From Nitrospira sp. (lineage in GTDB: Bacteria; Nitrospirota; Nitrospiria; Nitrospirales; Nitrospiraceae): DNA of 64,000 bases. The notes under the pieces are model-generated. The model searched no databases, had not been told where the DNA came from, and saw nothing but the letters and a program-made list of their open reading frames with translations. The stretch is from the NCBI GenBank assembly GCA_029194535.1, contig JARFXR010000001.1, positions 124,001-188,000 on the forward strand. The letters run 5' to 3'. Of the stretch, positions 1-64,000 are shown piece after piece (positions within the stretch are counted from its first letter, which is position 1; every line of letters begins with the position of its first letter). Both the position numbers and the translations under genes were made by a program.

Positions 1-1
1 C

Positions 2-130
2 GGGAGTCCGATCTTCAACAGCCAAGGAGAACTCATTGCCGTCCACTCGTCCATCATGACGCGGTTCGGCGCAGTAGGTTCCGGCGTGCCGATCGCCAGG
101 GTGGTCGAATTATTTCACTCGGAAAGTTGA
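2..130 (+). CDS. C-terminus of a trypsin-like serine protease (partial)
   Basis: The window opens inside a reading frame that ends with TGA at 128-130; 42 residues are visible. The beginning reads G-S-P-I-F-N followed by G-E-L-I-A-V-H, which matches the stretch just after the catalytic serine of trypsin-fold (HtrA/DegP-like) proteases, where GDSGGP(L/I)-x-N is followed by a G-x-(L/V)-I-G-(I/V) strand. The serine would be at or just before the window edge. It ends with a helix-like V-P-I-A-R-V-V-E-L, as in the S1C proteases. The rest of the gene is outside the window, so the exact subfamily is unknown. It ends 22 bases before the ATPase operon starts. Confidence 0.6.
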   Translation, partial: GSPIFNSQGELIAVHSSIMTRFGAVGSGVPIARVVELFHSES

Positions 131-152
131 GTTGTCGAAGAGGGAAGCAGCC

Positions 153-551
153 ATGTCTGAGCCGTCGGATCAGAAGTCCCCGGAGATTCTCATCCAGATC
201 CAAGCTGCCGAGCAGAAAGTGGAAAACATGCTGCGCGCGGCTCAGCAAGACGCGGCTGCCATTCTCGACAAGGCTCGGGCTCAGGCTGAAACCCTGTTAC
301 GCGGGACACGTCGCCGCCTTGAGGAGAGGAAGAAAGCGGTCGAGGCCGCCGGCACGGCGGAGGCAGAACGTGAGGCTGAGCAACTGCTCACGAATGCACG
401 GGCAAAGGCTGGCGATCTCAAGGGCAGGTGCATGCGCAGGATGGATGAGGCGGTCGGCCTGGTGCTCAAGCGGATTCTGCCATCTCCTCTAATCAGTGAT
501 TCGCAATCAGCCGTCGGCAGAAATCAAAACGCGCTGAAAGCTGACGGCTGA
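153..551 (+). CDS. V/A-type ATPase peripheral-stalk subunit (G/H-like)
   Basis: First gene of the V/A-ATPase operon. About 132 residues, nearly all a charged Ala/Glu/Arg-rich coiled coil (residues about 10-105), the form expected of the stalk subunit that pairs with subunit E and holds the catalytic head still. ATG at 153 is chosen because AAGAGGGA lies 7-14 bases upstream; an earlier TTG at 132 has no such site. The last 19 or so residues are not coiled coil and are encoded by a palindromic repeat (bases about 505-551), so the natural C-terminus has probably been replaced or extended by that element. The assignment rests on coiled-coil character and operon position, because the sequence itself is low in family-specific motifs. 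Confidence 0.75.
   Translation: MSEPSDQKSPEILIQIQAAEQKVENMLRAAQQDAAAILDKARAQAETLLRGTRRRLEERKKAVEAAGTAEAEREAEQLLTNARAKAGDLKGRCMRRMDEAVGLVLKRILPSPLISDSQSAVGRNQNALKADG
505..551. repeat. REP-like palindrome forming the 3' end of the stalk-subunit gene
   Basis: TCAGCCGTC near 509-517 is matched by GACGGCTGA at 543-551, giving a 9-base perfect inverted repeat separated by about 25 bases. The TGA at the end of the right arm is the stop codon of the preceding gene. The vocabulary (tcagc/gctga words) resembles the element at 33544-33638. Confidence 0.6.
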
Positions 552-575
552 ATACCGGTCGCCGAGGGCGAATCC

Positions 576-2495
576 ATGATTGAGTCAATGGCGAAGGTAC
601 GATTGGTTGCTCCCCGGACTCTCGTGGACCGTGTGACGTCCACTCTCCAGGAGACCGGCGTCCTACATATCGAGTCTGCTCCGATGGAAGCGGCACGGAT
701 CCCCTTACGTCCTCAGGTGATGAATGAATCTGTCCGACAACGGCGGGCTGAACTTGAACGATTGCAGGAAGACGTGCGTCGGCTTCTTCTACTCTTGCCT
801 GATATCTCGTCAAACGAGCGCATCAGTACGGAACAAGCTCGGCATCCGGACCTTACGGAAGGAGCAATCAAGCAGCTTGACCATTCAGTCCGAGAGATCG
901 CTGCCCGTGTTGACGATCTGTCCGCTCGGCTGAAGGCTTGTGAAGAGGAATTAGCCCTCCTGTCCAAGTATGAAAAGGCCTTGGCGGGATTGGCGCCGTT
1001 CTTACGGTTCATTCAGGAAAGCGAGGAATTGGACCACCTCGGCGTGACGCTCGATGAGCGCGAAGGATCCCCTGATCTCCTGCGTCTCCTGCGAGAAATG
1101 ATGGCCAAGATCACGGACAATGGTTATGAGCTGTTCCACACTAGGATAGACGCACGTTCGTTGGTCGTGCTGCTGGTGTTTTCCAAGGTGCATAGCGCCA
1201 GGGTTCGCAATCTGTTGTGGGAGGAAGGGATCGCCGAACTACGACTGCCGGTGTCCGTCTCAGACAAGCCTTTGGGAGAGGCCGTGCGCATGCTACTTCA
1301 GCAGAAGACGGAGCTCCCTCTGGAGGCGCACCGCTATCGCGGGGAACTGAGAGAGGTCGCACTCCAGCGGCGCCAGGAATTAGCGGAATACCACGACGCC
1401 ATTGTGCGTTGCCTCGAACGAATCGAAGCGAGCCTGTATTTCTATCAAACCGAGATGGCCACCTTGATCTACGGCTGGGTCCCGTGTCGGATGCTCACCG
1501 GCTTACGGCTCAGGATCGGGGACGAATTCGGCGGCAAGGTTGTGTTGGAAGAATGTCCGGTTGCTCCCCAGGAATGGGCGGTTGTCCCGGTGGCACTGCG
1601 CAATCCCGCCTTTCTCCAACCATTTGAAACATTGACCCGAGTCGTGTCCTTGCCGCGATACGGGAGCATCGATCCGACTCCGTACGTGGCGACGTTCTTC
1701 CCCTTGTTTTACGGCGTGATCCTCGGCGATGTCGGCTATGGGTTGCTCCTACTTGTCGCCGCAGCCATGGTCCGACGGCGGTGCCGTTCCCACCCCCTCG
1801 TTCGCGACCTTTCGACGATCTTCCTGTGGGCTTCGGGTTCGGCAATCTTGTTCGGTCTCCTGTTTGGGGAGTTGTTTGGGGAACTGGGCGAGTATGTCGG
1901 TCTGCGTCCGGTCCTGAACCGCATGCAATCGTTCTTGCCTCTTCTCTACATATCCATCGGGATCGGCACGGTGCATGTGGTGTTAGGGCTTGCGCTGGGT
2001 GCGCACTCTGCCCTGCGGCGTGGGAACCGGCAGGTGAGTCTCATGAAGTGCGGCAGCATGGTGCTTGTGCTGTCATTCATCTCTCTCCTCGCAAGCGTCG
2101 CCGGACTAGCGCCGCGCGAATGGAGATCGGCGGAGGTCGTAGGGCTGCTGTGCGCGCTGGTCATCATCTTCATCTCTGGAAGGGGCCGCGGAGTCATGGA
2201 GCTGCACAACCTGGTCAATGTGCTCTCCTACCTGCGCCTGATGGGGATCGGCGTCGCGTCGGCCGCGCTTGCCTTTGCCGCCAACAAGCTGGGCGGCCTG
2301 GTGGGCAACGTCTTCTTGGGCATCGTCATCGCGGTGACGCTCCACGGGATTAATGTCATCTTCGGCATCCTCTCACCGACCATCCAATCGCTCCGGCTCC
2401 ATTATGTAGAATTTTTCGAAAACTTCTTTGCGCCCGGCGGCCGCCAGTACAAGCCTTTTCGGCATCTCCATCCGACACTACCTGTTCGAGGATGA
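576..2495 (+). CDS. atpI: V/A-type ATPase subunit I (membrane stator, a-like)
   Basis: 639 residues, the usual size for subunit I, the membrane stator that forms the two ion half-channels against the proteolipid ring. The N-terminal half (to about residue 370) is soluble with coiled-coil stretches (residues 30-130 and 240-280). The C-terminal half holds seven or eight membrane segments, from about F-F-P-L-F-Y-G-V-I-L-G-D-V-G-Y-G onwards, a family signature. The essential arginine is visible in S-Y-L-R-L-M-G-I-G near residue 552. ATG at 576 has GAGGGCGA upstream; an in-frame ATG at 588 is a possible alternative start. The gene lies 24 bases after the stalk gene and 28 before the proteolipid gene. 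Confidence 0.93.
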   Translation: MIESMAKVRLVAPRTLVDRVTSTLQETGVLHIESAPMEAARIPLRPQVMNESVRQRRAELERLQEDVRRLLLLLPDISSNERISTEQARHPDLTEGAIKQLDHSVREIAARVDDLSARLKACEEELALLSKYEKALAGLAPFLRFIQESEELDHLGVTLDEREGSPDLLRLLREMMAKITDNGYELFHTRIDARSLVVLLVFSKVHSARVRNLLWEEGIAELRLPVSVSDKPLGEAVRMLLQQKTELPLEAHRYRGELREVALQRRQELAEYHDAIVRCLERIEASLYFYQTEMATLIYGWVPCRMLTGLRLRIGDEFGGKVVLEECPVAPQEWAVVPVALRNPAFLQPFETLTRVVSLPRYGSIDPTPYVATFFPLFYGVILGDVGYGLLLLVAAAMVRRRCRSHPLVRDLSTIFLWASGSAILFGLLFGELFGELGEYVGLRPVLNRMQSFLPLLYISIGIGTVHVVLGLALGAHSALRRGNRQVSLMKCGSMVLVLSFISLLASVAGLAPREWRSAEVVGLLCALVIIFISGRGRGVMELHNLVNVLSYLRLMGIGVASAALAFAANKLGGLVGNVFLGIVIAVTLHGINVIFGILSPTIQSLRLHYVEFFENFFAPGGRQYKPFRHLHPTLPVRG

Positions 2496-2523
2496 GGCGG
2501 AGGACAACCATGAAGGAGGGATC

Positions 2524-2745
2524 ATGACAGAGATCGGACTCATCGCGATCGGTGCGGGCTTGGCCATTGGGCTGGCGGCCCTGGCTACAGCATTGGCGCA
2601 GGCTAGGATTGGTGCAGCGGCGATTGGTGCCATTTTGGAGAAACCGGAGGCCTTCGGGACGGTGTTGATTTTGCTCGTCATCCCGGAAACGTTGGTCATC
2701 TTCGGGTTTACCGTCGCCATTCTGATTTTATTCGCCCTCAAGTAA
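2524..2745 (+). CDS. atpK: V/A-type ATPase proteolipid subunit K (c-ring)
   Basis: 73 residues folding as one hairpin of two membrane helices, the archaeal/A-type size rather than the duplicated eukaryotic form. It forms the rotor ring. The ion-carrying carboxylate is E55 in V-I-P-E-T-L-V-I-F-G; the polar loop is E39-K-P-E42. TM1 carries Q26 in A-L-A-Q-A-R-I-G, and T56 follows the glutamate; these residues contribute to ion binding in Na+-type rings, so coupling ion cannot be settled by eye. ATG at 2524 is preceded by GAAGGAGGGATC, a strong ribosome site; upstream in-frame starts overlap atpI and are rejected. Confidence 0.93.
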   Translation: MTEIGLIAIGAGLAIGLAALATALAQARIGAAAIGAILEKPEAFGTVLILLVIPETLVIFGFTVAILILFALK

Positions 2746-2753
2746 GGCTCACG

Positions 2754-3350
2754 ATGCCGTACGCAACGCTCATTGACGCGCTGCTGGAAGAAGGGAGAAC
2801 CAAGAGCGAAGCCATTGTGCGTCAGGCTCAGGTTGAAGCCGAGCGGCTTCTGAATGATGCGCAGCAACAGTGCGAAACCTTGGACCGTGAGGCAGACGCC
2901 GCCATCCGCCGAAGCCTATCCACCCAGCGCGCTGTGATTCTGAGCAGCGCGGCTCTCTCTGCTCGCCATGTCATGCTCCGAGCCAAGCGAGAGATCCTAG
3001 ATGCCGTGTGGCGGCACGTCAGTCAGAAGGCCACGACGCTTACCGGCCATGCTCGGACGGCGGTCCTCAGCGCACTCCTTGACGAAATACTCACCGCGAG
3101 CTCTTCTCAATCACCCCGAGTGCTCATTGATGGTCGGGAGCGTCCCTACCTTGAAGAGATCTTGACAGAGCGAAGCATCACTTTTGAAGAGCAACACCAG
3201 GATGACCTGCTTCTTGGGATCAGGTTGGAAGGGAATGGCGAGGTCTTAACAAACTGCTTGGCCGCTCGTCTCGCCAAGGCGAAGCCGGAACTGACGATCG
3301 AGCTGAACCGACTGTTGTTCATCGAGGAGACAGTCGGTGCTCGGCAATGA
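2754..3350 (+). CDS. atpE: V/A-type ATPase subunit E (peripheral stalk)
   Basis: 198 residues, the normal length for subunit E. The first 90 residues form a long charged helix (E-E-G-R-T-K-S-E-A-I-V-R-Q-A and following), and the C-terminal half is the globular head that binds the top of the A3B3 hexamer. With the coiled-coil protein encoded at 153 it would make the peripheral stalk. It starts eight bases after the proteolipid stop codon, so the two are surely cotranscribed. Sequence is diverged, as usual for E; the order K-E-C-F-A-B-D around it makes the call firm. Confidence 0.85.
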   Translation: MPYATLIDALLEEGRTKSEAIVRQAQVEAERLLNDAQQQCETLDREADAAIRRSLSTQRAVILSSAALSARHVMLRAKREILDAVWRHVSQKATTLTGHARTAVLSALLDEILTASSSQSPRVLIDGRERPYLEEILTERSITFEEQHQDDLLLGIRLEGNGEVLTNCLAARLAKAKPELTIELNRLLFIEETVGARQ

Positions 3351-3377
3351 GCCGCGACCTCACGCGAGAGATGACAA

Positions 3378-4463
3378 ATGGCTGACTACGCCTATACCAA
3401 CGCCAGGATCCGTGCCATGGAGGGCCGTCTTCTCAGCCGGAGGCAGTATGAGTCTTTGTTAGGCCAGGAGCGCCTCGATACCTTGGTGCAGGCGCTGAAG
3501 AGTTCGTCGTATGCGCGCACGGTGGAGCAAACTCTCACGGCACTCAATCTTGCTCAGCTTTCCCAGACGATCATTCGCATCGATGAAGCTCTGCGGCGGG
3601 ACCTTATGCAGAATCTCAGCGCGCTTCGGCGCTTCTTCTCCGATCGCTCGCGAGAGCTGATCAACGCGCTCTTCCTTCGATGGGATGTCTACAATGTGAA
3701 AACGGTGTTGCGCGGGAAGCGGGTTGCCGCGCCGGTCGAAGAAATCCTGGCGACGACGCTTCCGGTCGGGATCCTGGACGACATGGCTGTGGCCGAACTT
3801 GCACGAGCGCCGACCATGCAAGCCGCGGCTCATCTGCTGGAGACGTGGCGACTTCCACTCGCCCGTCCGGTCAGAACCGGACTGAACCTGCTCGGAGAGG
3901 CCGACGCGCTGCAGCCGCTTGAGTCTGAGCTGGATCGGTTCGCTGTTATGAGCACAGCCCGACTGGCCGGTGACGGCGATGACAAAGCCCGAATCGTGGG
4001 GGACTATCTCCGGTTTCTCGCGGATAAGGTCAATATTCTGACCGCGCTCCGCTACCTGGCCGAACGCAGTGCTCTTTCTCCGGTAGAGGCCCGCCGCCAT
4101 TTCGTCAAGGGAGGGGGACGGTTCACTCGATCCGACTACGAGGCGGTTGTGGACGCTCGAGATCTGCACGATGGACTCGCCCGGCTCACGGCAACCCCCT
4201 ACGGGTGGCTTGCCGACGTATTTCCGGAAAGCGACACCATTGCTCTTCCGCTTGTGGAGAGACACTTGGACAGCGCGGGCATGCGCAAAGCCGTAGGCCT
4301 CGCTCGGCCGGATCCATTGGGGATCGGTCAGGCGATCTCGTATATCGAGCAGAAGACGAACGAGGTCCGTAATCTCCGGATGATCCTCCGAGGGAAGGCA
4401 TTGGGAATGCAAAAGGAACAAATCGCGGAATGGCTGATCCTATGGCCCGTCTGGTCGTCGTGA
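3378..4463 (+). CDS. atpC: V/A-type ATPase subunit C (d-like rotor adaptor)
   Basis: 361 residues, member of the AC39/C family, the funnel-shaped subunit linking the central rotor (D-F) to the proteolipid ring. The N-terminus D-Y-A-Y-T-N-A-R-I-R-A-M-E-G-R-L-L is the family's typical opening, and Y-I-E-Q-K-T-N-E-V-R-N-L-R near the C-terminus is the conserved closing helix. The protein is mostly helical with three repeats of a similar bundle. The stop at 4463 lies inside the next gene, an overlap of about 20-30 bases, which points to translational coupling with subunit F. Confidence 0.9.
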   Translation: MADYAYTNARIRAMEGRLLSRRQYESLLGQERLDTLVQALKSSSYARTVEQTLTALNLAQLSQTIIRIDEALRRDLMQNLSALRRFFSDRSRELINALFLRWDVYNVKTVLRGKRVAAPVEEILATTLPVGILDDMAVAELARAPTMQAAAHLLETWRLPLARPVRTGLNLLGEADALQPLESELDRFAVMSTARLAGDGDDKARIVGDYLRFLADKVNILTALRYLAERSALSPVEARRHFVKGGGRFTRSDYEAVVDARDLHDGLARLTATPYGWLADVFPESDTIALPLVERHLDSAGMRKAVGLARPDPLGIGQAISYIEQKTNEVRNLRMILRGKALGMQKEQIAEWLILWPVWSS

Positions 4464-4771
4464 CTGATCCCGACACAGCGCTGGGTTTTCGATTGGCTGG
4501 TGTCGAAGTGAGTGAGGTGAGCGCCAAGAAAGAGGCAGCAGAGCGATTGCTTGCGTTCCTTCGAACGAAGGAGGCAGGAATCGTAATCTATAACGAGGAG
4601 TACCGGATGGGGCTTCCGGAGAAGAGCCAGATCGAGCTGGAGGAAAGCGTGAGCCCGGTCTTCTTTGGAATCCGAGTCTCTCAGGCCGAGCGAGTGGGGG
4701 AACCCCGAGAGCAATACCTCGCCCGTCTCCTCCGACGAGCCATCGGGTATCAACTGAAAATCAAGCGATGA
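4442..4771 (+). CDS. atpF: V/A-type ATPase subunit F (rotor)
   Basis: About 109 residues, the expected size for subunit F, the small Rossmann-like part of the central shaft. The pattern A-R-L-V-V-V-T-D-P-D-T-A-L-G-F-R-L-A-G-V is the standard N-terminus (strand, D-x-D turn, G-F-x-L-A-G-(V/I)). ATG at 4442 begins exactly at that strand; ATG at 4430 would add four residues and is also possible. The gene overlaps the end of subunit C and its stop overlaps the ATG of subunit A (ATGA), so C, F and A are tightly coupled. Confidence 0.9.
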   Translation: MARLVVVTDPDTALGFRLAGVEVSEVSAKKEAAERLLAFLRTKEAGIVIYNEEYRMGLPEKSQIELEESVSPVFFGIRVSQAERVGEPREQYLARLLRRAIGYQLKIKR

Positions 4772-6501
4772 GCGGAACCATCATTAAGATCTCCGGCCCA
4801 ACCGTCGTCGCACGGGGAATGGAACAAACCCGCATGTTCAATCGTGTCGCGGTCGGGAAGACAGGATTGCTCGGGGAGGTGATTCGTCTTGGCGGAGGGG
4901 AAGCGACGATTCAAGTGTATGAAGACACCACGGGACTGATGCTCGGCGAGGAGGTGGCCGATGCGGGAGAGCCCCTCCAAGTGGAGCTCGGTCCTGGCCT
5001 CCTCGGCTCCATCTTTGATGGGGTCCAGCGTCCATTGAACGTGATCGCGACCCGGCTGGGTGACTGGATTGCGCGTGGGGTCACCTTGCCGGCCCTGTCC
5101 AGAGAACGACGATGGGCGTTCACTCCAACAGTCCGTCCCGGGACGGCAGTCGTCGGTGGAACGTGCGTGGGAGTCGTTCAAGAGACCGTGAAGGTCGAAC
5201 ATCGCATTTTGGTCCCGCCGAGATGGTCCGGGACGCTCTCCAAGATTCAGGCAGGCACCTTTACCATCGAGGAGCCGATTGCCTGGCTCGATGGGGACCG
5301 TTCATTGACTCTGTTGCAGCGCTGGCCGGTGCGGGCTTCTCGTCCTGTCACCGAACGGCTCCCTCCGAACGTACCGTTCATTACCGGCCAGCGGGTTTTC
5401 GACATGCTCTTCCCCATCGCCTCCGGCGGAACCGTGATTGTGCCCGGGGGATTCGGAACTGGGAAGACCGTGGTCGAGCAAACGCTCGCCAAGTATGCGC
5501 AGGCCGATATCATCATTTACATAGGCTGTGGGGAACGGGGCAACGAAATGACCGAAGTGCTGACCGAGTTTCCACACCTGAACGATCCCGGCACCGGCTT
5601 GCCGCTCATGGAGCGCACCGTCCTCGTCATCAATACCTCGAACATGCCGGTGGCGGCCCGAGAGACCTCGATCTACACGGGGATCACCATGGCGGAATAC
5701 TACCGCGACATGGGCTATGCCGTAGCCCTGATGGCAGACAGCACGTCACGCTGGGCGGAGGCGACCCGTGAGATTTCGGCCAGGTTGGAAGAGATGCCGG
5801 GTGAGGAAGGGTATCCCACCTACTTGGGCACCAAACTGGCCGGATTTTATGAACGTGGTGGCCGGGTCCGCTGTCTGGGACAGACAGACCTTCAGGGGTC
5901 GGTGACGATCGTCTCCGCCATCTCTCCACCGGGTGGAGATTTTTCAGAGCCCGTGACGCAAAGCTCGATGCAAGTGACCGGGGGGCTCTGGGCGTTGGAC
6001 TCGGATCTGGCGCATCGCCGCCATTTCCCTGCGATCAATTGGAAGCGTAGTTTCTCGCTGTACTCAACACCTCTCGATCCTTGGTTTCAGACGAAGATTG
6101 CACCCGACTGGCCTCAGCTCCGGGCTGAGTTGGCGGGACTCCTCCAAAAAGAAGAGGAACTGCAGGAGATCGTCCAGCTTGTCGGGATCGATGCGCTCCA
6201 AGACCCGGAGCGCATCCTGTTGGAGGTCAGCAGCCTGGTTCGGGAAGAGTACCTCCGGCAGAACGCCTATTCTGACATTGACGCGGCCTGCCCGCTCGCG
6301 AAGCAGTACTGGATGCTGAAAGCCCAGTTGGAATTTCTTCGCTATTGCCAGGCCTTGCTTAAGCAGGGGCGTCGGATTGAACAACTCCTTGCCTCTTCGT
6401 TTAGAAGCGAGCTCGAGCGCATGAAGGAGACGCCTCCGGACGGTTGCATCCAGCAGGCCCAGACGATGATCGGGAAGATGCAGCAGGAGCTGGAGACGTG
6501 A
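4768..6501 (+). CDS. atpA: V/A-type ATPase catalytic subunit A
   Basis: 577 residues, the catalytic nucleotide-binding subunit. The Walker A loop G-G-F-G-T-G-K-T-V lies near residues 226-234 (the usual form is GPFGSGKT, so the proline is replaced by glycine). E-R-G-N-E-M-T-E follows, with the catalytic glutamate and arginine region, and A-D-S-T-S-R-W-A-E-A marks the Walker B side. The N-terminal barrel and the non-homologous insert specific to A subunits (about residues 110-190) are present, which separates it from F-type beta. It starts on an ATGA overlap with subunit F. A 168-base spacer with a repeat follows before subunit B. Confidence 0.97.
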   Translation: MSGTIIKISGPTVVARGMEQTRMFNRVAVGKTGLLGEVIRLGGGEATIQVYEDTTGLMLGEEVADAGEPLQVELGPGLLGSIFDGVQRPLNVIATRLGDWIARGVTLPALSRERRWAFTPTVRPGTAVVGGTCVGVVQETVKVEHRILVPPRWSGTLSKIQAGTFTIEEPIAWLDGDRSLTLLQRWPVRASRPVTERLPPNVPFITGQRVFDMLFPIASGGTVIVPGGFGTGKTVVEQTLAKYAQADIIIYIGCGERGNEMTEVLTEFPHLNDPGTGLPLMERTVLVINTSNMPVAARETSIYTGITMAEYYRDMGYAVALMADSTSRWAEATREISARLEEMPGEEGYPTYLGTKLAGFYERGGRVRCLGQTDLQGSVTIVSAISPPGGDFSEPVTQSSMQVTGGLWALDSDLAHRRHFPAINWKRSFSLYSTPLDPWFQTKIAPDWPQLRAELAGLLQKEEELQEIVQLVGIDALQDPERILLEVSSLVREEYLRQNAYSDIDAACPLAKQYWMLKAQLEFLRYCQALLKQGRRIEQLLASSFRSELERMKETPPDGCIQQAQTMIGKMQQELET

Positions 6502-6530
6502 AGCGTCGCTCGTGAAGGGTGAATGTCCGC
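6502..6530 (+). repeat. Copy 1 of a short repeat just after atpA
   Basis: The bases around the atpA stop (GAGACGTGAAGCGT then CGCTCGTGAAGG) recur almost unchanged around the atpB stop (GAGACGTGAAGCGT then TGCTCGTAAGG at 8083-8108). The shared part spans the last two codons and about 15 untranslated bases. The two genes are not otherwise similar here. The remainder of the 6502-6669 spacer shows no gene. Confidence 0.5.
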
Positions 6531-6669
6531 GACGCGAAGAACAGTGAGCGTCACGCTTGCGGACGGGCGCGAGCCGGTGAGCGCCCAGTGCGTTAACGCT
6601 GCGAGAAACGATTCACGCGCGACGGACTATAGCGAGATATGAGCGACGAGAGACGAGGTGCGACAAGGA

Positions 6670-8088
6670 ATGGATGACCTGATCACCCGCGACTATCAGG
6701 CCGTCAGCGGCATTGCCGGCCCGCTACTCTTTGTGGAGAAGCTGAAGAAGGCTTCCCTCGGAGAGATGGTCGAGATTCTTCTCCCCAGCGGCGAGGCCCG
6801 ACGAGGTCAAGTGATCGAGCTGTCTGAGCAGCATGCCGTCATCCAGGTCTTGGAGGAGACGACGGGCTTGGGAGTGACCGGGACCAGAGTCCGGCTCACG
6901 GAATCGGTTGCCATGATGGATCTCTCGCCCGATCTTCTAGGCCGGCGACTCAACGGCGCCGGGCTGCCTCTCGACGGCCTGCCGTCGATCATCCCCGATA
7001 TCCGCATGGACATCATTGGGCGGCCTATGAACCCGGTCTCTCGAGACAAGCCCTCCCATTTCATTCAGACAGGGCTTTCAACCATTGATGCGCTCAACAC
7101 GCTGGTGCGCGGGCAGAAGCTGCCGATTTTCTCCGGCGCCGGGCTGCCGGCCAAGGAATTGGCGGCGCAGATCGTTCGTCAAGCGAAGGTGAGGGAGGAC
7201 ACGGGGACAGGCGCCGCCCAGGGGGCGGGAGCCAGTCCCTTCGCCATCGTGTTTGCGGCGATGGGGATCACGTTTCGGGAAGCCTCGTTCTTTCTCAGTG
7301 AGTTCGAACGTGGCGACGTGATGGAGCACACGGTCGTGTTCCTGAACCTCGCGGATGATCCGACGATTGAGCGGCTGCTTACCCCACGGTACGCCTTAAC
7401 CGCCGCAGAATATCTGGCCTTCACGCTAGGGCGCCATGTGCTGGTGATCCTGACCGACATGGCTGCGTATTGCGAAGCGCTGCGCCAAATCGCGACGGCA
7501 CGGGAGGAAATTCCAGGCCGGCGCGGCTACCCGGGATACATGTACTCGGACTTGGCCTCCATCTACGAGCGGGCCGGACGGATCAGGGGCAAAGCCGGCT
7601 CAATCACCCAGCTTCCGATCGTCACCATGCCGGATGACGATATCACTCATCCGATCCCCGATCTGACCGGGTACATCACGGAGGGTCAGATTGTGCTGTC
7701 CCGCGAGCTGCATCGCAAGGGCATCTTTCCTCCCATCGACGTTCTGCCCTGTCTGTCGCGGCTGATGAACCTCGGGATTGGTCCCGGCAAAACTCGTGAG
7801 GATCATCGGGCGGTGGCCGATCAACTCTATGCCTTCTACGCACATGGGCGAGACATTCGACGTCTCGCGGCAATCGTAGGCGAGGATGGTCTGAGTGAGT
7901 CCGACAAACACTTCTTGAAGCTCGCCCAGGACTTTGAGCAGCAGTTCGTGAACCAAGGGTCGCACGAGCGCGAGATCGCGGAGACCTTGGACCTCGGATG
8001 GGCATTCTTGCGCTATCTTCCGAAAGAGCGACTGACAAGGGTGAAGCCGGAACTGATTGAACGGTACTACGGGCGAAAAGAGACGTGA
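6670..8088 (+). CDS. atpB: V/A-type ATPase regulatory subunit B
   Basis: 472 residues, the non-catalytic nucleotide-binding subunit that alternates with A in the head. It lacks an intact Walker A loop ([11 protein letters not shown] occupies that place), as in all B subunits, and carries the conserved segments [14 protein letters not shown] and [21 protein letters not shown] at 6670 begins the conserved N-terminus; GAGGTG nine bases upstream fits as ribosome site, while the GTG at 6658 is part of that site. It is separated from atpA by 168 bases but remains in the same operon order. Confidence 0.96.
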
Positions 8089-8110
8089 AGCGTTGCTCGT
8101 AAGGCGTATC
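8089..8110 (+). repeat. Copy 2 of the short repeat, just after atpB
   Basis: Second copy of the motif seen after atpA: the stop context GAGACGTGAAGCGT followed by TGCTCGTAAGG. It lies in the 60-base spacer before atpD. Confidence 0.45.
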
Positions 8111-8148
8111 TCGTCCGAGAGGGATACGAACAACGACTACGAGGTGCG

Positions 8149-8775
8149 ATGGAAACGCTCGGCCGCACCAGAATGAATCTGCTGTTCCTGAAGCGCCAGG
8201 TCGAAGTCGCTCAGCGCGGGCTGGAGCTGCTCCGCAGCAAGCGTGAGGCGCTGGTGCACGAATTCTTCGCCGTCATGGATCGTGTGGCGGAAAGCCGAGC
8301 CCGAATGGAGGGTGTGATGGGACAGGCTCTCTCCACCCTGACGCTGGCTCTCGGCATGGAAGGCCGGGCGTCGCTCCGATCAGCCGGTTATGCGGCAAGC
8401 CGGACTCTCCCCATCGAGCTGACTGAACGCAATGTGTGGGGCGTCCGGTTTCCGGAAGTCCGCTACGCTCCTGTGCTTCGGGCGCTGGATGCGCGAGGTT
8501 ACGCCACGTCAGGGGTGTCCACACACATAGACGAAACGGCACGACGGTTCGAACAGGTACTGGAAGTGATCCTACGCAGCGTCTCGGTTGAGTTGCGGCT
8601 GAAGAAGCTCGGATCTGAGATCAAGAAAGCAACGCGCCGGATCAATGCGCTCAATGAGGTGATGATTCCTGCATTGACCCGAGAGGTCACGAACATTCGA
8701 CAGACCCTCGAAGAGCGTGAGCGGGAAGACCTGTTCCGGATGAAACGCTTCAAGAGCATGAGTCGTGGACGGTGA
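8149..8775 (+). CDS. atpD: V/A-type ATPase subunit D (central shaft)
   Basis: 208 residues, the coiled-coil axle that rotates inside the A3B3 head. The N-terminal helix begins T-R-M-N-L-L-F-L-K-R-Q-V and carries L-L-R-S-K-R-E-A-L, and the C-terminal helix carries R-R-I-N-A-L-N-E-V-M-I-P, both family hallmarks, with about 100 residues of globular foot in between. GAGGTGCG stands just before the ATG. It closes the operon: all core subunits of a bacterial V/A-ATPase are present between 153 and 8775. Confidence 0.93.
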   Translation: METLGRTRMNLLFLKRQVEVAQRGLELLRSKREALVHEFFAVMDRVAESRARMEGVMGQALSTLTLALGMEGRASLRSAGYAASRTLPIELTERNVWGVRFPEVRYAPVLRALDARGYATSGVSTHIDETARRFEQVLEVILRSVSVELRLKKLGSEIKKATRRINALNEVMIPALTREVTNIRQTLEEREREDLFRMKRFKSMSRGR

Positions 8776-8830
8776 TCCGTTTCCCCTACATGGAGAACGG
8801 AAGACGATCGACGGACAACGGAGTACGGAA

Positions 8831-9985
8831 ATGGACTTCGACTTCACCGATGAGCAACGACTAGTACGGGAAACGGTGCGGCGATTCGCCGACCAAGAGA
8901 TCGCACCGGTCGCTGCAGAGAACGATCGAACCGGACGGTTCCCGCGTGAGTTGCTCAACCGCATGGCCGTGATGGGTTTCCTCGGAGGACCCATCCCGAA
9001 AGAATACGGCGGTTCAGGGTTGGATTACATCGGTCACGCCATCCTCACCGAAGAGGTAGGGCGAGCCGACTCCTCGCTTCGCACGACCTTGTCGGTGCAA
9101 GTCTCACTGGTCGAGCTGACCCTGATGCGGTGGGGAACCGAGGAGCAGAAACGCCGATACCTGCCCGAGCTGTGCGGCGGCCGTATGCTGGGCTGCTTCG
9201 GCCTCACGGAGCCGAATGCCGGAAGCGATCCGGCCGGCATGGAGACCATGGCAGTCAAACAGGGAGCCGGTTGGGTGCTCAACGGGACAAAGACCTGGAT
9301 CTCAAACGGTACGGTGGCCGACCTTGCGTTGGTCTTTGCCCAGACAGATCCGAGCAAGGCCCACGATGGGATCACCGCGTTTCTCGTTGAGAAGGGCACC
9401 CCGGGATTCCCCGCTCAAGCCATCGCCGGCAAGTTGGGGCTTCGCGCGTCGGACACCGGCGAACTGATCCTCGAGAATTGTTCGGTGCCTGAGACCGCCC
9501 TATTGGGATCAGCCGGCCAAGGATTCAAAGTGGCCATGTCCGCGCTCGACAATGGCCGATATAGCGTTGCAGCCGGCTGTGTCGGAATCATCCAAGGCTG
9601 CCTGGACGCCTGCACGGAGTACGCCAAAATGCGCCGACAATTCGGCCGGTCCATCGGAAGTTTTCAACTGGTTCAAGACATGATCGCTCGCATGGCGGTG
9701 GACTTGGATGCCGCGCGCCTGCTCGTGTTTCGCGCCGGGCATCTGAAGAACCAGGGAATCCTCAACTCGTTCGAAACGTCCATCGCAAAGTATTTTGCCT
9801 CTGAAGCGGCGGTGCGGGCGGCAACTGACGCGGTTCAGATCTTCGGGGCGTACGGATATTCGGAAGAAACGCCGGTCGCGCGGTATTACCGTGACGCGAA
9901 GGTGGCCACGATCTATGAAGGCACGTCGCAGATCCAGAAATTGTTGATCGGCTCCCATCTGCTCGGCATCAAGGCGTTTACCTAG
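8831..9985 (+). CDS. Acyl-CoA dehydrogenase family flavoprotein
   Basis: 384 residues, full length for the soluble tetrameric FAD enzymes that introduce the alpha-beta double bond into acyl-CoA and pass electrons to ETF. Visible: the first signature region L-T-E-P-N-A-G-S-D-P-A-G, W-I-S-N-G strand, the A-M-R-R-Q-F-G-R-S-like segment (K-M-R-R-Q-F-G-R-S-I), and the catalytic base E363 in I-Y-E-G-T-S-Q-I-Q. The E-G-T position is the short-chain/glutaryl type. The start ATG at 8831 begins the conserved M-D-F-D-F-T-D-E-Q. Transcribed towards the ETF genes, which end about 320 bases away on the other strand. Substrate cannot be read from the sequence. Confidence 0.9.
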   Translation: MDFDFTDEQRLVRETVRRFADQEIAPVAAENDRTGRFPRELLNRMAVMGFLGGPIPKEYGGSGLDYIGHAILTEEVGRADSSLRTTLSVQVSLVELTLMRWGTEEQKRRYLPELCGGRMLGCFGLTEPNAGSDPAGMETMAVKQGAGWVLNGTKTWISNGTVADLALVFAQTDPSKAHDGITAFLVEKGTPGFPAQAIAGKLGLRASDTGELILENCSVPETALLGSAGQGFKVAMSALDNGRYSVAAGCVGIIQGCLDACTEYAKMRRQFGRSIGSFQLVQDMIARMAVDLDAARLLVFRAGHLKNQGILNSFETSIAKYFASEAAVRAATDAVQIFGAYGYSEETPVARYYRDAKVATIYEGTSQIQKLLIGSHLLGIKAFT

Positions 9986-10303
9986 CCGGGGACGATCACG
10001 TTCCGCTGCCATCGAGTTGGCGATGGACAGAACTTCTTCGAAAGTTGAAGCGCTTTCCCCCTGGTGGAGGCACGGAACGATCCTGATTCTCGTGCCTGGC
10101 TTTACCGTTCTTCCCATCCTGACCGTCAAGACAGACAACGACGCACCGCCCATTTCGGAACGAGTTGGGGGATCTTCGGGGGAGACGATCGTTGTCGGTA
10201 GCGAAGTTCCGGCAGGACCGCAAGTCTTCCTGAAATATGGATTGATGGAAAACGGAACGATGTGGGGCGCGGGGCCTACCTCGGTCCGGATTTGGCAGTT
10301 CAC
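9986..10303. other. Space between convergent genes, no clear gene
   Basis: About 318 bases between the ends of the acyl-CoA dehydrogenase and etfA. Both strands stay open for most of it. On the reverse strand a GTG at 10303 directly follows the etfA stop (TGAGTG), but the frame then runs antisense through the dehydrogenase, so I do not call it a gene. I recognise no RNA fold or repeat. Confidence 0.4.
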
Positions 10304-11320
10304 TCAACCTATTCTCAGCTTCTTCACTTCTTCTATCAGCCGCGGGACCACTTCGAAGAGATCGCCGACGATGCCGTAGGTGGCGAGCTTGAAGATCGGA
10401 GCGTGAGGATTGTTGTTGATCGCAACAATGGTGCGCGCGCAGGACATACCGGCCTGGTGTTGGATTGCTCCCGAGATTCCACAAGCGATATAGAGCTGCG
10501 GCGAGACAGTCTTCCCGGTCAAGCCGACTTGAGAGGCATGCGGCTTCCAACCTGCGTCCACCACCGCCCGCGACGCGCCCACGGCGCCGCCCAGGGCGGT
10601 TGCGAGTTCCTCGATCAGTTTGAAGTTCTCCGGTCCTTTGAGACCACGGCCTCCCGACACGACGATCGATGCCTCGGTCAATTCTTTCCTGTCGTCCGCC
10701 GTTCTCCGAATTTCGCGCACCCTGGCCATCGGTCGCGCGGCATCGCAGGAGATGGTGAGTCTCTCAACAGGAATATCCGGCGCGGGCCTGGGCTCCGGTG
10801 GCGCGAAGATGTTCGGGCGGAGCGTCACGATCTGCATCAGCGGAGTCGTGGCCTTTACCACCGCGCGCAGTTTCCCTCCGTAGACGGGACGCGTGGCGAG
10901 TAGCGAGCCGTCGGATTCCATCTCCAGCGCCACGCAGTCCTGCATCAGCGCGCTCGCGAGTCTTGCGGCCAATTTTGGAGCGAGGTCTTTTCCCAGTGCG
11001 GTGGCACCCATCACAATTGCCGTCGGCTGGAGCGCCCTGGCGACCTCGGCCAGAATCGTGGTGAAGATCTCCGAACAATAGTATGTGAATGCGGGATCTT
11101 CAGCGATCACAATGCGTGAGGCGCCGCGCGCTCCAAGCTCCTGTGCGAGGGAGCCGACCGAGGGCCCGATCAGAACGACGGCGACGGCCCTGTCCGACCC
11201 CTTGCCGAGACGACAGGCTTCGCCCAAGGCCTCCAGCCCCGCCTTCTTGAGGCACCCCTCACGCTGTTCGCAAAACACCACGATCGGGTTCGTCCGGGTT
11301 GTCAGGTTCGTTTGGTTCAT
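10304..11320 (-). CDS. etfA: Electron transfer flavoprotein alpha subunit
   Basis: 338 residues, FAD-binding subunit of ETF, which collects electrons from acyl-CoA dehydrogenases. The C-terminal FAD domain is clear: S-G-G-R-G-L-K-G-P-E-N-F, then A-S-R-A-V-V-D-A-G-W, Q-V-G-L-T-G-K-T-V-S-P-Q-L-Y, G-I-S-G-A-I-Q-H and I-V-A-I-N-N-N-P-H-A-P-I-F, in the standard order. The N-terminal domain is less conserved, as usual. ATG at 11320 is preferred; one six codons earlier (11338) is possible. Last gene of a four-gene reverse-strand operon, 20-40 bases after etfB. Confidence 0.95.
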   Translation of the reverse strand: MNQTNLTTRTNPIVVFCEQREGCLKKAGLEALGEACRLGKGSDRAVAVVLIGPSVGSLAQELGARGASRIVIAEDPAFTYYCSEIFTTILAEVARALQPTAIVMGATALGKDLAPKLAARLASALMQDCVALEMESDGSLLATRPVYGGKLRAVVKATTPLMQIVTLRPNIFAPPEPRPAPDIPVERLTISCDAARPMARVREIRRTADDRKELTEASIVVSGGRGLKGPENFKLIEELATALGGAVGASRAVVDAGWKPHASQVGLTGKTVSPQLYIACGISGAIQHQAGMSCARTIVAINNNPHAPIFKLATYGIVGDLFEVVPRLIEEVKKLRIG

Positions 11321-11359
11321 CGCGTCAGCTCGGTGCATCCGGTTCGTCAGATTGAATCG

Positions 11360-12163
11360 CTAGATCGCTTGTGCCTCTTCATGGAGCAGCCTGACAAGCT
11401 CTCTGACTGCGGCTGCGGCATCGCCGGTCATCATTCGGCCAGGCGGTCGCGCCGGTGGAAGTTCCAGGCGTACGATGCTGCATTTCGCCCCGGCGGCGCC
11501 GACTGCCGACGGCGCTAAACCGAGCCGTTCCCGGCCCCAGATCTCAAGCAGCTTCTGCTTGGCCTTCATGATTTCCGGCAGCGACGGGTAACGCGGCTCG
11601 TTAAGGCCCTTCTGACAAGTGACCACGGCCGGCAGCGGCGCCTCGACCACTTCGATCCCGCCTTCAATTTGGCGATGGGCCTCAATGCGGCGAATCTGAA
11701 CATCGACATCCAGTTTATTCACCACGCCGACATGCGGAATGCCCAGTAACTCCGCGACTTGGATTCCGACCGCTCCTCCATCGTCATCCACCGCCTGTTT
11801 GCCGAATAGAACCACATCGAAGGCGAGCCGCCTGATGGCGGCGGCCAACACCAACGCCGTGGTGTAACTATCGCCGCCCTCGAACGCCGGATCGCTCAAC
11901 AAGATCGCCTTGTCAGCCCCCATCGCCAAACAGCTCCGCAAGGCCCCCTCCGGCTTCTGCGCCGCATAGGGGCGCAGCGACAGGGCGGTGACTTCGCCGA
12001 TGCCGAGGTGCTCTTTGATCCGTAGCGCTTCCTCGACCGCAAACTCATCGTATGGATTCACAACGAAGGTGAGACCTGACCGGTCGATGTCCATCCCCAC
12101 TGCTGTGACGATAAGCTTGGACTCGGTAGCCGGAACTTGTTTGATACAGACGACGAGATTCAT
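11360..12163 (-). CDS. etfB: Electron transfer flavoprotein beta subunit
   Basis: 267 residues, the AMP-binding partner of EtfA. N-terminus M-N-L-V-V-C-I-K-Q-V-P is the family opening; V-V-N-P-Y-D-E-F-A-V-E-E-A-L, the A-L-V-L-A-A-A region and F-G-K-Q-A-V-D-D-D-G-G-A-V-G form the nucleotide-binding core; the C-terminal P-R-Y-P-S-L-P-E-I-M-K-A-K segment is the ETF-beta signature. It sits between the ETF-quinone oxidoreductase gene (118 bases upstream) and etfA. Together they form a heterodimeric electron carrier in the cytoplasm. Confidence 0.95.
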   Translation of the reverse strand: MNLVVCIKQVPATESKLIVTAVGMDIDRSGLTFVVNPYDEFAVEEALRIKEHLGIGEVTALSLRPYAAQKPEGALRSCLAMGADKAILLSDPAFEGGDSYTTALVLAAAIRRLAFDVVLFGKQAVDDDGGAVGIQVAELLGIPHVGVVNKLDVDVQIRRIEAHRQIEGGIEVVEAPLPAVVTCQKGLNEPRYPSLPEIMKAKQKLLEIWGRERLGLAPSAVGAAGAKCSIVRLELPPARPPGRMMTGDAAAAVRELVRLLHEEAQAI

Positions 12164-12280
12164 TCGGTTCCCCGATGGTCAGAGGCCCGTCCTCCAGTGT
12201 GCGTCCGGGTCGGACCGACACCACGCGCAGACGCGGCGAAGGGCGTCGGTCCCACGAAGCGCGGGAAGGGGGCCTGATCC

Positions 12281-13990
12281 TTATAATCCCTGATATCGCG
12301 GCCCTCCCTCGGCAGGCGCGCGCCAGACGATGTTCTGGACATGATCGCCCGGAAGCACGTCGATCGGATCCTTGATGACGCAGGTCTTGCAATGCACGCA
12401 GTTGGCGAAGTTGATCTGAATGCGGCGGGCGGAACCCTCACCAACGAGTTCATAGACTTTCGCGGGACAAAAATGCGTGCAGGGCGCATCGCCGTACACG
12501 GCGATGCAGTCCGTGAGGCAGCGAGTCGGATCGAGGATTCGGATGTGCGAAGGCTGATCCTCTCGATGTTGCGTGCCGGAATGATAGACATCGGTCAGCT
12601 TGTCAACGAGCACTCCGGCGTCATACTGTGCCGGCTCAGGAGCCCAGCGGCCTCGAGCCGCTTGATCAAGCGGGCGGAGGCGTCTGAAATCCTCTCGACT
12701 GCTTCCCGGTCGCGCTGGACCGAGTCCGGTCCACATCGTCAACCCTCCGAGGAGAACGCCGGGCAGGCGACCGTAGGCAAAGGCTCGCCTGAAGTTTCGT
12801 ACCCAATACAAATCCCGCATGACATAGGATGAGGCCAATCGGGCTTCATAGGACGACAGCACTGAGGCAGAGGTGTCGCCTCGCTGTAGCGCGCCGAAAA
12901 TCGTTTCAGCGGCCAACATCCCGCTCTTCATCGCATAGTGAATACCCTTCAGATACGGCACATTCAGCAAACCGGCCGAATCGCCCACGAGCAGAGCGCC
13001 GTCGACATAGGGTCGAGGAACGGCAAAGTAGCCGCCCTCGGGAAGGGTCTTGGCTCCATATCCGACGACCTCACCGCCCTTGATGAACCGCTGGATGTAG
13101 GGATGCTTCTTCAACCGCTGGAGCTGCGCATGGACGTCCATTTGCGGGTCAGCCCAATCGAGCCCACAGACCATCCCCACCGCGAAGAGGTTGTCATCGA
13201 GGCCGTAGCAAAATCCTCCACCAAAGATACGAGAACTAAGCGGGTAGCCGATCGCATGAATTGCGAGACCCGGCGCCCCTCCCGACTTGACCCGGATCAC
13301 CTCTTTGACACCGACCGCGTAGGATTGGGCCTGACGGCCGTCGCGAAGCTTGAACCGATGGATCACGTCCTCTGCCAAGGTCCCGCAAGGGCCTTCGCCA
13401 AATACCGTGAGCTTGGCGTGAATGTCGGTGCCCGGTTCGTAGTTCGCTTTCCTGCCGCCGTCTGCCTGGAGTCCCTTGGCCCCGGTCTGAACCCCGCGGA
13501 CCCGCTCGCCGTCGTACAAGACCTTCACCCCGCAGGTTTCGTGAAACAGGTAGGCGCCGGCGGCTTCCACTTGCTCGCCCAGCCAGAGGTTCAATTTCTG
13601 AAGGGAACCGAGGTAGCAGCGGTCCTCTCGGTAGGAAGGCGGAATCAGCATGTTGGGCAGCCGAATGTTCCCCTCGGTGGTGAGATATTGCAGCTCGTGC
13701 CGGGCGACACGGCGGGAGAAGGGAAAGCCGCGATCGCGATAATCCGGCAGCAATTCTTCCAGCGCGATCGGATCGAAAATGGCGCCGGAGATGGCGTGAG
13801 CGCCGACGTCGCGGCCCTTCTCGATCAGCGCGATTCGCGGGGCTACGCAGGGATTCGACGCTTTGCCGGCAGAAACCCGTTCATGATGATTTGCGATAAG
13901 CTGGGCCAGACGAAGCGCCCCGGAAAGGTTGGCCGGCCCTCCCCCGACGAACAGGATATCCACTTCAAGGATCTTCGGGGCTTCAGCCAT
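12281..13990 (-). CDS. ETF-quinone oxidoreductase
   Basis: 569 residues, full length. Moves electrons from reduced ETF to membrane quinone. The FAD dinucleotide loop V-G-G-G-P-A-N-L-S-G-A is near residues 15-25; V-G-D-S-A-G-L-L-N-V-P-Y-L-K-G-I-H-Y-A is the second FAD/quinone segment; the C-terminus carries a ferredoxin-like iron-sulfur domain with C-T-H-F-C-P-A-K-V-Y-E and N-C-V-H-C-K-T-C, the four-cysteine 4Fe-4S site of this family. ATG at 13990 begins just before the FAD loop. It is preceded 36 bases upstream by the 2-oxoacid decarboxylase gene and followed by etfB. Confidence 0.95.
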   Translation of the reverse strand: MAEAPKILEVDILFVGGGPANLSGALRLAQLIANHHERVSAGKASNPCVAPRIALIEKGRDVGAHAISGAIFDPIALEELLPDYRDRGFPFSRRVARHELQYLTTEGNIRLPNMLIPPSYREDRCYLGSLQKLNLWLGEQVEAAGAYLFHETCGVKVLYDGERVRGVQTGAKGLQADGGRKANYEPGTDIHAKLTVFGEGPCGTLAEDVIHRFKLRDGRQAQSYAVGVKEVIRVKSGGAPGLAIHAIGYPLSSRIFGGGFCYGLDDNLFAVGMVCGLDWADPQMDVHAQLQRLKKHPYIQRFIKGGEVVGYGAKTLPEGGYFAVPRPYVDGALLVGDSAGLLNVPYLKGIHYAMKSGMLAAETIFGALQRGDTSASVLSSYEARLASSYVMRDLYWVRNFRRAFAYGRLPGVLLGGLTMWTGLGPARPGSSREDFRRLRPLDQAARGRWAPEPAQYDAGVLVDKLTDVYHSGTQHREDQPSHIRILDPTRCLTDCIAVYGDAPCTHFCPAKVYELVGEGSARRIQINFANCVHCKTCVIKDPIDVLPGDHVQNIVWRAPAEGGPRYQGL

Positions 13991-14026
13991 GGACCCTGCC
14001 TCCCTGAAGGTCCGTTGCCCTCGCCT

Positions 14027-15640
14027 TTACATTCCGGCCTTCCCGCTCAGCCTTCGAAGTGTGGGGGAAACGTCCTCAGGAGCGAGCACCACCTCAATCA
14101 GCGATACCCCGGCCCGATCACAAGCCTGCTGCAGGGCGCTCCTGAACTCCTCCGGCGTCCGCACGCGAGCGCCATCGGCCCCCAAGGCCCTGGCCACTGC
14201 CACATAGTCCCAGGGGTGGATATCCCAAACCGCCCGCCCTTCCCCCAACGCCTCCAGGCTGCGATATCCTCCGTTGTTGAGGACGATGACGATCGCATCA
14301 ACCCCGTATCGAACCAACGTCCCGAGCTCCATGCCGGTCATTTGGAAGCCGCCGTCTCCGACCAGCGCAACCGGCTTGCGGGTCGGCTCGGCCAACCCGG
14401 CGCCTAACGCCGCCGGGACGCCGAAACCCATGCTGGCGTAGTAGCCGGGGTTCAGAATCGTCTGGGCATGCAACGCCACTGAGCCGAATAAACAGTCGCC
14501 GGTATCTGTCGTGAAGGTGTACTGCCTGTCGTCCAAGCGGCTCAACTCCGAGAACACCGAGGCAACCAAGGACCGTTTGTCGGTGCCCGGCGGCTCTGGC
14601 CTATAGTCGTTGCGAAATTCCCGAAGCTTGATGTCAGAGCCGTCCACCAACGTCGGCAGAATCTCCGCGAGTCCGATGTGTTGGTACCGATGGCGGCTGA
14701 TGACGACTTCGTCGGCCAGCGCCTGGATGAGGGTGCCGCGTGCAATCAGGCTCGTGAAGCGCCCGGTCTCCGTGTCCGTCAGCCACACGCCCAGTAGAAG
14801 CAGACAGTCTGATCCTTCCACCATGTGTCGCGTAGAGGGGTCGCTCGCCGCTCCCATATAGGTCCCAATGAAGTTTGGATGATGTTCGGGAAAGACGGCC
14901 TTCCCCATGAACGAGGTGGCGACCGGCAGGTTATAGCGCTCAGCGAGACGGATCACTTCATCCCGAAGCCCTAATCGCATGATTTCGATCCCGGCCAGCA
15001 ACACTGGGTTCCGACTCCGATTGAGGCGTTCCGTAATCTCCTGCATCGCCTCCGCCAGCGCGGCTCGGTCCCTCTGCGGGGTCACAAACGCTCCTGGCTC
15101 CGCTTCGTCGATTTCGGCCCAGGTCATGTCGCGAGGGAGTTCCAGATACCCAGGCCGCTTCTCGCGCCGCACCGCCGCAATCACGCGCTGAATCTCGCGA
15201 GCCGCCGTCTTCGGATCTTCAAGAGCTGCGCTGGCGGAGGTCATCTCTTCGTAGACGCGACGTTGAGTCTCGAACGTCTTGACCTTATGATGGATCAACA
15301 GGTCGGGGTCTCGGCCTGCCAGGTCCGGCGCGCCGCTGATGACGAGCACAGGTGACTTCTCCGCGTAGGCCTGCGCGATCGGATTGACCATGTTGAGCGC
15401 GCCGGCGCCGTAGGTGCCTATCGCCACCCCGATTCCCTTAAGACGCGCGTAGGCGTCGGCGGCAAAACCGGCCGAGGGTTCATGCGTGGTCAAAATCGAA
15501 CGGATGGGTCGGTCAGCCAGGGCTTCATACAGCGGCAGCGCGTGATCGCCCGGGATGCCAAAGGCATGGGCCGCCCCAAGTTCGAACAACTGCTGGAAGA
15601 GATACGGAGCCAGACGCATGACATCGTCGGTACGTTGCAT
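14027..15640 (-). CDS. Thiamine-diphosphate 2-oxoacid decarboxylase (pyruvate/indolepyruvate decarboxylase-like)
   Basis: About 537 residues with the three-domain ThDP fold. N-terminal Pyr domain: A-F-G-I-P-G-D-H and the cofactor-activating glutamate in T-T-H-E-P-S-A-G-F-A-A-D-A-Y-A-R (E54). C-terminal PP domain near residue 430: V-G-D-G-G-F-Q-M-T, then N-N-G-G-Y, the metal/diphosphate motif GDG-x(~26)-NN. The G-D-H opening and non-oxidative look favour a decarboxylase over acetolactate synthase, but substrate is not determined. ATG at 15640 has AGGTG upstream; GTG 15649 is weaker. First gene of the ETF operon, so it may produce or drain an acyl precursor whose oxidation feeds ETF. Confidence 0.8.
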   Translation of the reverse strand: MQRTDDVMRLAPYLFQQLFELGAAHAFGIPGDHALPLYEALADRPIRSILTTHEPSAGFAADAYARLKGIGVAIGTYGAGALNMVNPIAQAYAEKSPVLVISGAPDLAGRDPDLLIHHKVKTFETQRRVYEEMTSASAALEDPKTAAREIQRVIAAVRREKRPGYLELPRDMTWAEIDEAEPGAFVTPQRDRAALAEAMQEITERLNRSRNPVLLAGIEIMRLGLRDEVIRLAERYNLPVATSFMGKAVFPEHHPNFIGTYMGAASDPSTRHMVEGSDCLLLLGVWLTDTETGRFTSLIARGTLIQALADEVVISRHRYQHIGLAEILPTLVDGSDIKLREFRNDYRPEPPGTDKRSLVASVFSELSRLDDRQYTFTTDTGDCLFGSVALHAQTILNPGYYASMGFGVPAALGAGLAEPTRKPVALVGDGGFQMTGMELGTLVRYGVDAIVIVLNNGGYRSLEALGEGRAVWDIHPWDYVAVARALGADGARVRTPEEFRSALQQACDRAGVSLIEVVLAPEDVSPTLRRLSGKAGM

Positions 15641-15901
15641 AGTCCGCACCTAGCCATCCGATTCAGACACCAGACCTTTGCATCAGACGTGTTCCCGTTT
15701 CCACGTGGGCCACGGGAGGCAACTTCACAGTAAACCGTGGCAAAGCCTCGTCCTTCCGACGGGGGCATTTGGCCTCATACATGCTCTGCCGCTGCCCTGA
15801 AACACCACACATGCGTCGGCTACGAACGCATACCGCAAAACAGCATCGTTGCGATACCACTTGCCTCGGCAGCGCCGGGAGAAAGAGGTGATAGGACACC
15901 G

Positions 15902-16013
15902 ATGGTCAAACGGATCGTCATCATTCAAGGTCATCCGGATCGAAGGGATGACCGAGAAGCAACGGATGGCATGGCTGGACGAGATGCGGGGATTGGGGAT
16001 GTTGGCGAGGTAG
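15902..16013 (+). pseudogene. Collapsed remnant of a flavodoxin-fold NAD(P)H oxidoreductase
   Basis: ATG at 15902 starts M-V-K-R-I-V-I-I-Q-G-H-P-D, the typical N-terminus of flavodoxin-like NAD(P)H oxidoreductases (FMN phosphate strand). Immediately after, in the next frame (15939-16013), reads I-E-G-M-T-E-K-Q-R-M-A-W-L-D-E-M-R-G-L-G and a stop, which is the typical C-terminal helix of the same family. About 150 central residues are missing, so this is a deletion scar bringing the two gene ends together with a frame change. A weak AGAAAGAGGTG ribosome site is still present upstream. No function is expected. Confidence 0.65.
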
Positions 16014-16515
16014 AGAGTGGAGCGGGTCCTGTCGCCGGGCAGCCCAAGTGTGCTCGCACCCCCGCCCGGTGTGGGGACCCCCGCTGCGCGCGCTCGGTGA
16101 AAAGTCGCGTCTCGGCGCGGCGGGGTTGGGCGGGTGAGAAAATCGCCCGCCCGACGCCACCCGTTCCACGGTGACTCAGACCCCAATCTGAGCGAGGATG
16201 ACAGGAAAGGGATACAGCGAAAAGGAAGAGAATTGTGGACCGACGAACGGTGCGCGGGTTCGGTCGCGCCATAGTGCGTCCACTATCAACTCCCATTGAC
16301 CACCGTGCTGCTGGCCTCATGCGACTTTGAAACTGCGCTGAAGTATCGCGAGGCCGGCGCATTCGGCACCGCTATGGCTTCTTGTCCGAGGATGGCGCTA
16401 TGGCGTGAGCCTCACTGCGCATCCGTTCCATCCGCCAGGCCGAGGCTACGAGGGACGAGCCTAGCCAGGAATTCCACATCCTGTTAGACTCGGCCGCCAA
16501 CCAGGAGCGTCCAGG
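16014..16515. other. GC-rich spacer, no gene seen
   Basis: About 500 bases without a credible frame. It contains GC-rich runs around 16060-16160 with short inverted stretches (gcgggcg / cgcccgc types) that could fold, but no recognisable RNA family or repeat pair was found. Confidence 0.35.
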
Positions 16516-19500
16516 ATGGGGCAAGTCCCCGCGGTCGTCGTCACCCTCATCGAGCGGTTCGAGCGGAACCGCGACGCCTATACAAATCAGGGCTACAACG
16601 AAACCCAGCTTCGGCCAGAGTTCCTCGATCCGTTTTTCGAGGCATTGGGCTGGGATGTGGCGAACACATCGGGCCATGCCGAAGCCTACAAAGACGTCAT
16701 CCATGAAGATGCCATCAAGATCGACGGGTATACGAAAGCGCCCGATTATTGCTTTCGTATCGGCGGCGCACGCAAGTTTTTCCTTGAGGCCAAGAAACCC
16801 GCCGTCAACCTGAAAGACGAGATCAGCCCCGCCTATCAACTCCGCCGCTATACCTGGTCCGCGAAACTGCCGCTGTCGATCCTGACGGATTTTGAAGAGT
16901 TCGCCGTCTACGATTGCCGGACGCGCCCGAATCCCTCCGATAAAGCTAGCGCCGGGCGCATTCTCTATCTGACCTATCGGGACTACGTAGACAAATGAGA
17001 CGAGATCGCTGCGATCTTTACCAAGGACGCGGTTCTCAAAGGCTCATTCGACAAACATGCCGTCACCGACCGCAAACGCGGCACCGCGACTGTCGATACC
17101 GAGTTTCTGAAGGAAATCGAAACCTGGCGCGAGGCCCTGGCAAAGAATCTCGCACTGCGCAATCCGAAGTTGTCCGTCCACGAGCTGAATTTCTCCGTCC
17201 AGCGCACGATCGACCGGCTCATCTTTCTCCGCATTTGCGAAGATCGCGGGATCGAGGCCTATGCCCAGCTTCAAGCGCTACTCAACGGACAGAATATTTA
17301 CGGACGGCTCCGCTATCTCTACGACCAGGCGGATGACCGGTACAACTCGGGCCTCTTTCATTTCCAGGTCGAAAAGGACCGGGCCGAGTCGCCCGACGAT
17401 CTGACGCCCAGGCTCAAGATCGACGACAAGATCCTCAAGGACATCATCGGCCGGCTGTACTATCCCAACAGCCCGTACGAGTTTTCCGTCTTTCCGACGG
17501 AGATTCTCGGCCAAGTCTATGAACAGTTCCTGGGCAAGGTCATCCGCCTCACGTCCGGCCATCAAGCCAAGGTCGAAGAGAAGCCGGAGGTTTAAAAAGC
17601 CGGCGGCGTCTATTACACCCCCGCCTACATCGTCGAATTCATCGCCAAACAGACGGTGGGAGCCCTCTGCAAAGAAAAGACGCCCAAGCAGATTTCCAAA
17701 TTCAGAATACTCGATCCGGCCTGCGGATCCGGCTCGTTCCTGATCGGCGCCTATCGCTACTTGTTGAACTATCACCGCGATTGGTACGTCAACGACGGAC
17801 CGGAAAAACATCGGAAAGAACTGTATCAGGCTGCCGGCGGCGAATGGCGGCTGACCTCGCAGGAGAAGAAACGCATTCTTGTGAACAATATTTACGGCGT
17901 GGATATCGACAGCCAGGCGGTCGAAGTCACCAAGCTCAGCCTGCTCTTGAAAGTGCTGGAGGGCGAGAGCGACGAGACGCTGAAGCGGCAATTGTCCTTC
18001 GTGCATGAGCGGGCCTTGCCGGATCTCGGCCGGAACATCAAATGCGGCAACAGCCTCATCGGGCCGGATTATTTCGCCGGCCAGCTCATGCCGGACGAAG
18101 ACGAAATGCGGCGGGTGAATCCCTTCGACTGGAAGGCCGAGTTTCCGGAGATATTTAAGGACGGCGAGCCCTCGGCAGGGTCGGTGCAGGGCTTCGATGC
18201 GGTGATCGGCAATCCACCGTATGTGCGAGTGGGAAACATTGATGAGCTGGTCCTTCCATATTTATACACACACTACGATGTGACTCACCGCTTCGATATT
18301 TACATCGTCTTCGTTCTAAAAGCTTACGGCTTGCTTTCTAGCAAAGGCCGTCTTGGGTTTATCCTTCCGAATAAGTTTTTCACAGCTGACTATGGAAAAA
18401 GTCTCCGAGCTTTCCTAGCATCGCGAAAGGCAGTTCGAACGATAGTGGATTTTGGAGACTCACAAGTATTTGGAGGAGCTTCGACATACACGTGTCTTTT
18501 GTTCCTGAATGGGTCGCCACAGCAAGATGTCACCTACTTGAAAGCCAGCACAGAATCTCTTTCTGACGCTCTAGGCACCGCCATACAAATCGATCAATCT
18601 GAACTAACTGAAGATTCATGGTCGTTCATGACCGCTGGATCTTCACAACTGCTCAGTAAGTTCAAAGGTTTCCCCTCTCTGGGAGATCTCTGTGAAATCG
18701 AAAGAGGACTGGAGACAGGATGTGACGATGTGTTCTTCCTTCATGTGTGTCCGAACGCCGAAGCTAAGAAGACTGTCCTGGTTACGTCTAAGGCATGTGG
18801 TGAACCGTTCAAGATCGAAAAGGCAGCAGTTCGTTCGCTAGTTAAAGGCTCTGCGGACGTTCAGCGATATAGGATAGAAAGCGATCGCGTGCTTGTCTTT
18901 CCCTATCAGCACATTGATGGAAAACCGGCACTCATTGAACCTGAATTGTTTGCTCGAGAATTTCCGCTGGCGTGGAATTATCTCACCAACAACTTTCAAC
19001 GGTTGAAGGCTCGCGGGAAGAATGATTGGTATGCATTTAGGAGGCGCAACTATGATCTTCGTGATGGCATAGCAAGACTACTCATTCCATCTATAGGGAA
19101 GCGATTGTCTGCAGCGATTGATCCTGACGGAAATTACCGCTTTGTAGGAAGCGGGGGTGGCGGAGGCGGCTCTTATGGTCTGGTTGCAAAGACTAATACC
19201 AGGTACTCTATCTACTACATCCTTGGGCTCATCAACAGCAATCTGGCCGACTGGCAGGCAAAATTGGTTAATTCGCGTTTCGGAGGAGGGTATTTTTCAT
19301 TCAATCGGCAATATATAGAACCGATTTTAGTTCGCCCTATAGACTTTACGAACCCAGACGACAAAACTAGACACGACGAAATTGCCGAGGTTGTCAATCG
19401 CATCCTGAACTTACAAGAACGCCTTCGAGGGGCACAAACTCCTGCCGACAAGGATCGATTCCAGCGCCAGATCGACGCGACCGATCGGGAGATCGACCGA

Positions 19501-19597
19501 TTGGTCTATGACCTCTACGGCTTAACGGAAGACGAGATTAAGATCGTCGAGGAGGCAGCTGTTGCTTCTCCGGCGAAAGTGCAGGAGAATGAGAGCC
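16516..19597 (+). pseudogene. Type IIG-like restriction-methylation gene with two in-frame stop codons
   Basis: One frame runs from ATG 16516 through TGA at 16996-16998 and TAA at 17593-17595 without any shift. Segment 1 has an N-terminal nuclease-like PD-(D/E)xK pattern (D77 and E91-A-K93). Segments 2 and 3 give the helical bridge and the N6-adenine methyltransferase: L-D-P-A-C-G-S-G-S-F-L (SAM motif I, near 17710) and G-N-P-P-Y-V-R (motif IV, near 18210), then a TaqI/Eco57I-type target-recognition region. The TGA replaces the tryptophan expected in V-D-K-(W)-D-E-I, a TGG to TGA change. No stop ends the methylase; its frame continues into the Fic gene. GC drops at 18240-19380. Either recently inactivated, or expressed only as a 3' piece from ATG 17656. 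Confidence 0.8.
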
Positions 19598-19819
19598 ATG
19601 ACACAGAAACTCAACCAGCCGATCGATCTCGCTCAGGCCAACGCCAAGCTGCGCCATTGGCGGCGCCAGCATGCGGATCTGACGACCAGGCAGGCTCTCT
19701 TTCGGGAGCAGATTCTGGGATGGGTGGTGGAATCGATGAGATTCGAGAACGAACCGGTGACTATGGCCCGCCTTCAGGAACTCCTGGCAAACCAGGAGAC
19801 CACTCGTCCGGCAGCGTAG
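19598..19819 (+). CDS. FicA/VbhA-like antitoxin, overprinting the methylase-Fic junction
   Basis: 73 residues in a different frame from the surrounding open frame. It looks like real protein (amphipathic helices A-N-A-K-L-R-H-W-R-R-Q and F-R-E-Q-I-L-G-W-V-V-E-S), whereas the long frame over the same bases is a Gly/Ser/Pro-rich string typical of a wrong-frame reading. Residues 46-51 are S-M-R-F-E-N, a match to the (S/T)xxxE(G/N) inhibitory motif of class I Fic antitoxins, whose glutamate blocks ATP binding in the toxin. AGGAG lies 11 bases before the ATG. Stop TAG at 19817 abuts the Fic domain. Function is inferred from the motif and from the neighbouring toxin. Confidence 0.7.
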   Translation: MTQKLNQPIDLAQANAKLRHWRRQHADLTTRQALFREQILGWVVESMRFENEPVTMARLQELLANQETTRPAA

Positions 19820-20403
19820 GCTCAACCCGTTATTTCGATACGGCTGAAGGACCCAAGCCCTATACCGAAGTTGCTGAACGTCTGGCTGTATCGCTGGCGA
19901 TCATCCTGCTTCGGATTGTCGATACCGATCCCGCTACCTTGGAGTTTACGCCTGAATGGCTCTGCCTCCGCCATCAAGAACTGGCCGGTGTGCTCTTCCC
20001 GGATTGGGCCGGACGGTTTCGCGATCGAAATGTTCAGATCGGGAGTCACCAGCCCCCGCCTTCTTATGAAGTACCGGTTCACATGCGGCTATTCTGCGAC
20101 GATCTTGCGGAGCGGCTCCGGCATCTTCGATCCGGCGCCGCGGATTTGCACTCAATTGCCGAGTTGATGGCTGTGGCGGATGGACGGTTTCAATCCATCC
20201 ATCCGTTTCGGGATTTCAATGGGCGAGTCGGACGCATTCTCCTGGTGGCTCTCCTCCATCTGCTCGGTCTGCCTCCGGTAGAGATTGTCCCGGCCGGACA
20301 GGAGTTTCGCCGGGCCTATTTCGCAGCGCCCAACGACGCCGATCAAGGGAACTATGCCCGGCTGACCGACATGTGGGTACGCCGTCTGGCAGAGGCCCTA
20401 TAG
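19720..20403 (+). CDS. Fic-domain toxin/AMP-transferase
   Basis: The Fic core is H-P-F-R-D-F-N-G-R-V-G-R, matching HxFx(D/E)GNGRxxR except that the first glycine is phenylalanine. Conserved flanks are present: an upstream helix with F-T-P-E-W-L-C-L-R-H and the P-P-S-Y-E-V-P flap-like segment. Fic enzymes transfer AMP to hydroxyl side chains of target proteins. The proper start is unclear: homology-like sequence begins near 19820 (T-R-Y-F-D-T), directly after the antitoxin stop, where the in-frame codon is GTA rather than a start; ATG 19720 is the nearest in-frame start, and the frame is continuous with the methylase. Only about 195 residues form the real domain. Confidence 0.75.
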   Translation: MGGGIDEIRERTGDYGPPSGTPGKPGDHSSGSVGSTRYFDTAEGPKPYTEVAERLAVSLAIILLRIVDTDPATLEFTPEWLCLRHQELAGVLFPDWAGRFRDRNVQIGSHQPPPSYEVPVHMRLFCDDLAERLRHLRSGAADLHSIAELMAVADGRFQSIHPFRDFNGRVGRILLVALLHLLGLPPVEIVPAGQEFRRAYFAAPNDADQGNYARLTDMWVRRLAEAL

Positions 20404-20718
20404 GCAGGCAATCTTCGATCGGGATTCCACCGTCGCATCAGCCGACTTGAACCGGCCCCTTCTCCCGCCCTCGATGCCGGCGGGCGACTTCGCACTTCGC
20501 GAAGATGACCGGAGAAGCGAGGCATCCGCCGAGGCTTGGCCGGGAAGGAAAGCTGGAACTGACCGAGGAGGCACGGTTGGAACAACCGTGTCCGAGAGAA
20601 TTCCAGAAGGGCGCGTGGGGCGAAAGCCAGAGAGCCACCCGCGCGGTCGTTCCCCCCGGCCGAGCCCGAAGGGATCGCTTCGGGAGGTATCACAGCGAAG
20701 TGCGCCAGCGCCCGCCGG
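20404..20718. other. GC-rich spacer between convergent genes
   Basis: About 315 bases with no credible gene. There is a short perfect palindrome (cttcgcgaag near 20500) and several GC-rich stretches, but no clear terminator or RNA gene. Confidence 0.35.
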
Positions 20719-21204
20719 CTAGTATTCCAGCTTTGTCGGCTCCCGGTGAAACTCCGCCACCTGCGGTTGGACCAGCTCGGCGAAATCCCGATACCGCAGC
20801 TTGATCGCTCCCACATGACTGCCGGCGTCGAAGAAAATCTCCTCGTCGTGCGTCAGGAGTCCATCGACATAGACGGACATCCCGTAGAGATTGCCGAAGG
20901 GCGGCATCGAGCCGATTTCGCAGTCTGGAAACAGGCCGGCCAGCTCCTCCTCCGTCGCCAGCCGCACGTGAGGACATTCCAGGATGTCCGCCACATGGTT
21001 AAGCTCCACCCTCCAGTTCGAGGGCAGGACCAACATCACGAACCGTTCGCCTGCCTTCACGACGACGACCTTCGCGAACAGATTTCCCGGAACGTGAAGG
21101 CTCTCCGCCGCCTCTTGTGCGGTGTAGGCGACCGAATGGTTGACGATCTGGTAGGGGATCTTCCGGCTGTCCAAATAGCTTTGCAGCCTCCTGTGAATGA
21201 TCAT
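20719..21204 (-). CDS. YbaK/ProX-type aminoacyl-tRNA deacylase domain protein
   Basis: 161 residues. The fold of the YbaK/EbsC/ProX editing family is evident: Y-L-D-S-R-K-I-P-Y-Q-I-V-N-H-S at the N-terminus, A-K-V-V-V-V-K-A-G-E-R-F-V-M-L-V-L-P with the conserved lysine, then E-I-G-S-M-P-P-F-G-N-L-Y-G, the family's G-x-x-x-P-F-G motif, and a C-terminal strand with S-H-V-G-A-I-K-L. Such proteins hydrolyse mischarged tRNAs in trans. ATG 21204 is chosen because AAGGAGGT lies five bases upstream; the GTG at 21210 is inside that site. Stand-alone gene. Confidence 0.85.
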   Translation of the reverse strand: MIIHRRLQSYLDSRKIPYQIVNHSVAYTAQEAAESLHVPGNLFAKVVVVKAGERFVMLVLPSNWRVELNHVADILECPHVRLATEEELAGLFPDCEIGSMPPFGNLYGMSVYVDGLLTHDEEIFFDAGSHVGAIKLRYRDFAELVQPQVAEFHREPTKLEY

Positions 21205-21432
21205 GGCCACCTCCTTGATTCGGTCCCATGACAGGTCGCCCCGGTCCTCCTGAGACAGAGGGCTCGCAAGGGGAGTGCCATCGATCAGACCAGTTCAATC
21301 GAGCCAAACCAGCGGAGAACCGAGTGGTTGGCGACGCGACGCATGGGGGCCGGGACGTGTAAGACGGAGCACCGTAGCGGAATGGGACAACAGGCTCCAG
21401 GCGGCCTGACCCCATCTGCTACCCATCCTGTT

Positions 21433-22386
21433 TCAGGACAGTGGCGCGAGTCGTTCGCGGCCGTGCGGAGCCCTCAAATCCTGCTCAGGCCCCAGCGGCA
21501 CGATGCGCGTCGGATTGATATCGTCGTGGGTGATGTAGTAGTGCCGCTTGATGTGGTCGAAATTGACGGTGTCGGCGATTCCGTCGGTTTGGTAGAGGTC
21601 TTTGAGGTAAGCAAAAAGATTGGGATAGTCGATGATTCGCCTGACGTTGCACTTGAAGTGGCCGTGATACACGGCGTCGAACCGGATGAGCGTGACAAAC
21701 AGGCGCCAATCCGATTCGACAAAGGCCTCTCCAAAGAGGTAGCGGCTGGTGTTTAGACGGGCGTCCAGTTGGTCCAGCGCGTCGAACAGGCGACGCACGG
21801 CCTGCTCATAGACCCGCTGAGAGGTAGCGAACCCCGCGCGATAGACTCCGTCGTTCACGTTCTCATAGATGAACTCGTTCAGCTCGTCGATCTCTCTGTG
21901 AAGCCGCTCTGGATACAGATCGATCCGGCTCTCCGTGAACCGATCGAACGTCCGGTTGAACATCCGCATCAGATCGTCGTCTGAATTGCTGACGATCCGT
22001 TTGGTTACCGTGTCCCAGAGCACGGGCACGGTGACGCGTCCCCGGTAGGGAGGATCGGTCGCCCTGTAGGCCTCGCTCAAGAAGTGAAACCCGTTCAGGG
22101 CATCGACTGAGTGGCCAGGGCCGTCGCGAAAGGCCCACCCGCGCTCGTCGCGGATCGGGTCCACCACCGTCATGCCGATCACCGACTCCAGCTTCTTGAG
22201 TCGGCGCACGATGACGGTGCGGTGCGCCCAGGGACAGGCCCAGGACACATACAAGTGATACCGGCCGCTTGCGGCAGGATAACCGGAGCTTCCGTCGGCC
22301 GTCACCCAATGGCGGAAGGCGTCCGCTTGCCGCTTGAATTCGCCGGCCTCCGACTGTTCATCGGGGAATTGCGCTCGACCAGTCAT
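21433..22386 (-). CDS. S-glutathionyl-(chloro)hydroquinone reductase (Xi-class GST)
   Basis: 317 residues, the length of the ECM4/YqjG family. The catalytic cysteine is C51 in S-W-A-C-P-W-A-H-R-T, the invariant C-P-W-A motif that distinguishes Xi-class from ordinary GSTs. Also seen are V-P-V-L-W-D (cis-proline), I-V-S-N-S-D (glutathione contact) and the C-terminal helical domain with F-V-E-S-D-W-R-L-F-V-T-L-I-R-F-D-A-V-Y. It reduces glutathionylated quinones in the cytoplasm. ATG 22386 has GGGAG upstream; an earlier in-frame start at 22407 lacks one. Confidence 0.92.
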   Translation of the reverse strand: MTGRAQFPDEQSEAGEFKRQADAFRHWVTADGSSGYPAASGRYHLYVSWACPWAHRTVIVRRLKKLESVIGMTVVDPIRDERGWAFRDGPGHSVDALNGFHFLSEAYRATDPPYRGRVTVPVLWDTVTKRIVSNSDDDLMRMFNRTFDRFTESRIDLYPERLHREIDELNEFIYENVNDGVYRAGFATSQRVYEQAVRRLFDALDQLDARLNTSRYLFGEAFVESDWRLFVTLIRFDAVYHGHFKCNVRRIIDYPNLFAYLKDLYQTDGIADTVNFDHIKRHYYITHDDINPTRIVPLGPEQDLRAPHGRERLAPLS

Positions 22387-22407
22387 GGCACTCCCATATG
22401 GAAACAA

Positions 22408-22679
22408 CCGGTAGTCCTTCAGTTACCCTTGTCTTTTACCATAAATTCAAGACCGCAAGATGTGCCGGATCGCCTGGAACCGGCGATCCATCCGGCCTGA
22501 CGGAGCAAGTTGTCTCCAACGGACCGATCCTCATCGGGATCGTCGCCTCGGGACTACCTGTCCGGACCCGGCCCCCGATGTTGTTGACATGAAAAAGGGT
22601 CGGGTGCTAGCGTGAACGTACCCTTCGACGTGCTGCATTCCAAGCAGTGAATCTTGGACGAACTGCCAGGCAGCCTCGC
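22408..22679. other. Divergent intergenic region
   Basis: About 270 bases between divergently read genes. TTGACA at about 22586 with a poor -10 (ctagcg, 17 bases on) is the only promoter-like element noticed ahead of the forward gene. Nothing else stands out. Confidence 0.25.
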
Positions 22680-23018
22680 ATGAGAGCACGAAGGCCAAGA
22701 CACGGGCCCGTTCTGAAGAGGGCGTTTGTCGTGCTCGCCGCCCTCCTGCTATCGGTGCCCTACCTCGTCGACGTCGCGTACTATGGAGACCTGACCCCGA
22801 CGCACTTCGCCCAAGTCGTCGATTCCCACTGGAAACAGGCCGCGTCCGGTGACGGAGCGGTTTCTGCGGACGACCCCCTGAAAGATCCTGCAGTCGTCGA
22901 CAAGCGGTCGGTCAATGCCGTGGGCCCTGCATATTCCGGTGACGACTCGAGGATAGCTTTCGGCTCCCAACTCCTGGCGGTCGCGTCCCGTATATCCCGG
23001 CCTCCTCCACTCTGTTGA
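22680..23018 (+). CDS. Small secreted or membrane-anchored protein, unknown
   Basis: 112 residues. I do not recognise the family. The N-terminus is strongly basic (R-A-R-R-P-R-H), followed by one hydrophobic stretch A-F-V-V-L-A-A-L-L-L-S-V-P-Y-L-V, a signal peptide or single anchor. The rest is polar with no cysteine pairs or motif of note. ATG 22680 is preferred over GTG 22647 because the shorter form has a normal signal-peptide layout. It lies 144 bases before the sensor kinase, so it could be part of that signalling locus. Confidence that it is expressed is moderate to low. Confidence 0.4.
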   Translation: MRARRPRHGPVLKRAFVVLAALLLSVPYLVDVAYYGDLTPTHFAQVVDSHWKQAASGDGAVSADDPLKDPAVVDKRSVNAVGPAYSGDDSRIAFGSQLLAVASRISRPPPLC

Positions 23019-23162
23019 TTCCTCCGTTCTGTTGCTCGATAAACCCCATCATGGGCAGCGTCGGCTCTCGGCGACATCCGATACCGGCGTCCGTTGTGAC
23101 GTTCCTCCTGTCACAGCCAGCTCAGATTCCGAAACCTTCGAGCCCCGGTAGGTGTATCGAAC

Positions 23163-25274
23163 ATGTCCATGACGTTGACATTGGAGAAAAAGGTCGCGAC
23201 TGGTCTCGGAGCCGCCCTGATCCTGCTGATCGGGCTGGGTGTCGTGTCCTACCGGAGCGCGACGGCGCTCGCCGATCGTGAAGCCCGGGTCACACACGCC
23301 CATCAGGTGAGGGAGGCCATCGAACAGGTCAAGCTCCTCGTCGCTCGCGCGGCCGTCACAGGGAAGGCCGACCCGGTTCCCGATCACGCCAAAGACGACG
23401 GGTCTGCTCAAGCCGCGGGCCCAGTGCGCACCATGGTGGAGCGCCTGGCTCGTTTGACTCAGGACGATCCGGGCCAACAGGAACAGGTCGGTGTCCTGCG
23501 TCGTCTGATCGACGCAGGCATGCCGCAATCCGCACAATCTGCGCAGGCCGATGGATCAATCGCATTACGGGACCCAGGGATGGCACGCGCGCCGCTGGCT
23601 CAAACCCGGGCGGACGAGGAAACCCTCGACAGGATCGCCCGGACCCTGGAAACCATGGGGGCGCAAGAAGAGAGAAATTTGAATACTTGGTCGAAGCAGG
23701 CGGACCAGGCGGCGTCATTCACTCTGGCGCTGATGATCGGCGGATCCGTGTTGACGTTGCTCCTTACGGGCGGGGGCGGCGCATTGATCTTTTACGACCT
23801 CGCCAAGCGGAGGCGCGCCGAGAACGCCGTGCGCGTGAATCAAGCCTACCAAGACTTGATCCTTCGTTCCTTGCCTGTCGCCTTGTACTCTGCGAAATCG
23901 TCGGGAGATTTCGGCGCCCTGTGGGTAAGTGAGAACATCGAGGCGCTGGCCGGATTTTCCGCCCAAGATTTCCTCGACGATTCCTCCCTCTGGGCCACAC
24001 GACTTCACCCGCTCGACAGAGAGAGCACCCTGGCGAAGTTCGCCAAACTGCCCCAGGAGAACACGCTGTCGATGGAGTACCGTTGGCGAACATATGAGGG
24101 AGAATATCGATGGTTCCGAGATGAGGCGGTCTTGACCAGCCGGGAAGACGGCGCGATCCAGGAGATCGTCGGCCTTTGGACCGACATCACCATGCAACGC
24201 AAGGCGGAGGAACTGATCCAGAGACAAGCCAACATTATCGATCAGGTTGAGGAGGCGATCATCACCGTCGATCTGAACGGTTACGTGCTGGGCTGGAATC
24301 GTGGGGCCGAAAACCTTTTGGGATATTCCGTGAACGAGGCCCTCGGGCGGCACGTCTCCTTTGTGTATCCGCTGAAAGACCGGGAATATCTCGATCGTGA
24401 AGTCCTCGCCCCCGTGAAGGCCAAGGGGACTCATCACGTTGAGGTTCGCCGGCTAACCAAGTCCGGGAGCATACGATTCGCCCAGCTGTCGCTCACATTG
24501 CAGAAAGACGGCTCCGGCGCCCCGATCGGTATCATCGGCTATTCAATGGACATCACGGACAGGAAGCGGGCGGAAGAGGCGCTGATCGACTCGCGAAACC
24601 AACTCGAAGCGCTCGCAGTACGTCTCCAATCGGTTCGGGAGGAGGAGCGAACCCGAATCGCGCTCGAAGTGCACGATGTGCTCGGACAGGCATTGACGGT
24701 TCTCAAAATGGATCTGAGTTGGATTGCAAAGCGCCTGGGCGATTCGACGACGTCGACTCGGCTCGAGTCCCTGCACGCACGGGTGGATTCGGCGCTCGGC
24801 CTGATCGATTCGACGCTTCAATCGGTGCGCGAGATCGCGACGGAATTGCGACCCGGTGTATTGGACCAGCTCGGCCTGGCCGCTGCAGTCGAGTGGCAGG
24901 CTCGAACGTTCCAGGAGCGGACCGGAATTGCGTGCGACACGCTCATACGGCCGCATCGCATTCTGGTGAGCGCCGAACAATCCACCGCGTTATTCCGCAT
25001 CCTTCAGGAAGTCCTGACGAACGTGGTCCGGCACGCACAGGCCACCACCGTGCACATCAGGTTGGAAGAGTCCGACGACCATGTGTCGTTGCACGTGACG
25101 GACAACGGCAAGGGGATCCCGGAAGGAGCCACGACCGGGCCGCAGGCATTCGGCGTGCTGGGCATGCGCCTTCGCGCTCAGCAGCAGGGCGGAGAGATCG
25201 CGATTCATGGAAAACCGGGAGTCGGCACGACGATCGCCGTCCGCATCCCCCTGCATCGGAGCGGCGATGATTAA
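23163..25274 (+). CDS. Membrane PAS sensor histidine kinase (NarL-type)
   Basis: 703 residues. TM1 about 13-30, a periplasmic helical sensor region to about 185 (CHASE3-like in size and position), TM2 about 188-212, then two PAS/PAC domains (about 225-345 and 350-470; the first ends with R-W-F-R-D-E, the second holds V-L-G-W-N-R-G-A-E-N-L-L-G-Y), then a HisKA_3 dimerisation helix with phospho-acceptor H504 in E-V-H-D-V-L-G-Q, and an HATPase domain (N-box V-L-T-N-V-V-R-H-A, G-box D-N-G-K-G-I-P and G-V-L-G-M-R). Stop overlaps the start of the regulator gene by eight bases. PAS domains without visible haem or flavin motifs leave the signal unknown. Confidence 0.92.
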   Translation: MSMTLTLEKKVATGLGAALILLIGLGVVSYRSATALADREARVTHAHQVREAIEQVKLLVARAAVTGKADPVPDHAKDDGSAQAAGPVRTMVERLARLTQDDPGQQEQVGVLRRLIDAGMPQSAQSAQADGSIALRDPGMARAPLAQTRADEETLDRIARTLETMGAQEERNLNTWSKQADQAASFTLALMIGGSVLTLLLTGGGGALIFYDLAKRRRAENAVRVNQAYQDLILRSLPVALYSAKSSGDFGALWVSENIEALAGFSAQDFLDDSSLWATRLHPLDRESTLAKFAKLPQENTLSMEYRWRTYEGEYRWFRDEAVLTSREDGAIQEIVGLWTDITMQRKAEELIQRQANIIDQVEEAIITVDLNGYVLGWNRGAENLLGYSVNEALGRHVSFVYPLKDREYLDREVLAPVKAKGTHHVEVRRLTKSGSIRFAQLSLTLQKDGSGAPIGIIGYSMDITDRKRAEEALIDSRNQLEALAVRLQSVREEERTRIALEVHDVLGQALTVLKMDLSWIAKRLGDSTTSTRLESLHARVDSALGLIDSTLQSVREIATELRPGVLDQLGLAAAVEWQARTFQERTGIACDTLIRPHRILVSAEQSTALFRILQEVLTNVVRHAQATTVHIRLEESDDHVSLHVTDNGKGIPEGATTGPQAFGVLGMRLRAQQQGGEIAIHGKPGVGTTIAVRIPLHRSGDD

Positions 25275-25905
25275 CATTCTGCTCGCAGATGACCATCCCT
25301 ATCTCCGTCGCGGCCTTATCCAGATCCTCAGAGATGAGTTCCCCGGCGCCGTGATCGGTGAGGTGGCGAACGTACCCGAACTGCTCGAACAGGCTCAGAA
25401 ACTGCGATGGGACGTCGTCGTGCTGGATCTCACGATGCCCGGAAGGGGGGGCCTGGAAGCGTTACATGAACTGAAACGGCTTTGTCCGAACCTTCCCATT
25501 CTTGTGCTGAGCATGCATCCGGAAGATCAATTTGCCGTGCGCGTGCTCCGAGCCGGAGGGGCCGGATACCTGACGAAGGAAAGCGTGCCGCAGGAGTTCG
25601 TCCGCGCGATTAGGACCATCTGGAAGGGCGGGAAATACATCACGCCGAAGGCCGCTGAACTGCTCGCCGCTTACGTGGATCGACATGGCGATACCGAACA
25701 GCCGCTCCATGATTCGCTGTCCGACCGGGAATACGAAGTGTTTCGGATGATTGCGGCAGGCCAAACCATCACCGAGATCTCCGAACAGCTGGCCCTCAGC
25801 GCCAAAACCATCAGCACGTATCGTTCCCGCATTCTCGAGAAGCTTCATCTGAACAACAATGCGGACCTGGCACGCTATGCCGTCGAACACCATCTCCTGA
25901 CCTAA
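25267..25905 (+). CDS. NarL/FixJ-family response regulator
   Basis: 212 residues. Receiver domain 1-120 with acidic pocket D8-D9, phospho-acceptor D54 in V-V-L-D-L-T-M-P, and K in Y-L-T-K-E. C-terminal LuxR-type helix-turn-helix 145-205: L-S-D-R-E-Y-E-V-F-R-M-I-A-A-G-Q and S-A-K-T-I-S-T-Y-R-S-R-I-L-E-K-L. ATG 25267 starts inside the last codons of the kinase gene (ATGATTAA), so the pair is translationally coupled and forms a two-component system. Targets are not evident; the next gene starts 258 bases downstream. Confidence 0.95.
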   Translation: MINILLADDHPYLRRGLIQILRDEFPGAVIGEVANVPELLEQAQKLRWDVVVLDLTMPGRGGLEALHELKRLCPNLPILVLSMHPEDQFAVRVLRAGGAGYLTKESVPQEFVRAIRTIWKGGKYITPKAAELLAAYVDRHGDTEQPLHDSLSDREYEVFRMIAAGQTITEISEQLALSAKTISTYRSRILEKLHLNNNADLARYAVEHHLLT

Positions 25906-26163
25906 CCCTCGCGGAATCCTGCCCTGGGACCACCGTACTCTCTCTCGTTCAGTCCACCTGCCGCCACGTCGGAGGCGACCACCCGGCTCCAACGGTCGAT
26001 GAGGGCGGTCCGACATGCCTTCGAGGCGAATTCCTACACGGATTCTGGATATGTTCCGATTCGTTCCGCCGAGGCTGCGGACCACACTGCACCCATACGG
26101 CGGGAGGAACCGGATCAACGGGAACGAGCCACACGTCGGCGATCTGAGAAAGGAGAGCGGGTC

Positions 26164-26460
26164 ATGAGCATAGCCATCCTGGAAGCGGAAGAGGCGGTCC
26201 TGAACATGCTTCACCGGTACGAGGTCCTCGAGCTGGAGGACCTGATCATCAGCCGACCGGATTTCAGTTGGGCGCAATTGTTTCTCGCCGTCGACCGTCT
26301 CAGTCGAACGAACGTCATCGCGCTTTCCCGATCCGGGCTGACCTATCATCTACGGCTCCTCCCCCACGGCAATCGTCTCGGCAGACTGCGGGGCGATGAA
26401 GAACCGGCCGCCCGCCGAGTTTGGGAAGCGGACGCATGCGGGATTGACACTCCCGTTTAA
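26164..26460 (+). CDS. Small winged-helix-like protein, unknown
   Basis: 98 residues. AAAGGAG lies nine bases before ATG 26164, a strong start. The body (about residues 5-65) has the helix-helix-strand rhythm of a small winged helix: E-E-A-V-L-N-M-L-H-R-Y, then D-L-I-I-S-R-P-D-F-S-W-A-Q-L-F-L-A-V-D-R-L-S-R and a wing-like I-A-L-S-R-S-G-L-T-Y-H-L-R. The tail is polar. I do not recognise a named family; DNA binding is inference from this pattern only. It follows the two-component genes but with its own ribosome site. Confidence 0.55.
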   Translation: MSIAILEAEEAVLNMLHRYEVLELEDLIISRPDFSWAQLFLAVDRLSRTNVIALSRSGLTYHLRLLPHGNRLGRLRGDEEPAARRVWEADACGIDTPV

Positions 26461-26778
26461 GGTCGCGGCAGCGAAGGAACGTCCGAGAGCAGGAGGCGCG
26501 TTCTTCTCCACAGAGCCTCCTGTCGGCTACATGCATCGCCAAAACTGTTGACTGACGGGAATCCGGCCTGACTGAGCAGTCTGTCCTCACGCCCTGCCCG
26601 CCGCAGTTGTTCTGTCTTACCCTGCCATGCTCAGTCGTAGGAAATGTCCTACGTCTGGATTGCTGCATATCCGGTAGCGGATTCCGGCGTTGTCCGAGTG
26701 ACCGCCATGACGATGTCGTGTTTACTGCTCACTCATGCATGCACGATCACAACGGAGAGCCAAGAAAAGGAGGACTCC
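26461..26778. other. Intergenic, no gene seen
   Basis: About 318 bases with no convincing frame or repeat. A strong ribosome site near its end (aaaaggagg) belongs to the next gene. Confidence 0.3.
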
Positions 26779-27549
26779 ATGACCCCTCTTTCTCCGTCGC
26801 AGGTGATACGGACACACGACCACTCTTTGTCGCTCTTGATGGGCATTCTGATGGCCATTCCCTTGGCGGCGCTGGACTTCGTTCCGACGGTCGGCGACAG
26901 AAACGCGGTGGCGGCAGCCGACTGTGCTGCCGCAGGGCCGACTGACCGAACGCCGACTCTTGACCTTTCGACCTGGAGCAGCCTCTCTCCGCGGAATCTT
27001 CCAGACGCCATCTCGGGACAGGACGGTCGCCAACGGCTCCCGGGGTCTTCAACTTGTGCGCCGGCACCGTCTCTTGCCGATAGTCTGGCCGCCCGTGCAC
27101 GTATGCGGAATCAGGGAATCGCCACGATCGGTGCCGCCGCGGGACAAGGCACTCGCACCGGCACCACAGTCAATCGTGCCTCGACAACGGACAGCAGAAC
27201 GATGCGGACGAAGCCTCTCGCGCCAACCGTCAAGATTGGTGTTCCCCCTCACAGAGGGAAATCCCAGACCTTCAGGGCACGGACGACGCCGAGTGAAATC
27301 CAAGCTGAGCCAGGCAAGAGACCGGGCGCCGTCATCGGACCGAGAGATGAACACAGTACGAGTCAGCCGACCGTCGAGAACCTGTTCCCGCCCGCACCCG
27401 TCGCCGGGTCGAGAGGTGAGTCCGTTGAGCGTTCGAACCCCCTTCGCACTGTTCTGCCACAGCCTGGTTACGACGGCGAGTCCGACCGCATGAATTCGAC
27501 GACGACGCTGGCGCTGCACGGCGGAGAATGTGCCTATGGATGCCCGTAA
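26779..27549 (+). CDS. Low-complexity protein, possibly a decayed TolC-like channel
   Basis: 256 residues from ATG 26779, which has an excellent ribosome site (AAAAGGAGG, seven bases away). A hydrophobic stretch G-I-L-M-A-I-P-L-A-A-L near residue 25 could be a signal peptide, but the rest is Thr/Arg/Pro/Ala-rich with no fold I recognise. S-L-A-D-S-L-A-A-R-A-R-M-R-N-Q-G-I is reminiscent of the N-terminus of outer-membrane efflux proteins (S-L-x-D-A-(L/I)-x-x-A-L-x-x-N), and it stands exactly where the TolC partner of the following RND genes would be. The remainder does not continue that similarity. It may be a frame-scrambled remnant; expression unknown. Confidence 0.35.
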   Translation: MTPLSPSQVIRTHDHSLSLLMGILMAIPLAALDFVPTVGDRNAVAAADCAAAGPTDRTPTLDLSTWSSLSPRNLPDAISGQDGRQRLPGSSTCAPAPSLADSLAARARMRNQGIATIGAAAGQGTRTGTTVNRASTTDSRTMRTKPLAPTVKIGVPPHRGKSQTFRARTTPSEIQAEPGKRPGAVIGPRDEHSTSQPTVENLFPPAPVAGSRGESVERSNPLRTVLPQPGYDGESDRMNSTTTLALHGGECAYGCP

Positions 27550-27797
27550 GTGCGTGCGGGCCTTGACCAACGAGGAGCCGGCTCGTCTTCCAGTTTCATC
27601 GACCCCCGGTGACACTTGTCAGGAACAACCATGATGCTCCTGTAAACCCAGGCTGTATCGCATACCAAACGACGGAATCGCCTCATTCTTGCCGGACACT
27701 CTCGCCTGTCGCCTTTCACCACTCAAGCGAAGCCTGACCGTGGCAAATAGCCACGGGAATCGTCTGTTTGCCTGCAAATCCACGGGCTTGGACAGGC

Positions 27798-29078
27798 ATG
27801 TCTCGTGCTGATATTCGGGGCGAGAGTATACGAACGAGCAGCAGACTTCCTGGCTGGGATGATGTCCCGTTGGATCGGCGAATTCACAGACGGTTCGGTC
27901 GCCGTTCGCGCCTCGCGCTGGCAGTGTTCGGCATCGCGCTCTGCCTTGTGGCATGCGGGAATGAGGCGCAAGACGGCTCCTCGGTCACGACGGCGACATC
28001 ACGATCACCCCGGGCGCCCGTCGGCCTCATGAGCTTGACCGCGGACGAACTGGCGAGAACCACCATTGAGGTTGCGCCGGTCGCGCGCGGATCTGTCCGT
28101 GTGTCCCGCGAGTTTCCCGCGGTTATTCAGCCCAACGAAAACGAATTGGCCGAAGTGACGACGCTGATCCGCGGGCGCGTCGTCAAGGTGCACGTGGACA
28201 TCGGTGCGGATGTCAAGAAGGGCGATCTCCTCGCGCTGTTGCACAGCACCGACCTCGGATTGGCGGAGGGGGCGTACCTGAAGGCGGAGGCCCATTTGTA
28301 TGAAGCGGACCTGGCGTACCAGCGAGCGAAGGAACTGCACGAAGCCCGGGCGGTGAGTCTGGCGGAGTTACAGCGCCGGGAGGCGGCGCTGCGGACCGCG
28401 CGCGCCGAAGTCCGTGAATCTCAAAACCGGCTCGAACTGCTCGGCGTCTCGCGATTGGAGATTGAGCGGCTGGATCGCGAGCATACCATCAAAGCCGATG
28501 TACCGCTGCGCGCGCCGTTCGACGGACGCGTGATCATGCGCAACATCACACGTGGCGAGGTCGTCGAAACCAATCAGAAATTCTTCACTGTGGCCGATCT
28601 GTCGGAGGTGTGGGTCACCGCCGCGATTCCGGAAAAAGACGTCGAGTACATCCAAAAAGGCCAGAGTGTAGACATCGTAGCTGCGGCCTATCCTCATGCC
28701 CTTTTCAGCGGCACCGTGACCTACGTAGGAGATGTACTGGACCCGGCCACCAGGACTCTGCGGGTCAGGGTCACGGCGTCCAACCCCGACAAGCGCCTGA
28801 AACCGGAGATGTTCGCCCTCGTGCGGGTCTATGCCGCTCCCGATCCCGACCTGCTGACGATTCCGTTGTCGGCCATCCAGAACGGTCCTGCCGGGACCAT
28901 GGTCTTTATCCGGCACAGCGCTTCAGAGTTCGAAGCCAGAACGGTTCGGCTCGGCGGAGAGTATGGAGAGGTCGTGGCCGTGCTCGGCGGTCTGCAGGCC
29001 GGCGAACCGGTGGTGACCAAAGGATCGTTTGCGCTCAAGTCCGAGATGGAGCGGCACAAGATCGAGCCGGCGCTATGA
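27798..29078 (+). CDS. HME-RND efflux periplasmic adaptor lipoprotein (CusB/CzcB-like)
   Basis: About 426 residues. The signal peptide ends in a lipobox, C-L-V-A-C-G, so the mature protein is tethered by Cys53. Then come the membrane-proximal strands, a lipoyl half (G-R-V-V-K-V-H-V-D-I-G-A-D-V-K-K-G-D-L-L), a helical hairpin of about 70 residues (A-E-A-H-L-Y-E-A-D-L-A-Y-Q-R), the second lipoyl half (A-P-F-D-G-R-V-I), and a beta-barrel with Y-V-G-D-V-L-D-P-A-T-R-T-L-R-V-R. This is the membrane-fusion-protein order. It bridges pump and outer-membrane channel. TTG 27768 is a possible longer start. The stop overlaps the pump gene ATG. Confidence 0.9.
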   Translation: MSRADIRGESIRTSSRLPGWDDVPLDRRIHRRFGRRSRLALAVFGIALCLVACGNEAQDGSSVTTATSRSPRAPVGLMSLTADELARTTIEVAPVARGSVRVSREFPAVIQPNENELAEVTTLIRGRVVKVHVDIGADVKKGDLLALLHSTDLGLAEGAYLKAEAHLYEADLAYQRAKELHEARAVSLAELQRREAALRTARAEVRESQNRLELLGVSRLEIERLDREHTIKADVPLRAPFDGRVIMRNITRGEVVETNQKFFTVADLSEVWVTAAIPEKDVEYIQKGQSVDIVAAAYPHALFSGTVTYVGDVLDPATRTLRVRVTASNPDKRLKPEMFALVRVYAAPDPDLLTIPLSAIQNGPAGTMVFIRHSASEFEARTVRLGGEYGEVVAVLGGLQAGEPVVTKGSFALKSEMERHKIEPAL

Positions 29079-32000
29079 TCGGATCTCTAGTGGAGTTTTC
29101 GCTCCGTCAGCGGATTCTGGTGCTGGGCCTCGCTTGTTTGCTTTCCGTCGCCGGCGTCTTCGCCTTTCACTCCGTTCCGATTGACGCCTACCCCGACGTC
29201 ACGAACGTCCAGGTCCAGATCCTCGCGGAAGCGGGCGGCCTGTCGCCGGTCGAAATCGAGCGGTTCATTACCTACCCGTTGGAACTGCAGATGACCGGTC
29301 TGCCGGGTCTCGCCGAAATTCGGTCCCTGTCCAAGTTCGGCCTCGCCCAGGTGACGGTCGTCTTTCAGGACGACGTCGATGTGTATTTTGCGCGCCAGTT
29401 GGTCCTCGAGCGGATGATGGCGGCCAAAGAGCGTCTGCCCCAGGGTATCGAGCCGGTAATGGCGCCGGTCAGCACGGGACTCGGGGAAATTTACCAGTAC
29501 TACCTGGAAGGACCGCACGCGCACGAGACCGATCCCGCCACGGTGGAAGCAGAATTGACCGAGCAGCGGACGCTTCAAGATTGGGTGCTGCGCCCGCTGT
29601 TCAAGAGCGTGCCGGGCGTCATCGACGTCAACGGGCTCGGGGGATTCGTCAAGCAGTACCAAATCCTGGTCGATCCTTTGAAACTGAGGAAATACGACCT
29701 GACATTGAGCGACATCTTCGATGCGGTGGCGAGGAACAATGCCAACGCCGGCGGCAATATCCTGGAGCGTCACGCCGAACGCTCCATCGTGCGCGGACTC
29801 GGCCTGATCAAGACGGTGAGCGATATCGAGTCCATCATCGTCAAGGAGTCGCATGGCACGCCGGTCTTCGTGAGGGATCTCGCCGAGGTGCAGATCGGCC
29901 ATGCGGTGCGTCACGGCGCCGCCGTGCTCAACGGCGAACGCGAAGTGGTTACCGGCACCATCCTCATGCTCCGCGGGGGCAATGCACGGCAGGTCGTCGA
30001 GGCCGTCTCCGGAAAGGTGGAAGAACTTCACCGGCAGCACCTGCTTCCTCCTCAGACGAAACTGGTGCCGTTCTACGACCGCATCGAACTGGTGACGGCC
30101 GCGGTCAATACGGTGAGGGATGCCTTGATCGAGGGGATTCTCCTCGTGATTCTGGTCTTTATTTTCTTTCTGGGCCATGCGCGAAGCGCGGCGATCGTGA
30201 CCGTCACGCTGCTCGTGACGCCGCTGGTGACATTCATCGCCATGGAACGCCTGGGTCTCTCGGCCAATCTCATGACGCTCGGCGGCCTGGCCATCGCCAT
30301 CGGCGAGATTGCAGACGGCTCGCTGGTCGTCGTGGAAAACGTCTTCCGTCATCTCAGCGACCATCGTGACAGCGGGCGCGGCAAGCTGGACGTGATCCTC
30401 AAGGCGACAAAAGAAGTCGGACGCCCGATCTTGTTCGGCATTCTCATCATCAGCGTCGTCTTCCTGCCGCTCATGACGCTTCACGGCATGGAAGGCAAGA
30501 TGTTCGCACCCCTGGCCTACACGCTGGTCATCGCCCTCTTGTTGTCGGTCGTGGTGACGCTGACGCTCTCGCCGGTCCTGGCGTCGTTGATGCTCCGAGG
30601 CGACCATCCCGAGGAAACGCGCCTGACCCGTTGGATGAAGCGTCGATACCAGCCGGTCTTGCAGTGGTCGCTCCGGCGCCGCGGACCGGTGCTGATCGGC
30701 TCGGCGGCGTTCGTGCTGCTCAGCCTGCTCCTCGTGCCGCACATCGGACGGGAATTCATTCCGATCCTGGAAGAAGGCGCCTTGACGCCGCAGATCGTCC
30801 GGCTGCCCAGCGTCTCCCTTCCAGAATCCATCGAGATGGAAAAGCAGGCCCACAAGGCGATACTCGAGTTCCCGGAGGTCCGCACGGCCGTGAGCAAGAT
30901 CGGACGGCCCGATATCGCGGTCGGCCCTGAGGAACCGAACGAGAGCGACCCGATCGTGTCTCTGCGGGAGCGCAGCACCTGGACCACGGCGACGTCGCAA
31001 CCGGAGTTGACGGACGCGATCAGACGGAAATTGGGGGAGATACCCGGGATCTCTGTGCTCATGAGCCAGCCGATCCAGGAGCGGGTCGACGAACTGATTT
31101 CCGGCATCCGGACCGAGTGCGCGATCAAGCTGTTCGGACCGGATCTGGACGTACTCCACCAGAAGGCGGAAGAGATCGCAGCCGCGATGCAGACGATCCG
31201 GGGCGTCAAGGACGTGAAGGTCGAACAGATCGCCGGACAGCCCTATCTGACCATCGACATCGATCGACAGAAGATCGCCCGCCACGGCATCAATGTGGCC
31301 GATGTCCAAGAGCTTGTCGAGACGGCGATCGGCGGGAAGCGCGCCACGGAGGTCTATGAAGGCGAGCGGCGATTTCAGTTGGTCCTGCGGTTCCCCGAAT
31401 CGGCGCGCAACAGCGTGGGAACCATCGGAGACATCCGTGTCAAAGCGGCCTCCGGCGCCCTGATCCCCATGCACGATCTGGCGACCATCGAGATGCGGGA
31501 AGGCCCCCTTCGGATCAGCCGGCAGGAAGTCAAGCGCCGAATTTACATTGGATTCAACGTCGTGGGCCGGGACATCGGCGGGGTGGTGGATGAAGGCCGC
31601 AAGCGTCTCGCGGAGTCGGTTCACCTGCCGGCCGGGTATGCCGTCACGTGGGGAGGCGCGTTTGAAAACATGGAGCGCGCCAACGCGCGCTTGCTGATCG
31701 TCGTCCCGGTCACGCTCGGACTGGTGTTCTTCCTGCTCTTTTGGGCGTTCCATTCGTTCCGGTATGCGCTGCTGATCATCCTGAATCTGCCCTTTGCCTT
31801 GATCGGCGGAATCGTGTCACTGTGGCTCAGCGGCCAGTACCTGAGCGTGCCGGCGTCCGTCGGGTTCATTGAATTGTTCGGTCTCGCTGTGGGGAACGGC
31901 ATCGTCCTGGTGTCCTATATCAACCAGCTTCGCCAGGAAGGCACGCCCAGGGAAAAGGCCATCGTGATCGGTTGCACGTTGCGGCTCCGTCCCGTCGTCA

Positions 32001-32203
32001 TGACGATGATGACGACGCTGCTCGGTCTGCTGCCGCTCGCGCTCGCACAGGGCATCGGCGCGGAAGTGCAGCGGCCGCTCGCCACGGTGGTCATCGGAGG
32101 GCTGTTCACCTCCACGGTTCTGACGTTGATCGTGCTGCCCGCTCTGTACCACCGGTTTGCGGAAGCGGAATTGACCGCCGGACAGACGCCCGACTGGGTG
32201 TAG
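29075..32203 (+). CDS. HME-RND heavy-metal efflux pump (CusA/CzcA family)
   Basis: 1042 residues, the full length of an RND pump with 12 membrane helices and two large periplasmic loops. N-terminal P-I-D-A-Y-P-D-V-T-N-V-Q-V is the HME signature. In TM4 the proton-relay triad positions read A408, D414, E421 (G-E-I-A-D-G-S-L-V-V-V-E-N), the pattern of CusA-type monovalent (Cu/Ag) pumps rather than the D-D-E of Co/Zn/Cd pumps. The periplasmic loop carries G-R-P-D-I-A-V-G-P-E-E-P-N and V-E-Q-I-A-G-Q-P as usual. ATGA overlap with the adaptor gene shows coupling. No outer-membrane channel gene is intact next to it. Confidence 0.93.
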   Translation: MIGSLVEFSLRQRILVLGLACLLSVAGVFAFHSVPIDAYPDVTNVQVQILAEAGGLSPVEIERFITYPLELQMTGLPGLAEIRSLSKFGLAQVTVVFQDDVDVYFARQLVLERMMAAKERLPQGIEPVMAPVSTGLGEIYQYYLEGPHAHETDPATVEAELTEQRTLQDWVLRPLFKSVPGVIDVNGLGGFVKQYQILVDPLKLRKYDLTLSDIFDAVARNNANAGGNILERHAERSIVRGLGLIKTVSDIESIIVKESHGTPVFVRDLAEVQIGHAVRHGAAVLNGEREVVTGTILMLRGGNARQVVEAVSGKVEELHRQHLLPPQTKLVPFYDRIELVTAAVNTVRDALIEGILLVILVFIFFLGHARSAAIVTVTLLVTPLVTFIAMERLGLSANLMTLGGLAIAIGEIADGSLVVVENVFRHLSDHRDSGRGKLDVILKATKEVGRPILFGILIISVVFLPLMTLHGMEGKMFAPLAYTLVIALLLSVVVTLTLSPVLASLMLRGDHPEETRLTRWMKRRYQPVLQWSLRRRGPVLIGSAAFVLLSLLLVPHIGREFIPILEEGALTPQIVRLPSVSLPESIEMEKQAHKAILEFPEVRTAVSKIGRPDIAVGPEEPNESDPIVSLRERSTWTTATSQPELTDAIRRKLGEIPGISVLMSQPIQERVDELISGIRTECAIKLFGPDLDVLHQKAEEIAAAMQTIRGVKDVKVEQIAGQPYLTIDIDRQKIARHGINVADVQELVETAIGGKRATEVYEGERRFQLVLRFPESARNSVGTIGDIRVKAASGALIPMHDLATIEMREGPLRISRQEVKRRIYIGFNVVGRDIGGVVDEGRKRLAESVHLPAGYAVTWGGAFENMERANARLLIVVPVTLGLVFFLLFWAFHSFRYALLIILNLPFALIGGIVSLWLSGQYLSVPASVGFIELFGLAVGNGIVLVSYINQLRQEGTPREKAIVIGCTLRLRPVVMTMMTTLLGLLPLALAQGIGAEVQRPLATVVIGGLFTSTVLTLIVLPALYHRFAEAELTAGQTPDWV

Positions 32204-32312
32204 GACGGGGCAGCATCGGAAGGAATGGGCAGCTTCTGTTGTTCTCGTCGCGCGCTTTCTGTGGTTTGCGATGGACATTTCTCGGCGCTATGTCGCCTCC
32301 GTAACCGCCAAT

Positions 32313-32337
32313 CCCTTCCAGCCGCAGGCTGGAGGGG
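32313..32337 (+). terminator. Hairpin after the RND operon
   Basis: CCCTTCCAGCC, loop GCA, GGCTGGAGGGG: an 11-base stem with one G-T pair. No U-tract follows, so it is either a weak or Rho-assisted terminator or another structured element. It is in the 206-base gap before the P-type ATPase. Confidence 0.45.
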
Positions 32338-32409
32338 TAAACAAATAGCGGAGAAAACTAGCGAGAGCAGTTGAGGACCACCGACCCCGCCAGCAAGAGA
32401 GAAACCGGC

Positions 32410-35229
32410 ATGGCCGAGTCGGACCGGACAACCCCGCCGCCCGAACGCTGGCACGCCAGGCCGGTTGAAGAACTGGCCGCGGAGCTTCGAGCGGATCTTG
32501 ACGCCGGCCTTGCCGAGGATGAGGTACAGCGAAGACGGGAGCAGTCCGGATGGAACGAACTGCCTGAGGCGCCGCCGGTTTCCTGGCTGAACCTGCTCCG
32601 TTCCCAATTCACCAGCATCATCATCTGGGTGTTGATCGGCGCGGCCGCCGTGTCCGGCTTCCTGGAGGACTGGCTGGATGCCGCCGCCATCCTGGCCATC
32701 ATCGCGCTGAACGGCCTCCTGGGCTTCGTGCAGGAGTTCCGGGCGGAACGGTCGCTGGCGGCGCTGCGCAAATTGTCCGTCGCCGCGACACGCGTGAGGA
32801 GGAACGGCGCGCTGCACTCCATCCCGGCGCGTGATCTGGTTCCCGGCGACGTGATCCTACTCGAAGCGGGCGACCGCATTCCCGCCGATACCCGACTGAT
32901 CTATACCGCCAATTTCCAATCACAGGAAGCCTCCTTGACCGGCGAATCCACTCCGGTTCAAAAGAATGCCGCCTGGCTCTGCCGATCCGACGTCCCGATC
33001 GCCGACCGGACCAATATGGCGTTCATGGGAACCGCCGCCGTGTCCGGGAAGGCACGAGCTCTAGTGGTGGCCACCGGGGTGCGGACCGAACTGGGCCGCA
33101 TCTCTTCGATGATCCAGGCGGCGGAGACAGCTGAGCGGGCCGAAACACCGCTCCAGCGCCGGCTGGAGCAATTCGGCTATACGCTCATCTGGCTGGCGCT
33201 CGGGGTGGTGGCCGTCGTCTTCGTCCTGGGCTTCCTGCGGGGCGAACCGATAGTCGAGATGTTTCTGACCTCCGTAAGTCTTGCCGTGGCCGCGGTGCCG
33301 GAAGGACTGCCGACCGTCGTGACGATCACGCTGGCCCTGGGAGTCACCCGCATGGTGAAGCGGCATGCGTTGATTCGGAAGCTGCCGGCCGTCGAGACGC
33401 TGGGCTCCTCCACCGTGATCTGCACCGACAAGACCGGGACGCTGACCAAGAACGAAATGACCGTCACGCGCCTCTTCATGGACGGACGTCTGTTCGAGGT
33501 GACGGGGGAAGGGTACGAGCCGGTCGGAGACATACGAGAAGCAAGTGCTGAGTGCTGGGTGCTGGGTGCTGAGTTTTCCCGAGAGGAGACTTCTCTGGGG
33601 TCCGGCAACTCAGGACTCAGCACTCGCAACTCAGCACTGCCTGCCGGCCTCCGGCACCTCCTGAAAGCCGGTCTGCTCTGCAACGGAGCCATCCTGACGA
33701 AGGAGAACGGAACCTGGAAGATTGTCGGCGACCCGACCGAAGGCGCATTGCTCGTCGCGGCGGCCAAGGCGGGATGGCAGAAAGACGATCTCGAGCGCGA
33801 GGCGCCGTTTGAAACCGAAATCCCCTTCGATACCGAGCGCAAGATGATGAGCATCATCCGGCGCGCAGCTTCACGGCGGACTCTGTTCGCCAAAGGCGCG
33901 CCGGACGTCCTGTTGACCCGCTGTACTGCGCGCATGACGCTGGAAGGCTCCATCGAACCGTTGGACGAGCAGGGCCGTCGGGCGGTTTTGGATGCCAACG
34001 CGAGGCTCGCCCACGAAGCCTTGCGCATCCTCGCCACGGCCTACAAATCCCTCGACGACCGCGACGCCGACCGGCCGGACGGGATCGAGCGGGATCTCAT
34101 CTTTCTCGGCCTGTTTGCCATGAAAGACCCGTTGCGGCCGGAAGCGCAGGAGGCGGTCCGAGCCTGCCGGGAGGCGGGCATCAGAACGGTGATGATTACC
34201 GGAGACCACAAGGAGACCGCGTCGGCGATCGCGAAAGACTTGGGCCTTGGGGACGCGCCGGATCGGGCCCTCTCCGGCGCCGAGTTGGATGCGCTGAGCG
34301 ACGAGAAGCTGTCAGGGCTGGTAGATCGGCTGTCGGTTTATGCCCGGGTGTCCGCGGAGCACAAATTGCGCATCGTCAAAGCATGGAAGAGCCGAGGGGC
34401 GGTCGTCGCCATGACGGGCGATGGCGTGAACGACGCGCCGGCCATCAAGGCCGCCGACATCGGCGTCGCGATGGGCATCGCCGGCACCGATGTCACCAAA
34501 GAGGCCGCCGACATGGTGATCACCGACGATAACTTCGCCTCCATTGCCGCCGCCGTGGAGGAGGGCCGCGGCGTGTTCGACAACATCCGGAAGACGGTCC
34601 ATTTCCTTCTGTCGTGCAACATGAGCGAGGTCCTGGTGATGTTGTTCGCGACGCTGCTCGGCCTCCCGCTGCCGCTGTTGCCGATTCAAATTCTCTGGAT
34701 GAACCTCGTCACGGACGGCTTCCCGGCCCTCGCGCTGGCGGTGGATCCGAAGGCGCCGGATCTCATGCGCCGCCCGCCGCGCAGACCGGCGGCCCGTTTG
34801 CTGGACAGCGAGCGGCTGGCCGCCGTCGCCGGGGAGGGATTCCTTCTGGCTATCATAGCCTTGGGCGCCTTCGCCTACAGCCTCTACGTCTGGCGGCAAC
34901 CGGTCGAACAGGCGAGAACCGTGGCCTTCACCGTCATGGTGGGCGCCCAGTTGGTCCATGCCTTCAATTGCCGAAGCGACCGGTGGTCTGTGTTCCAGGT
35001 GGGCTTGTTCACCAACCGTCCGCTCATCTGGGCCTTGCTGGTCTCCCTTGCGGTGCACGTCGCCATCATCACCATCCCGGCCGCGCAGCCCATCTTCAAA
35101 GTTTCGCCCTTGCCCACGGAGGACTGGGAGCTCATGGCCGCCATGGTGCTCTTGCCGCTGGTGGTCGTGGAAGGACTCAAGGCGATCAAGCGACGCCTTC
35201 ACGTAACGACTCATTTTATGACCAATTGA
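32410..35229 (+). CDS. P-type Ca2+-class (P2A) cation ATPase with an in-frame palindromic insertion
   Basis: 939 residues. D-K-T-G-T-L-T with phosphorylated D340; P-E-G-L-P at 297-301 in TM4 supplies the ion-site glutamate of P2A pumps; T-G-E-S in the actuator domain; [14 protein letters not shown] in TM6. N-terminal cation-ATPase domain and ten membrane helices are all there, so it is a full-length Ca2+/Mn2+-class exporter. Residues about 376-411, early in the nucleotide domain, are encoded by an inverted repeat (33544-33638) and are not part of the family; the frame is kept. Start ATG 32410 has only a weak ribosome site. It follows the metal efflux operon. Confidence 0.92.
33544..33638. repeat. 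REP-like inverted repeat inserted in frame in the P-type ATPase gene
   Basis: Left arm 33544-33574 (repeats of gtgctgagt/gtgctgggt) and right arm about 33607-33638 (aactcag/cactcgc/aactcagcact) are imperfect reverse complements, around an inner short hairpin (agaggagacttctct). The arms are built from an iterated ~8-base word. The insertion adds roughly 36 codons with no stop. Confidence 0.75.
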
Positions 35230-35454
35230 ATCTTCGCGTGACCGCTTCGGCAAGACCCTCTGCACCATGCCGCGTTTTGCAGCAGGTCGAGAGCGTCCAC
35301 TGTGGTGATTCGCGCCAGACTTGAATAGGCCGGGACAGCTTGAGGATAATTCTCCCGCCGGCGGCTCGCCTTCCCGACGGATTGCTTTCGGCGAGTCATG
35401 GCATCCATATTGATTGTGCGGAAGGCCAAGGAGACGACCAAGGAGATTTGGCAT

Positions 35455-35967
35455 ATGACGATGCGCGGCCTGTTGGTCTTGTGGGGGGTCCTCCTGGGAA
35501 CTTCGCTGGTTCTCGCCGAAGGAACGCCTGTCGCCAAGATCGCGCCGTCCGGCGACTATCTTGAGTTCGAGCAGGACGGTCGCTCGGGACCGGAGCGCCT
35601 TCCCCTGCACCGTACCGGCGGCGTCCGGTATTTCAGCGCGGGCGTTGGATTGGAGGAACGGTCCGCCTCGTATCCCGCATTTTCCTTGAAACTGGTTTTC
35701 ACGGCGGGTGGGAAACCGTTTCTTTCCGGCGTCGCGGTCACGATCACCCCGACCCGCGGCGGCAAACCGATCGTCATCCCGCGAGAACATGTGGAAGGCC
35801 CCTGGCTGTTCGTCGACGTGTCCCCCGGGCTGTACGACGTGACCGCGAGCTACGGCAACGATCTTCAACGGCTCAAGAGCGTCAAGGTCGAATCCGGCAA
35901 GCAGCGCGTGGTTCACCTGCGCTGGGCCCACGATCACGGCATCAGCATCCATGCCCCCGAAGAATGA
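35455..35967 (+). CDS. Secreted protein with an immunoglobulin-like beta domain, unknown role
   Basis: 170 residues. AAGGAG lies nine bases before ATG 35455. Residues 1-20 are a clear signal peptide (L-L-V-L-W-G-V-L-L-G-T-S-L-V-L-A). The mature part is all beta in character: F-S-L-K-L-V-F-T-A-G-G-K-P-F-L-S-G-V-A-V-T-I-T-P, then W-L-F-V-D-V-S-P-G-L-Y-D-V-T-A-S-Y, resembling carboxypeptidase-regulatory-like or transthyretin-like folds in which G-x-Y-x-(V/L)-x-A is the core strand. Likely a periplasmic protein; binding partner unknown. It is followed 34 bases later by the CBS protein. Confidence 0.65.
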   Translation: MTMRGLLVLWGVLLGTSLVLAEGTPVAKIAPSGDYLEFEQDGRSGPERLPLHRTGGVRYFSAGVGLEERSASYPAFSLKLVFTAGGKPFLSGVAVTITPTRGGKPIVIPREHVEGPWLFVDVSPGLYDVTASYGNDLQRLKSVKVESGKQRVVHLRWAHDHGISIHAPEE

Positions 35968-36001
35968 ATCATCACAACCCCGGCTGAGAGAGGAGTAGTA
36001 G

Positions 36002-36448
36002 ATGAAAAAACAGACCAAGGCAAGGCGGGCGCGATCGACGGATTTTCAGTCCTTGACGGTCGGGCAGGTGATGGGAAACCGACCGCAGTCCGTGCGCCTC
36101 GGAACCAAGGCGGACGTGATCGCCTCCCTCATGGCCGAAGGCTACGGCGCCGTCCCCGTCGTGGACGGGGCGAAGAAGCTGGTCGGCATCGTCAGCGAGC
36201 ACGACCTCTTGGCGGCCATCGACGGCGGCCATCCCCTGAAAGCCGTCACCGCCGGCGACATCATGACCGCCAATCCCTATGCGATTCCACAGGAAACCAC
36301 CCTGGGCACGCTCGTGCACGTGCTCAGCGCCAGCGATCTCGTGCGGGTGCCCGTCGTGGACCACGAGGGAAAGGTGGTCGGGATCGTGGCGAGGCGGGAC
36401 CTGCTGCGGACCTATCTGAAAACCCGCCAGAAGACCGGGCCGCGCTGA
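36002..36448 (+). CDS. Two-CBS-domain protein
   Basis: 148 residues forming a Bateman module: CBS1 about 18-75 (V-G-Q-V-M-G-N-R-P, then Y-G-A-V-P-V-V-D-G-A-K-K-L-V-G-I-V-S-E-H-D-L-L) and CBS2 about 82-140 (A-G-D-I-M-T, then V-R-V-P-V-V-D-H-E-G-K-V-V-G-I-V-A-R-R-D-L-L). Such stand-alone pairs bind adenine nucleotides and regulate partners. GAGAGGAG lies nine bases upstream of the ATG. Its partner is not evident; the upstream secreted protein is in the same direction. Confidence 0.9.
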   Translation: MKKQTKARRARSTDFQSLTVGQVMGNRPQSVRLGTKADVIASLMAEGYGAVPVVDGAKKLVGIVSEHDLLAAIDGGHPLKAVTAGDIMTANPYAIPQETTLGTLVHVLSASDLVRVPVVDHEGKVVGIVARRDLLRTYLKTRQKTGPR

Positions 36449-36470
36449 AGCCGGACGGAGACTGCCGGAC

Positions 36471-36623
36471 ATGACCGTTCGCATCGCCCACACGGCGCTC
36501 ATGGAACGGGTGGCGACGATCGAATGGACGAGCCTGTCAGGGAATCTGGACGAGCAGGCGAACCAACCATCGTTGGCGCCATTGCTCAGCTTTGAAATTA
36601 AGGGAATCGCGCTGGCGGCCTAA
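36471..36623 (+). CDS. Tiny open frame, unknown, possibly a junction relic
   Basis: 50 codons from ATG 36471, 22 bases after the CBS gene. No recognised family, no signal sequence. It lies at the border between conserved sequence and the decaying island, so it may be the relic of a lost gene. Weak support. Confidence 0.2.
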   Translation: MTVRIAHTALMERVATIEWTSLSGNLDEQANQPSLAPLLSFEIKGIALAA

Positions 36624-36768
36624 ACTTGCGATAGGGAATTGGTAGCGCTAGCGTCTAGCATCCGTCAAAAAGCCAGAGCGTAGGTTGATATTGACTCATG
36701 CAGGCTTCCTCAAAGGACGGTGATTCGTTCATGATCAAGTTAACTCAGTACCGGAAGGACGACGCCTG

Positions 36769-37548
36769 ATCTGTGATGAACTGCGCGGCGGCATGGATGC
36801 CAGCCAATACAAGGACTATGTCCTGTTCATGCTGTTCATCAAATATGTTTCCGACAAATACGGCGACTCCGACGACTTTGCCCCGCCCGCGGTCATCCCC
36901 AAGGGAGCCAGCTTTAAGGACATGGTCGCCCTCAAGAGCAACAGCGACATCGGCAACCTGATCAACACTCAGGTCATCCAGCCGCTGATCGATACCAATC
37001 AGCGCCTCGCTCGTAGCGACTTTCCCGACTTCAACGACTCGAACAAGCTCGGCGATGGCGCGCAGAAGGTTGAAAAACTGGGCAACCTCATCGCCATATT
37101 TGAGAACCCGGCGCTCGATTTCTCCAAGAACCGCGCCGAGAACGACGACATTCTCGGCCATGCCTACGAATATCTCATGGGGCACTTCGCCACCGAGAGT
37201 GGCAAGAGCAAGGGCCAGTTCTACACCCCGTCCGAAGTCAGCCGCGTCATAGCCAAGGCCATTGGCATCTCGCCAGCCAACTCCAAAGCCGCCACCACCG
37301 CCTATGACCCCACCTGCGGCTCCGGTTCGCTGCACGATTTCCCGACGGCCAACGTCCTTTCGGGCAACACGCTCTTCGATCCCAAGTTCAAGGACGGCGA
37401 GCAGCTCCGCACCTACGACTACGTCGTCGCCAATCCGCCCTTCTCGGACAAGACCTGGTCCACCGGTCTCGCTTTGGGAGACGGCGGGAGCGGAGATCGC
37501 TTCAAACGCGAAATGATTCCGAATAATTCAGAGGTTAAACAGGACTGA
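36769..37548 (+). pseudogene. HsdM remnant (type I restriction-modification, methylase subunit)
   Basis: From about 36769 the frame reads C-D-E-L-R-G-G-M-D-A-S-Q-Y-K-D-Y-V-L-F-M-L-F, the start of type I HsdM proteins, but no start codon precedes it in frame apart from ATG 36793. Motifs seen: G-Q-F-Y-T-P-S-E-V and D-P-T-C-G-S-G-S-L (SAM motif I), then directly H-D-F-P-T-A-N-V and V-V-A-N-P-P-F-S-D-K-T-W-S-T-G (motif IV). In intact proteins 30-45 residues separate C-G-S-G-S-L-L from that segment, so an internal deletion has kept the frame. The C-terminal half is gone, replaced by an unrelated tail ending at 37548. No hsdS or hsdR is present. Confidence 0.8.
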
Positions 37549-37914
37549 GCCTCTGCTCAGATTCGCCAGACGCCCCATAGGCCTGCCTATCAGACCGTCG
37601 TCACTGCCATCCTCAAAGAAGAACTGCGACACATCCACCGGGAAGGCAATCGAGTGATCGGTTGATGGGTTGGGCGGTCGTCCCTCCCCATTGGCATGTC
37701 TACCGCCATTGACGAATCCATCAATTCTTTTGCTGGACCGTGCTGCAATCTGAATCCGTTGTTCTGAGTAGGGATCACCTTTCGAACCTCTTCTGATCAA
37801 CGTTCCGAAGCGAATGAAGGGGGAAAGTGCTATGGAGTGAATTCTGCTCGGGCGATCAGTACGTGGAAATAGCATCATATTGCCGCGCCGTGGGTTCAAA
37901 TAGGAGAGATTGGC
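37549..37914. other. Spacer after the HsdM remnant, no gene seen
   Basis: About 365 bases with no frame I can support. Low similarity to anything nearby. A short string caaataggaga near 37898 recurs near 43310, both just beyond the 3' end of a reverse-strand porin gene. Confidence 0.3.
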
Positions 37915-38973
37915 TTAAAACTGCACATATAAATTACAATAATAATAGTTGGATGGCAGACGATAGTGATCGTACAGGTCATGAATCCATGAAATGCCGA
38001 AGAAGAGATTGTCTTTCGGCACCCAGTTGACTTGTGGGCCCAGACCATATGACTCGCTCCTCACGGCGCTGGTGTTCAGACGCAGCAAAGCGAGGGCATC
38101 GGCCGCTTGAGGACCTGGGTCGTCATTGGCGACTTGCGTATAGAAGTAACCATGCAGGCCGACGGAGAGCCAATTGGTCACAAACTGGTTAAACACATAT
38201 TCGAGATGGAATTCTGGGGCAGTCCAGTACTGTGTGTGCGGGTTCGTGGTGTTGGCCATCAGGCCTCCCGTCGCAGACAGCTCCGTCCCCGATTTTTCAT
38301 GAAAAAAAGTGAATGCAAGATTTGTATCGAAACCCCAGTAACCACGGTTGAGATTCACCGCACTATTCGGATCCCACCCTCCCGTTGGCATATAGATTAC
38401 TTCGAAGGTCGAAAGGGAGAAATCCTCGCCAAATTTCCATGACAAGTAAGCTGGGATCAATCCGGACGTTCCGATTCCGGCATTGTTCTCCCCAGACTGA
38501 GGGGACCCGAGTAGCGTAGACGACGTGGCCAGAGTACTTTGGAGCGAGGCCGCGGCTAGGGATGCAAAGCCGCCAAAGGAAAAGGTGGCACCGCCAAGAA
38601 TTGGCTTCTCGAGTGTGTAGAGACCGAGCGGCGCGAGAAAGGCTTGCTGAACGTCGACGGAGACATGCGCTCTGTTATTAATCACGACTTGGTCTATTTT
38701 GCTCGAAATGAAGCCCGTGTATTGGGTCATTGAGAATGTACCCGGCTTGGGCTGCGCTGCCACGAGCAAATCGCCGTAGGTGCCTGGGTAGTAGTTGCTC
38801 CCTGCACCTTCAGCGGCATGAGCCAGTGGTGACTTCGCCAACCCAAGGAGCATGAGCCCCAGTGCCAGAATGATGAGGATCGTTTGGGCAGGAGTCGCGG
38901 CAGAGTTTCCCTTCACTCGCACATGGCGACTTGAATTTGCCTGACCACCTGGGCTGCTGAACAAATGGTCCAT
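37915..38973 (-). CDS. Outer-membrane porin, phenol-degradation MetA/SphA-like
   Basis: 352 residues. A long signal region (about residues 25-55, ending A-H-A-A-E) precedes a beta-barrel-like protein with alternating aromatic strands, ending in an aromatic residue (Y-V-Q-F), the normal C-terminal signature of outer-membrane barrels. Typical segments are L-P-A-Y-L-S-W-K-F-G-type (L-I-P-A-Y-L-S-W-K-F-G), G-Y-W-G-F-D-T-N-L-A-F-T and S-Y-G-L-G-P-Q-V-N-W, as in the putative transporter family linked to aromatic degradation. ATG 38973 has GAGG six bases upstream. It follows the arylsulfatase by about 20 bases and so is likely cotranscribed. A broken second copy is at 45189-45540. Confidence 0.75.
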   Translation of the reverse strand: MDHLFSSPGGQANSSRHVRVKGNSAATPAQTILIILALGLMLLGLAKSPLAHAAEGAGSNYYPGTYGDLLVAAQPKPGTFSMTQYTGFISSKIDQVVINNRAHVSVDVQQAFLAPLGLYTLEKPILGGATFSFGGFASLAAASLQSTLATSSTLLGSPQSGENNAGIGTSGLIPAYLSWKFGEDFSLSTFEVIYMPTGGWDPNSAVNLNRGYWGFDTNLAFTFFHEKSGTELSATGGLMANTTNPHTQYWTAPEFHLEYVFNQFVTNWLSVGLHGYFYTQVANDDPGPQAADALALLRLNTSAVRSESYGLGPQVNWVPKDNLFFGISWIHDLYDHYRLPSNYYYCNLYVQF

Positions 38974-38993
38974 ACTAATCCTCAATTATTTGG

Positions 38994-40457
38994 TTACTTC
39001 GTTTGATAGCCCTTAAATTCCTCACCGGGTTTCGTGTTTGGGTATTTGTGCAGACCCACCTCGTACTTCATGATCTCCCGAAAGACCGGCGCAAAGAGCC
39101 AGCCATGCGTCAACTGTGTGCTGAAGAGATTCCAGTCCTCGTGCGGATCACTGCTCAGGTCATAGGTCAACGGGAACTGCGGCTTGACGATGGGCTTGTC
39201 CACTCCTTCGGAGTAGCGCAAGATCATCTTGTAAATCTTCCACTTGACGGACATCAGCTCGCCGTCAGGGCCGAAGAGCATGTAGGAGTCTCGGCCCGTG
39301 GTCGGGGATTTACCCAGGAGGAAGGCGGAGGCGTCGATGCCGTCAATCGGGCGGTCCTTGGGGACAAGATCTGACGCACTGGCGAGGCCGGCAAAGGTGG
39401 GCAGCCAGTCAGCTGCGGCGAGCATTTCGTCGGTGACGACTCCCGCCGGCACCTTCCCGGGCCATCGAACTATCCCCGCAGTCCGGTAGCTCCCTTCAAA
39501 CGGCACATTGAAGAAGTCCCCTCGCCAAGGCCCGCTGGATCCTCCCTGGCTGGCCACCAGGGACGCGCCGTTGCCGTTGTCGCTGGTGAGCACCACAAGC
39601 GTGTTATCGTCGATGCCCGCTTCCTTGATGGCATCAAGGATTTGCCCGATGCGAAAGTCCATCTCACCAAGAAGGTCAGAATAGACTCCGCCGCGCTGCG
39701 CCGATTTGCCTACAAAGTTCGGGTTCACCATGAAGGGCGGATGCAACTCCGAATACCCAACATAGACGAAGAACGGCTTCTTTGCGGCAGCCTCCCGCTT
39801 GATGAAGTCAATCGTCTTTGGAACGAGGTATTTCTCGTCCACGACGGGCCGCACGTTCAAATCAAGCGGCATGACCGGAGTGGAAGGCTGACCCTTCTTG
39901 CCTTCCCAGATCATGGGTGGCTTCATGCCCGATTCCTTGAAGAGCGGGTAGCTCGTGTACCCGGCTTCATCCCAACTATCCTGCACGCCCCACCACTCAT
40001 CGAACCCTTGATCGTTCGGGAGCCGGCCTGGGACGTTGCCGAGGTGCCACTTGCCGTACAGGGCGGTGGAATAGCCGGCCTGCGACAACAGCTCGGCGAT
40101 AGTGTATTCCCATGGAGCCAGGCCATAGTGCCCCTGCCCAGGCAAGGGCACGGTGAACGTGCCAGATCGGACTGAGTAGCGTCCGGTCATGATGGCGGCT
40201 CGTGATGGTGTGCATTGCGCCTCGACGTTGTAGTTGTTGAAGCGGATACCTTCGCTCGCCAACTTGTTGATGCGCGGTGTAGGCGTCGTCCCGCCGTAGA
40301 CGCTGAAATCACCCCAGCCGACGTTGTCCACCAAGATGAAGACAATGTTGGGCTTATCGGCCGCGAACGAGGCCGTGGGCAACACCGCCGTGCCGGTGAT
40401 CAGCCAGATTCCAAAGTAACCAAACATGCTCATGGTGCGCGTCGAGACACACTTCAT
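38994..40457 (-). CDS. Exported arylsulfatase (sulfatase family)
   Basis: 487 residues with signal peptide 1-33 (ending T-A-S-F-A-A-D). The sulfatase signature is C82-T-P-S-R-A-A-I-M-T-G-R-Y, where C82 of the C-x-P-x-R motif must be oxidised to formylglycine by a separate enzyme. Metal ligands D44-N45 (V-D-N), and D-N-G-N-G in T-S-D-N-G-N are present, with G-K-W-H-L-G and the C-terminal subdomain, all full length. It acts in the periplasm on sulfate esters. AAAGGAGAGG precedes the ATG. The IS element begins about 50 bases upstream, so its promoter region was probably altered by insertion. Confidence 0.93.
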   Translation of the reverse strand: MKCVSTRTMSMFGYFGIWLITGTAVLPTASFAADKPNIVFILVDNVGWGDFSVYGGTTPTPRINKLASEGIRFNNYNVEAQCTPSRAAIMTGRYSVRSGTFTVPLPGQGHYGLAPWEYTIAELLSQAGYSTALYGKWHLGNVPGRLPNDQGFDEWWGVQDSWDEAGYTSYPLFKESGMKPPMIWEGKKGQPSTPVMPLDLNVRPVVDEKYLVPKTIDFIKREAAAKKPFFVYVGYSELHPPFMVNPNFVGKSAQRGGVYSDLLGEMDFRIGQILDAIKEAGIDDNTLVVLTSDNGNGASLVASQGGSSGPWRGDFFNVPFEGSYRTAGIVRWPGKVPAGVVTDEMLAAADWLPTFAGLASASDLVPKDRPIDGIDASAFLLGKSPTTGRDSYMLFGPDGELMSVKWKIYKMILRYSEGVDKPIVKPQFPLTYDLSSDPHEDWNLFSTQLTHGWLFAPVFREIMKYEVGLHKYPNTKPGEEFKGYQTK

Positions 40458-40507
40458 GGGCCTCTCCTTTCATATCATAGGTGACCGTGGAATCTATTGT
40501 TCCCCTA

Positions 40508-41876
40508 ACAGGCTGTTGACAAACTGGCGTCTGCGGAGAGTTGCTGTGGTAAATTCACCGGTCGATATCTCCGATCAAGGTCCTGTGCGTCGATCATGGG
40601 GTTCGTCCCTCACTCATCCCGCTCTTCCGAACTTCCGCTCCCCGCAGGGCTGGCCACCTAGGCTGGAGCTGGGAGCAATGTCGCCAGCCGCTTCAGATGC
40701 AGCAGCCAGCCCATCAGATAGGCTTCGTCGCGGACTTGGAGCAACCCCCGTCGGCGAAATCGGCGGAAGCCGTGCCAACATTTCGCCTCGCCCCACAGCT
40801 CTTCAATCTTCTTCCGTGCTCGCTGCGAGCAGCGGTAGCCCACCGTCCGACTCAGCCGGCGTACCCGCTGATGCACCGCCTCTCGTCCGGTGGTCTTGGC
40901 CGCAATGTGCGGGATGATGCGTCGCCGGAAGAGTGCCGTCAGAAATGGTTTGGCAAAATAGCCCTTATCGGCTCCGACGGTCTGAATCCGCTGGCGATGT
41001 TTCTGATGAAACGTATCGATCAACGTGCGCCCGCCGGCCGTCTCCGAGGCCGGGCCCCGAAACGGCTCCACATTGATGCCGACCAAAAGCCGATGCCGGT
41101 TCTCCATCAGCCCGTTGACCGTATAGCCCACGATCGCTGCGGTCCCCTGGCCTTTGTTGGCCAACTTGGCGTCGGGATCGGTCGTCGAGACATGCGTCTG
41201 ATTGGAGCGCCGCTCCCCGCGAAATGTGATTGTGGGATTGCCCGGATCCTGGTCCGGCTCCGGCCCCGCATCCAGGGACCGAATCCGCCACTTGTACTCC
41301 TCTGGCTTCAGGAACACTTCCCTGGGCACGAAGCTCTTGTGCGAGGCATTCGCCTGCACGAGCGTCCCATCAAGCGTCGTATGCTGCGAGACCAACTGCT
41401 GTTTGATGGCAACGGCCACCGTCTCATCAAACAACCGTTCGAGCAGCCCGCTCTCGGTAAACCGCCGCTTCCGGTTCTGGGAGAACGTGGAGTGATCCCA
41501 CGGAGCCGTGTCCAAGTCCAGTCCCACAAACCACCGGAGGACCAGATTCCCGGTCAGCTCCCGCACTAAGGCGCGCTCGGACGTGACCCCGAGCAGATAG
41601 CCGCCCAGCAGGGCCAGAAAGAGTTGCTCCGGCGGAATCGACGGGCGGCCGGTGTCGGCATACAGCGATTTGCACAAGTGCCGAATCCGGTCGGTGTCGA
41701 TCAGCGATCGAATTTTCCGCATCGGGTGATCGGCCGTCACGAACTGCTCCAGAGTGATGTGGTAGAACATCGACGGTTGCGGATCGGCTGTACCCATCAT
41801 CGGTCGGTCCCTCCTGATGGGCATCGTGTGTATCATACTCGCGTCAAAACTCAAGAGGAGTTTGTCAACAGCCTGC
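40508..41876 (-). mobile_element. IS5-like insertion sequence, intact
   Basis: A 1369-base element bounded by 17-base perfect inverted repeats (left 40509-40525, caggctgttgacaaact; right 41859-41875) and flanked by TA (CTA) on both sides, consistent with a short target duplication. It holds one full transposase gene on the reverse strand. The right end sits within the tail of a response-regulator remnant and the left end about 50 bases upstream of the arylsulfatase. Confidence 0.88.
40658..41797 (-). CDS. DDE transposase of the IS5-like element
   Basis: 379 residues from ATG 41797. N-terminal DUF772-type helical domain (F-V-T-A-D-H-P-M-R-K-I-R and P-S-I-P-P-E-Q-L-F-L-A-L-L), then the catalytic domain: first Asp in T-L-D-G-T-L-V-Q-A-N-A, second Asp in V-G-A-D-K-G-Y-F, and Glu in E-E-L-W-G-E-A-K-C-W-H-G. 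Complete with no stops or shifts, so the element may be active. Longer in-frame starts up to 41854 fall close to the inverted repeat and are less likely. Confidence 0.92.
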   Translation of the reverse strand: MGTADPQPSMFYHITLEQFVTADHPMRKIRSLIDTDRIRHLCKSLYADTGRPSIPPEQLFLALLGGYLLGVTSERALVRELTGNLVLRWFVGLDLDTAPWDHSTFSQNRKRRFTESGLLERLFDETVAVAIKQQLVSQHTTLDGTLVQANASHKSFVPREVFLKPEEYKWRIRSLDAGPEPDQDPGNPTITFRGERRSNQTHVSTTDPDAKLANKGQGTAAIVGYTVNGLMENRHRLLVGINVEPFRGPASETAGGRTLIDTFHQKHRQRIQTVGADKGYFAKPFLTALFRRRIIPHIAAKTTGREAVHQRVRRLSRTVGYRCSQRARKKIEELWGEAKCWHGFRRFRRRGLLQVRDEAYLMGWLLHLKRLATLLPAPA

Positions 41877-42270
41877 TAGAGGAAGAAAAGGGGAAACAAA
41901 GGTGTGGCCGATGAGGGGCTTCGGTTATTCCCAGTCGCAAATCGGTAGTAAAACGACGCTTCATAACGTAGGCAGATCCTCCGGCGGCCAGGCATGCTCT
42001 GAGTAGGTCAGGATCTTCGAGCACGGTCAAGACGACGATCTTGTCATGTGACCCCGCTGCGGTAAGCCACTCGATCCCTGTCAGTCCAGGCATCGAGATG
42101 TCGAGCACTAGCCCGTCGGGCAGGAGTTGCTCGACGTCGTCGAGCGCGGCAACCTGTCATTGACGGTTGAGACGATGTCGAACTCCGATTCCAAGAGGCG
42201 TCTTTCAGCCTCCAAATTATCGCGATGATCGTCCGCGAGGATGAGACGCACCCGACATGCCAAGCTGACC
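41877..42270 (-). pseudogene. Response-regulator fragment B, frameshifted and cut by the IS
   Basis: Reverse strand. From about 42265 the frame reads V-R-L-I-L-A-D-D-H-R-D-N-L-E-A-E-R-R-L-L-E, the start of a receiver domain. Near 42150 the coding frame changes and continues as A-L-D-D-V-E-Q-L-L-P-D-G-L-V-L-D-I-S-M-P-G-L-T-G with the phospho-acceptor Asp, then I-V-V-L-T-V-L-E-D-P-D and A-Y-V-M-K. The sequence stops resembling a regulator just before the IS end at 41876; the DNA-binding domain is missing. Confidence 0.75.
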
Positions 42271-42345
42271 ATGATAGTCCAGCCCATCAATGTGTCATGT
42301 AAGCGGGTTCTTCCGGCCAACACTTCCCTTATCGAGAATGACCGC

Positions 42346-42500
42346 TCAGAGCTTGCGGAATGTTTCAAGAGATAGGCTGATGCTCCCCCTTCGAAATGCT
42401 TCTTTCATCAAGTCGGGATCCTCGTTTGCTGTAATGAAGATGAGTTTCACGGCGGGGAGTAAACGTTTCAACCGTGATCCTGGGCTATAACCAAAGGTCC
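42346..42500 (-). pseudogene. Response-regulator fragment A, frameshifted
   Basis: Reverse strand. R-L-K-R-L-L-P-A-V-K-L-I-F-I-T-A-N-E-D-P-D-L-M-K-E-A-F-R-R-G is the third-fourth strand region of a receiver domain. A frame change near 42375 leads to G-A-S-A-Y-L-L-K-H-S-A-S-S-E and S-I-R-E-V-L-A-G-R, its last part. The N-terminal half with the phospho-acceptor and the DNA-binding half are lost; it joins directly to fragment B. Confidence 0.7.
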
Positions 42501-42543
42501 CGTCTATAAAACGCGACAACCCAAACCTAAATTGGGCTGACAC

Positions 42544-43143
42544 ATGGAGATCGCGAGCGTGATTAACATTGCTTTATCCGTGATACTCAGTTTGGGTGGT
42601 GGAGGCCTGCTAGACTTTGCATTGAGCTCATGGCTTGGCAAGGTGTGGGCAAACCGAATTTTAGAGTCCGACCGTCGAAGATTTAATGAAGAACTTGAAC
42701 GACTGAGAGGTGAGCTAAATAAAGCAATTCACGTTCACCGAGTTCAGTTTGAAACCGAGTTCAAGGTGATTTCTGAAATTTGGGAAAAGGTTGCGAGGGT
42801 TCGCCAAACCATGGGTGGAATTCGACCAACTATGGATCTGGTTGATCCGAATGAGGATCGAAGAGCACGACTTGAGAGACGTTTTAAACCATTCCCAATG
42901 GCACTAGATGAGCTAATTCGAACCGTGGATTTGCACAGTCCTTTCTACCCACAGAATCTTTTTACCGAACTGTCTGGGGCTATTCAGATCGCAAGACGTG
43001 AGGAAACAGACGTTCTTACGAGCAAATTAGACGAACGCGACTGGTTCGATAGAGGTAGAAGTAATTTCGATGAGTTCGTGAAACGAGCGGACGTAATATC
43101 AGCGCTTATTCGTGAGAGGCTTTCCACCCTCCGTGTATCGTAA
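42544..43143 (+). CDS. AT-rich orphan membrane-anchored coiled-coil protein, unknown
   Basis: 199 residues from ATG 42544. Residues 4-32 form one hydrophobic stretch (V-I-N-I-A-L-S-V-I-L-S-L-G-G-G-G-L-L), probably a membrane anchor. Residues 38-85 are a charged coiled coil (R-R-R-F-N-E-E-L-E-R-L-R-G-E-L-N-K-A-I). The rest is helical. No enzyme motif is visible. GC content is well below that of the neighbours, a sign of transfer. The start lies just after a response-regulator remnant on the other strand, and no usual ribosome site is clear. Proteins of this layout occur as orphans in accessory islands; a defence or stress role would be a guess. Confidence 0.6.
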   Translation: MEIASVINIALSVILSLGGGGLLDFALSSWLGKVWANRILESDRRRFNEELERLRGELNKAIHVHRVQFETEFKVISEIWEKVARVRQTMGGIRPTMDLVDPNEDRRARLERRFKPFPMALDELIRTVDLHSPFYPQNLFTELSGAIQIARREETDVLTSKLDERDWFDRGRSNFDEFVKRADVISALIRERLSTLRVS

Positions 43144-43356
43144 CCAAGGCGCTGTTTTGCAAAAGGCCCAAAACATCTATAATTCTATTCCCTAACTGCT
43201 TGAAATTCCTGCTGCAGCCTATCCGTATTTACAGGGTTCAATAGTAAATCATTCTGGCCAGAGGCTGGGAGCTCAACTATTGCAGAGCAGGATCCAGCAT
43301 CCATTCGACCCAAATAGGAGATGGGGTCGGGCCAGTCTATACAGCTCTGGGGCCTT
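43144..43356. other. AT-rich spacer
   Basis: About 213 bases between convergent genes, low in GC like the gene before it. No terminator with a U-tract was found. Confidence 0.3.
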
Positions 43357-44934
43357 TTAGAAGATAAGCCGCGCAGACACGAACAGATAGTCACTGTTCT
43401 TATCATTAGGCGAACCAGCCACCCCTTGCTTTAAGAGATTGGAGTAATAGCTGCCTTTGATCAGATACAGCCATCCTCCTTCAACGATGAGATTCGGGCT
43501 CACTGTCCAGGCCACGCGCGTGTCAAAGTCCATGCCCAGATAGGTACCAGCTTGTCCTTTCGGGTCTTGCAAGTTTGCCCCTTGGAATAGGTCTTTGGCC
43601 TGTGCCAACCACCAAAACCGCTGTTTGAACGAGACCTGAAAATTCTTCACCGGTTGCACCGAAATGACATACCCCGGGGAGTTGATATTCGACCGCTTGA
43701 ACAGGCCCCAAATACCTGTCGGGTTGAAGGAAAATCCGTATGTGCCGAAGAGCGGGTCAAAGGTACCATTCTGAGTATCGTTGGGATCTTTATCGCCGCT
43801 AGCATAGTCATATTCAACGCGAATCGCTGGTTTCCACAGAGCATTGAACGTGTAGCCCAGTTCTCCATGCTGGAAGAATGCAAATGTCGTCAAGGGAGGG
43901 CTGCCAGGCTGCAGTGCTGATTCGCCGAACTGATAGGTGGATTCGATTTCGTAGTTGAACGCTCCCGTCGCCTCCGGCTGGAACACCCGAAAGCCCAGAG
44001 TGCTGAGATGCGGTCGCCGGCCTGTCGTGATTTGCTCTTGGTTTTGGCCGGTGGTGCCCTGCGCCAGGTCATTTTGCGTGAGAACAAAGGCATAGAGCTC
44101 GTGGTGGAGCCAGGGCCTGCGCTGATTGAGGTAGGAGAGTCCATAGAAGCTTGTGTGCGAATTCATCGTGTCAGTTGAAGTCTGATGATTTTTCATCGGA
44201 CGCATGACAAACGCCCGGACTTGCCAATCAGTGGGCGTTCCCAACGACCAGTGGACGCCGACGAACGAAGGGGGGACGTTACTGTAGAAACTTCGTGCAA
44301 TGAGCCGGCTTTTTCCGAAGGCCTGAGTAAACTTGCCAATCTGCAGTTCAGTCGGCTGACCCAATCCTAGAAAATTATCGGTCCACAGACTGCCGTAAAG
44401 CTGAAGCGCATCGGTCCGATTTTCCATGGTGTTACTCACGGTCACACCGTAGTTGTACAGCGGGCGGGCGTCCAGAAACTCCGCGTGAAATTTAAATGGC
44501 TTATAGCGCATCTCCATGTTGACATCGGTGCGTTCGGACAACTGTGCCCCGCCAGTAGTCTCGTTCTTCTTGACCGGCTGACTGTAGGATTCATAGCGGG
44601 TCCGGAAATCAACGCCCAAATGGAGCCAGTCCGGAACATGGAGCGCTTGATCAAGATGGAATGGCGATTGAGGGAGTTGTACGGCTGACCCATCCGACAT
44701 CACGATGTCGTGGAGCCGTTGCCTGAGAGGGCCAAACCGCGGTTCCTGCTTCTCCTCGGTGGTGTCAGATGGCGGCGATGCTTCCGATCCGGGAGCTTCA
44801 TGAGCCGGCGGAGTCGTGACGCGATCCTCACTTGAACATACAGCCGGAACCGAGAAAGTGAAAGTGCCACAGATCAACACAAAAGCGACGAAGGCGGTGG
44901 AGGACCTTGCTGAGCGCCCAATAATCGCGGTCAT
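43357..44934 (-). CDS. Outer-membrane porin with alginate-export-type barrel
   Basis: 525 residues. Signal peptide about 1-33 (F-V-A-F-V-L-I-C-G-T-F-T-F-S-V-P-A-V-C-S). After a polar Pro/Glu-rich linker (35-75) the protein is a long beta barrel with alternating strands: W-L-H-L-G-V-D-F-R-T-R-Y-E-S-Y, M-E-M-R-Y-K-P-F, L-Q-L-Y-G-S-L-W-T-D, and a terminal aromatic strand L-F-V-S-A-R-L-I-F. The L-G-V-D-x-R-x-R-Y-E opening is that of the alginate-export (AlgE-like) family found widely in Nitrospira-type and other bacteria, where substrates are unknown. Stand-alone gene in the accessory island. Confidence 0.75.
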   Translation of the reverse strand: MTAIIGRSARSSTAFVAFVLICGTFTFSVPAVCSSEDRVTTPPAHEAPGSEASPPSDTTEEKQEPRFGPLRQRLHDIVMSDGSAVQLPQSPFHLDQALHVPDWLHLGVDFRTRYESYSQPVKKNETTGGAQLSERTDVNMEMRYKPFKFHAEFLDARPLYNYGVTVSNTMENRTDALQLYGSLWTDNFLGLGQPTELQIGKFTQAFGKSRLIARSFYSNVPPSFVGVHWSLGTPTDWQVRAFVMRPMKNHQTSTDTMNSHTSFYGLSYLNQRRPWLHHELYAFVLTQNDLAQGTTGQNQEQITTGRRPHLSTLGFRVFQPEATGAFNYEIESTYQFGESALQPGSPPLTTFAFFQHGELGYTFNALWKPAIRVEYDYASGDKDPNDTQNGTFDPLFGTYGFSFNPTGIWGLFKRSNINSPGYVISVQPVKNFQVSFKQRFWWLAQAKDLFQGANLQDPKGQAGTYLGMDFDTRVAWTVSPNLIVEGGWLYLIKGSYYSNLLKQGVAGSPNDKNSDYLFVSARLIF

Positions 44935-45034
44935 CTCCTTCAGAAGCGTGGGAGCGGAGTGAAGAGTCGAGGTGAATCCCGGCGTCCTATTGCTTGCATG
45001 CTGCGCGGTCCCGACGTCTCAGGAATGCCGCCGC

Positions 45035-45178
45035 CTAAGCAGTGTGGCGTGCCGTGGGGCTTAAACGTAGATACCCACGCCCTTCCGGGCGTGGCACTCT
45101 CAGAATTCAAGCTGCGCTTGTCCAGCGTGAGACGCTGGACCTTGCTCTCACCCCCGCCCTACCAGGCGGGGACCTCTC
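45035..45178 (+). repeat. Three consecutive hairpins, like an IS200/IS605 right end
   Basis: ccacgccc-ttcc-gggcgtgg (about 45074-45093), tccagcgt-gag-acgctgga (about 45120-45138) and cccgcc-ctacca-ggcggg (about 45153-45170) are perfect stems in about 100 bases. The first, following a ggggcttaaacgtagatac string, resembles the subterminal hairpin beyond tnpB in IS200/IS605 elements. No transposase frame remains. Confidence 0.5.
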
Positions 45179-45188
45179 GTTAATTTAG

Positions 45189-45540
45189 ATGGCATGCGAT
45201 AGTGATCGTATAAATCATGAATCCACGAAAAGCAAACATCACGTCCTTCTTCACCACCTAGTTGATTTGTGGGCCGAGACCGTACGACTGGCTCCTGACT
45301 GCGCTGGTGTTGAGATTCAGCAAGTTGAGAGCAGTGGCTCCTGTGGGGCCCGGGTGGTCATTGGCGATTTGCGAGTAGAAATAACCATGCAGCCCGATGG
45401 ACAGAAAATTGCTCACAAGTTGGTTGGTGACGTACTCAAGGTGGAATTCAGGAGCAGTCCAGTAATCGGTATGCGGGTTGGTGGTGTTGGCCATCAGGCC
45501 TCCCGTCATGAACAGCTCCGTCCCAGATTTTCGTGAAAAA
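45189..45540 (-). pseudogene. Broken second copy of the MetA/SphA-like porin
   Basis: Reverse strand. T-G-G-L-M-A-N-T-T-N-P-H-T and Y-W-T-A-P-E-F-H-L-E-Y match the porin at 37915-38973 closely at DNA and protein level, over its last 120 or so residues. A stop interrupts after G-L-G-P-Q-I-N, and the frame resumes shifted as F-S-W-I-H-D-L-Y-D-H-Y-R. The N-terminal two thirds are absent; similarity ends at about 45540. Confidence 0.85.
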
Positions 45541-45782
45541 AAGGTGCGGGTGGGTTCAACCAGTCACGGCCAATGGTGGTGCCGCTCCGGCAGGGTGACG
45601 CCGTGTTGTTCGCCGTCCGCCATCGTCCTGTGAAGAGTATCCGCGGTTGGCACCGCGTCACGCTTCGTCACGGGGTCAGCCGCCTTCGCTCCGGGCAACG
45701 ATACAGTCTCGGTCTGAGATTCCACGACCCCGCCTGAGACATCCCGAAGTCCCGACAGCATCCGAAGGACCGGGCCCGTCGG
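45541..45782. other. Spacer at the end of the island, no gene seen
   Basis: About 240 bases between the porin remnant and the stop of the pentapeptide gene. No frame or repeat to report. Confidence 0.3.
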
Positions 45783-47216
45783 TTACGGCGCCCGCTTCTT
45801 GGCGGGAGACGGAGGCCGGCAGGGGCCGGGCCGATTCAGATCGTTCGGCAGAGTCGTCCGGGCATCGACGCAGGCGGAGTCGAGCTGGGCCTGCGTGAGA
45901 CCCGTCACGGAGCCGAGGTCGGCTCCCTGCAAGTCGGCCTGGTGCAGGTCCGCATCGTCGAGCCGGGCGCCGGTCAGATCTGCTCCCGAGAAATTCGCGC
46001 CCCGAAGATCCGCCTCCTGCAGGTTGGCATGCGCGAGTTTCGCGCGGCTGAAGTCGGCTGCGCGCAGGTCGGCCGACACCAGATTGGCGGATTCCAAGGT
46101 CGCATCGTTGAACCGGGCGTTCCGCAACGAGACCTTCGGCGCATAGGTTTCACTGAGGTCGGCGGCCGTGAACGTGGCTCCTGTTCCGGTCGTGCCGATG
46201 AGAATCGCGTGGTCCATCCGGGCATTCCGGAAGTCGGCTCCATCCACCATCGCAAGGTAGATGACGGCCATTCTGAGGTTGGCGGCCCGTAGATTGGTGC
46301 CGGCGAGCCTTGCGCCTTCGAGGTTGACCCCCTCAAGGTCGGCTCGGTGGAAGTTCGCCGCCTGCAAGTCAGAAAACCGGAGGTCGGCTCCCCTCAACAG
46401 CGCATCCTGGAAGTTTGCTTCCGTCAGGTCGGCCTCATCGAAGTAGGCTCCCTCCAGGTCCGCGTCGATGAGCTGGGCTCCGCGCAGAAGCGCGCCGTCG
46501 AACAGAGCGCCTTGCAGATTTGCCCCTTTCATATGGGCCTTGCTCAGGTCGGTGCGGCGGAGGTCCGCTTCCAGCAGATCGGCGCCGGAGAAAATCGCAC
46601 GAGGCAGGAGGGCTCCGTAAAAGTGACCGTCCGCGAGGTCGGCATCGGTGAAATCGGCGGCGGTCAGATCCGCCCCTTCAAAATGAGCCCGTTCCAGAGC
46701 GGACTCCCGAAGGCGGGCTCCGATCAGAGCCGCCCCCAAGAAGGCCGCTTCGTCCCCGACGGCGCGCGAAAGATCCGCACCAGACAGCCGGGCCCGCCGT
46801 AGATCGGCCCCGGAGAGGTTGGCCGCCTGCATGCGCGCCTTCGTGAGATCCGCCTCGGCCAGTCTGGCCTGAGCCAGCGCACTCCGTGATAGGTCGGCTT
46901 GCCCCAGCAGGGCACCCTCCAGGTCGGCCCGCTCCAAATTCGCGCCCGCGAGCTGGGCCCGACGCAGATCCGCCTGACACAGGTTGGCCTTCCGATGGCC
47001 GGGATGATGCCGCTGCTCCAGCCACTGACCGTGTGACCGGACGACGGCCTGCAACACCTTCGCGGAGACCGGCTTCCTCTTGTAGGGACCGGCGCAGGTT
47101 TTCGCCGGCGGCGGCGATCCGGTTCCCTCCGTGACGGCGAAGACCGTCACGGGCGCGAACAGAGCGGCGGTGAGTATTCCGGGAACCATCCACGACCGAA
47201 GAGCGGTATGCCTCAC
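45783..47216 (-). CDS. Exported pentapeptide-repeat protein
   Basis: 477 residues. GTG 47216 is taken as start since AAGGAGA lies about six bases before it. A signal peptide (V-P-G-I-L-T-A-A-L-F-A-P-V-T-V-F-A) is followed by a short linker and then about 65 consecutive A(D/N)Lxx pentapeptides from about residue 90 to 440, forming a right-handed square beta helix. C-terminal G-L-T-Q-A-Q-L-D-S-A-C caps the helix. The repeats are of the usual A-D-L-x-x/A-N-L/F-x-x type. Such rods are structural, and here the signal peptide puts it in the periplasm or outside. Third gene of the HPF-cytochrome operon. Confidence 0.85.
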   Translation of the reverse strand: MRHTALRSWMVPGILTAALFAPVTVFAVTEGTGSPPPAKTCAGPYKRKPVSAKVLQAVVRSHGQWLEQRHHPGHRKANLCQADLRRAQLAGANLERADLEGALLGQADLSRSALAQARLAEADLTKARMQAANLSGADLRRARLSGADLSRAVGDEAAFLGAALIGARLRESALERAHFEGADLTAADFTDADLADGHFYGALLPRAIFSGADLLEADLRRTDLSKAHMKGANLQGALFDGALLRGAQLIDADLEGAYFDEADLTEANFQDALLRGADLRFSDLQAANFHRADLEGVNLEGARLAGTNLRAANLRMAVIYLAMVDGADFRNARMDHAILIGTTGTGATFTAADLSETYAPKVSLRNARFNDATLESANLVSADLRAADFSRAKLAHANLQEADLRGANFSGADLTGARLDDADLHQADLQGADLGSVTGLTQAQLDSACVDARTTLPNDLNRPGPCRPPSPAKKRAP

Positions 47217-47259
47217 CAGATTTCTCCTTGGGAGCACCGGCCGATGGAGGCCGGACTCG

Positions 47260-47619
47260 TCATTGTCCCTGCATCGCCAGCCGTCGGACGTAGGCCACCA
47301 CGTCCTGCATCTCTCCGTCAGTGAGCTGCCCGCGCCATGCATGCATCGGACTGAAGACCATGCCGTGCTCGACCGTTCTGAGCAGATCTTCGTCCGACTT
47401 GAGGTAGGAGCCGAACCGGTGAAAATCGGCCGGCCTCACTCGCAGTGATGCGGCCTCCGGCCCGTCTCCCCAACCGCCCGGTCCGTGACAACTCTGACAA
47501 TGTCGCTCGTATACCTGCTTCCCGCGCGTGACATCGGGAGGATAGTCCTGAGCCAGGAGGGTCGACGGCGCCACTAGAATCGAGAGGATCAAACAGCTCC
47601 CCCGCAACGATCGGGGCAT
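47260..47619 (-). CDS. Small periplasmic c-type cytochrome
   Basis: 119 residues. Signal peptide 1-23 (I-L-S-I-L-V-A-P-S-T-L-L-A), then one haem site C41-Q-S-C44-H45 in Y-E-R-H-C-Q-S-C-H-G-P-G-G. The distal ligand is probably the methionine in G-M-V-F-S-P-M-H-A-W. The layout is cytochrome c class I, near cbb3-type/diheme-like c domains (C-terminal V-V-A-Y-V-R-R-L). ATG 47619 has GAGG upstream; a longer start at 47667 would spoil the signal peptide. Located 54 bases after the hibernation-factor gene and 43 before the pentapeptide gene. Confidence 0.88.
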   Translation of the reverse strand: MPRSLRGSCLILSILVAPSTLLAQDYPPDVTRGKQVYERHCQSCHGPGGWGDGPEAASLRVRPADFHRFGSYLKSDEDLLRTVEHGMVFSPMHAWRGQLTDGEMQDVVAYVRRLAMQGQ

Positions 47620-47673
47620 GTGGCGCCTCAACTCTTCTTCAACGATTCCTTTCCGCAGTCGAGACATCGATAA

Positions 47674-48013
47674 TCATACATCGGCATTGGACACCTCACG
47701 AACCTTCTTCTTCGCCCGTTTTTCACGGAATTTCCGGAGTTCGATACCCACAGCTTCAAAGGCCTTACGGATTGCTCCCTCGAACGTCTTGTTGTCCTTG
47801 CGCGCGCTGATGGTATGCCGTCCCGGCAACGAAACGACTACGAGAGCTTCGGCGACATCAGAAGATTTCTTGTGATGAACGTTTTTGGTCAACGTCACCC
47901 GCCCATAGACCAGGTCGTCGTGCCCCCGCTGCAGGGCAGCCATCCGTGCTTCGATCTCTCGTCTCCAGCGAGGGGGTCATTCCGACATGACGGCGCTCGA
48001 CCTCCAAGTTCAC
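47674..48013 (-). pseudogene. Frameshifted ribosome hibernation factor (HPF/RaiA family)
   Basis: GTG 48013 with AGGAGGT starts a frame reading V-N-L-E-V-E-R-R-H-V-G-M-T-P-S-L-E-T, the N-terminus of HPF/sigma-54-modulation proteins. Near 47955-47965 one extra base shifts the frame; the rest continues as I-E-A-R-M-A-A-L-Q-R-G-H-D-D-L-V-Y-G-R-V-T-L-T-K, with T-I-S-A-R-K and the long basic C-terminal helix. Restoring gagacggagatc would make one continuous gene of about 112 residues. It could be a true mutation, a sequencing error or a programmed shift. A sigma-54-like promoter stands 40-55 bases upstream. Confidence 0.75.
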
Positions 48014-48048
48014 GGGACCTCCTCAGGTAACCTCTTCCCGCGCATAGG

Positions 48049-48068
48049 TCCAGCAAAGGACATGCCGC
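48049..48068 (-). promoter_or_regulatory. Sigma-54-like promoter before the hibernation-factor operon
   Basis: On the reverse strand the sequence is CGGCATGTCCTTTGCTGG: GG and GC spaced by exactly ten bases, with GGCA and TTTGCT around them, matching the TGGCAC-N5-TTGC(A/T) form. The distance to the GTG start (48013) is about 36-50 bases. Found by eye, not scored. Confidence 0.55.
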
Positions 48069-48277
48069 TCTTGGAGCCGAGTCCGGGGTGAGAGATGCCA
48101 GGCTAGAGGTTGATATTTATGCCGCTTGGATCTCATCCGACTCTTCACCTCGTGCTCCTGTCGCATTATTCCTCAGATCCCTTCCCCGCTGTTGAAGCCG
48201 AATGGGACAACAGGGTTGCGGGAACGAAGACTCGTGGTAGAAACCTTCTGGAACGTGCCTTGCGTAAGCGGCTGGTG

Positions 48278-49363
48278 ATGCCGACGCTCACGAAACAAAA
48301 CCTTGCCGGTTACCTCCGGGACCGCTTCGGGCCGAAGACCACTCTCCTGTCCTATGGGCCGATCGGCAAGGACAACTTTGTGGGAACGCACAAGCAGTAC
48401 GGCTACGGGGCACCGGTCAGAATCACCTTCCGGATCGGGCGAGCGGTCAGCTCCGCCGTGATTGAAACCATCACCCCCGGTCCCTTCGGCCATGAGCACA
48501 TGGCCGATCGCGCTCAAGCCCTCCTCTGGGATTACGAGTCGTACGGCCGCCTGCCCCGTCACGTGAAAGCCCTCGATGTCGGCGCCTTCACCGCAGACCA
48601 GAAGATGTTTTCAGTCTCTCGGGCACACGAGTTTTTCGTGTTGAACGAATGGGCGGAGGGGACCGGCTATCAGGCGGATCTCGAGCGCCTCAGGAAAGGG
48701 CACAGTTTGCGACAGCTAGACCGGCAACGGACGGTTACGTTGGCCCGCTACCTGGCAAAGATCCACGCGCGGAAGCGCCGGGATCCCGATCTCTATAAGC
48801 GCCGGCTACGGGAGCTCATCGGCCATGGCGAATGCATCATGGGGCTGACCGACAGCTATCCCACACGACCAGGTTTCATTACCAAGAGATTGCTCCGGAC
48901 GATTGAAGACTCCTGCAATCGCCGGCGGTGGCAGCTCCGCGACGAGGGCGATCGGCTCTCCCAGGTGCATGGGGATTTTCACCCGTACAATGTGCTGTTT
49001 CGAACCGGAACAGATTTCTCGGTGCTGGACCGGTCGCGCGGCGAATGGGGCGAGCCGGCCGACGACGTAACGGCCATGACGATGAACTACGTGCTGAATT
49101 CCTTGATTCAATGGGGGAAACTTCAAGGGCCGTTCGAGATCCTGTTCCGGAGGTTTTGGGAGGCCTATGTCGAGGCCAGCGGTGATCAGGAGGTTATGGC
49201 CGCCGCCGCACCTTTCTTTGCCTTCCGCGGCCTCGTCGTCGCCAGCCCGGTCTGGTACCCCAACCTGCCGATCCGGGTCCGTCGGAGCATCTTTCATTTC
49301 ATCATCAACGTCCTCGATACACGACGGTTTGAGCCGGACCGGGTAAATGAGTATTGCCGATGA
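48278..49363 (+). CDS. Aminoglycoside-phosphotransferase-fold (APH) kinase
   Basis: 361 residues from ATG 48278. The kinase-like fold shows H-G-D-F-H-P-Y-N-V-L-F, the Brenner catalytic motif HGDxHxxN, followed by the metal-binding D in V-L-D-R-S-R-G-E-W-G-E-P-A-D-D-V. The N-lobe contains the G-x-x-N-F-V-G nucleotide region and a conserved lysine strand is not obvious. Family members phosphorylate small molecules or sugars; the substrate here is unknown and antibiotic modification should not be assumed. A longer frame reaches 48110, but residues before 48278 have no family character. The CysC-like kinase follows after ten bases. Confidence 0.75.
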   Translation: MPTLTKQNLAGYLRDRFGPKTTLLSYGPIGKDNFVGTHKQYGYGAPVRITFRIGRAVSSAVIETITPGPFGHEHMADRAQALLWDYESYGRLPRHVKALDVGAFTADQKMFSVSRAHEFFVLNEWAEGTGYQADLERLRKGHSLRQLDRQRTVTLARYLAKIHARKRRDPDLYKRRLRELIGHGECIMGLTDSYPTRPGFITKRLLRTIEDSCNRRRWQLRDEGDRLSQVHGDFHPYNVLFRTGTDFSVLDRSRGEWGEPADDVTAMTMNYVLNSLIQWGKLQGPFEILFRRFWEAYVEASGDQEVMAAAAPFFAFRGLVVASPVWYPNLPIRVRRSIFHFIINVLDTRRFEPDRVNEYCR

Positions 49364-49373
49364 TCGGTGATCG

Positions 49374-49970
49374 ATGGTGCCTGATGACAAACTCTCGCCG
49401 AGGCGGCGGTTGAATCCTGATCACACCTCATCCAGAACGCCTCGCCTGTCTCCTTTCGCCGTCTGGCTTACCGGGCTTCCGGCGTCGGGAAAGAGCACGA
49501 TCGTCTCCCGGCTGCGGCCTGAGCTGGAAGCCCTGGACTTGACCGTGGAGGTGCTGGAATCAGACGAAGTGCGACGCATTCTCACTCCCACCCCTACGTA
49601 CTCGGAGATGGAGCGGGATTTGTTCTACCGTGCCCTGGCCTTTCTGGGCGCGCGTCTGGTCGCACACGGTGTCACGGTGCTGTTCGACGCCACAGCCACG
49701 AAACGGAGTCATCGGGATCTGGCTCGAGCGCTTATCCCACGTTTCATCGAGGTGTCCGTGGAGTGCCCGCTGGAAGTCTGCATACGGCGAGATTGCAAGG
49801 ATACCTACCGTCGCGGCAGCAGGGGAGACACATCGACTGTGCCCGGCTTACAGGTACCCTACGAGCCGGCAGCGGATCCGGAATTGCGGATCGACACCAC
49901 CGCCGTCTCTCCGGCGGACGCCGCCCGGGAGATCGTCACCCTCATCCGGACGCGATGGTCCGCCCTTTGA
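49374..49970 (+). CDS. Adenylylsulfate-kinase-like P-loop kinase
   Basis: 198 residues. P-loop G-L-P-A-S-G-K-S-T at about residues 34-42, then L-E-S-D-E-V-R-R-I-L-T-P in the place of the D-G-D-x-x-R of CysC, and T-V-L-F-D-A-T-A, which is the Walker-B-type strand. The last third has the C-P-L-E-V-C-I-R-R-D lid region and P-Y-E-P. So the fold is APS-kinase-like, but the nucleoside-side motif departs from classical CysC; phosphorylation of another small molecule is possible. It starts about ten bases after the APH kinase, so the two may act in one pathway. Confidence 0.7.
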   Translation: MVPDDKLSPRRRLNPDHTSSRTPRLSPFAVWLTGLPASGKSTIVSRLRPELEALDLTVEVLESDEVRRILTPTPTYSEMERDLFYRALAFLGARLVAHGVTVLFDATATKRSHRDLARALIPRFIEVSVECPLEVCIRRDCKDTYRRGSRGDTSTVPGLQVPYEPAADPELRIDTTAVSPADAAREIVTLIRTRWSAL

Positions 49971-49977
49971 CTGCCGG

Positions 49978-50406
49978 CTAGTGCAATACGAGAAGGGGAC
50001 ATGGCATCTTATGCAATACCGCGTGCGAAACGCTGCCGAGCACCCGCTCCTTGATCGGCCCAAGCCCTCGCGCGCCCAGCATGACCAGATCGACTTGCTC
50101 CTCCTCCACCTTGGTCGCAATCACCTCGGCCGGCGAGCCAACTCGAAGCATCTTGGCGGCGGGGCCTGCATGAGGCGGGAGCAGCGATTGCATTCGGTCC
50201 AACAACCGTTCACCGTCTTCACGCATGCTCCGCTCGAGCCCGTGATAGAGTTCCTCCGCCACATCCGGCATCATCATCGGATAGGCGGGTCTCGGGACGT
50301 TGAGGACATGAAGCAGGACGAGCCGGTCCGCCCTCCGAAAGTACCTCAAGGCCCGAACCACTTTAAGCGATGGATCCGATCCGTCAACGGCCAACATGAT
50401 CTTCAT
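49978..50406 (-). CDS. Universal stress protein, single domain
   Basis: 142 residues. M-K-I-M-L-A-V-D-G-S starts the UspA fold; the ATP-binding motif G-x2-G-x9-G(S/T) is G-A-R-G-L-G-P-I-K-E-R-V-L-G-S-V-S, so it is the nucleotide-binding kind. ATG 50406 has AGGAG six bases upstream and lies inside the end of the hydrolase gene, a short overlap that implies coupling. Such proteins help survival under energy or oxidative stress; partners are unknown. Confidence 0.92.
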   Translation of the reverse strand: MKIMLAVDGSDPSLKVVRALRYFRRADRLVLLHVLNVPRPAYPMMMPDVAEELYHGLERSMREDGERLLDRMQSLLPPHAGPAAKMLRVGSPAEVIATKVEEEQVDLVMLGARGLGPIKERVLGSVSHAVLHKMPCPLLVLH

Positions 50407-51070
50407 CGACGACTCCTGCTCCCTCTGACGCAAATACCTGTTGAAACCAGTTCAGCGCCTCGCCGGCGACCTGCTCCAGCGTTCCCGGTTCTTCGAACAA
50501 ATGGGTCGCGCCAGGGACTATGATGAGTCGCTTCCGGCAGGTCAGCAAACCGGCAGCAGCCCGATTCAGCTTGATGACCTCCTCGTCGTGTTCACCGACG
50601 ATGAGGAGGGTCGGAGCCTGTACTTGCGCGAGATACGGCTCGGCCAGATCCGGCCGCCCGCCGCGCGAGACAATCGCCCTGATCGAAGAGGGGACTCGGG
50701 CCGCGGCCCGTAGCGCCGCGCCCGCGCCGGTGCTCGCCCCGAAGTAGCCGTGCGGGAGCGGCTTGGTCAGCACGTCTTGTCTTAACCACCGGCCGGCGAT
50801 CAATATTCGGTCCGCAAGGAGGTCGATGTCGAAGACGTTACGACGATCCTCTGCTTCCCGTTCCGTCAACAGATCCATCAGCAATGTGGCGATTCCGCCC
50901 TGCTGAAGCTGATGCGCGACGTAGCGGTTGCGAGGGCTCAACCGCCCGCTTCCGCTGCCGTGGGCAAAGAGGACAATCCCGGCGGCCCCGTGCGGGAGGC
51001 CGAGAAATCCCTTGAGCACGAGCCTGCCTTCCGACACAGTTACAGGCCGTTCGCAACTTCCATACGGCAT
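50384..51070 (-). CDS. Alpha/beta hydrolase, dienelactone-hydrolase-like
   Basis: 228 residues from ATG 51070, which has GGGGAGG about five bases upstream. The nucleophile elbow is G-A-S-T-G (G-x-S-x-G) in Y-F-G-A-S-T-G-A-G-A-A-L; the acid lies after L-L-I-V-G-E-H-D, and the histidine in G-A-T-H-L-F-E-E-P. The oxyanion strand is V-L-F-A-H-G-S-G-S-G, the typical opening of this hydrolase group. Function not determined; frequently found beside universal stress proteins and phosphoribosyltransferases in Nitrospira-like and other bacteria (inference). Stop overlaps the stress-protein start. Confidence 0.82.
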   Translation of the reverse strand: MPYGSCERPVTVSEGRLVLKGFLGLPHGAAGIVLFAHGSGSGRLSPRNRYVAHQLQQGGIATLLMDLLTEREAEDRRNVFDIDLLADRILIAGRWLRQDVLTKPLPHGYFGASTGAGAALRAAARVPSSIRAIVSRGGRPDLAEPYLAQVQAPTLLIVGEHDEEVIKLNRAAAGLLTCRKRLIIVPGATHLFEEPGTLEQVAGEALNWFQQVFASEGAGVVDEDHVGR

Positions 51071-51166
51071 ACCAGCCTCCCCGTGCTCACCTCTCTTCAT
51101 CAGTCTATGATCATTCCGGAGAGGGTGGATCCATAAGGCGGTGCTTGGTCGAGACAGCGGAAGCAC

Positions 51167-51262
51167 TCAGTGACATTCCATAGGACACAGGAGCAACAGA
51201 TAGACCGCCACCGCCAGCCCCAACGCGATTGCCCCTACGAGTAGCCACCTTCCCTTGGTCAT
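51167..51262 (-). CDS. Very small membrane protein
   Basis: 31 residues: a short basic start (M-T-K-G-R-W), one membrane helix (L-L-V-G-A-I-A-L-G-L-A-V-A-V-Y-L-L-L-L) and C-P-M-E-C-H at the end, a possible metal-binding Cys/Met/His tail. AGGAGG is directly upstream, with ATG 51265 an alternative. Too short for a family call, but the ribosome site and helix argue that it is translated. Confidence 0.5.
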   Translation of the reverse strand: MTKGRWLLVGAIALGLAVAVYLLLLCPMECH

Positions 51263-51529
51263 CATCCTCCTGCTTCTCAAAACGCAACCCACCGGAACTT
51301 TGGAACCAGCAAATCCGATGCCGGTACGCTCTCCGTGAACTGCTTCTGTCACCGGAGGTTTTCTCCTCCCGATAATCCCATCAAGAGCGAGGTGCCCCCT
51401 TCTGCGACAGAAGGCCGCGGCAGTTGTAGCAGGGCTCCCCTCAACGAGCCGAGGAGCAGACAGCCACAAGCCCACAGCAGGCCCTCGATCGGTTGGCGGT
51501 TCAGTCGTCAGTTTTCCTTTTCGTACCAT

Positions 51530-51867
51530 GCGCTATCAGCCATAGTCGCTTCACGCGGCACAGGCTGAATCATCGACCTCCCTGAATTGGCATTGCCCTT
51601 GCTGCACTACTGTCGCAGTGAGGCTATTCCCTTGTTTGACCTGTGCGGGTTCAATCGCGCCGTCACGAAGGGTGCGCCGAGGAAGAGGCCGTCTCGACGT
51701 GGTACCGGGCACTTGGTAGAGTCGGCGCGTAGGACGGCGAGGGAACGGGAGCGAACGACGCAGCCTGTGACCGAGCGCGAAGCAGGTCGGCAGACCCAGA
51801 CGCGCCGCGTGGTTTCGTGCGGCGGATGGTGCGTACCGGCGTCGGGCATTTCAACAGGGAGGTTCTC
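51530..51867. other. Upstream region of the cupredoxin gene
   Basis: About 338 bases without a supported gene. It holds the sigma-54-like site at 51587-51603 and a leader of about 250 bases before the cupredoxin start. Confidence 0.4.
51587..51603 (+). promoter_or_regulatory. Sigma-54-like promoter upstream of the cupredoxin gene
   Basis: TTGGCATTGCCCTTGCT: GG (51589-51590), ten bases, GC (51601-51602), with the TTGGCA and TTGCT context of the consensus. It would give a leader of roughly 250 bases. Seen by eye. Confidence 0.55.
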
Positions 51868-52287
51868 ATGGTGAACGTATGGGGTTGGATGACGGTCGCC
51901 GCATTGTCGGGTCTCTGCTGGCTGGCCACGGTCGTACCGGTGGAATCCCAGGCTGTCCAGAGCGTGGAGGTGACGATCCGCGATTTTACGTTTCTGATCA
52001 CCAAGGAGGTGCCGCTTCGTCTTGGTCTCCCGACCGTCATCCATGTCCGCAACGATGACGCCGAGCGGCACGACTTCGGGTCCACCATGTTCGAAGGACT
52101 GCCCACGAGGATCGAGAAAGACGGCGTCATCGTCTATGGGCGGGGGCTTGAAGGGGTGATGCTCGATCCGAAGCGGGAGGCGACCATCCGCTTCAACATG
52201 GAGCGACCCGGACGCTATACGTTTCGCTGTTCGATTCATCCGAATATGAACGGCGAGTTGCTGCTCTTGAGCGCAGAGGCGGTGTAG
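51868..52287 (+). CDS. Exported cupredoxin (type 1 copper) protein
   Basis: 139 residues. Signal peptide 1-28 ending V-E-S-Q-A. The single beta-sandwich has the four type-1 copper ligands in order: H68 in A-E-R-H-D-F, C121, H124 and M127 in C-S-I-H-P-N-M. This C-x2-H-x2-M spacing is that of compact plastocyanin-like domains. It would carry electrons or store copper in the periplasm. GGGAGG is six bases before ATG 51868. Next gene downstream is a tandem stress protein, separated by about 42 bases holding a short ctgagt-type repeat. Confidence 0.85.
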   Translation: MVNVWGWMTVAALSGLCWLATVVPVESQAVQSVEVTIRDFTFLITKEVPLRLGLPTVIHVRNDDAERHDFGSTMFEGLPTRIEKDGVIVYGRGLEGVMLDPKREATIRFNMERPGRYTFRCSIHPNMNGELLLLSAEAV

Positions 52288-52288
52288 C

Positions 52289-52329
52289 TGCAGAGTTCTG
52301 AGTCATGAGTCCCGAGGGCTGAGTTACGA
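52289..52329. repeat. Short ctgagt-type intergenic repeat
   Basis: The 40 bases between the cupredoxin and the stress-protein gene contain gttctgagt, catgagt and ggctgagtt words, the same vocabulary as the palindrome inside the P-type ATPase gene. Confidence 0.4.
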
Positions 52330-53265
52330 ATGAGGATCGAGCGTATCCTGCTGGCAACGGATTTTTCTTCCTGGGCGCGTCGGGCGGAGGACTATGCCTG
52401 CTCTCTCGCCTCTCTCTGGAACGCTCGTCTGACCATTATGAGCGTCTTGGAATTGGTGCCGGGCATGAACCCCGACTACCCCGTCAATCATCAATATCTG
52501 ACGGAGCGCATGCGAGAAACGTCGGAGCAGCTTGCCGAATGCAAACGACGCATCGAGTTTCGGGAGATCTTCGTTTCCGCCAGAATCGGAACCGGACTCC
52601 CGAGCGAAGAGGTGGTCGCCGCGGCTCTGGCGGAAGACTCCGACCTCGTCGTCCTGGGAACGAGGGGAAGGAGCGGATTGGCCCATGTGTTGCTTGGGAG
52701 CACGGCGGAGCGTGTGATCCGTACGGCGCCCTGTCCCGTTCTCGCCGTGCATCTGACAGCCACTGAGAGTTCGACTCCCAGGCCCGAGATCACGCTGGAA
52801 CGGATTCTGGTCCCAATCGATTTTTTCGACGGTTCGCTGGACGCGCTGGAGTACGCCGCTTTGCTTGCCCGACAGACTAAGGCCTCCATCAAGGTTCTCC
52901 ATGTTCTAGAACCGGTAGCCTACGGATTGGACTTCACGCTCGGGCATGCAGAAGAACGGGAGCGGACACGGGAGCGGTTGATGAAACGCCTCGATGCCCT
53001 GTCCACGGCGCTCACGGCCGCCGGCATCCCGGCAACCAGTCTGATTCGGGGAGGAATCCCTGGCGACACCATACTGGACGAAGCTCGGACCTGGCCGGGC
53101 GATCTCCTCGTAATGGGGACTCACGGACGGCGAGGAATCTCCCATGTGTTGAGCGGAAGCATCGCTGAAGCGGTGCTTCGTCGCGCAGAATGTCCGGTGC
53201 TGACCGTTCGGAATCCGAAATTCCATCCGAGCCATCAGCGAGTGACCCTGAAGTCTGCCTTGTAG
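52330..53265 (+). CDS. Tandem-domain universal stress protein
   Basis: 311 residues, two Usp domains (about 1-145 and 152-300). Both have complete ATP-binding motifs: G-T-R-G-R-S-G-L-A-H-V-L-L-G-S-T and G-T-H-G-R-R-G-I-S-H-V-L-S-G-S-I. The domain starts R-I-L-L-A-T-D-F-S and R-I-L-V-P-I-D-F-F carry the acidic residue that contacts adenine. It follows the cupredoxin gene and could share its sigma-54-like promoter. Confidence 0.93.
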   Translation: MRIERILLATDFSSWARRAEDYACSLASLWNARLTIMSVLELVPGMNPDYPVNHQYLTERMRETSEQLAECKRRIEFREIFVSARIGTGLPSEEVVAAALAEDSDLVVLGTRGRSGLAHVLLGSTAERVIRTAPCPVLAVHLTATESSTPRPEITLERILVPIDFFDGSLDALEYAALLARQTKASIKVLHVLEPVAYGLDFTLGHAEERERTRERLMKRLDALSTALTAAGIPATSLIRGGIPGDTILDEARTWPGDLLVMGTHGRRGISHVLSGSIAEAVLRRAECPVLTVRNPKFHPSHQRVTLKSAL

Positions 53266-53302
53266 AGCGAGTCCTTTTCCACCGTTAACCGAGGAGCCAA
53301 TC

Positions 53303-53527
53303 ATGGGTGCGATGGTGAAGCCAGCCAAGAGGGCCAAGCCGGAGCCTAGACGGTCTGCCCCTCGCCCACAGAAAGCGATCACGCTGCCGGGCGATCTCTG
53401 GGAGCGCATTTCGAACAAGGCGTACGAATTGTGGGAACAGCGTGGGCGCCTGGAAGACCATGCGCTCCGTGACTGGCTGGATGCGGAGGCAATCGTGATG
53501 GAAGAAGTCCATGAAGCGCGGGAATGA
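53303..53527 (+). CDS. DUF2934-type small protein
   Basis: 74 residues. After a basic, Pro/Lys-rich first 25 residues comes the compact motif R-I-S-N-K-A-Y-E-L-W-E-Q-R-G-R-L-E-D-H-A-L-R-D-W-L, the core of DUF2934 (A-Y-x-L-W-E-x-x-G-x-P followed by D-W-x-x-A-E). Function of this family is unknown. GAGGAG lies eight bases upstream. It overlaps the next gene by 17 bases. Confidence 0.8.
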   Translation: MGAMVKPAKRAKPEPRRSAPRPQKAITLPGDLWERISNKAYELWEQRGRLEDHALRDWLDAEAIVMEEVHEARE

Positions 53528-54890
53528 CTCGCCGCAGGGGTTGGCTGTTCCACTCGACCCTTCGCTGGAGGCCCTCCTCGCTCGGCTCGAGGCCCTGTCC
53601 CATGCACCGCAATTCTCCGTTCAACGCCAGGTGGCCCTCGAGCGGGCTCTGCGCCCCTATCTTGAATCCTCCGGGGATCTCCTTCGTCCACTACCGGAAG
53701 AAGCGGACCTGGCTACGCTGACCGTATACACGGATTTCTACCCCGAGGATGGGCAGCTCACCCTGATCGAACAACTCCGAGACGTCATCACCGAGCATAT
53801 CCCGGACGAAGAGCGGCGGTGGCTCGACCAGCTCAAGCATTCTTATATGGATCTGCTCGAGGTGCTTCCGTTCAGAGCCGGTGATCCGCCTCATGTCATG
53901 ACCCTGCGCTCGATCGGCGACGGGGTCCAGGTCCTGGTGCAGGGAGGCGAGTATGCTCGAGACCTGAGTGCGGGACAGGTGCTCCTCACTCGTGTCGTCC
54001 GCGACCCGGAGGATCCAGAGCGAGGAATCGGCCGGATCGCCGGAAGTGCGCTGGTCCTTTCCCCGGCCAAGGCTCGCGCGGTGCTCGACGCCTCACGCGA
54101 ATGGGAGCGGAGCATGGAAATCTCGTCCGGCTCCTTCGTGCTCGGGGATTGGCAGGAATTCGTGAAACGGTTCGGGCATATCCTGTTGTGGAACTTTGCT
54201 CACCTGCGTCTGGCCACGCTTCTCAATGCCGTCGTGCATATCCGCTACTTGACGCGGGAGGGAGCGCCTTTTCTCTATGTGTTGGCTCTGTATGACCATC
54301 GTGAGTACGGATTCCTTGCCGACGGTCTCTCGGCCATGAATGAACTCGAAGTCGGCTCCCTCCGGCATCCCGTCATGCCCTCAGGGCAAAAGGGAAAGCC
54401 GGTCCGGGTCTGGATTCAACGGGCGAGCGGCGAGAACGGCGCGAAGGTGGTCGTTGCGCGGCTCACGCTCACCCCCGTGCAACTCGTCGTCGAGAGTGAC
54501 ACGCCGGACCGCCTCAATGCGATCAAGCATCAACTGGCTTCGACGTTCGGCTACTCGCTGCACTTTCGAGGCGAATCCCTCTCGCCGCCCCGTCGTGAAC
54601 TGCCGGTTGATCAGTTGACTGAGGGGGAGTCGCCTTCAGTGGTTGTGAGCGAGGAAGAAGACCTGGCTCTCGTCCGAAACTTCCTCGACACCGCGTATCT
54701 CGAATGGCCGGACCAACCCCTGGCCGCCTTACAGGGTCAGACACCAAGGCATGCGGCGGCTCAACCGGCTTCGCGGGCACAGGTCGTCGACCTGATCGAC
54801 GAGATCGCGCATGAGGACCTCGGCATCCTGCGGCTGGGAACACCGGCGTTCGATTATAACGTCCTCCGGGCACACGTCGGACTCGTTTGA
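53511..54890 (+). CDS. Large conserved protein of unknown function
   Basis: 459 residues, cytoplasmic (no signal or membrane segment). I do not recognise a catalytic motif. The first 120 residues are helical and acidic; the middle (about 130-330) looks alpha/beta; the C-terminal W-P-D-Q-P-L-A-A-L-Q-G-Q-T-P-R-H-A-A resembles the W-x-x-x-P-(L/N)-x-x-L-x-G-x-T-P-x-x-A helix turn seen in toxin-binding antitoxin domains and in SEC-C-type proteins. Start ATG 53511 lies within the end of the DUF2934 gene, so the two are coupled. It is followed by the formate dehydrogenase genes after 32 bases, but no functional link is evident. Confidence 0.6.
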   Translation: MKRGNDSPQGLAVPLDPSLEALLARLEALSHAPQFSVQRQVALERALRPYLESSGDLLRPLPEEADLATLTVYTDFYPEDGQLTLIEQLRDVITEHIPDEERRWLDQLKHSYMDLLEVLPFRAGDPPHVMTLRSIGDGVQVLVQGGEYARDLSAGQVLLTRVVRDPEDPERGIGRIAGSALVLSPAKARAVLDASREWERSMEISSGSFVLGDWQEFVKRFGHILLWNFAHLRLATLLNAVVHIRYLTREGAPFLYVLALYDHREYGFLADGLSAMNELEVGSLRHPVMPSGQKGKPVRVWIQRASGENGAKVVVARLTLTPVQLVVESDTPDRLNAIKHQLASTFGYSLHFRGESLSPPRRELPVDQLTEGESPSVVVSEEEDLALVRNFLDTAYLEWPDQPLAALQGQTPRHAAAQPASRAQVVDLIDEIAHEDLGILRLGTPAFDYNVLRAHVGLV

Positions 54891-54922
54891 CAGCGCAGCG
54901 AAGGCGAAGGAAACAAATCTTC

Positions 54923-55405
54923 ATGCCAGACCAACCTTCACTCGACCGCAACCTCGATCAACTCCTGTCGGAGGAGTGCGGTCGTTCCGGACCCTCCGAC
55001 AAGCCGAAACTTCTCAAGGTCTTGTTAGCCGTCCAGGAGCGGATGGGATACGTACCGCCTCACTCCATCCCGCAGATTGCACGGCGGGTCGGCGCCACCG
55101 AGGCCGACGTCGCCGGAGTCCTGTCGTACTATCCGGACCTGCGTACCTTCGCGCCGGGACGTCACGTGATTCGTATCTGCATGGGAGAGTCCTGTTTCGC
55201 AAACCGTTGCAGTCGCGTCCTGCGCGCCCTCAACGACCATCTGGGCATTGTCATCGGCGAAACGGACGCCGGGCGTCGCTTCACCCTTGAAAAGGTCTAT
55301 TGCATGGGCAACTGCGCGGTGGCGCCAACCGTGGCGGTGAATCAGGATCTCTTCGGGCGAGTCGAACCAGAGCAGATTCCGTCCATCGTGGATTGCTACC
55401 GATGA
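54923..55405 (+). CDS. NuoE-like 2Fe-2S subunit of NAD-linked formate dehydrogenase
   Basis: 160 residues, full length for NuoE/FdsG proteins. The four cysteines are C-M-G-E-S-C (C-x4-C) and C-M-G-N-C (C-x3-C), the thioredoxin-fold 2Fe-2S pattern. The N-terminal helical bundle has L-L-A-V-Q-E-R-M-G-Y-V-P, the family opening. In a formate dehydrogenase of the FdsABG type this subunit sits beside the flavin subunit and takes part in NAD reduction. It is followed by the flavin-subunit gene with a four-base overlap (ATGA). Confidence 0.93.
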   Translation: MPDQPSLDRNLDQLLSEECGRSGPSDKPKLLKVLLAVQERMGYVPPHSIPQIARRVGATEADVAGVLSYYPDLRTFAPGRHVIRICMGESCFANRCSRVLRALNDHLGIVIGETDAGRRFTLEKVYCMGNCAVAPTVAVNQDLFGRVEPEQIPSIVDCYR

Positions 55406-56922
55406 CCCCAGCCACGCTCTATCTCTCCAACGACACGTCGTCCCGGGCGGTCGGTGCGGACCGGCTCGCGAAGCAGCTCCGGCAACAGTCGAACGCCCGC
55501 CTCATCCGTACCTCCTCACGCGGTGCGTTCTTCCTCGAACCGATGATCGAACGGGATGTGACGGAAGGTCGCGAAGGTCGAATGGTCTGGTGCAACGTCA
55601 CCGCCAGCGACCTTCCAAACATCGTTGCGGGACGAGGGGGAGTTCCGCTCCGTTCCATCCCGTTTCTCTCCGCTCAGAGCCGGTTCACTTTCTCGAACTT
55701 CGGGATCACGCAGCCGCTCGCCCTGGACGAATACAGGACGCGAGGCGGGTTTGAAGGACTCGAGAGGGCGCTGGACATGGCTCGCGATTCGATCATCGAG
55801 GAACTCAAGATTGCCGGCCTTCGCGGGCGCGGTGGGGCGGCCTATCCGGTCTGGAGCAAGTGGCAGGCAGCCCGGCAGACGGAATCTGACGAGAAATTCG
55901 TGGTCGTGAACGCGGATGAAGGCGACGCCGGCACCTATTGCGACCGAATGGTGATGGAAGGTGACCCGTTCCGTCTGATCGAAGGAATGCTGATTTGCGC
56001 CCGTGCGATCGGCGCGACGAAGGGATATGTGTATTGCCGACAGGAGTACCCGGCCGCAGCGGGGGCGATGCGGGCGGCGGTACGAAAGGTCGAGGAGGCG
56101 GGCCTGCTCGAACTCAACGGCCGGCCGTTCGCGATCGACGTCGTGCTGGGTGCCGGCTCCTATGTCTGCGGAGAAGAGACGGCCCTCCTGGAGTCATTGG
56201 AGGGGCGACGGGGTGTCGTGCGGGCCAAACCACCCTATCCGGCGGTCTCCGGCCTCTATCGGAAACCTACGATCGTCAGCAACGTGCTGACCTTTGCGAC
56301 CGTGCCGAATATTCTTACCCGCGGCGGAGCCTGGCACGCGTCTCTCGGCACCGATCGATCGCGCGGAACGATCGCGCTGCAGATAGGCGGGCGGGTCGCG
56401 CAGCCTGGTCTCGTCGAAATTCCCTTCGGGCTGTCCTTGCGAAAAGTCCTCGACCAATTCGGCGGAGGGATGGCGGCCGGTTCCCGCTTCAAAGCGGTGC
56501 AGGTAGGAGGGCCGTTGGGCAGCCTGTTCCCGGAATCGAAACTGGACATTCCGATCTGCTACGACTCGTTTTCAGATGCGGGGGCGATCCTGGGCCACGG
56601 TGGCATCGTCGTCTACGACGAGGACACCGACATGGTGGAACTCGCGCGCCATTTCATGGCGTTTACGGCGGACGAATCCTGCGGCAAATGTACGCCTTGC
56701 CGGATCGGCTCGCTCCGAGGGCGGGAATTGCTGGACCTGGTTCACGGAGGCCGAGCGACGAAGGCTGAATTGACGCTGCTGACCGATCTGGCGGACACGA
56801 TGAGAACGGCCAGTCTCTGCGCCCTGGGAGGCCGCGCGCCCTATCCGGTTCTGACAGCGATTGAACATTTCCCCGGCGAATTTCAGACACGCTTGAGAGC
56901 GCAGGAGGCAGGAACAGGCTGA
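55402..56922 (+). CDS. NuoF-like NAD/FMN subunit of NAD-linked formate dehydrogenase
   Basis: 506 residues. The first 90 or so residues form a separate N-terminal domain without the 2Fe-2S cysteines; then the NuoF core: G-R-G-G-A-A-Y-P-V-W-S-K-W with the FMN loop, N-A-D-E-G-D-A-G-T-Y-C-D-R (the E-G-D form typical of dehydrogenase complexes rather than complex I), G-A-G-S-Y-V-C-G-E-E-T-A-L-L-E-S, and the 4Fe-4S site S-C-G-K-C-T-P-C-R-I-G. It binds NAD and FMN and transfers electrons from the catalytic subunit. ATG 55402 overlaps the NuoE-like stop. Confidence 0.93.
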   Translation: MTPATLYLSNDTSSRAVGADRLAKQLRQQSNARLIRTSSRGAFFLEPMIERDVTEGREGRMVWCNVTASDLPNIVAGRGGVPLRSIPFLSAQSRFTFSNFGITQPLALDEYRTRGGFEGLERALDMARDSIIEELKIAGLRGRGGAAYPVWSKWQAARQTESDEKFVVVNADEGDAGTYCDRMVMEGDPFRLIEGMLICARAIGATKGYVYCRQEYPAAAGAMRAAVRKVEEAGLLELNGRPFAIDVVLGAGSYVCGEETALLESLEGRRGVVRAKPPYPAVSGLYRKPTIVSNVLTFATVPNILTRGGAWHASLGTDRSRGTIALQIGGRVAQPGLVEIPFGLSLRKVLDQFGGGMAAGSRFKAVQVGGPLGSLFPESKLDIPICYDSFSDAGAILGHGGIVVYDEDTDMVELARHFMAFTADESCGKCTPCRIGSLRGRELLDLVHGGRATKAELTLLTDLADTMRTASLCALGGRAPYPVLTAIEHFPGEFQTRLRAQEAGTG

Positions 56923-56933
56923 GCGGTAGTCCC

Positions 56934-59681
56934 ATGAACCTTACCATTAACGGACATGTCGTGGCGGCTGAACCGGGTGAGACCGTCTATGCCGCCGCTC
57001 ACAAGGCCGGCATCTCGATCCCCAGTCTCTGCCTCTCGCATCACCTGGCTCCCTTCGGCTCCTGTCGCCTCTGCCTGTGCGAAATCGAGGGACAATCAGG
57101 CACTCCGGCATCCTGCACGACGCCGGTTCGGCCGAATATGGTGGTACGAACAGAGAGCGAAGAACTGTCCCGCCATCGGCACAATATCGTCGAGCTGTAT
57201 TTGTCCGAACAACCGGACGGCGAGTCGTCAGGACCGTTGCACGAGCTGGCGGTCGCTCATGGAGTGGATCGAGTCCGTTATCCCGACGGCGGGCACCGAA
57301 AAAAACGCGCGCCGGTACGGGACGACTCGAATCCATTCTTCACGTTCGACAACAGGATCTGCATCTCCTGCGCGCGCTGCGTCCGAGCATGCGAGGAGAT
57401 CCAAGGCACAAATGCCCTGACGATGGTGGGGCGAGGATTCTGGACGATGCCGGTCGCCGGGATCGGTCCCCTGTCAGGTGAGGCGGGAGGATATGCGACG
57501 TCGAACTGCGTATCCTGCGGAGCCTGCGTGAAGGAATGTCCGACCGGAGCGCTCTCGGAAAACACCGTGCTCCGACAGGGACACCCCGCTCACACCGTCC
57601 GCACCACCTGCGCCTATTGCGGCGTGGGCTGCGCGTTTGAGGCCGGCGTGCGTGACGGACAGGTCGTGCAGATGCTTCCGGCAGACGATGGTCCCTCCAA
57701 TCTCGGCCATGCCTGTATGAAAGGCCGCTTCGGCTGGACCTATATCACTGCTGAGGACCGACTACGGGCTCCGTTACTCCGGGAAGGAAACCGCTGGAAG
57801 GAGATTTCCTGGGACGCCGCACTGGAGTATGTCGCACGGGAATTCTCACGGATTAAAACCGCGCACGGCCTCGATTCGCTGGCCACGATTTCCTCGAGTC
57901 GTGGGACGAACGAAGAGAATTATCTGTTCGGCAAGTTCATGCGATGCGTGATCGGAACCAATCACATCGATAATTGCGCCCGAGTCTGCCACAGCGCAAC
58001 GGTGACCGGCATGATGGAAACGCTGGGGGCCTCCGCCGCCACCAATTCGATCGAAGATCTGGACCTCGCCAAGGTCATCATGGTCGTGGGAGCCAACCCG
58101 ATGGAGTCTCATCCGGTCGTCGGAGCGAGGATCAAGCGGGCTCATCGACGCGGAGTCCCGTTGATCGTGATCGATCCGCGCCGAACCGAATTGGCTCGGC
58201 TGGCCGATCTGCACCTGCAGCTCGAACCGGGCACCAATGTGGCGTTACTGAACGGGATGGGGCACGTCATTGTTCAAGAACATCTCGTCGATCAGCAGTT
58301 CGTGCGTGAGCGAACGGAAGGACTGGTCGAATGGATGAAGGCAGTCGCGGACTGCACGCCGGGAAAGACCGAACAGGTCACCGGGGTGCCGGTCCATCTT
58401 ATTCGAGAGGCGGCGCGTCGCTATGCCTCAAGCGGTGCGTCGCTGTGTATGCACGGACTCGGCGTGACGGAGCATCGCTGGGGCAGTCATGGAGTGATCG
58501 CCCTTGTGAACCTCGCGTTAGCCACCGGAAATATCGGCAGACCGGGAACCGGCATCAATCCGCTGCGCGGACAGAACAACGTGCAGGGAGCATCGGACGT
58601 CGGCTGTCTTCCGACCTATTTTGCCGGTTATCAGTCTTTGGATGACCCCGAACTGTCGGCGCGACATCAATTCATCACCGGCCGTCCCCTGCCGGCGAAG
58701 CGAGGTATGAAGACGCCGGATATGTGGGATGCCGCGCTCGATGGTCGCCTACAGGCACTCTGGATCATCGGCTACGACGTGGCGCAGACCGATCCGAATC
58801 TCAAGAAGGTCCATGCAGCACTCCGGCAGGTCGAGTGTCTGGTGGTGCAGGATCTCTTCATGAGCGAGACCGCCAAGTTCGCTCATCTGGTGCTGCCCGG
58901 CGCGTCCTTCTTGGAAAAGGACGGCACGTTCACCAACCTGGAACGGCGGATTCAGCGGATCAGGAAGGCGGTGGACCCGCCGCAGGGGGTTCTCCCGGAT
59001 TGGCGCGTGGTCTGCGAGGTGTCGAATCGCATGGGTTATCCGATGACCTACGCCCACCCATCCGAGATCATGGACGAGATCGCACGACTGACCCCCATGT
59101 TTGCGGGCGTTTCATATGACCGGTTGGACGACCACGCCGGCTTACAGTGGCCGATTCCGGACGGCGCGCACGAAGGGACGCCTCTGATGCACCGGGATAC
59201 ATTCTCCAAAGGCAAAGCGCACTTCGTCGCGGTGGACTATCTGCCCCCTGGCGAAGTGGCGGGCGAAGAATACCCGTTCGTCCTGACGACGGGACGCATT
59301 CTGCAGCACTATAATTGCGGATCTCAAACAAGGCGGACGGACATCCTGGCCTTAGTGGATGCCGACGTGTTGGAAATGCACCCGCTCGATATGGAGCAGC
59401 TGCATCTGACTGAAGGTGCGATCGTCCGGCTGGTGAGTGCCAGGGGGGAAGCGATTCTCGCGGTCGTGAGAAGCGAGCGTGTGCTTCCCCGGCATCTCTT
59501 CACCAGCTTTCATTTCCCGGCTTCAACCGTTAACGAATTGCTCTCATCGAGCGCCGACGAAAGTTCAAAGTGCCCTGAATACAAGGTATCGGCCGTCCGT
59601 GTGGAACCGATGGACCTGGATGCGCTCGATCCGGAAGATGAAGTGGAACTCCGACAGATTCGCAGACAACTCATACTTTAG
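56934..59681 (+). CDS. Formate dehydrogenase catalytic subunit (FdsA/FdhF-like)
   Basis: 915 residues. Layout: N-terminal NuoG-like 2Fe-2S domain (1-80, with C-x10-C-x2-C-x13-C), ferredoxin domain with two 4Fe-4S sites (C-I-S-C-A-R-C-V-R-A-C and C-V-S-C-G-A-C-V-K-E-C-P), then the Mo/W bis-MGD catalytic unit with its own 4Fe-4S (C-A-Y-C-G-V-G-C). The metal-binding residue is C352 in A-R-V-C-H-S-A-T-V, a cysteine form, not selenocysteine. H-C-S-A neighbours match formate dehydrogenases. It oxidises formate to CO2 and passes electrons to NAD through the NuoE/F-like pair upstream. The channel gene follows. Confidence 0.93.
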   Translation: MNLTINGHVVAAEPGETVYAAAHKAGISIPSLCLSHHLAPFGSCRLCLCEIEGQSGTPASCTTPVRPNMVVRTESEELSRHRHNIVELYLSEQPDGESSGPLHELAVAHGVDRVRYPDGGHRKKRAPVRDDSNPFFTFDNRICISCARCVRACEEIQGTNALTMVGRGFWTMPVAGIGPLSGEAGGYATSNCVSCGACVKECPTGALSENTVLRQGHPAHTVRTTCAYCGVGCAFEAGVRDGQVVQMLPADDGPSNLGHACMKGRFGWTYITAEDRLRAPLLREGNRWKEISWDAALEYVAREFSRIKTAHGLDSLATISSSRGTNEENYLFGKFMRCVIGTNHIDNCARVCHSATVTGMMETLGASAATNSIEDLDLAKVIMVVGANPMESHPVVGARIKRAHRRGVPLIVIDPRRTELARLADLHLQLEPGTNVALLNGMGHVIVQEHLVDQQFVRERTEGLVEWMKAVADCTPGKTEQVTGVPVHLIREAARRYASSGASLCMHGLGVTEHRWGSHGVIALVNLALATGNIGRPGTGINPLRGQNNVQGASDVGCLPTYFAGYQSLDDPELSARHQFITGRPLPAKRGMKTPDMWDAALDGRLQALWIIGYDVAQTDPNLKKVHAALRQVECLVVQDLFMSETAKFAHLVLPGASFLEKDGTFTNLERRIQRIRKAVDPPQGVLPDWRVVCEVSNRMGYPMTYAHPSEIMDEIARLTPMFAGVSYDRLDDHAGLQWPIPDGAHEGTPLMHRDTFSKGKAHFVAVDYLPPGEVAGEEYPFVLTTGRILQHYNCGSQTRRTDILALVDADVLEMHPLDMEQLHLTEGAIVRLVSARGEAILAVVRSERVLPRHLFTSFHFPASTVNELLSSSADESSKCPEYKVSAVRVEPMDLDALDPEDEVELRQIRRQLIL

Positions 59682-59687
59682 GCGCAC

Positions 59688-60542
59688 ATGGAGCCCGTCG
59701 CGACATCGTCTGCATTACCGCTCGACGCCTATGCCCCCGCGCAGATTGCCGTGCGGGTGCGCGACGTCGGCATGACCAAGGCCACCCTTCCTGTTCCCAC
59801 GATGCTTGCCTTGGCGCTGTTGGCGGGAGCATTCATCGGCTTAGGCGCACTCTTCTACACCGTGACCATCACGACGGGACCCGCCGATCCACCGACGGCC
59901 ATCGGGCTTGTGCGGCTGGCGGGCGGCGTGACATTCAGTTTGGGACTCATCCTTGTGGTAGTCGGCGGGGCGGAACTCTTCACCGGCAATAATCTGATCG
60001 CGATGGCTTGGGCGTCCGGCCGCGTGACCGCTCTGCAAGTCCTTCGGAACTGGGTGTGGGTCTATCTCGGCAACTTGATTGGAGCGATCGGAACCGCGTT
60101 GTTGATCTGGCTGGCCGACGTGCAGAGTCTGAATGACGGCGCGGTCGGAGACACGATGGTGCGGATCGCGCGAGCCAAGGTGTCGCTTGATCCTCTATCG
60201 GCCCTTACCGGAGGAATTCTCTGCAACGTGCTCGTGTGCCTCGCCCTGTGGTTGTGCATAGGCGCGCGCGGCGTCGCCGATAAGATTCTGGCGATCATTT
60301 TCCCGATCAGCGCCTTCGTGGCCTGCGGGTTTGAACATTCCATCGCCAACATGTACTTTCTCCCCATCGGAATCATTCTGACATCAGGCGGCGCCGCGCC
60401 AATTGCGCTGGCCGGCGCCCTCAACAATCTGCTGCTCGTGACGATCGGGGATATTCTCGGCGGGACAATCCTCGTGGCCTCGGTGTATTGGTTTGTGTAT
60501 CTCCGCGGAGAAGGCGAGAGGCAGTCTGCACGCGTTCGGTAA
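59688..60542 (+). CDS. Formate/nitrite channel (FNT family)
   Basis: 284 residues with six membrane helices. The FNT signatures are visible: G-G-A-E-L-F-T-G-N-N (motif in TM2-3), and C-G-F-E-H-S-I-A-N-M-Y-F-L-P, with the pore histidine of the family. It is seven bases after the formate dehydrogenase stop, so it probably imports formate for that enzyme, though FNT proteins can also carry nitrite. N-terminus is unusually long and polar before TM1. Confidence 0.92.
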   Translation: MEPVATSSALPLDAYAPAQIAVRVRDVGMTKATLPVPTMLALALLAGAFIGLGALFYTVTITTGPADPPTAIGLVRLAGGVTFSLGLILVVVGGAELFTGNNLIAMAWASGRVTALQVLRNWVWVYLGNLIGAIGTALLIWLADVQSLNDGAVGDTMVRIARAKVSLDPLSALTGGILCNVLVCLALWLCIGARGVADKILAIIFPISAFVACGFEHSIANMYFLPIGIILTSGGAAPIALAGALNNLLLVTIGDILGGTILVASVYWFVYLRGEGERQSARVR

Positions 60543-60639
60543 GCGGAGTGCGCTCTCAGAATGGGGCGTGACAAGGCGAGTACAACGTTCTGGGCGAGAC
60601 TCGAATGAAGGTCGCTGGGCCAAGGGCTAGGAGAGACGA

Positions 60640-61890
60640 ATGACATTGCAGAGGACGACTGTCGGCATCCTGGTGGGCGGGGGACCGGCTCCCGGCATCA
60701 ATAGCGTCATCAGCGCCGTCACGATTCGAAGTATTGTCGGCGAGTGTAACGTCGTCGGCATTTTGGACGGCTTGAAATGGTTGATGGAAGGGAATACGAA
60801 TCACGCGCGGCCGCTTTCGATTGAGGCAGTGAGCCGCATTCATTTTGATGGTGGCTCGCTCTTGGGGACCTCCCGCGCGAATCCCACGAAGAAGGCAGAA
60901 TACCTCGACAATGTACTGTCGTCTCTCGAGCGCCTTGGAGTCACTCGTCTGGTGACCATTGGGGGAGATGATACGGCATTCTCGGCGCTGAGGCTCGAAG
61001 AACGGTCTGCCGGTCGCATTCAGATCGTACATGTGCCGAAAACTATCGACAACGACCTCGATCTCCCTTACGGCATTCCGACTTTTGGGTTCCAAACAGC
61101 GCGCCATTTCGGCGTGCAGATTGTCAAGAACCTTATGGTAGACGCTCAAACCACCTCACGCTGGTACTTCGCAGTGACCATGGGCAGAAAGGCCGGCCAT
61201 TTGGCGCTGGGAATCGGGAAGGCCGCAAGCGCAACATTGACGGTGATTCCTGAAGAATTCAGGGAGCGACCCGTTAAACTTCGGCACCTCGTAGATGTCC
61301 TGATTGGGACCATCATCAAGCGTCTCAATGCCGGACGACCCCACGGCGTCGTTGTGTTGGCTGAGGGACTAATTGAAATTTTGGATCCCCACGATCTCGG
61401 AGGCTTGGAGCACGTCGAACGGGATGAGCATGGTCATCGCCGCCTTGCCGATGTGGATGTGGGTGATCTGTTGCGGCGGGAAGTGACAAAGGACCTGCAG
61501 GTCTTGGGGATTTCCACCACCATCGTGGCCAAGGACATCGGCTATGAATTGCGTTGCGCGGATCCGATTCCATACGACATTGAGTACACTCGCGATCTTG
61601 GATATTGTGCGGCACAATATCTCATCGACGGAGGGACAGCCGCCATGGTGTCGATCCAGGACGGCAGGTTTACCCCTATTCCGTTCAAGCGCATGGTGGA
61701 CCCGCTCAGTGGCCGGACGAAGGTCAGGATGGTGGATACGGCTTCGCCGGCATATCAGATTGCCCGCCAATACATGGTTCGGCTCGGAGCGGAGGATTTC
61801 AACAATCCCGTACAGCTGAGCCGCTACTGCGCTTTGGTCGGACTTTCAGAGGAGGTATTCAGGCACCGGTTCCAGCCGCCGTCTGTTTGA
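60640..61890 (+). CDS. Pyrophosphate-type 6-phosphofructokinase
   Basis: 416 residues. The N-terminal G-I-L-V-G-G-G-P-A-P-G-I-N is the nucleotide/phosphate loop. G108-G-D110-D111 (rather than G-G-D-G) and P-K134-T-I-D-N-D (rather than P-G-T-I-D-N-D) are the residues that favour pyrophosphate over ATP. The substrate region M-G-R-K-A-G-H-L-A-L is complete. It interconverts fructose 6-phosphate and fructose 1,6-bisphosphate reversibly with PPi, suiting an organism that runs gluconeogenesis and glycogen turnover. Separated by 97 bases from the formate channel. AGGAG lies six bases before the ATG. Confidence 0.93.
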   Translation: MTLQRTTVGILVGGGPAPGINSVISAVTIRSIVGECNVVGILDGLKWLMEGNTNHARPLSIEAVSRIHFDGGSLLGTSRANPTKKAEYLDNVLSSLERLGVTRLVTIGGDDTAFSALRLEERSAGRIQIVHVPKTIDNDLDLPYGIPTFGFQTARHFGVQIVKNLMVDAQTTSRWYFAVTMGRKAGHLALGIGKAASATLTVIPEEFRERPVKLRHLVDVLIGTIIKRLNAGRPHGVVVLAEGLIEILDPHDLGGLEHVERDEHGHRRLADVDVGDLLRREVTKDLQVLGISTTIVAKDIGYELRCADPIPYDIEYTRDLGYCAAQYLIDGGTAAMVSIQDGRFTPIPFKRMVDPLSGRTKVRMVDTASPAYQIARQYMVRLGAEDFNNPVQLSRYCALVGLSEEVFRHRFQPPSV

Positions 61891-61921
61891 ACGCGTCCGC
61901 AGGCACGAAAGGATGGATGAG

Positions 61922-62785
61922 ATGAAAGTCTTAGTCGCTATGGATGGATCAAAGTATGGCCGGCAGGCCTTGAGTTGGGCGGCGGCCCTCCCGTTGAAGG
62001 ACAAGCCTCGAGTAACGGCCTTGCATGTTCTGGATATCGCCGCCCTGCGCGCCCCGTTTGTCTCGCAGTCCATGGTAGCCGGGAACGAGCGGTTCATCCA
62101 GCAGGAAATCAGGCACATGGAGCGTCGCTCGGCCGAGACCCTCGCCGGAGCGCGTCGGCAGATGCGCGTGCTTCGCCTCAACGGGAAGGCGAAGGAATTG
62201 CGGGGGGGCGTCGCGCCGACGATTCTCAAGCAAGCCGCGAACACGCACGGCATGGTCATCGTCGGCAGCCAGGGGCTCGATGCGCTGGACCGTCTGATGC
62301 TCGGCAGTATCTCGACCAACGTGCTGCATCATGCGTCCTGCCCCGTGCTGATCGCCAAGACACCCATCAAATCGGTGCGCCGGATCGTTCTGGCTGCCGA
62401 CGGATCGGCGTCTTCACGGCAGGCGATGAAATGGCTTCTGACGAAATTCCGCCCGAACGTCTCCACTGATAAGGACGCCCGGACACCGCTCCACATAACG
62501 GTGGTTCATGTGATGCCGTTTCTCAAGTATCCGGAACTGAAGGAGGCGGGGAGTCGCCTCGCTGAAGAGCATCGACTCAAGCTGGCCGGCGCGGGCTTTG
62601 TCGCCGACGCCGTCTGCCGGTTGGGCAGGCCGGCTGATGAGATTGTGAAGGTGGCCACGGAGCGCCGAACGGACTTGATCGTCATGGGAGCGCAGGGCCT
62701 GGGAGCGATCGCCAGGCTGGTGCTGGGTAGCGTATCAACCCGAGTCGCCCAACGATCCTCCATATCGGTGCTGGTGACGAGATGA
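61922..62785 (+). CDS. Tandem-domain universal stress protein
   Basis: 287 residues, two Usp domains. Start M-K-V-L-V-A-M-D-G-S; ATP-binding motifs G-S-Q-G-L-D-A-L-D-R-L-M-L-G-S and G-A-Q-G-L-G-A-I-A-R-L-V-L-G-S. ATG 61922 is preferred (AAAGGA eight bases upstream); ATG 61913 is in frame and close. It starts 31 bases after the phosphofructokinase gene, so both are probably one transcript. Confidence 0.92.
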   Translation: MKVLVAMDGSKYGRQALSWAAALPLKDKPRVTALHVLDIAALRAPFVSQSMVAGNERFIQQEIRHMERRSAETLAGARRQMRVLRLNGKAKELRGGVAPTILKQAANTHGMVIVGSQGLDALDRLMLGSISTNVLHHASCPVLIAKTPIKSVRRIVLAADGSASSRQAMKWLLTKFRPNVSTDKDARTPLHITVVHVMPFLKYPELKEAGSRLAEEHRLKLAGAGFVADAVCRLGRPADEIVKVATERRTDLIVMGAQGLGAIARLVLGSVSTRVAQRSSISVLVTR

Positions 62786-62948
62786 TCGTCACTGTTCTCT
62801 CCCGGGTGCGGTGTGAAGGGAGGAGCCGATGGCACTCCTTCGCAAAAGTCACAGGTGTTAGGTTTTTACAACAACGGCTTGGAATCAAGCATGATCAATT
62901 AACCACTATAAAACAATAGTTTACGATACATTCCCGCCAGAATTTCTA

Positions 62949-62966
62949 TTGGCATGTGAGTTGCTG
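62949..62966 (+). promoter_or_regulatory. Sigma-54-like promoter upstream of lpxC
   Basis: TTGGCATGTGAGTTGCT: GG (62951-62952), exactly ten bases, GC (63-64 of the line, 62963-62964), in the TTGGCA and TTGCT context. The start codon is about 30 bases downstream. The 160 bases before it are AT-rich (gttttacaacaac, aattaaccactataaa). Found by eye. Confidence 0.55.
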
Positions 62967-62993
62967 TCTCGACCAGTAGATCGGAGGTGCCAG

Positions 62994-63932
62994 GTGAGAC
63001 TGCAACAGACCTTAGCCAATACAATAACCTGCACAGGCGTTGGTCTTCACTCAGGCCAACCCGTTACCTTGACCATGAGACCGGCTTCTCCTGATACCGG
63101 CGTCGTCTTTGTCAATCGAAACGGACATGCGGGAGCCTCTCTCGCAGCCACCGTCAAGCATTTGGTCCCGACCGAGCTTTGCACGGCGATCAGCGGCAAT
63201 GGATTTCAGGTCAAGACGATCGAGCATCTCTTGGCGGCACTGGCCGGGCTGAACGTCGACAATGTGTTCGTCGACCTCGATGCGGGGGAAGCGCCGGTCA
63301 TGGATGGCAGCTCCGCTCAGTTCGTGCGCTTGATCCGCTCGGCGGGCTTGGTTTCCCAAGCCAAGCGCCAACCGTACCTGAAGATGACGAGACCTCTTGA
63401 AGTGGTGGACGGGTCGCGTCGGATTCGTATTGAGCCGTCGTCGACGCCGAGAATCACCTATTCCATTCAATACAACCATCCTCTGATTCAGACACAGACG
63501 TACACCTACGAATACTCGGCGGACGCATTCGAGTCGGAGATTGCCGATGCCCGGACGTTCGGGTTCTTGGAGGAAGTCGAAGCCCTATGGGCGCGCGGGC
63601 TTGGGCGCGGCGGCAACCTGGACAACACGGTCGTGTTGTCGAAGGACGGAGTCTTGAACGAATCCGGTCTCCGTTTCGCCGACGAGTTCGTCCGGCACAA
63701 GGTGCTTGACCTGATCGGCGACTTTGCGCTCCTGGGGGTTCCGTTCATCGGTCATCTGATCGCCGACCGCTCAGGACATGCCCTGCACACAAAACTTGTG
63801 AAGCAGATTCTGGATCATCCGGACTGTTGGGTGCTTCTCAACGCCGACCACGGCTTGACGGTTCCCGAGCTTCTTTCCACCGTGTCCTCCTCGCGGCCGA
63901 CCGCTCCTGTGGCGCTCCAAGCCGCTTCCTGA
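62994..63932 (+). CDS. lpxC: LpxC, UDP-3-O-acyl-GlcNAc deacetylase
   Basis: 312 residues, the normal size. It performs the first committed step of lipid A synthesis in the cytoplasm. Zn2+ ligands are in T-I-E-H78-L-L, near H234 in R-H-K-V-L-D-L-I-G-D, and the aspartate in that same segment; G-L-H-S-G-Q-P at the N-terminus and D-G-S-S-A-Q-F are conserved. GTG 62994 is chosen because GGAGGTG is just upstream; an earlier TTG at 62949 overlaps the promoter. Confirms an LPS-bearing outer membrane. The gene is followed by a terminator. Confidence 0.95.
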   Translation: MRLQQTLANTITCTGVGLHSGQPVTLTMRPASPDTGVVFVNRNGHAGASLAATVKHLVPTELCTAISGNGFQVKTIEHLLAALAGLNVDNVFVDLDAGEAPVMDGSSAQFVRLIRSAGLVSQAKRQPYLKMTRPLEVVDGSRRIRIEPSSTPRITYSIQYNHPLIQTQTYTYEYSADAFESEIADARTFGFLEEVEALWARGLGRGGNLDNTVVLSKDGVLNESGLRFADEFVRHKVLDLIGDFALLGVPFIGHLIADRSGHALHTKLVKQILDHPDCWVLLNADHGLTVPELLSTVSSSRPTAPVALQAAS

Positions 63933-63956
63933 ACACCCCTGTAACAAACCCCATGA

Positions 63957-63991
63957 CCGACCGCCCCGCCCCCGCTCGGGGGCGGTCGATT
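63957..63991 (+). terminator. Likely terminator after lpxC
   Basis: GACCGCCCC, loop of about 11 bases, GGGGGCGGTC: a GC-rich stem of nine pairs followed by gattggtct rather than a pure U-run. Reasonable terminator, not ideal. Confidence 0.6.
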
Positions 63992-64000
63992 GGTCTGCGT

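Follow-up and report, generated by a model that had tools for sequence, protein, structure and literature searches.

The cation-pump gene of a Nitrospira genome was found to carry, within its open reading frame, a hairpin-forming palindrome whose two arms are built of a repeated 7-nt word. Taken together, the data described below make it probable that this palindrome belongs to a class of hairpins dispersed in Nitrospira, with arms of 7-nt words and loops unique to each site, that it is seated in the one length-variable, tolerant loop of the ATPase, and that the class has been shaped by insertion or replacement, by selection and, less surely, by slippage with copying. The stretch of DNA that was analyzed (the window, 64,000 nt) corresponds to positions 124001-188000 of contig 1 of a 3.98-Mb genome, G000.

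The palindrome is an imperfect inverted repeat at 33544-33638, assigned to neither strand, which encodes residues 379-410. The left arm (33544-33575, reverse strand) consists of four steps of the heptad word AGTGCTG, the reverse complement of ACTCAGC, and the right arm (33607-33638, forward strand) consists of ACTCAGC-type heptads and terminates in CTCAGCACT. Inverted-repeat analysis showed that the arms were 32 nt apiece, 81% complementary and 31 nt apart, the spacing being the loop at 33576-33606 (no strand assigned). No other period-7 stretch as strong as the left arm was present in the 64-kb window, and none was present in shuffled sequences. Period 7 was also the sole lag detected for tandem units in the window, and the element thus has the 7-nt unit of the heptanucleotide repeats known as STRRs. 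The ACTCAGC word had 8 matches in the window in comparison with a chance expectation of 0.12, and the RNA fold of 33544-33638 had an energy of -64.7 kcal/mol (z = -7.6). Rfam gave no match anywhere in the window. The reading frame was open across the palindrome, from the ATG at 32410 to 35229, without a stop, which bears out the preliminary description of an imperfect inverted repeat of about 95 bases in an ATPase coding frame. The figure of about 36 added residues given there was too high: the palindrome covers some 32 codons and adds a net of about 24 residues (93 aa from DKTGTLT to GD, against the usual 69).

The host gene (32410-35229, forward strand) encodes a type-IIA P-type ATPase, a PMR1/SERCA-like cation pump of 939 aa if translation starts at the ATG, the TTG at 32371 being a possible alternative. 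Its Pfam matches were E1-E2_ATPase, Cation_ATPase_N, and Cation_ATPase_C, and its best NCBIfam match was the PMR1-type Ca-ATPase, with a score below the family cut-off. The nearest solved structures were SPCA1 and a Listeria Ca-ATPase, and the alignment with SPCA1 was interrupted where residues 375-414 of the query face 14 residues of SPCA1. The AlphaFold model of the ATPase, built from 19 sequences, had a mean pLDDT of 79. Its segment with pLDDT below 50, residues 380-408 (33547-33633, forward strand), coincided with the heptad element and was flanked by a strand (375-377) and a helix (412-423). The phosphorylation motif DKTGTLT (33427-33447, forward strand) forms the upstream anchor of this loop. 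Across many phyla, the distance from DKTGTLT to GD was 69 residues or near that in most ATPases, while it was 57-106 residues in the Nitrospira family and 72-106 aa in most Nitrospira orthologues. The DKTGTLT-GD loop was the only internal segment of the ATPase whose variation in length exceeded 8 residues (0-42 aa). Judging from the model, the extra residues are apparently tolerated as a disordered loop that follows the strand and leads into the first helix of the nucleotide-binding domain.

Alignment of homologues, a check proposed in the preliminary description, showed that the segment is absent from the ATPases of other phyla. Its absence from close relatives was seen only in part: the heptad insert was missing from the ATPases of L009, L018, L022, and L025, but several Nitrospira orthologues share the element and most have some palindrome. 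Period 7 was detected at p < 0.05 in 19 of 27 ATPase loops of the Nitrospira family, or in 18 when the choice of lag was allowed for. The heptad was GCACTCA in the loops of the window, L073, and L078, and GAACTCA in those of L072, L074, and L076. Further loops contained AGTTCGG (L006), GAAACGT (L075), GAGGCGT (L079), GGTCAAT with CACCCRT (L013, L015), GGTCAAT (L005), CAGCCAT (L012), and others. Because different words occupy the very same spot in related species, one protein loop repeatedly hosts such repeats. In the loops of L014, L017, and L077 a 6-nt step of the AGGTTG/AAGGCT type replaced the heptad, and since these steps stand where heptads would, the step length itself varies among lineages. 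A palindrome or run with a 6-nt step was also observed in G063, on contig C22 near 22.4 kb. The ATPase loop of L011 (genome G022) was a nested mosaic, in which GGTCAAT and CCTCACG heptad pieces lay around a palindrome of a different kind (TCGAGGGGGCCTGTCC); this mosaic suggests repeated landing at one spot.

Six of the ATPase orthologues aligned in a single register, most of them having two arms of 32 nt. Arm cells were paired in 82% of cases in register, in comparison with 21-39% when the partner was slid. In four pairs both partners had changed, and the score for covariation was higher than that of 497 of 500 shuffles; this score, like the correlations given below, serves as a guide only, because the orthologue rows are few and related (six sequences for covariation). 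The 31-nt loop of the window element was homologous to the loops of L074 (18/32, p = 0.0002) and L072 (16/32, p = 0.0018), and not to the other loops of G000. The L078 loop shared homology with the L072 and L074 loops (19/32 each), while its likeness to the window loop was marginal (p 0.06). The homology of the window, L072, and L074 loops, and of the L078 loop with the latter two, indicates that the element predates the split of those Nitrospira lineages. At the level of sequence, these comparisons show that the element resided in the ATPase loop before several Nitrospira lineages diverged, that word changes occurred in place with both arms altered, and that elements were later lost or replaced at identical codons. 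With the same element in register in several Nitrospira orthologues, and some palindrome in most of the family, the element does not represent a recent stray insertion. The earlier proposal that the element can enter a gene in phase and be tolerated on a protein loop is therefore supported as to the loop, which is disordered in the AlphaFold model, but not as to a recent stray event.

Replacement at the same codons was examined in L073 and L074, which are sisters (SH-aLRT 100). Their words were different and their loops unrelated (10/32, p 0.27), and the genome of L073 contained no second copy or donor of the L073 loop. As far as the sequences record it, the whole element seems to have been replaced at the ATPase site of L073. 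At a nearby intergenic site in the same two genomes, a heptad palindrome in one and a 6-nt-step palindrome in the other occupied the same spot. Genomes G017 and G021 were rich in heptads, yet their ATPases were without the insert.

Runs of AGTGCTG or GAAACGT place TGA successively in every frame. In the window, a TGG codon (33556-33558, forward strand) stands at the single heptad where the canonical word would give an in-frame TGA. The equivalent heptad was TCGAGAG in L073, TTAAAAG in L074 and L076, and CCAAAAG in L078, and the critical codon was TTA in L075, L079, and L016. Across 19 heptad loops the two other frames contained 64 stop triplets, the absence of stops from the coding frame itself being forced by the gene being open. 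These data show that heptad words persist in genes only with stop-avoiding changes or in harmless phases.

Copies in the genome were also counted, as had been proposed. The ACTCAGC word (at most 2 mismatches) gave 93 matches at 47 places in G000, mostly between genes, and 46 of these places were examined with their flanks. The copies had similar arms, many of them starting with AGTGCTGAG and finishing with CTCAGCACT, and one-armed copies exist. The loops were unrelated among copies, with nothing in common beyond leftover heptads. Elements lay within any open frame of at least 100 codons in 14 of 46 cases, whereas 512 of 600 placements drawn at random in that DNA did so, and most of the 14 sat in antisense or spurious frames. 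The secure in-gene copies were the one in the ATPase gene and two in an Lhr helicase gene. In-frame elements were also observed in two further long frames of G000 that are candidate genes, L066 (549-3032, possibly a HerA/DUF87-type ATPase) and L042 (1228-2403, possibly a membrane protein), gene calls being based on open frames together with a simple codon score. A second element with the same word lies in the window at 52294-52325 (reverse strand); it is one-armed and degenerate, and it fills the spacer between two genes (stop near 52285, next ATG at 52330).

The 200 kb that G000 shares with its congener G001 (82% DNA identity) contained 5 elements in G000 and 0 in G001. Four of the five corresponding sites in G001 were element-free, and one had a different palindrome. 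These comparisons show that heptad elements are mostly kept out of genes and are gained and lost among congeners. Genomes G062 and G063 offered few comparable sites, because their blastn alignment covered only 29 kb. On contigs 7 and 17 of G062, heptad elements were crowded into regions tens of kb long (on contig 7, for instance, roughly between 7 and 42 kb), as though certain chromosomal regions accumulated them.

The frequencies of two of the words were determined in the genomes that carry them in the ATPase. Matches to GAACTCA and GCACTCA (at most 1 mismatch) numbered 4 and 40 in G000, 77 and 34 in G063 (L074), 54 and 11 in G065 (L076), 9 and 32 in G067 (L078), 113 and 115 in G062 (L073), and 3 and 5 in G061 (L072). 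The ATPase word was the commoner word of the genome in all four informative genomes (G000, G063, G065, and G067). The presence of a heptad insert in the ATPase followed the heptad load of the genome, being likelier where two sample words had more matches (Mann-Whitney p = 0.03; Fisher p 0.009, with the threshold set afterwards).

The Lhr helicase gave a second series. In its orthologues L152-L171, five variable linkers, located after residues 223, 596, 948, 1044, and 1301 in the aligned frame of L152, were filled by heptad runs of several words, most at p < 0.01. The Lhr-type gene of G000, L059, contained in-frame elements at 1487-1550 and 3634-3671 (contig 2, near 344.6 and 346.8 kb). At these two sites, and in three more linkers, the orthologues had different heptad words.

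We looked for machinery that could move or maintain these elements. The preliminary description had called the element REP-like, which does not hold in the strict sense, as there was no GTAG/CGTC tag and no link to a RAYT. Among the 46 flanks, GTAG occurred 4 times and CGTC 3 times, never more than once at one offset. Y1_Tnp, the RAYT domain, had 4 matches in G000 and no match in the heptad-rich genomes G014, G021, G026, G028, G033, and G036, some of these assemblies being incomplete. Assignment to the REP/RAYT system was rejected on the tag and the RAYT, although the elements are dispersed, mainly extragenic palindromes. Target site duplications of 2-6 nt were not above chance among 23 two-armed copies, in a test that leaves variable-length or degenerate duplications outside. 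The elements were not regarded as MITEs, since neither target duplication nor likeness over the whole length was found (the loops differ). Copying of whole elements was rejected because the loops differ among copies and the L073 loop had no donor, and templating of the heptads by a reverse transcriptase was rejected because neither G000 nor several heptad-rich genomes had an RVT_1 match. The arms within one G000 element were no more alike than arms across elements (p = 0.73), so hairpin-templated correction inside a single element was unseen in G000.

SbcD is part of the SbcCD nuclease, which cuts DNA hairpins in E. coli. A match to SbcD above the family cut-off was found in 0 of 61 Nitrospirales genomes, which gave three weak partial matches, and in 13 of 14 known genomes used as a control. 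The order Nitrospirales seems, from these matches, to lack the standard hairpin nuclease, and with no recognisable SbcD the Nitrospira lineage may bear palindromes well. Loss of SbcD was rejected as the cause of heptad abundance, because heptad-rich and heptad-poor genomes are both without it; at best it would be permissive.

The elements were then compared with known systems. The copies of a family of the rickettsial palindromes called RPEs are alike over their whole length, whereas the heptad elements share arms only, without a full-element consensus, have unique loops, and show many coexisting words with a 7-nt step. As cited in PMC5896051, RPEs are short dispersed palindromes found in frame in unrelated Rickettsia protein genes (Ogata et al., 2000, 2002). 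The two kinds are similar in that both are short and dispersed, lie in frame in unrelated genes as well as between genes, and are seemingly tolerated; in G000 this was seen in the in-frame copies of the ATPase gene and of Lhr (two places), most copies being intergenic. For intragenic GTAG/CGTC REPs, flexible linkers have been proposed as safe locations, and the recB genes of two Xanthomonas species are reported to contain different REPs at nearly the same position (PMC3733652). The heptad elements resemble these as palindromes inside genes with a proposed linker location, but they have 32-nt heptad arms and no GTAG/CGTC tag or RAYT link, and in Nitrospira the same-site turnover involves many species and no fewer than two genes. 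The STRR heptanucleotide repeats of cyanobacteria and Beggiatoaceae (TAACTGA repeats), for which one inverted case was reported (PMC4679880), are likewise built of 7-nt words in tandem, whose units come in related variants, and they lie mostly between genes, with a few copies within ORFs. However, STRRs are direct repeats, while the Nitrospira elements have two inverted arms that form a hairpin (one-armed copies aside), and the Nitrospira words vary between species at one site. A hairpin formed by the pairing of degenerate heptanucleotide repeats is known from a Nostoc intron (PMC3488679), and distinct repeat classes and copy-number changes occur at a fixed place as in Nitrospira; that case differs in being a single locus and a non-coding stem of intron RNA, the comparison there not extending to a genome-wide pool. 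The QMITE1 and QMITE2 elements of Coxiella burnetii are miniature inverted-repeat elements that also overlap ORFs, sometimes in frame (PMC5896051), but their families are 150-400 bp long and have short terminal direct repeats and no heptad arms. A search of the open-licence literature found no paper on such repeats in Nitrospira. What is new is the combination, heptad-word hairpins that recur at fixed linkers with word turnover, as in-gene palindromes and heptanucleotide repeats are each already known. With the components known separately and no Nitrospira paper found, we regard the class as a variant of known phenomena.

In the explanation that we consider probable, insertion or replacement of hairpins would be frequent genome-wide, and selection would purge most in-gene hits. 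The survivors would gather in a few permissive linkers, where they would be retained only if in phase and without an in-frame TGA. Heptad runs may, less surely, grow and switch word by 7-nt slippage together with copying from other copies, and this copying might be templated repair or conversion aided by the missing recognisable SbcD. The genome comparisons caught no transposition or conversion event. A stronger version of the copying step is doubtful, namely that the dominant heptad of a lineage is copied in a concerted manner into standing hairpins, those in genes included, by a dedicated or repair process without a transposase or reverse transcriptase; if this were true, the protein loop would track the current word of the genome. 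Purely local growth, with 7-nt polymerase slippage making the run, fold-back (template-switch) synthesis making the inverted arm, and no copying between sites, would account for the site-unique loops, the heptad step common to unrelated words, and the one-armed copies. Among long simple repeats, heptanucleotides are reported to be the commonest category in most genomes, polymerase slippage being the proposed cause (summarised in PMC4679880). However, local growth does not predict an identical word at tens of places per genome, and the arms of one element were no more similar than those of different elements, and we consider it rather unlikely.

Slightly less likely still is mobilisation of the element, as a REP or MITE, by a RAYT (an IS200-like Y1 transposase) or by another IS acting on the palindrome ends. 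The elements are dispersed, palindromic, and mostly intergenic, their ends are often AGTGCTGAG and CTCAGCACT, their presence differs between congeners, and G000 does have Y1_Tnp matches; but it is the arms and not the loops that are common to copies, neither a target duplication nor a tag at a fixed place was found, six heptad-rich genomes gave no Y1_Tnp match, and many unrelated period-7 words behave alike. It is very unlikely that selection maintains the segment for a function in the ATPase or in its mRNA, as a regulatory loop or a translational hairpin. Arms that remain complementary in several orthologues and a position fixed across the family would fit such a role, whereas the word, the peptide, the length, and even the presence of the segment differ among close relatives, the L073 loop appears to have been replaced outright, the segment is disordered in the model, and the ATPases of other phyla do without it. 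The named relatives are metagenome-assembled genomes, which could raise the question of an assembly or annotation artefact, but the host contig is 2.5 Mb long with the gene in frame, and independent assemblies repeat the feature with other words and intact frames, so that we give this reading almost no weight.

In-gene palindromes have so far mostly been read as single selfish insertions. The ATPase loop and the five Lhr linkers provide a natural series on how a repeat spreads, how its word changes, and how new residues are fed into proteins. The Nitrospira repeat peptides SALSTQHSAL, WSMVNGQW, and RSSEFGVRSSE are, on this account, products of one kind of DNA repeat and not protein motifs.
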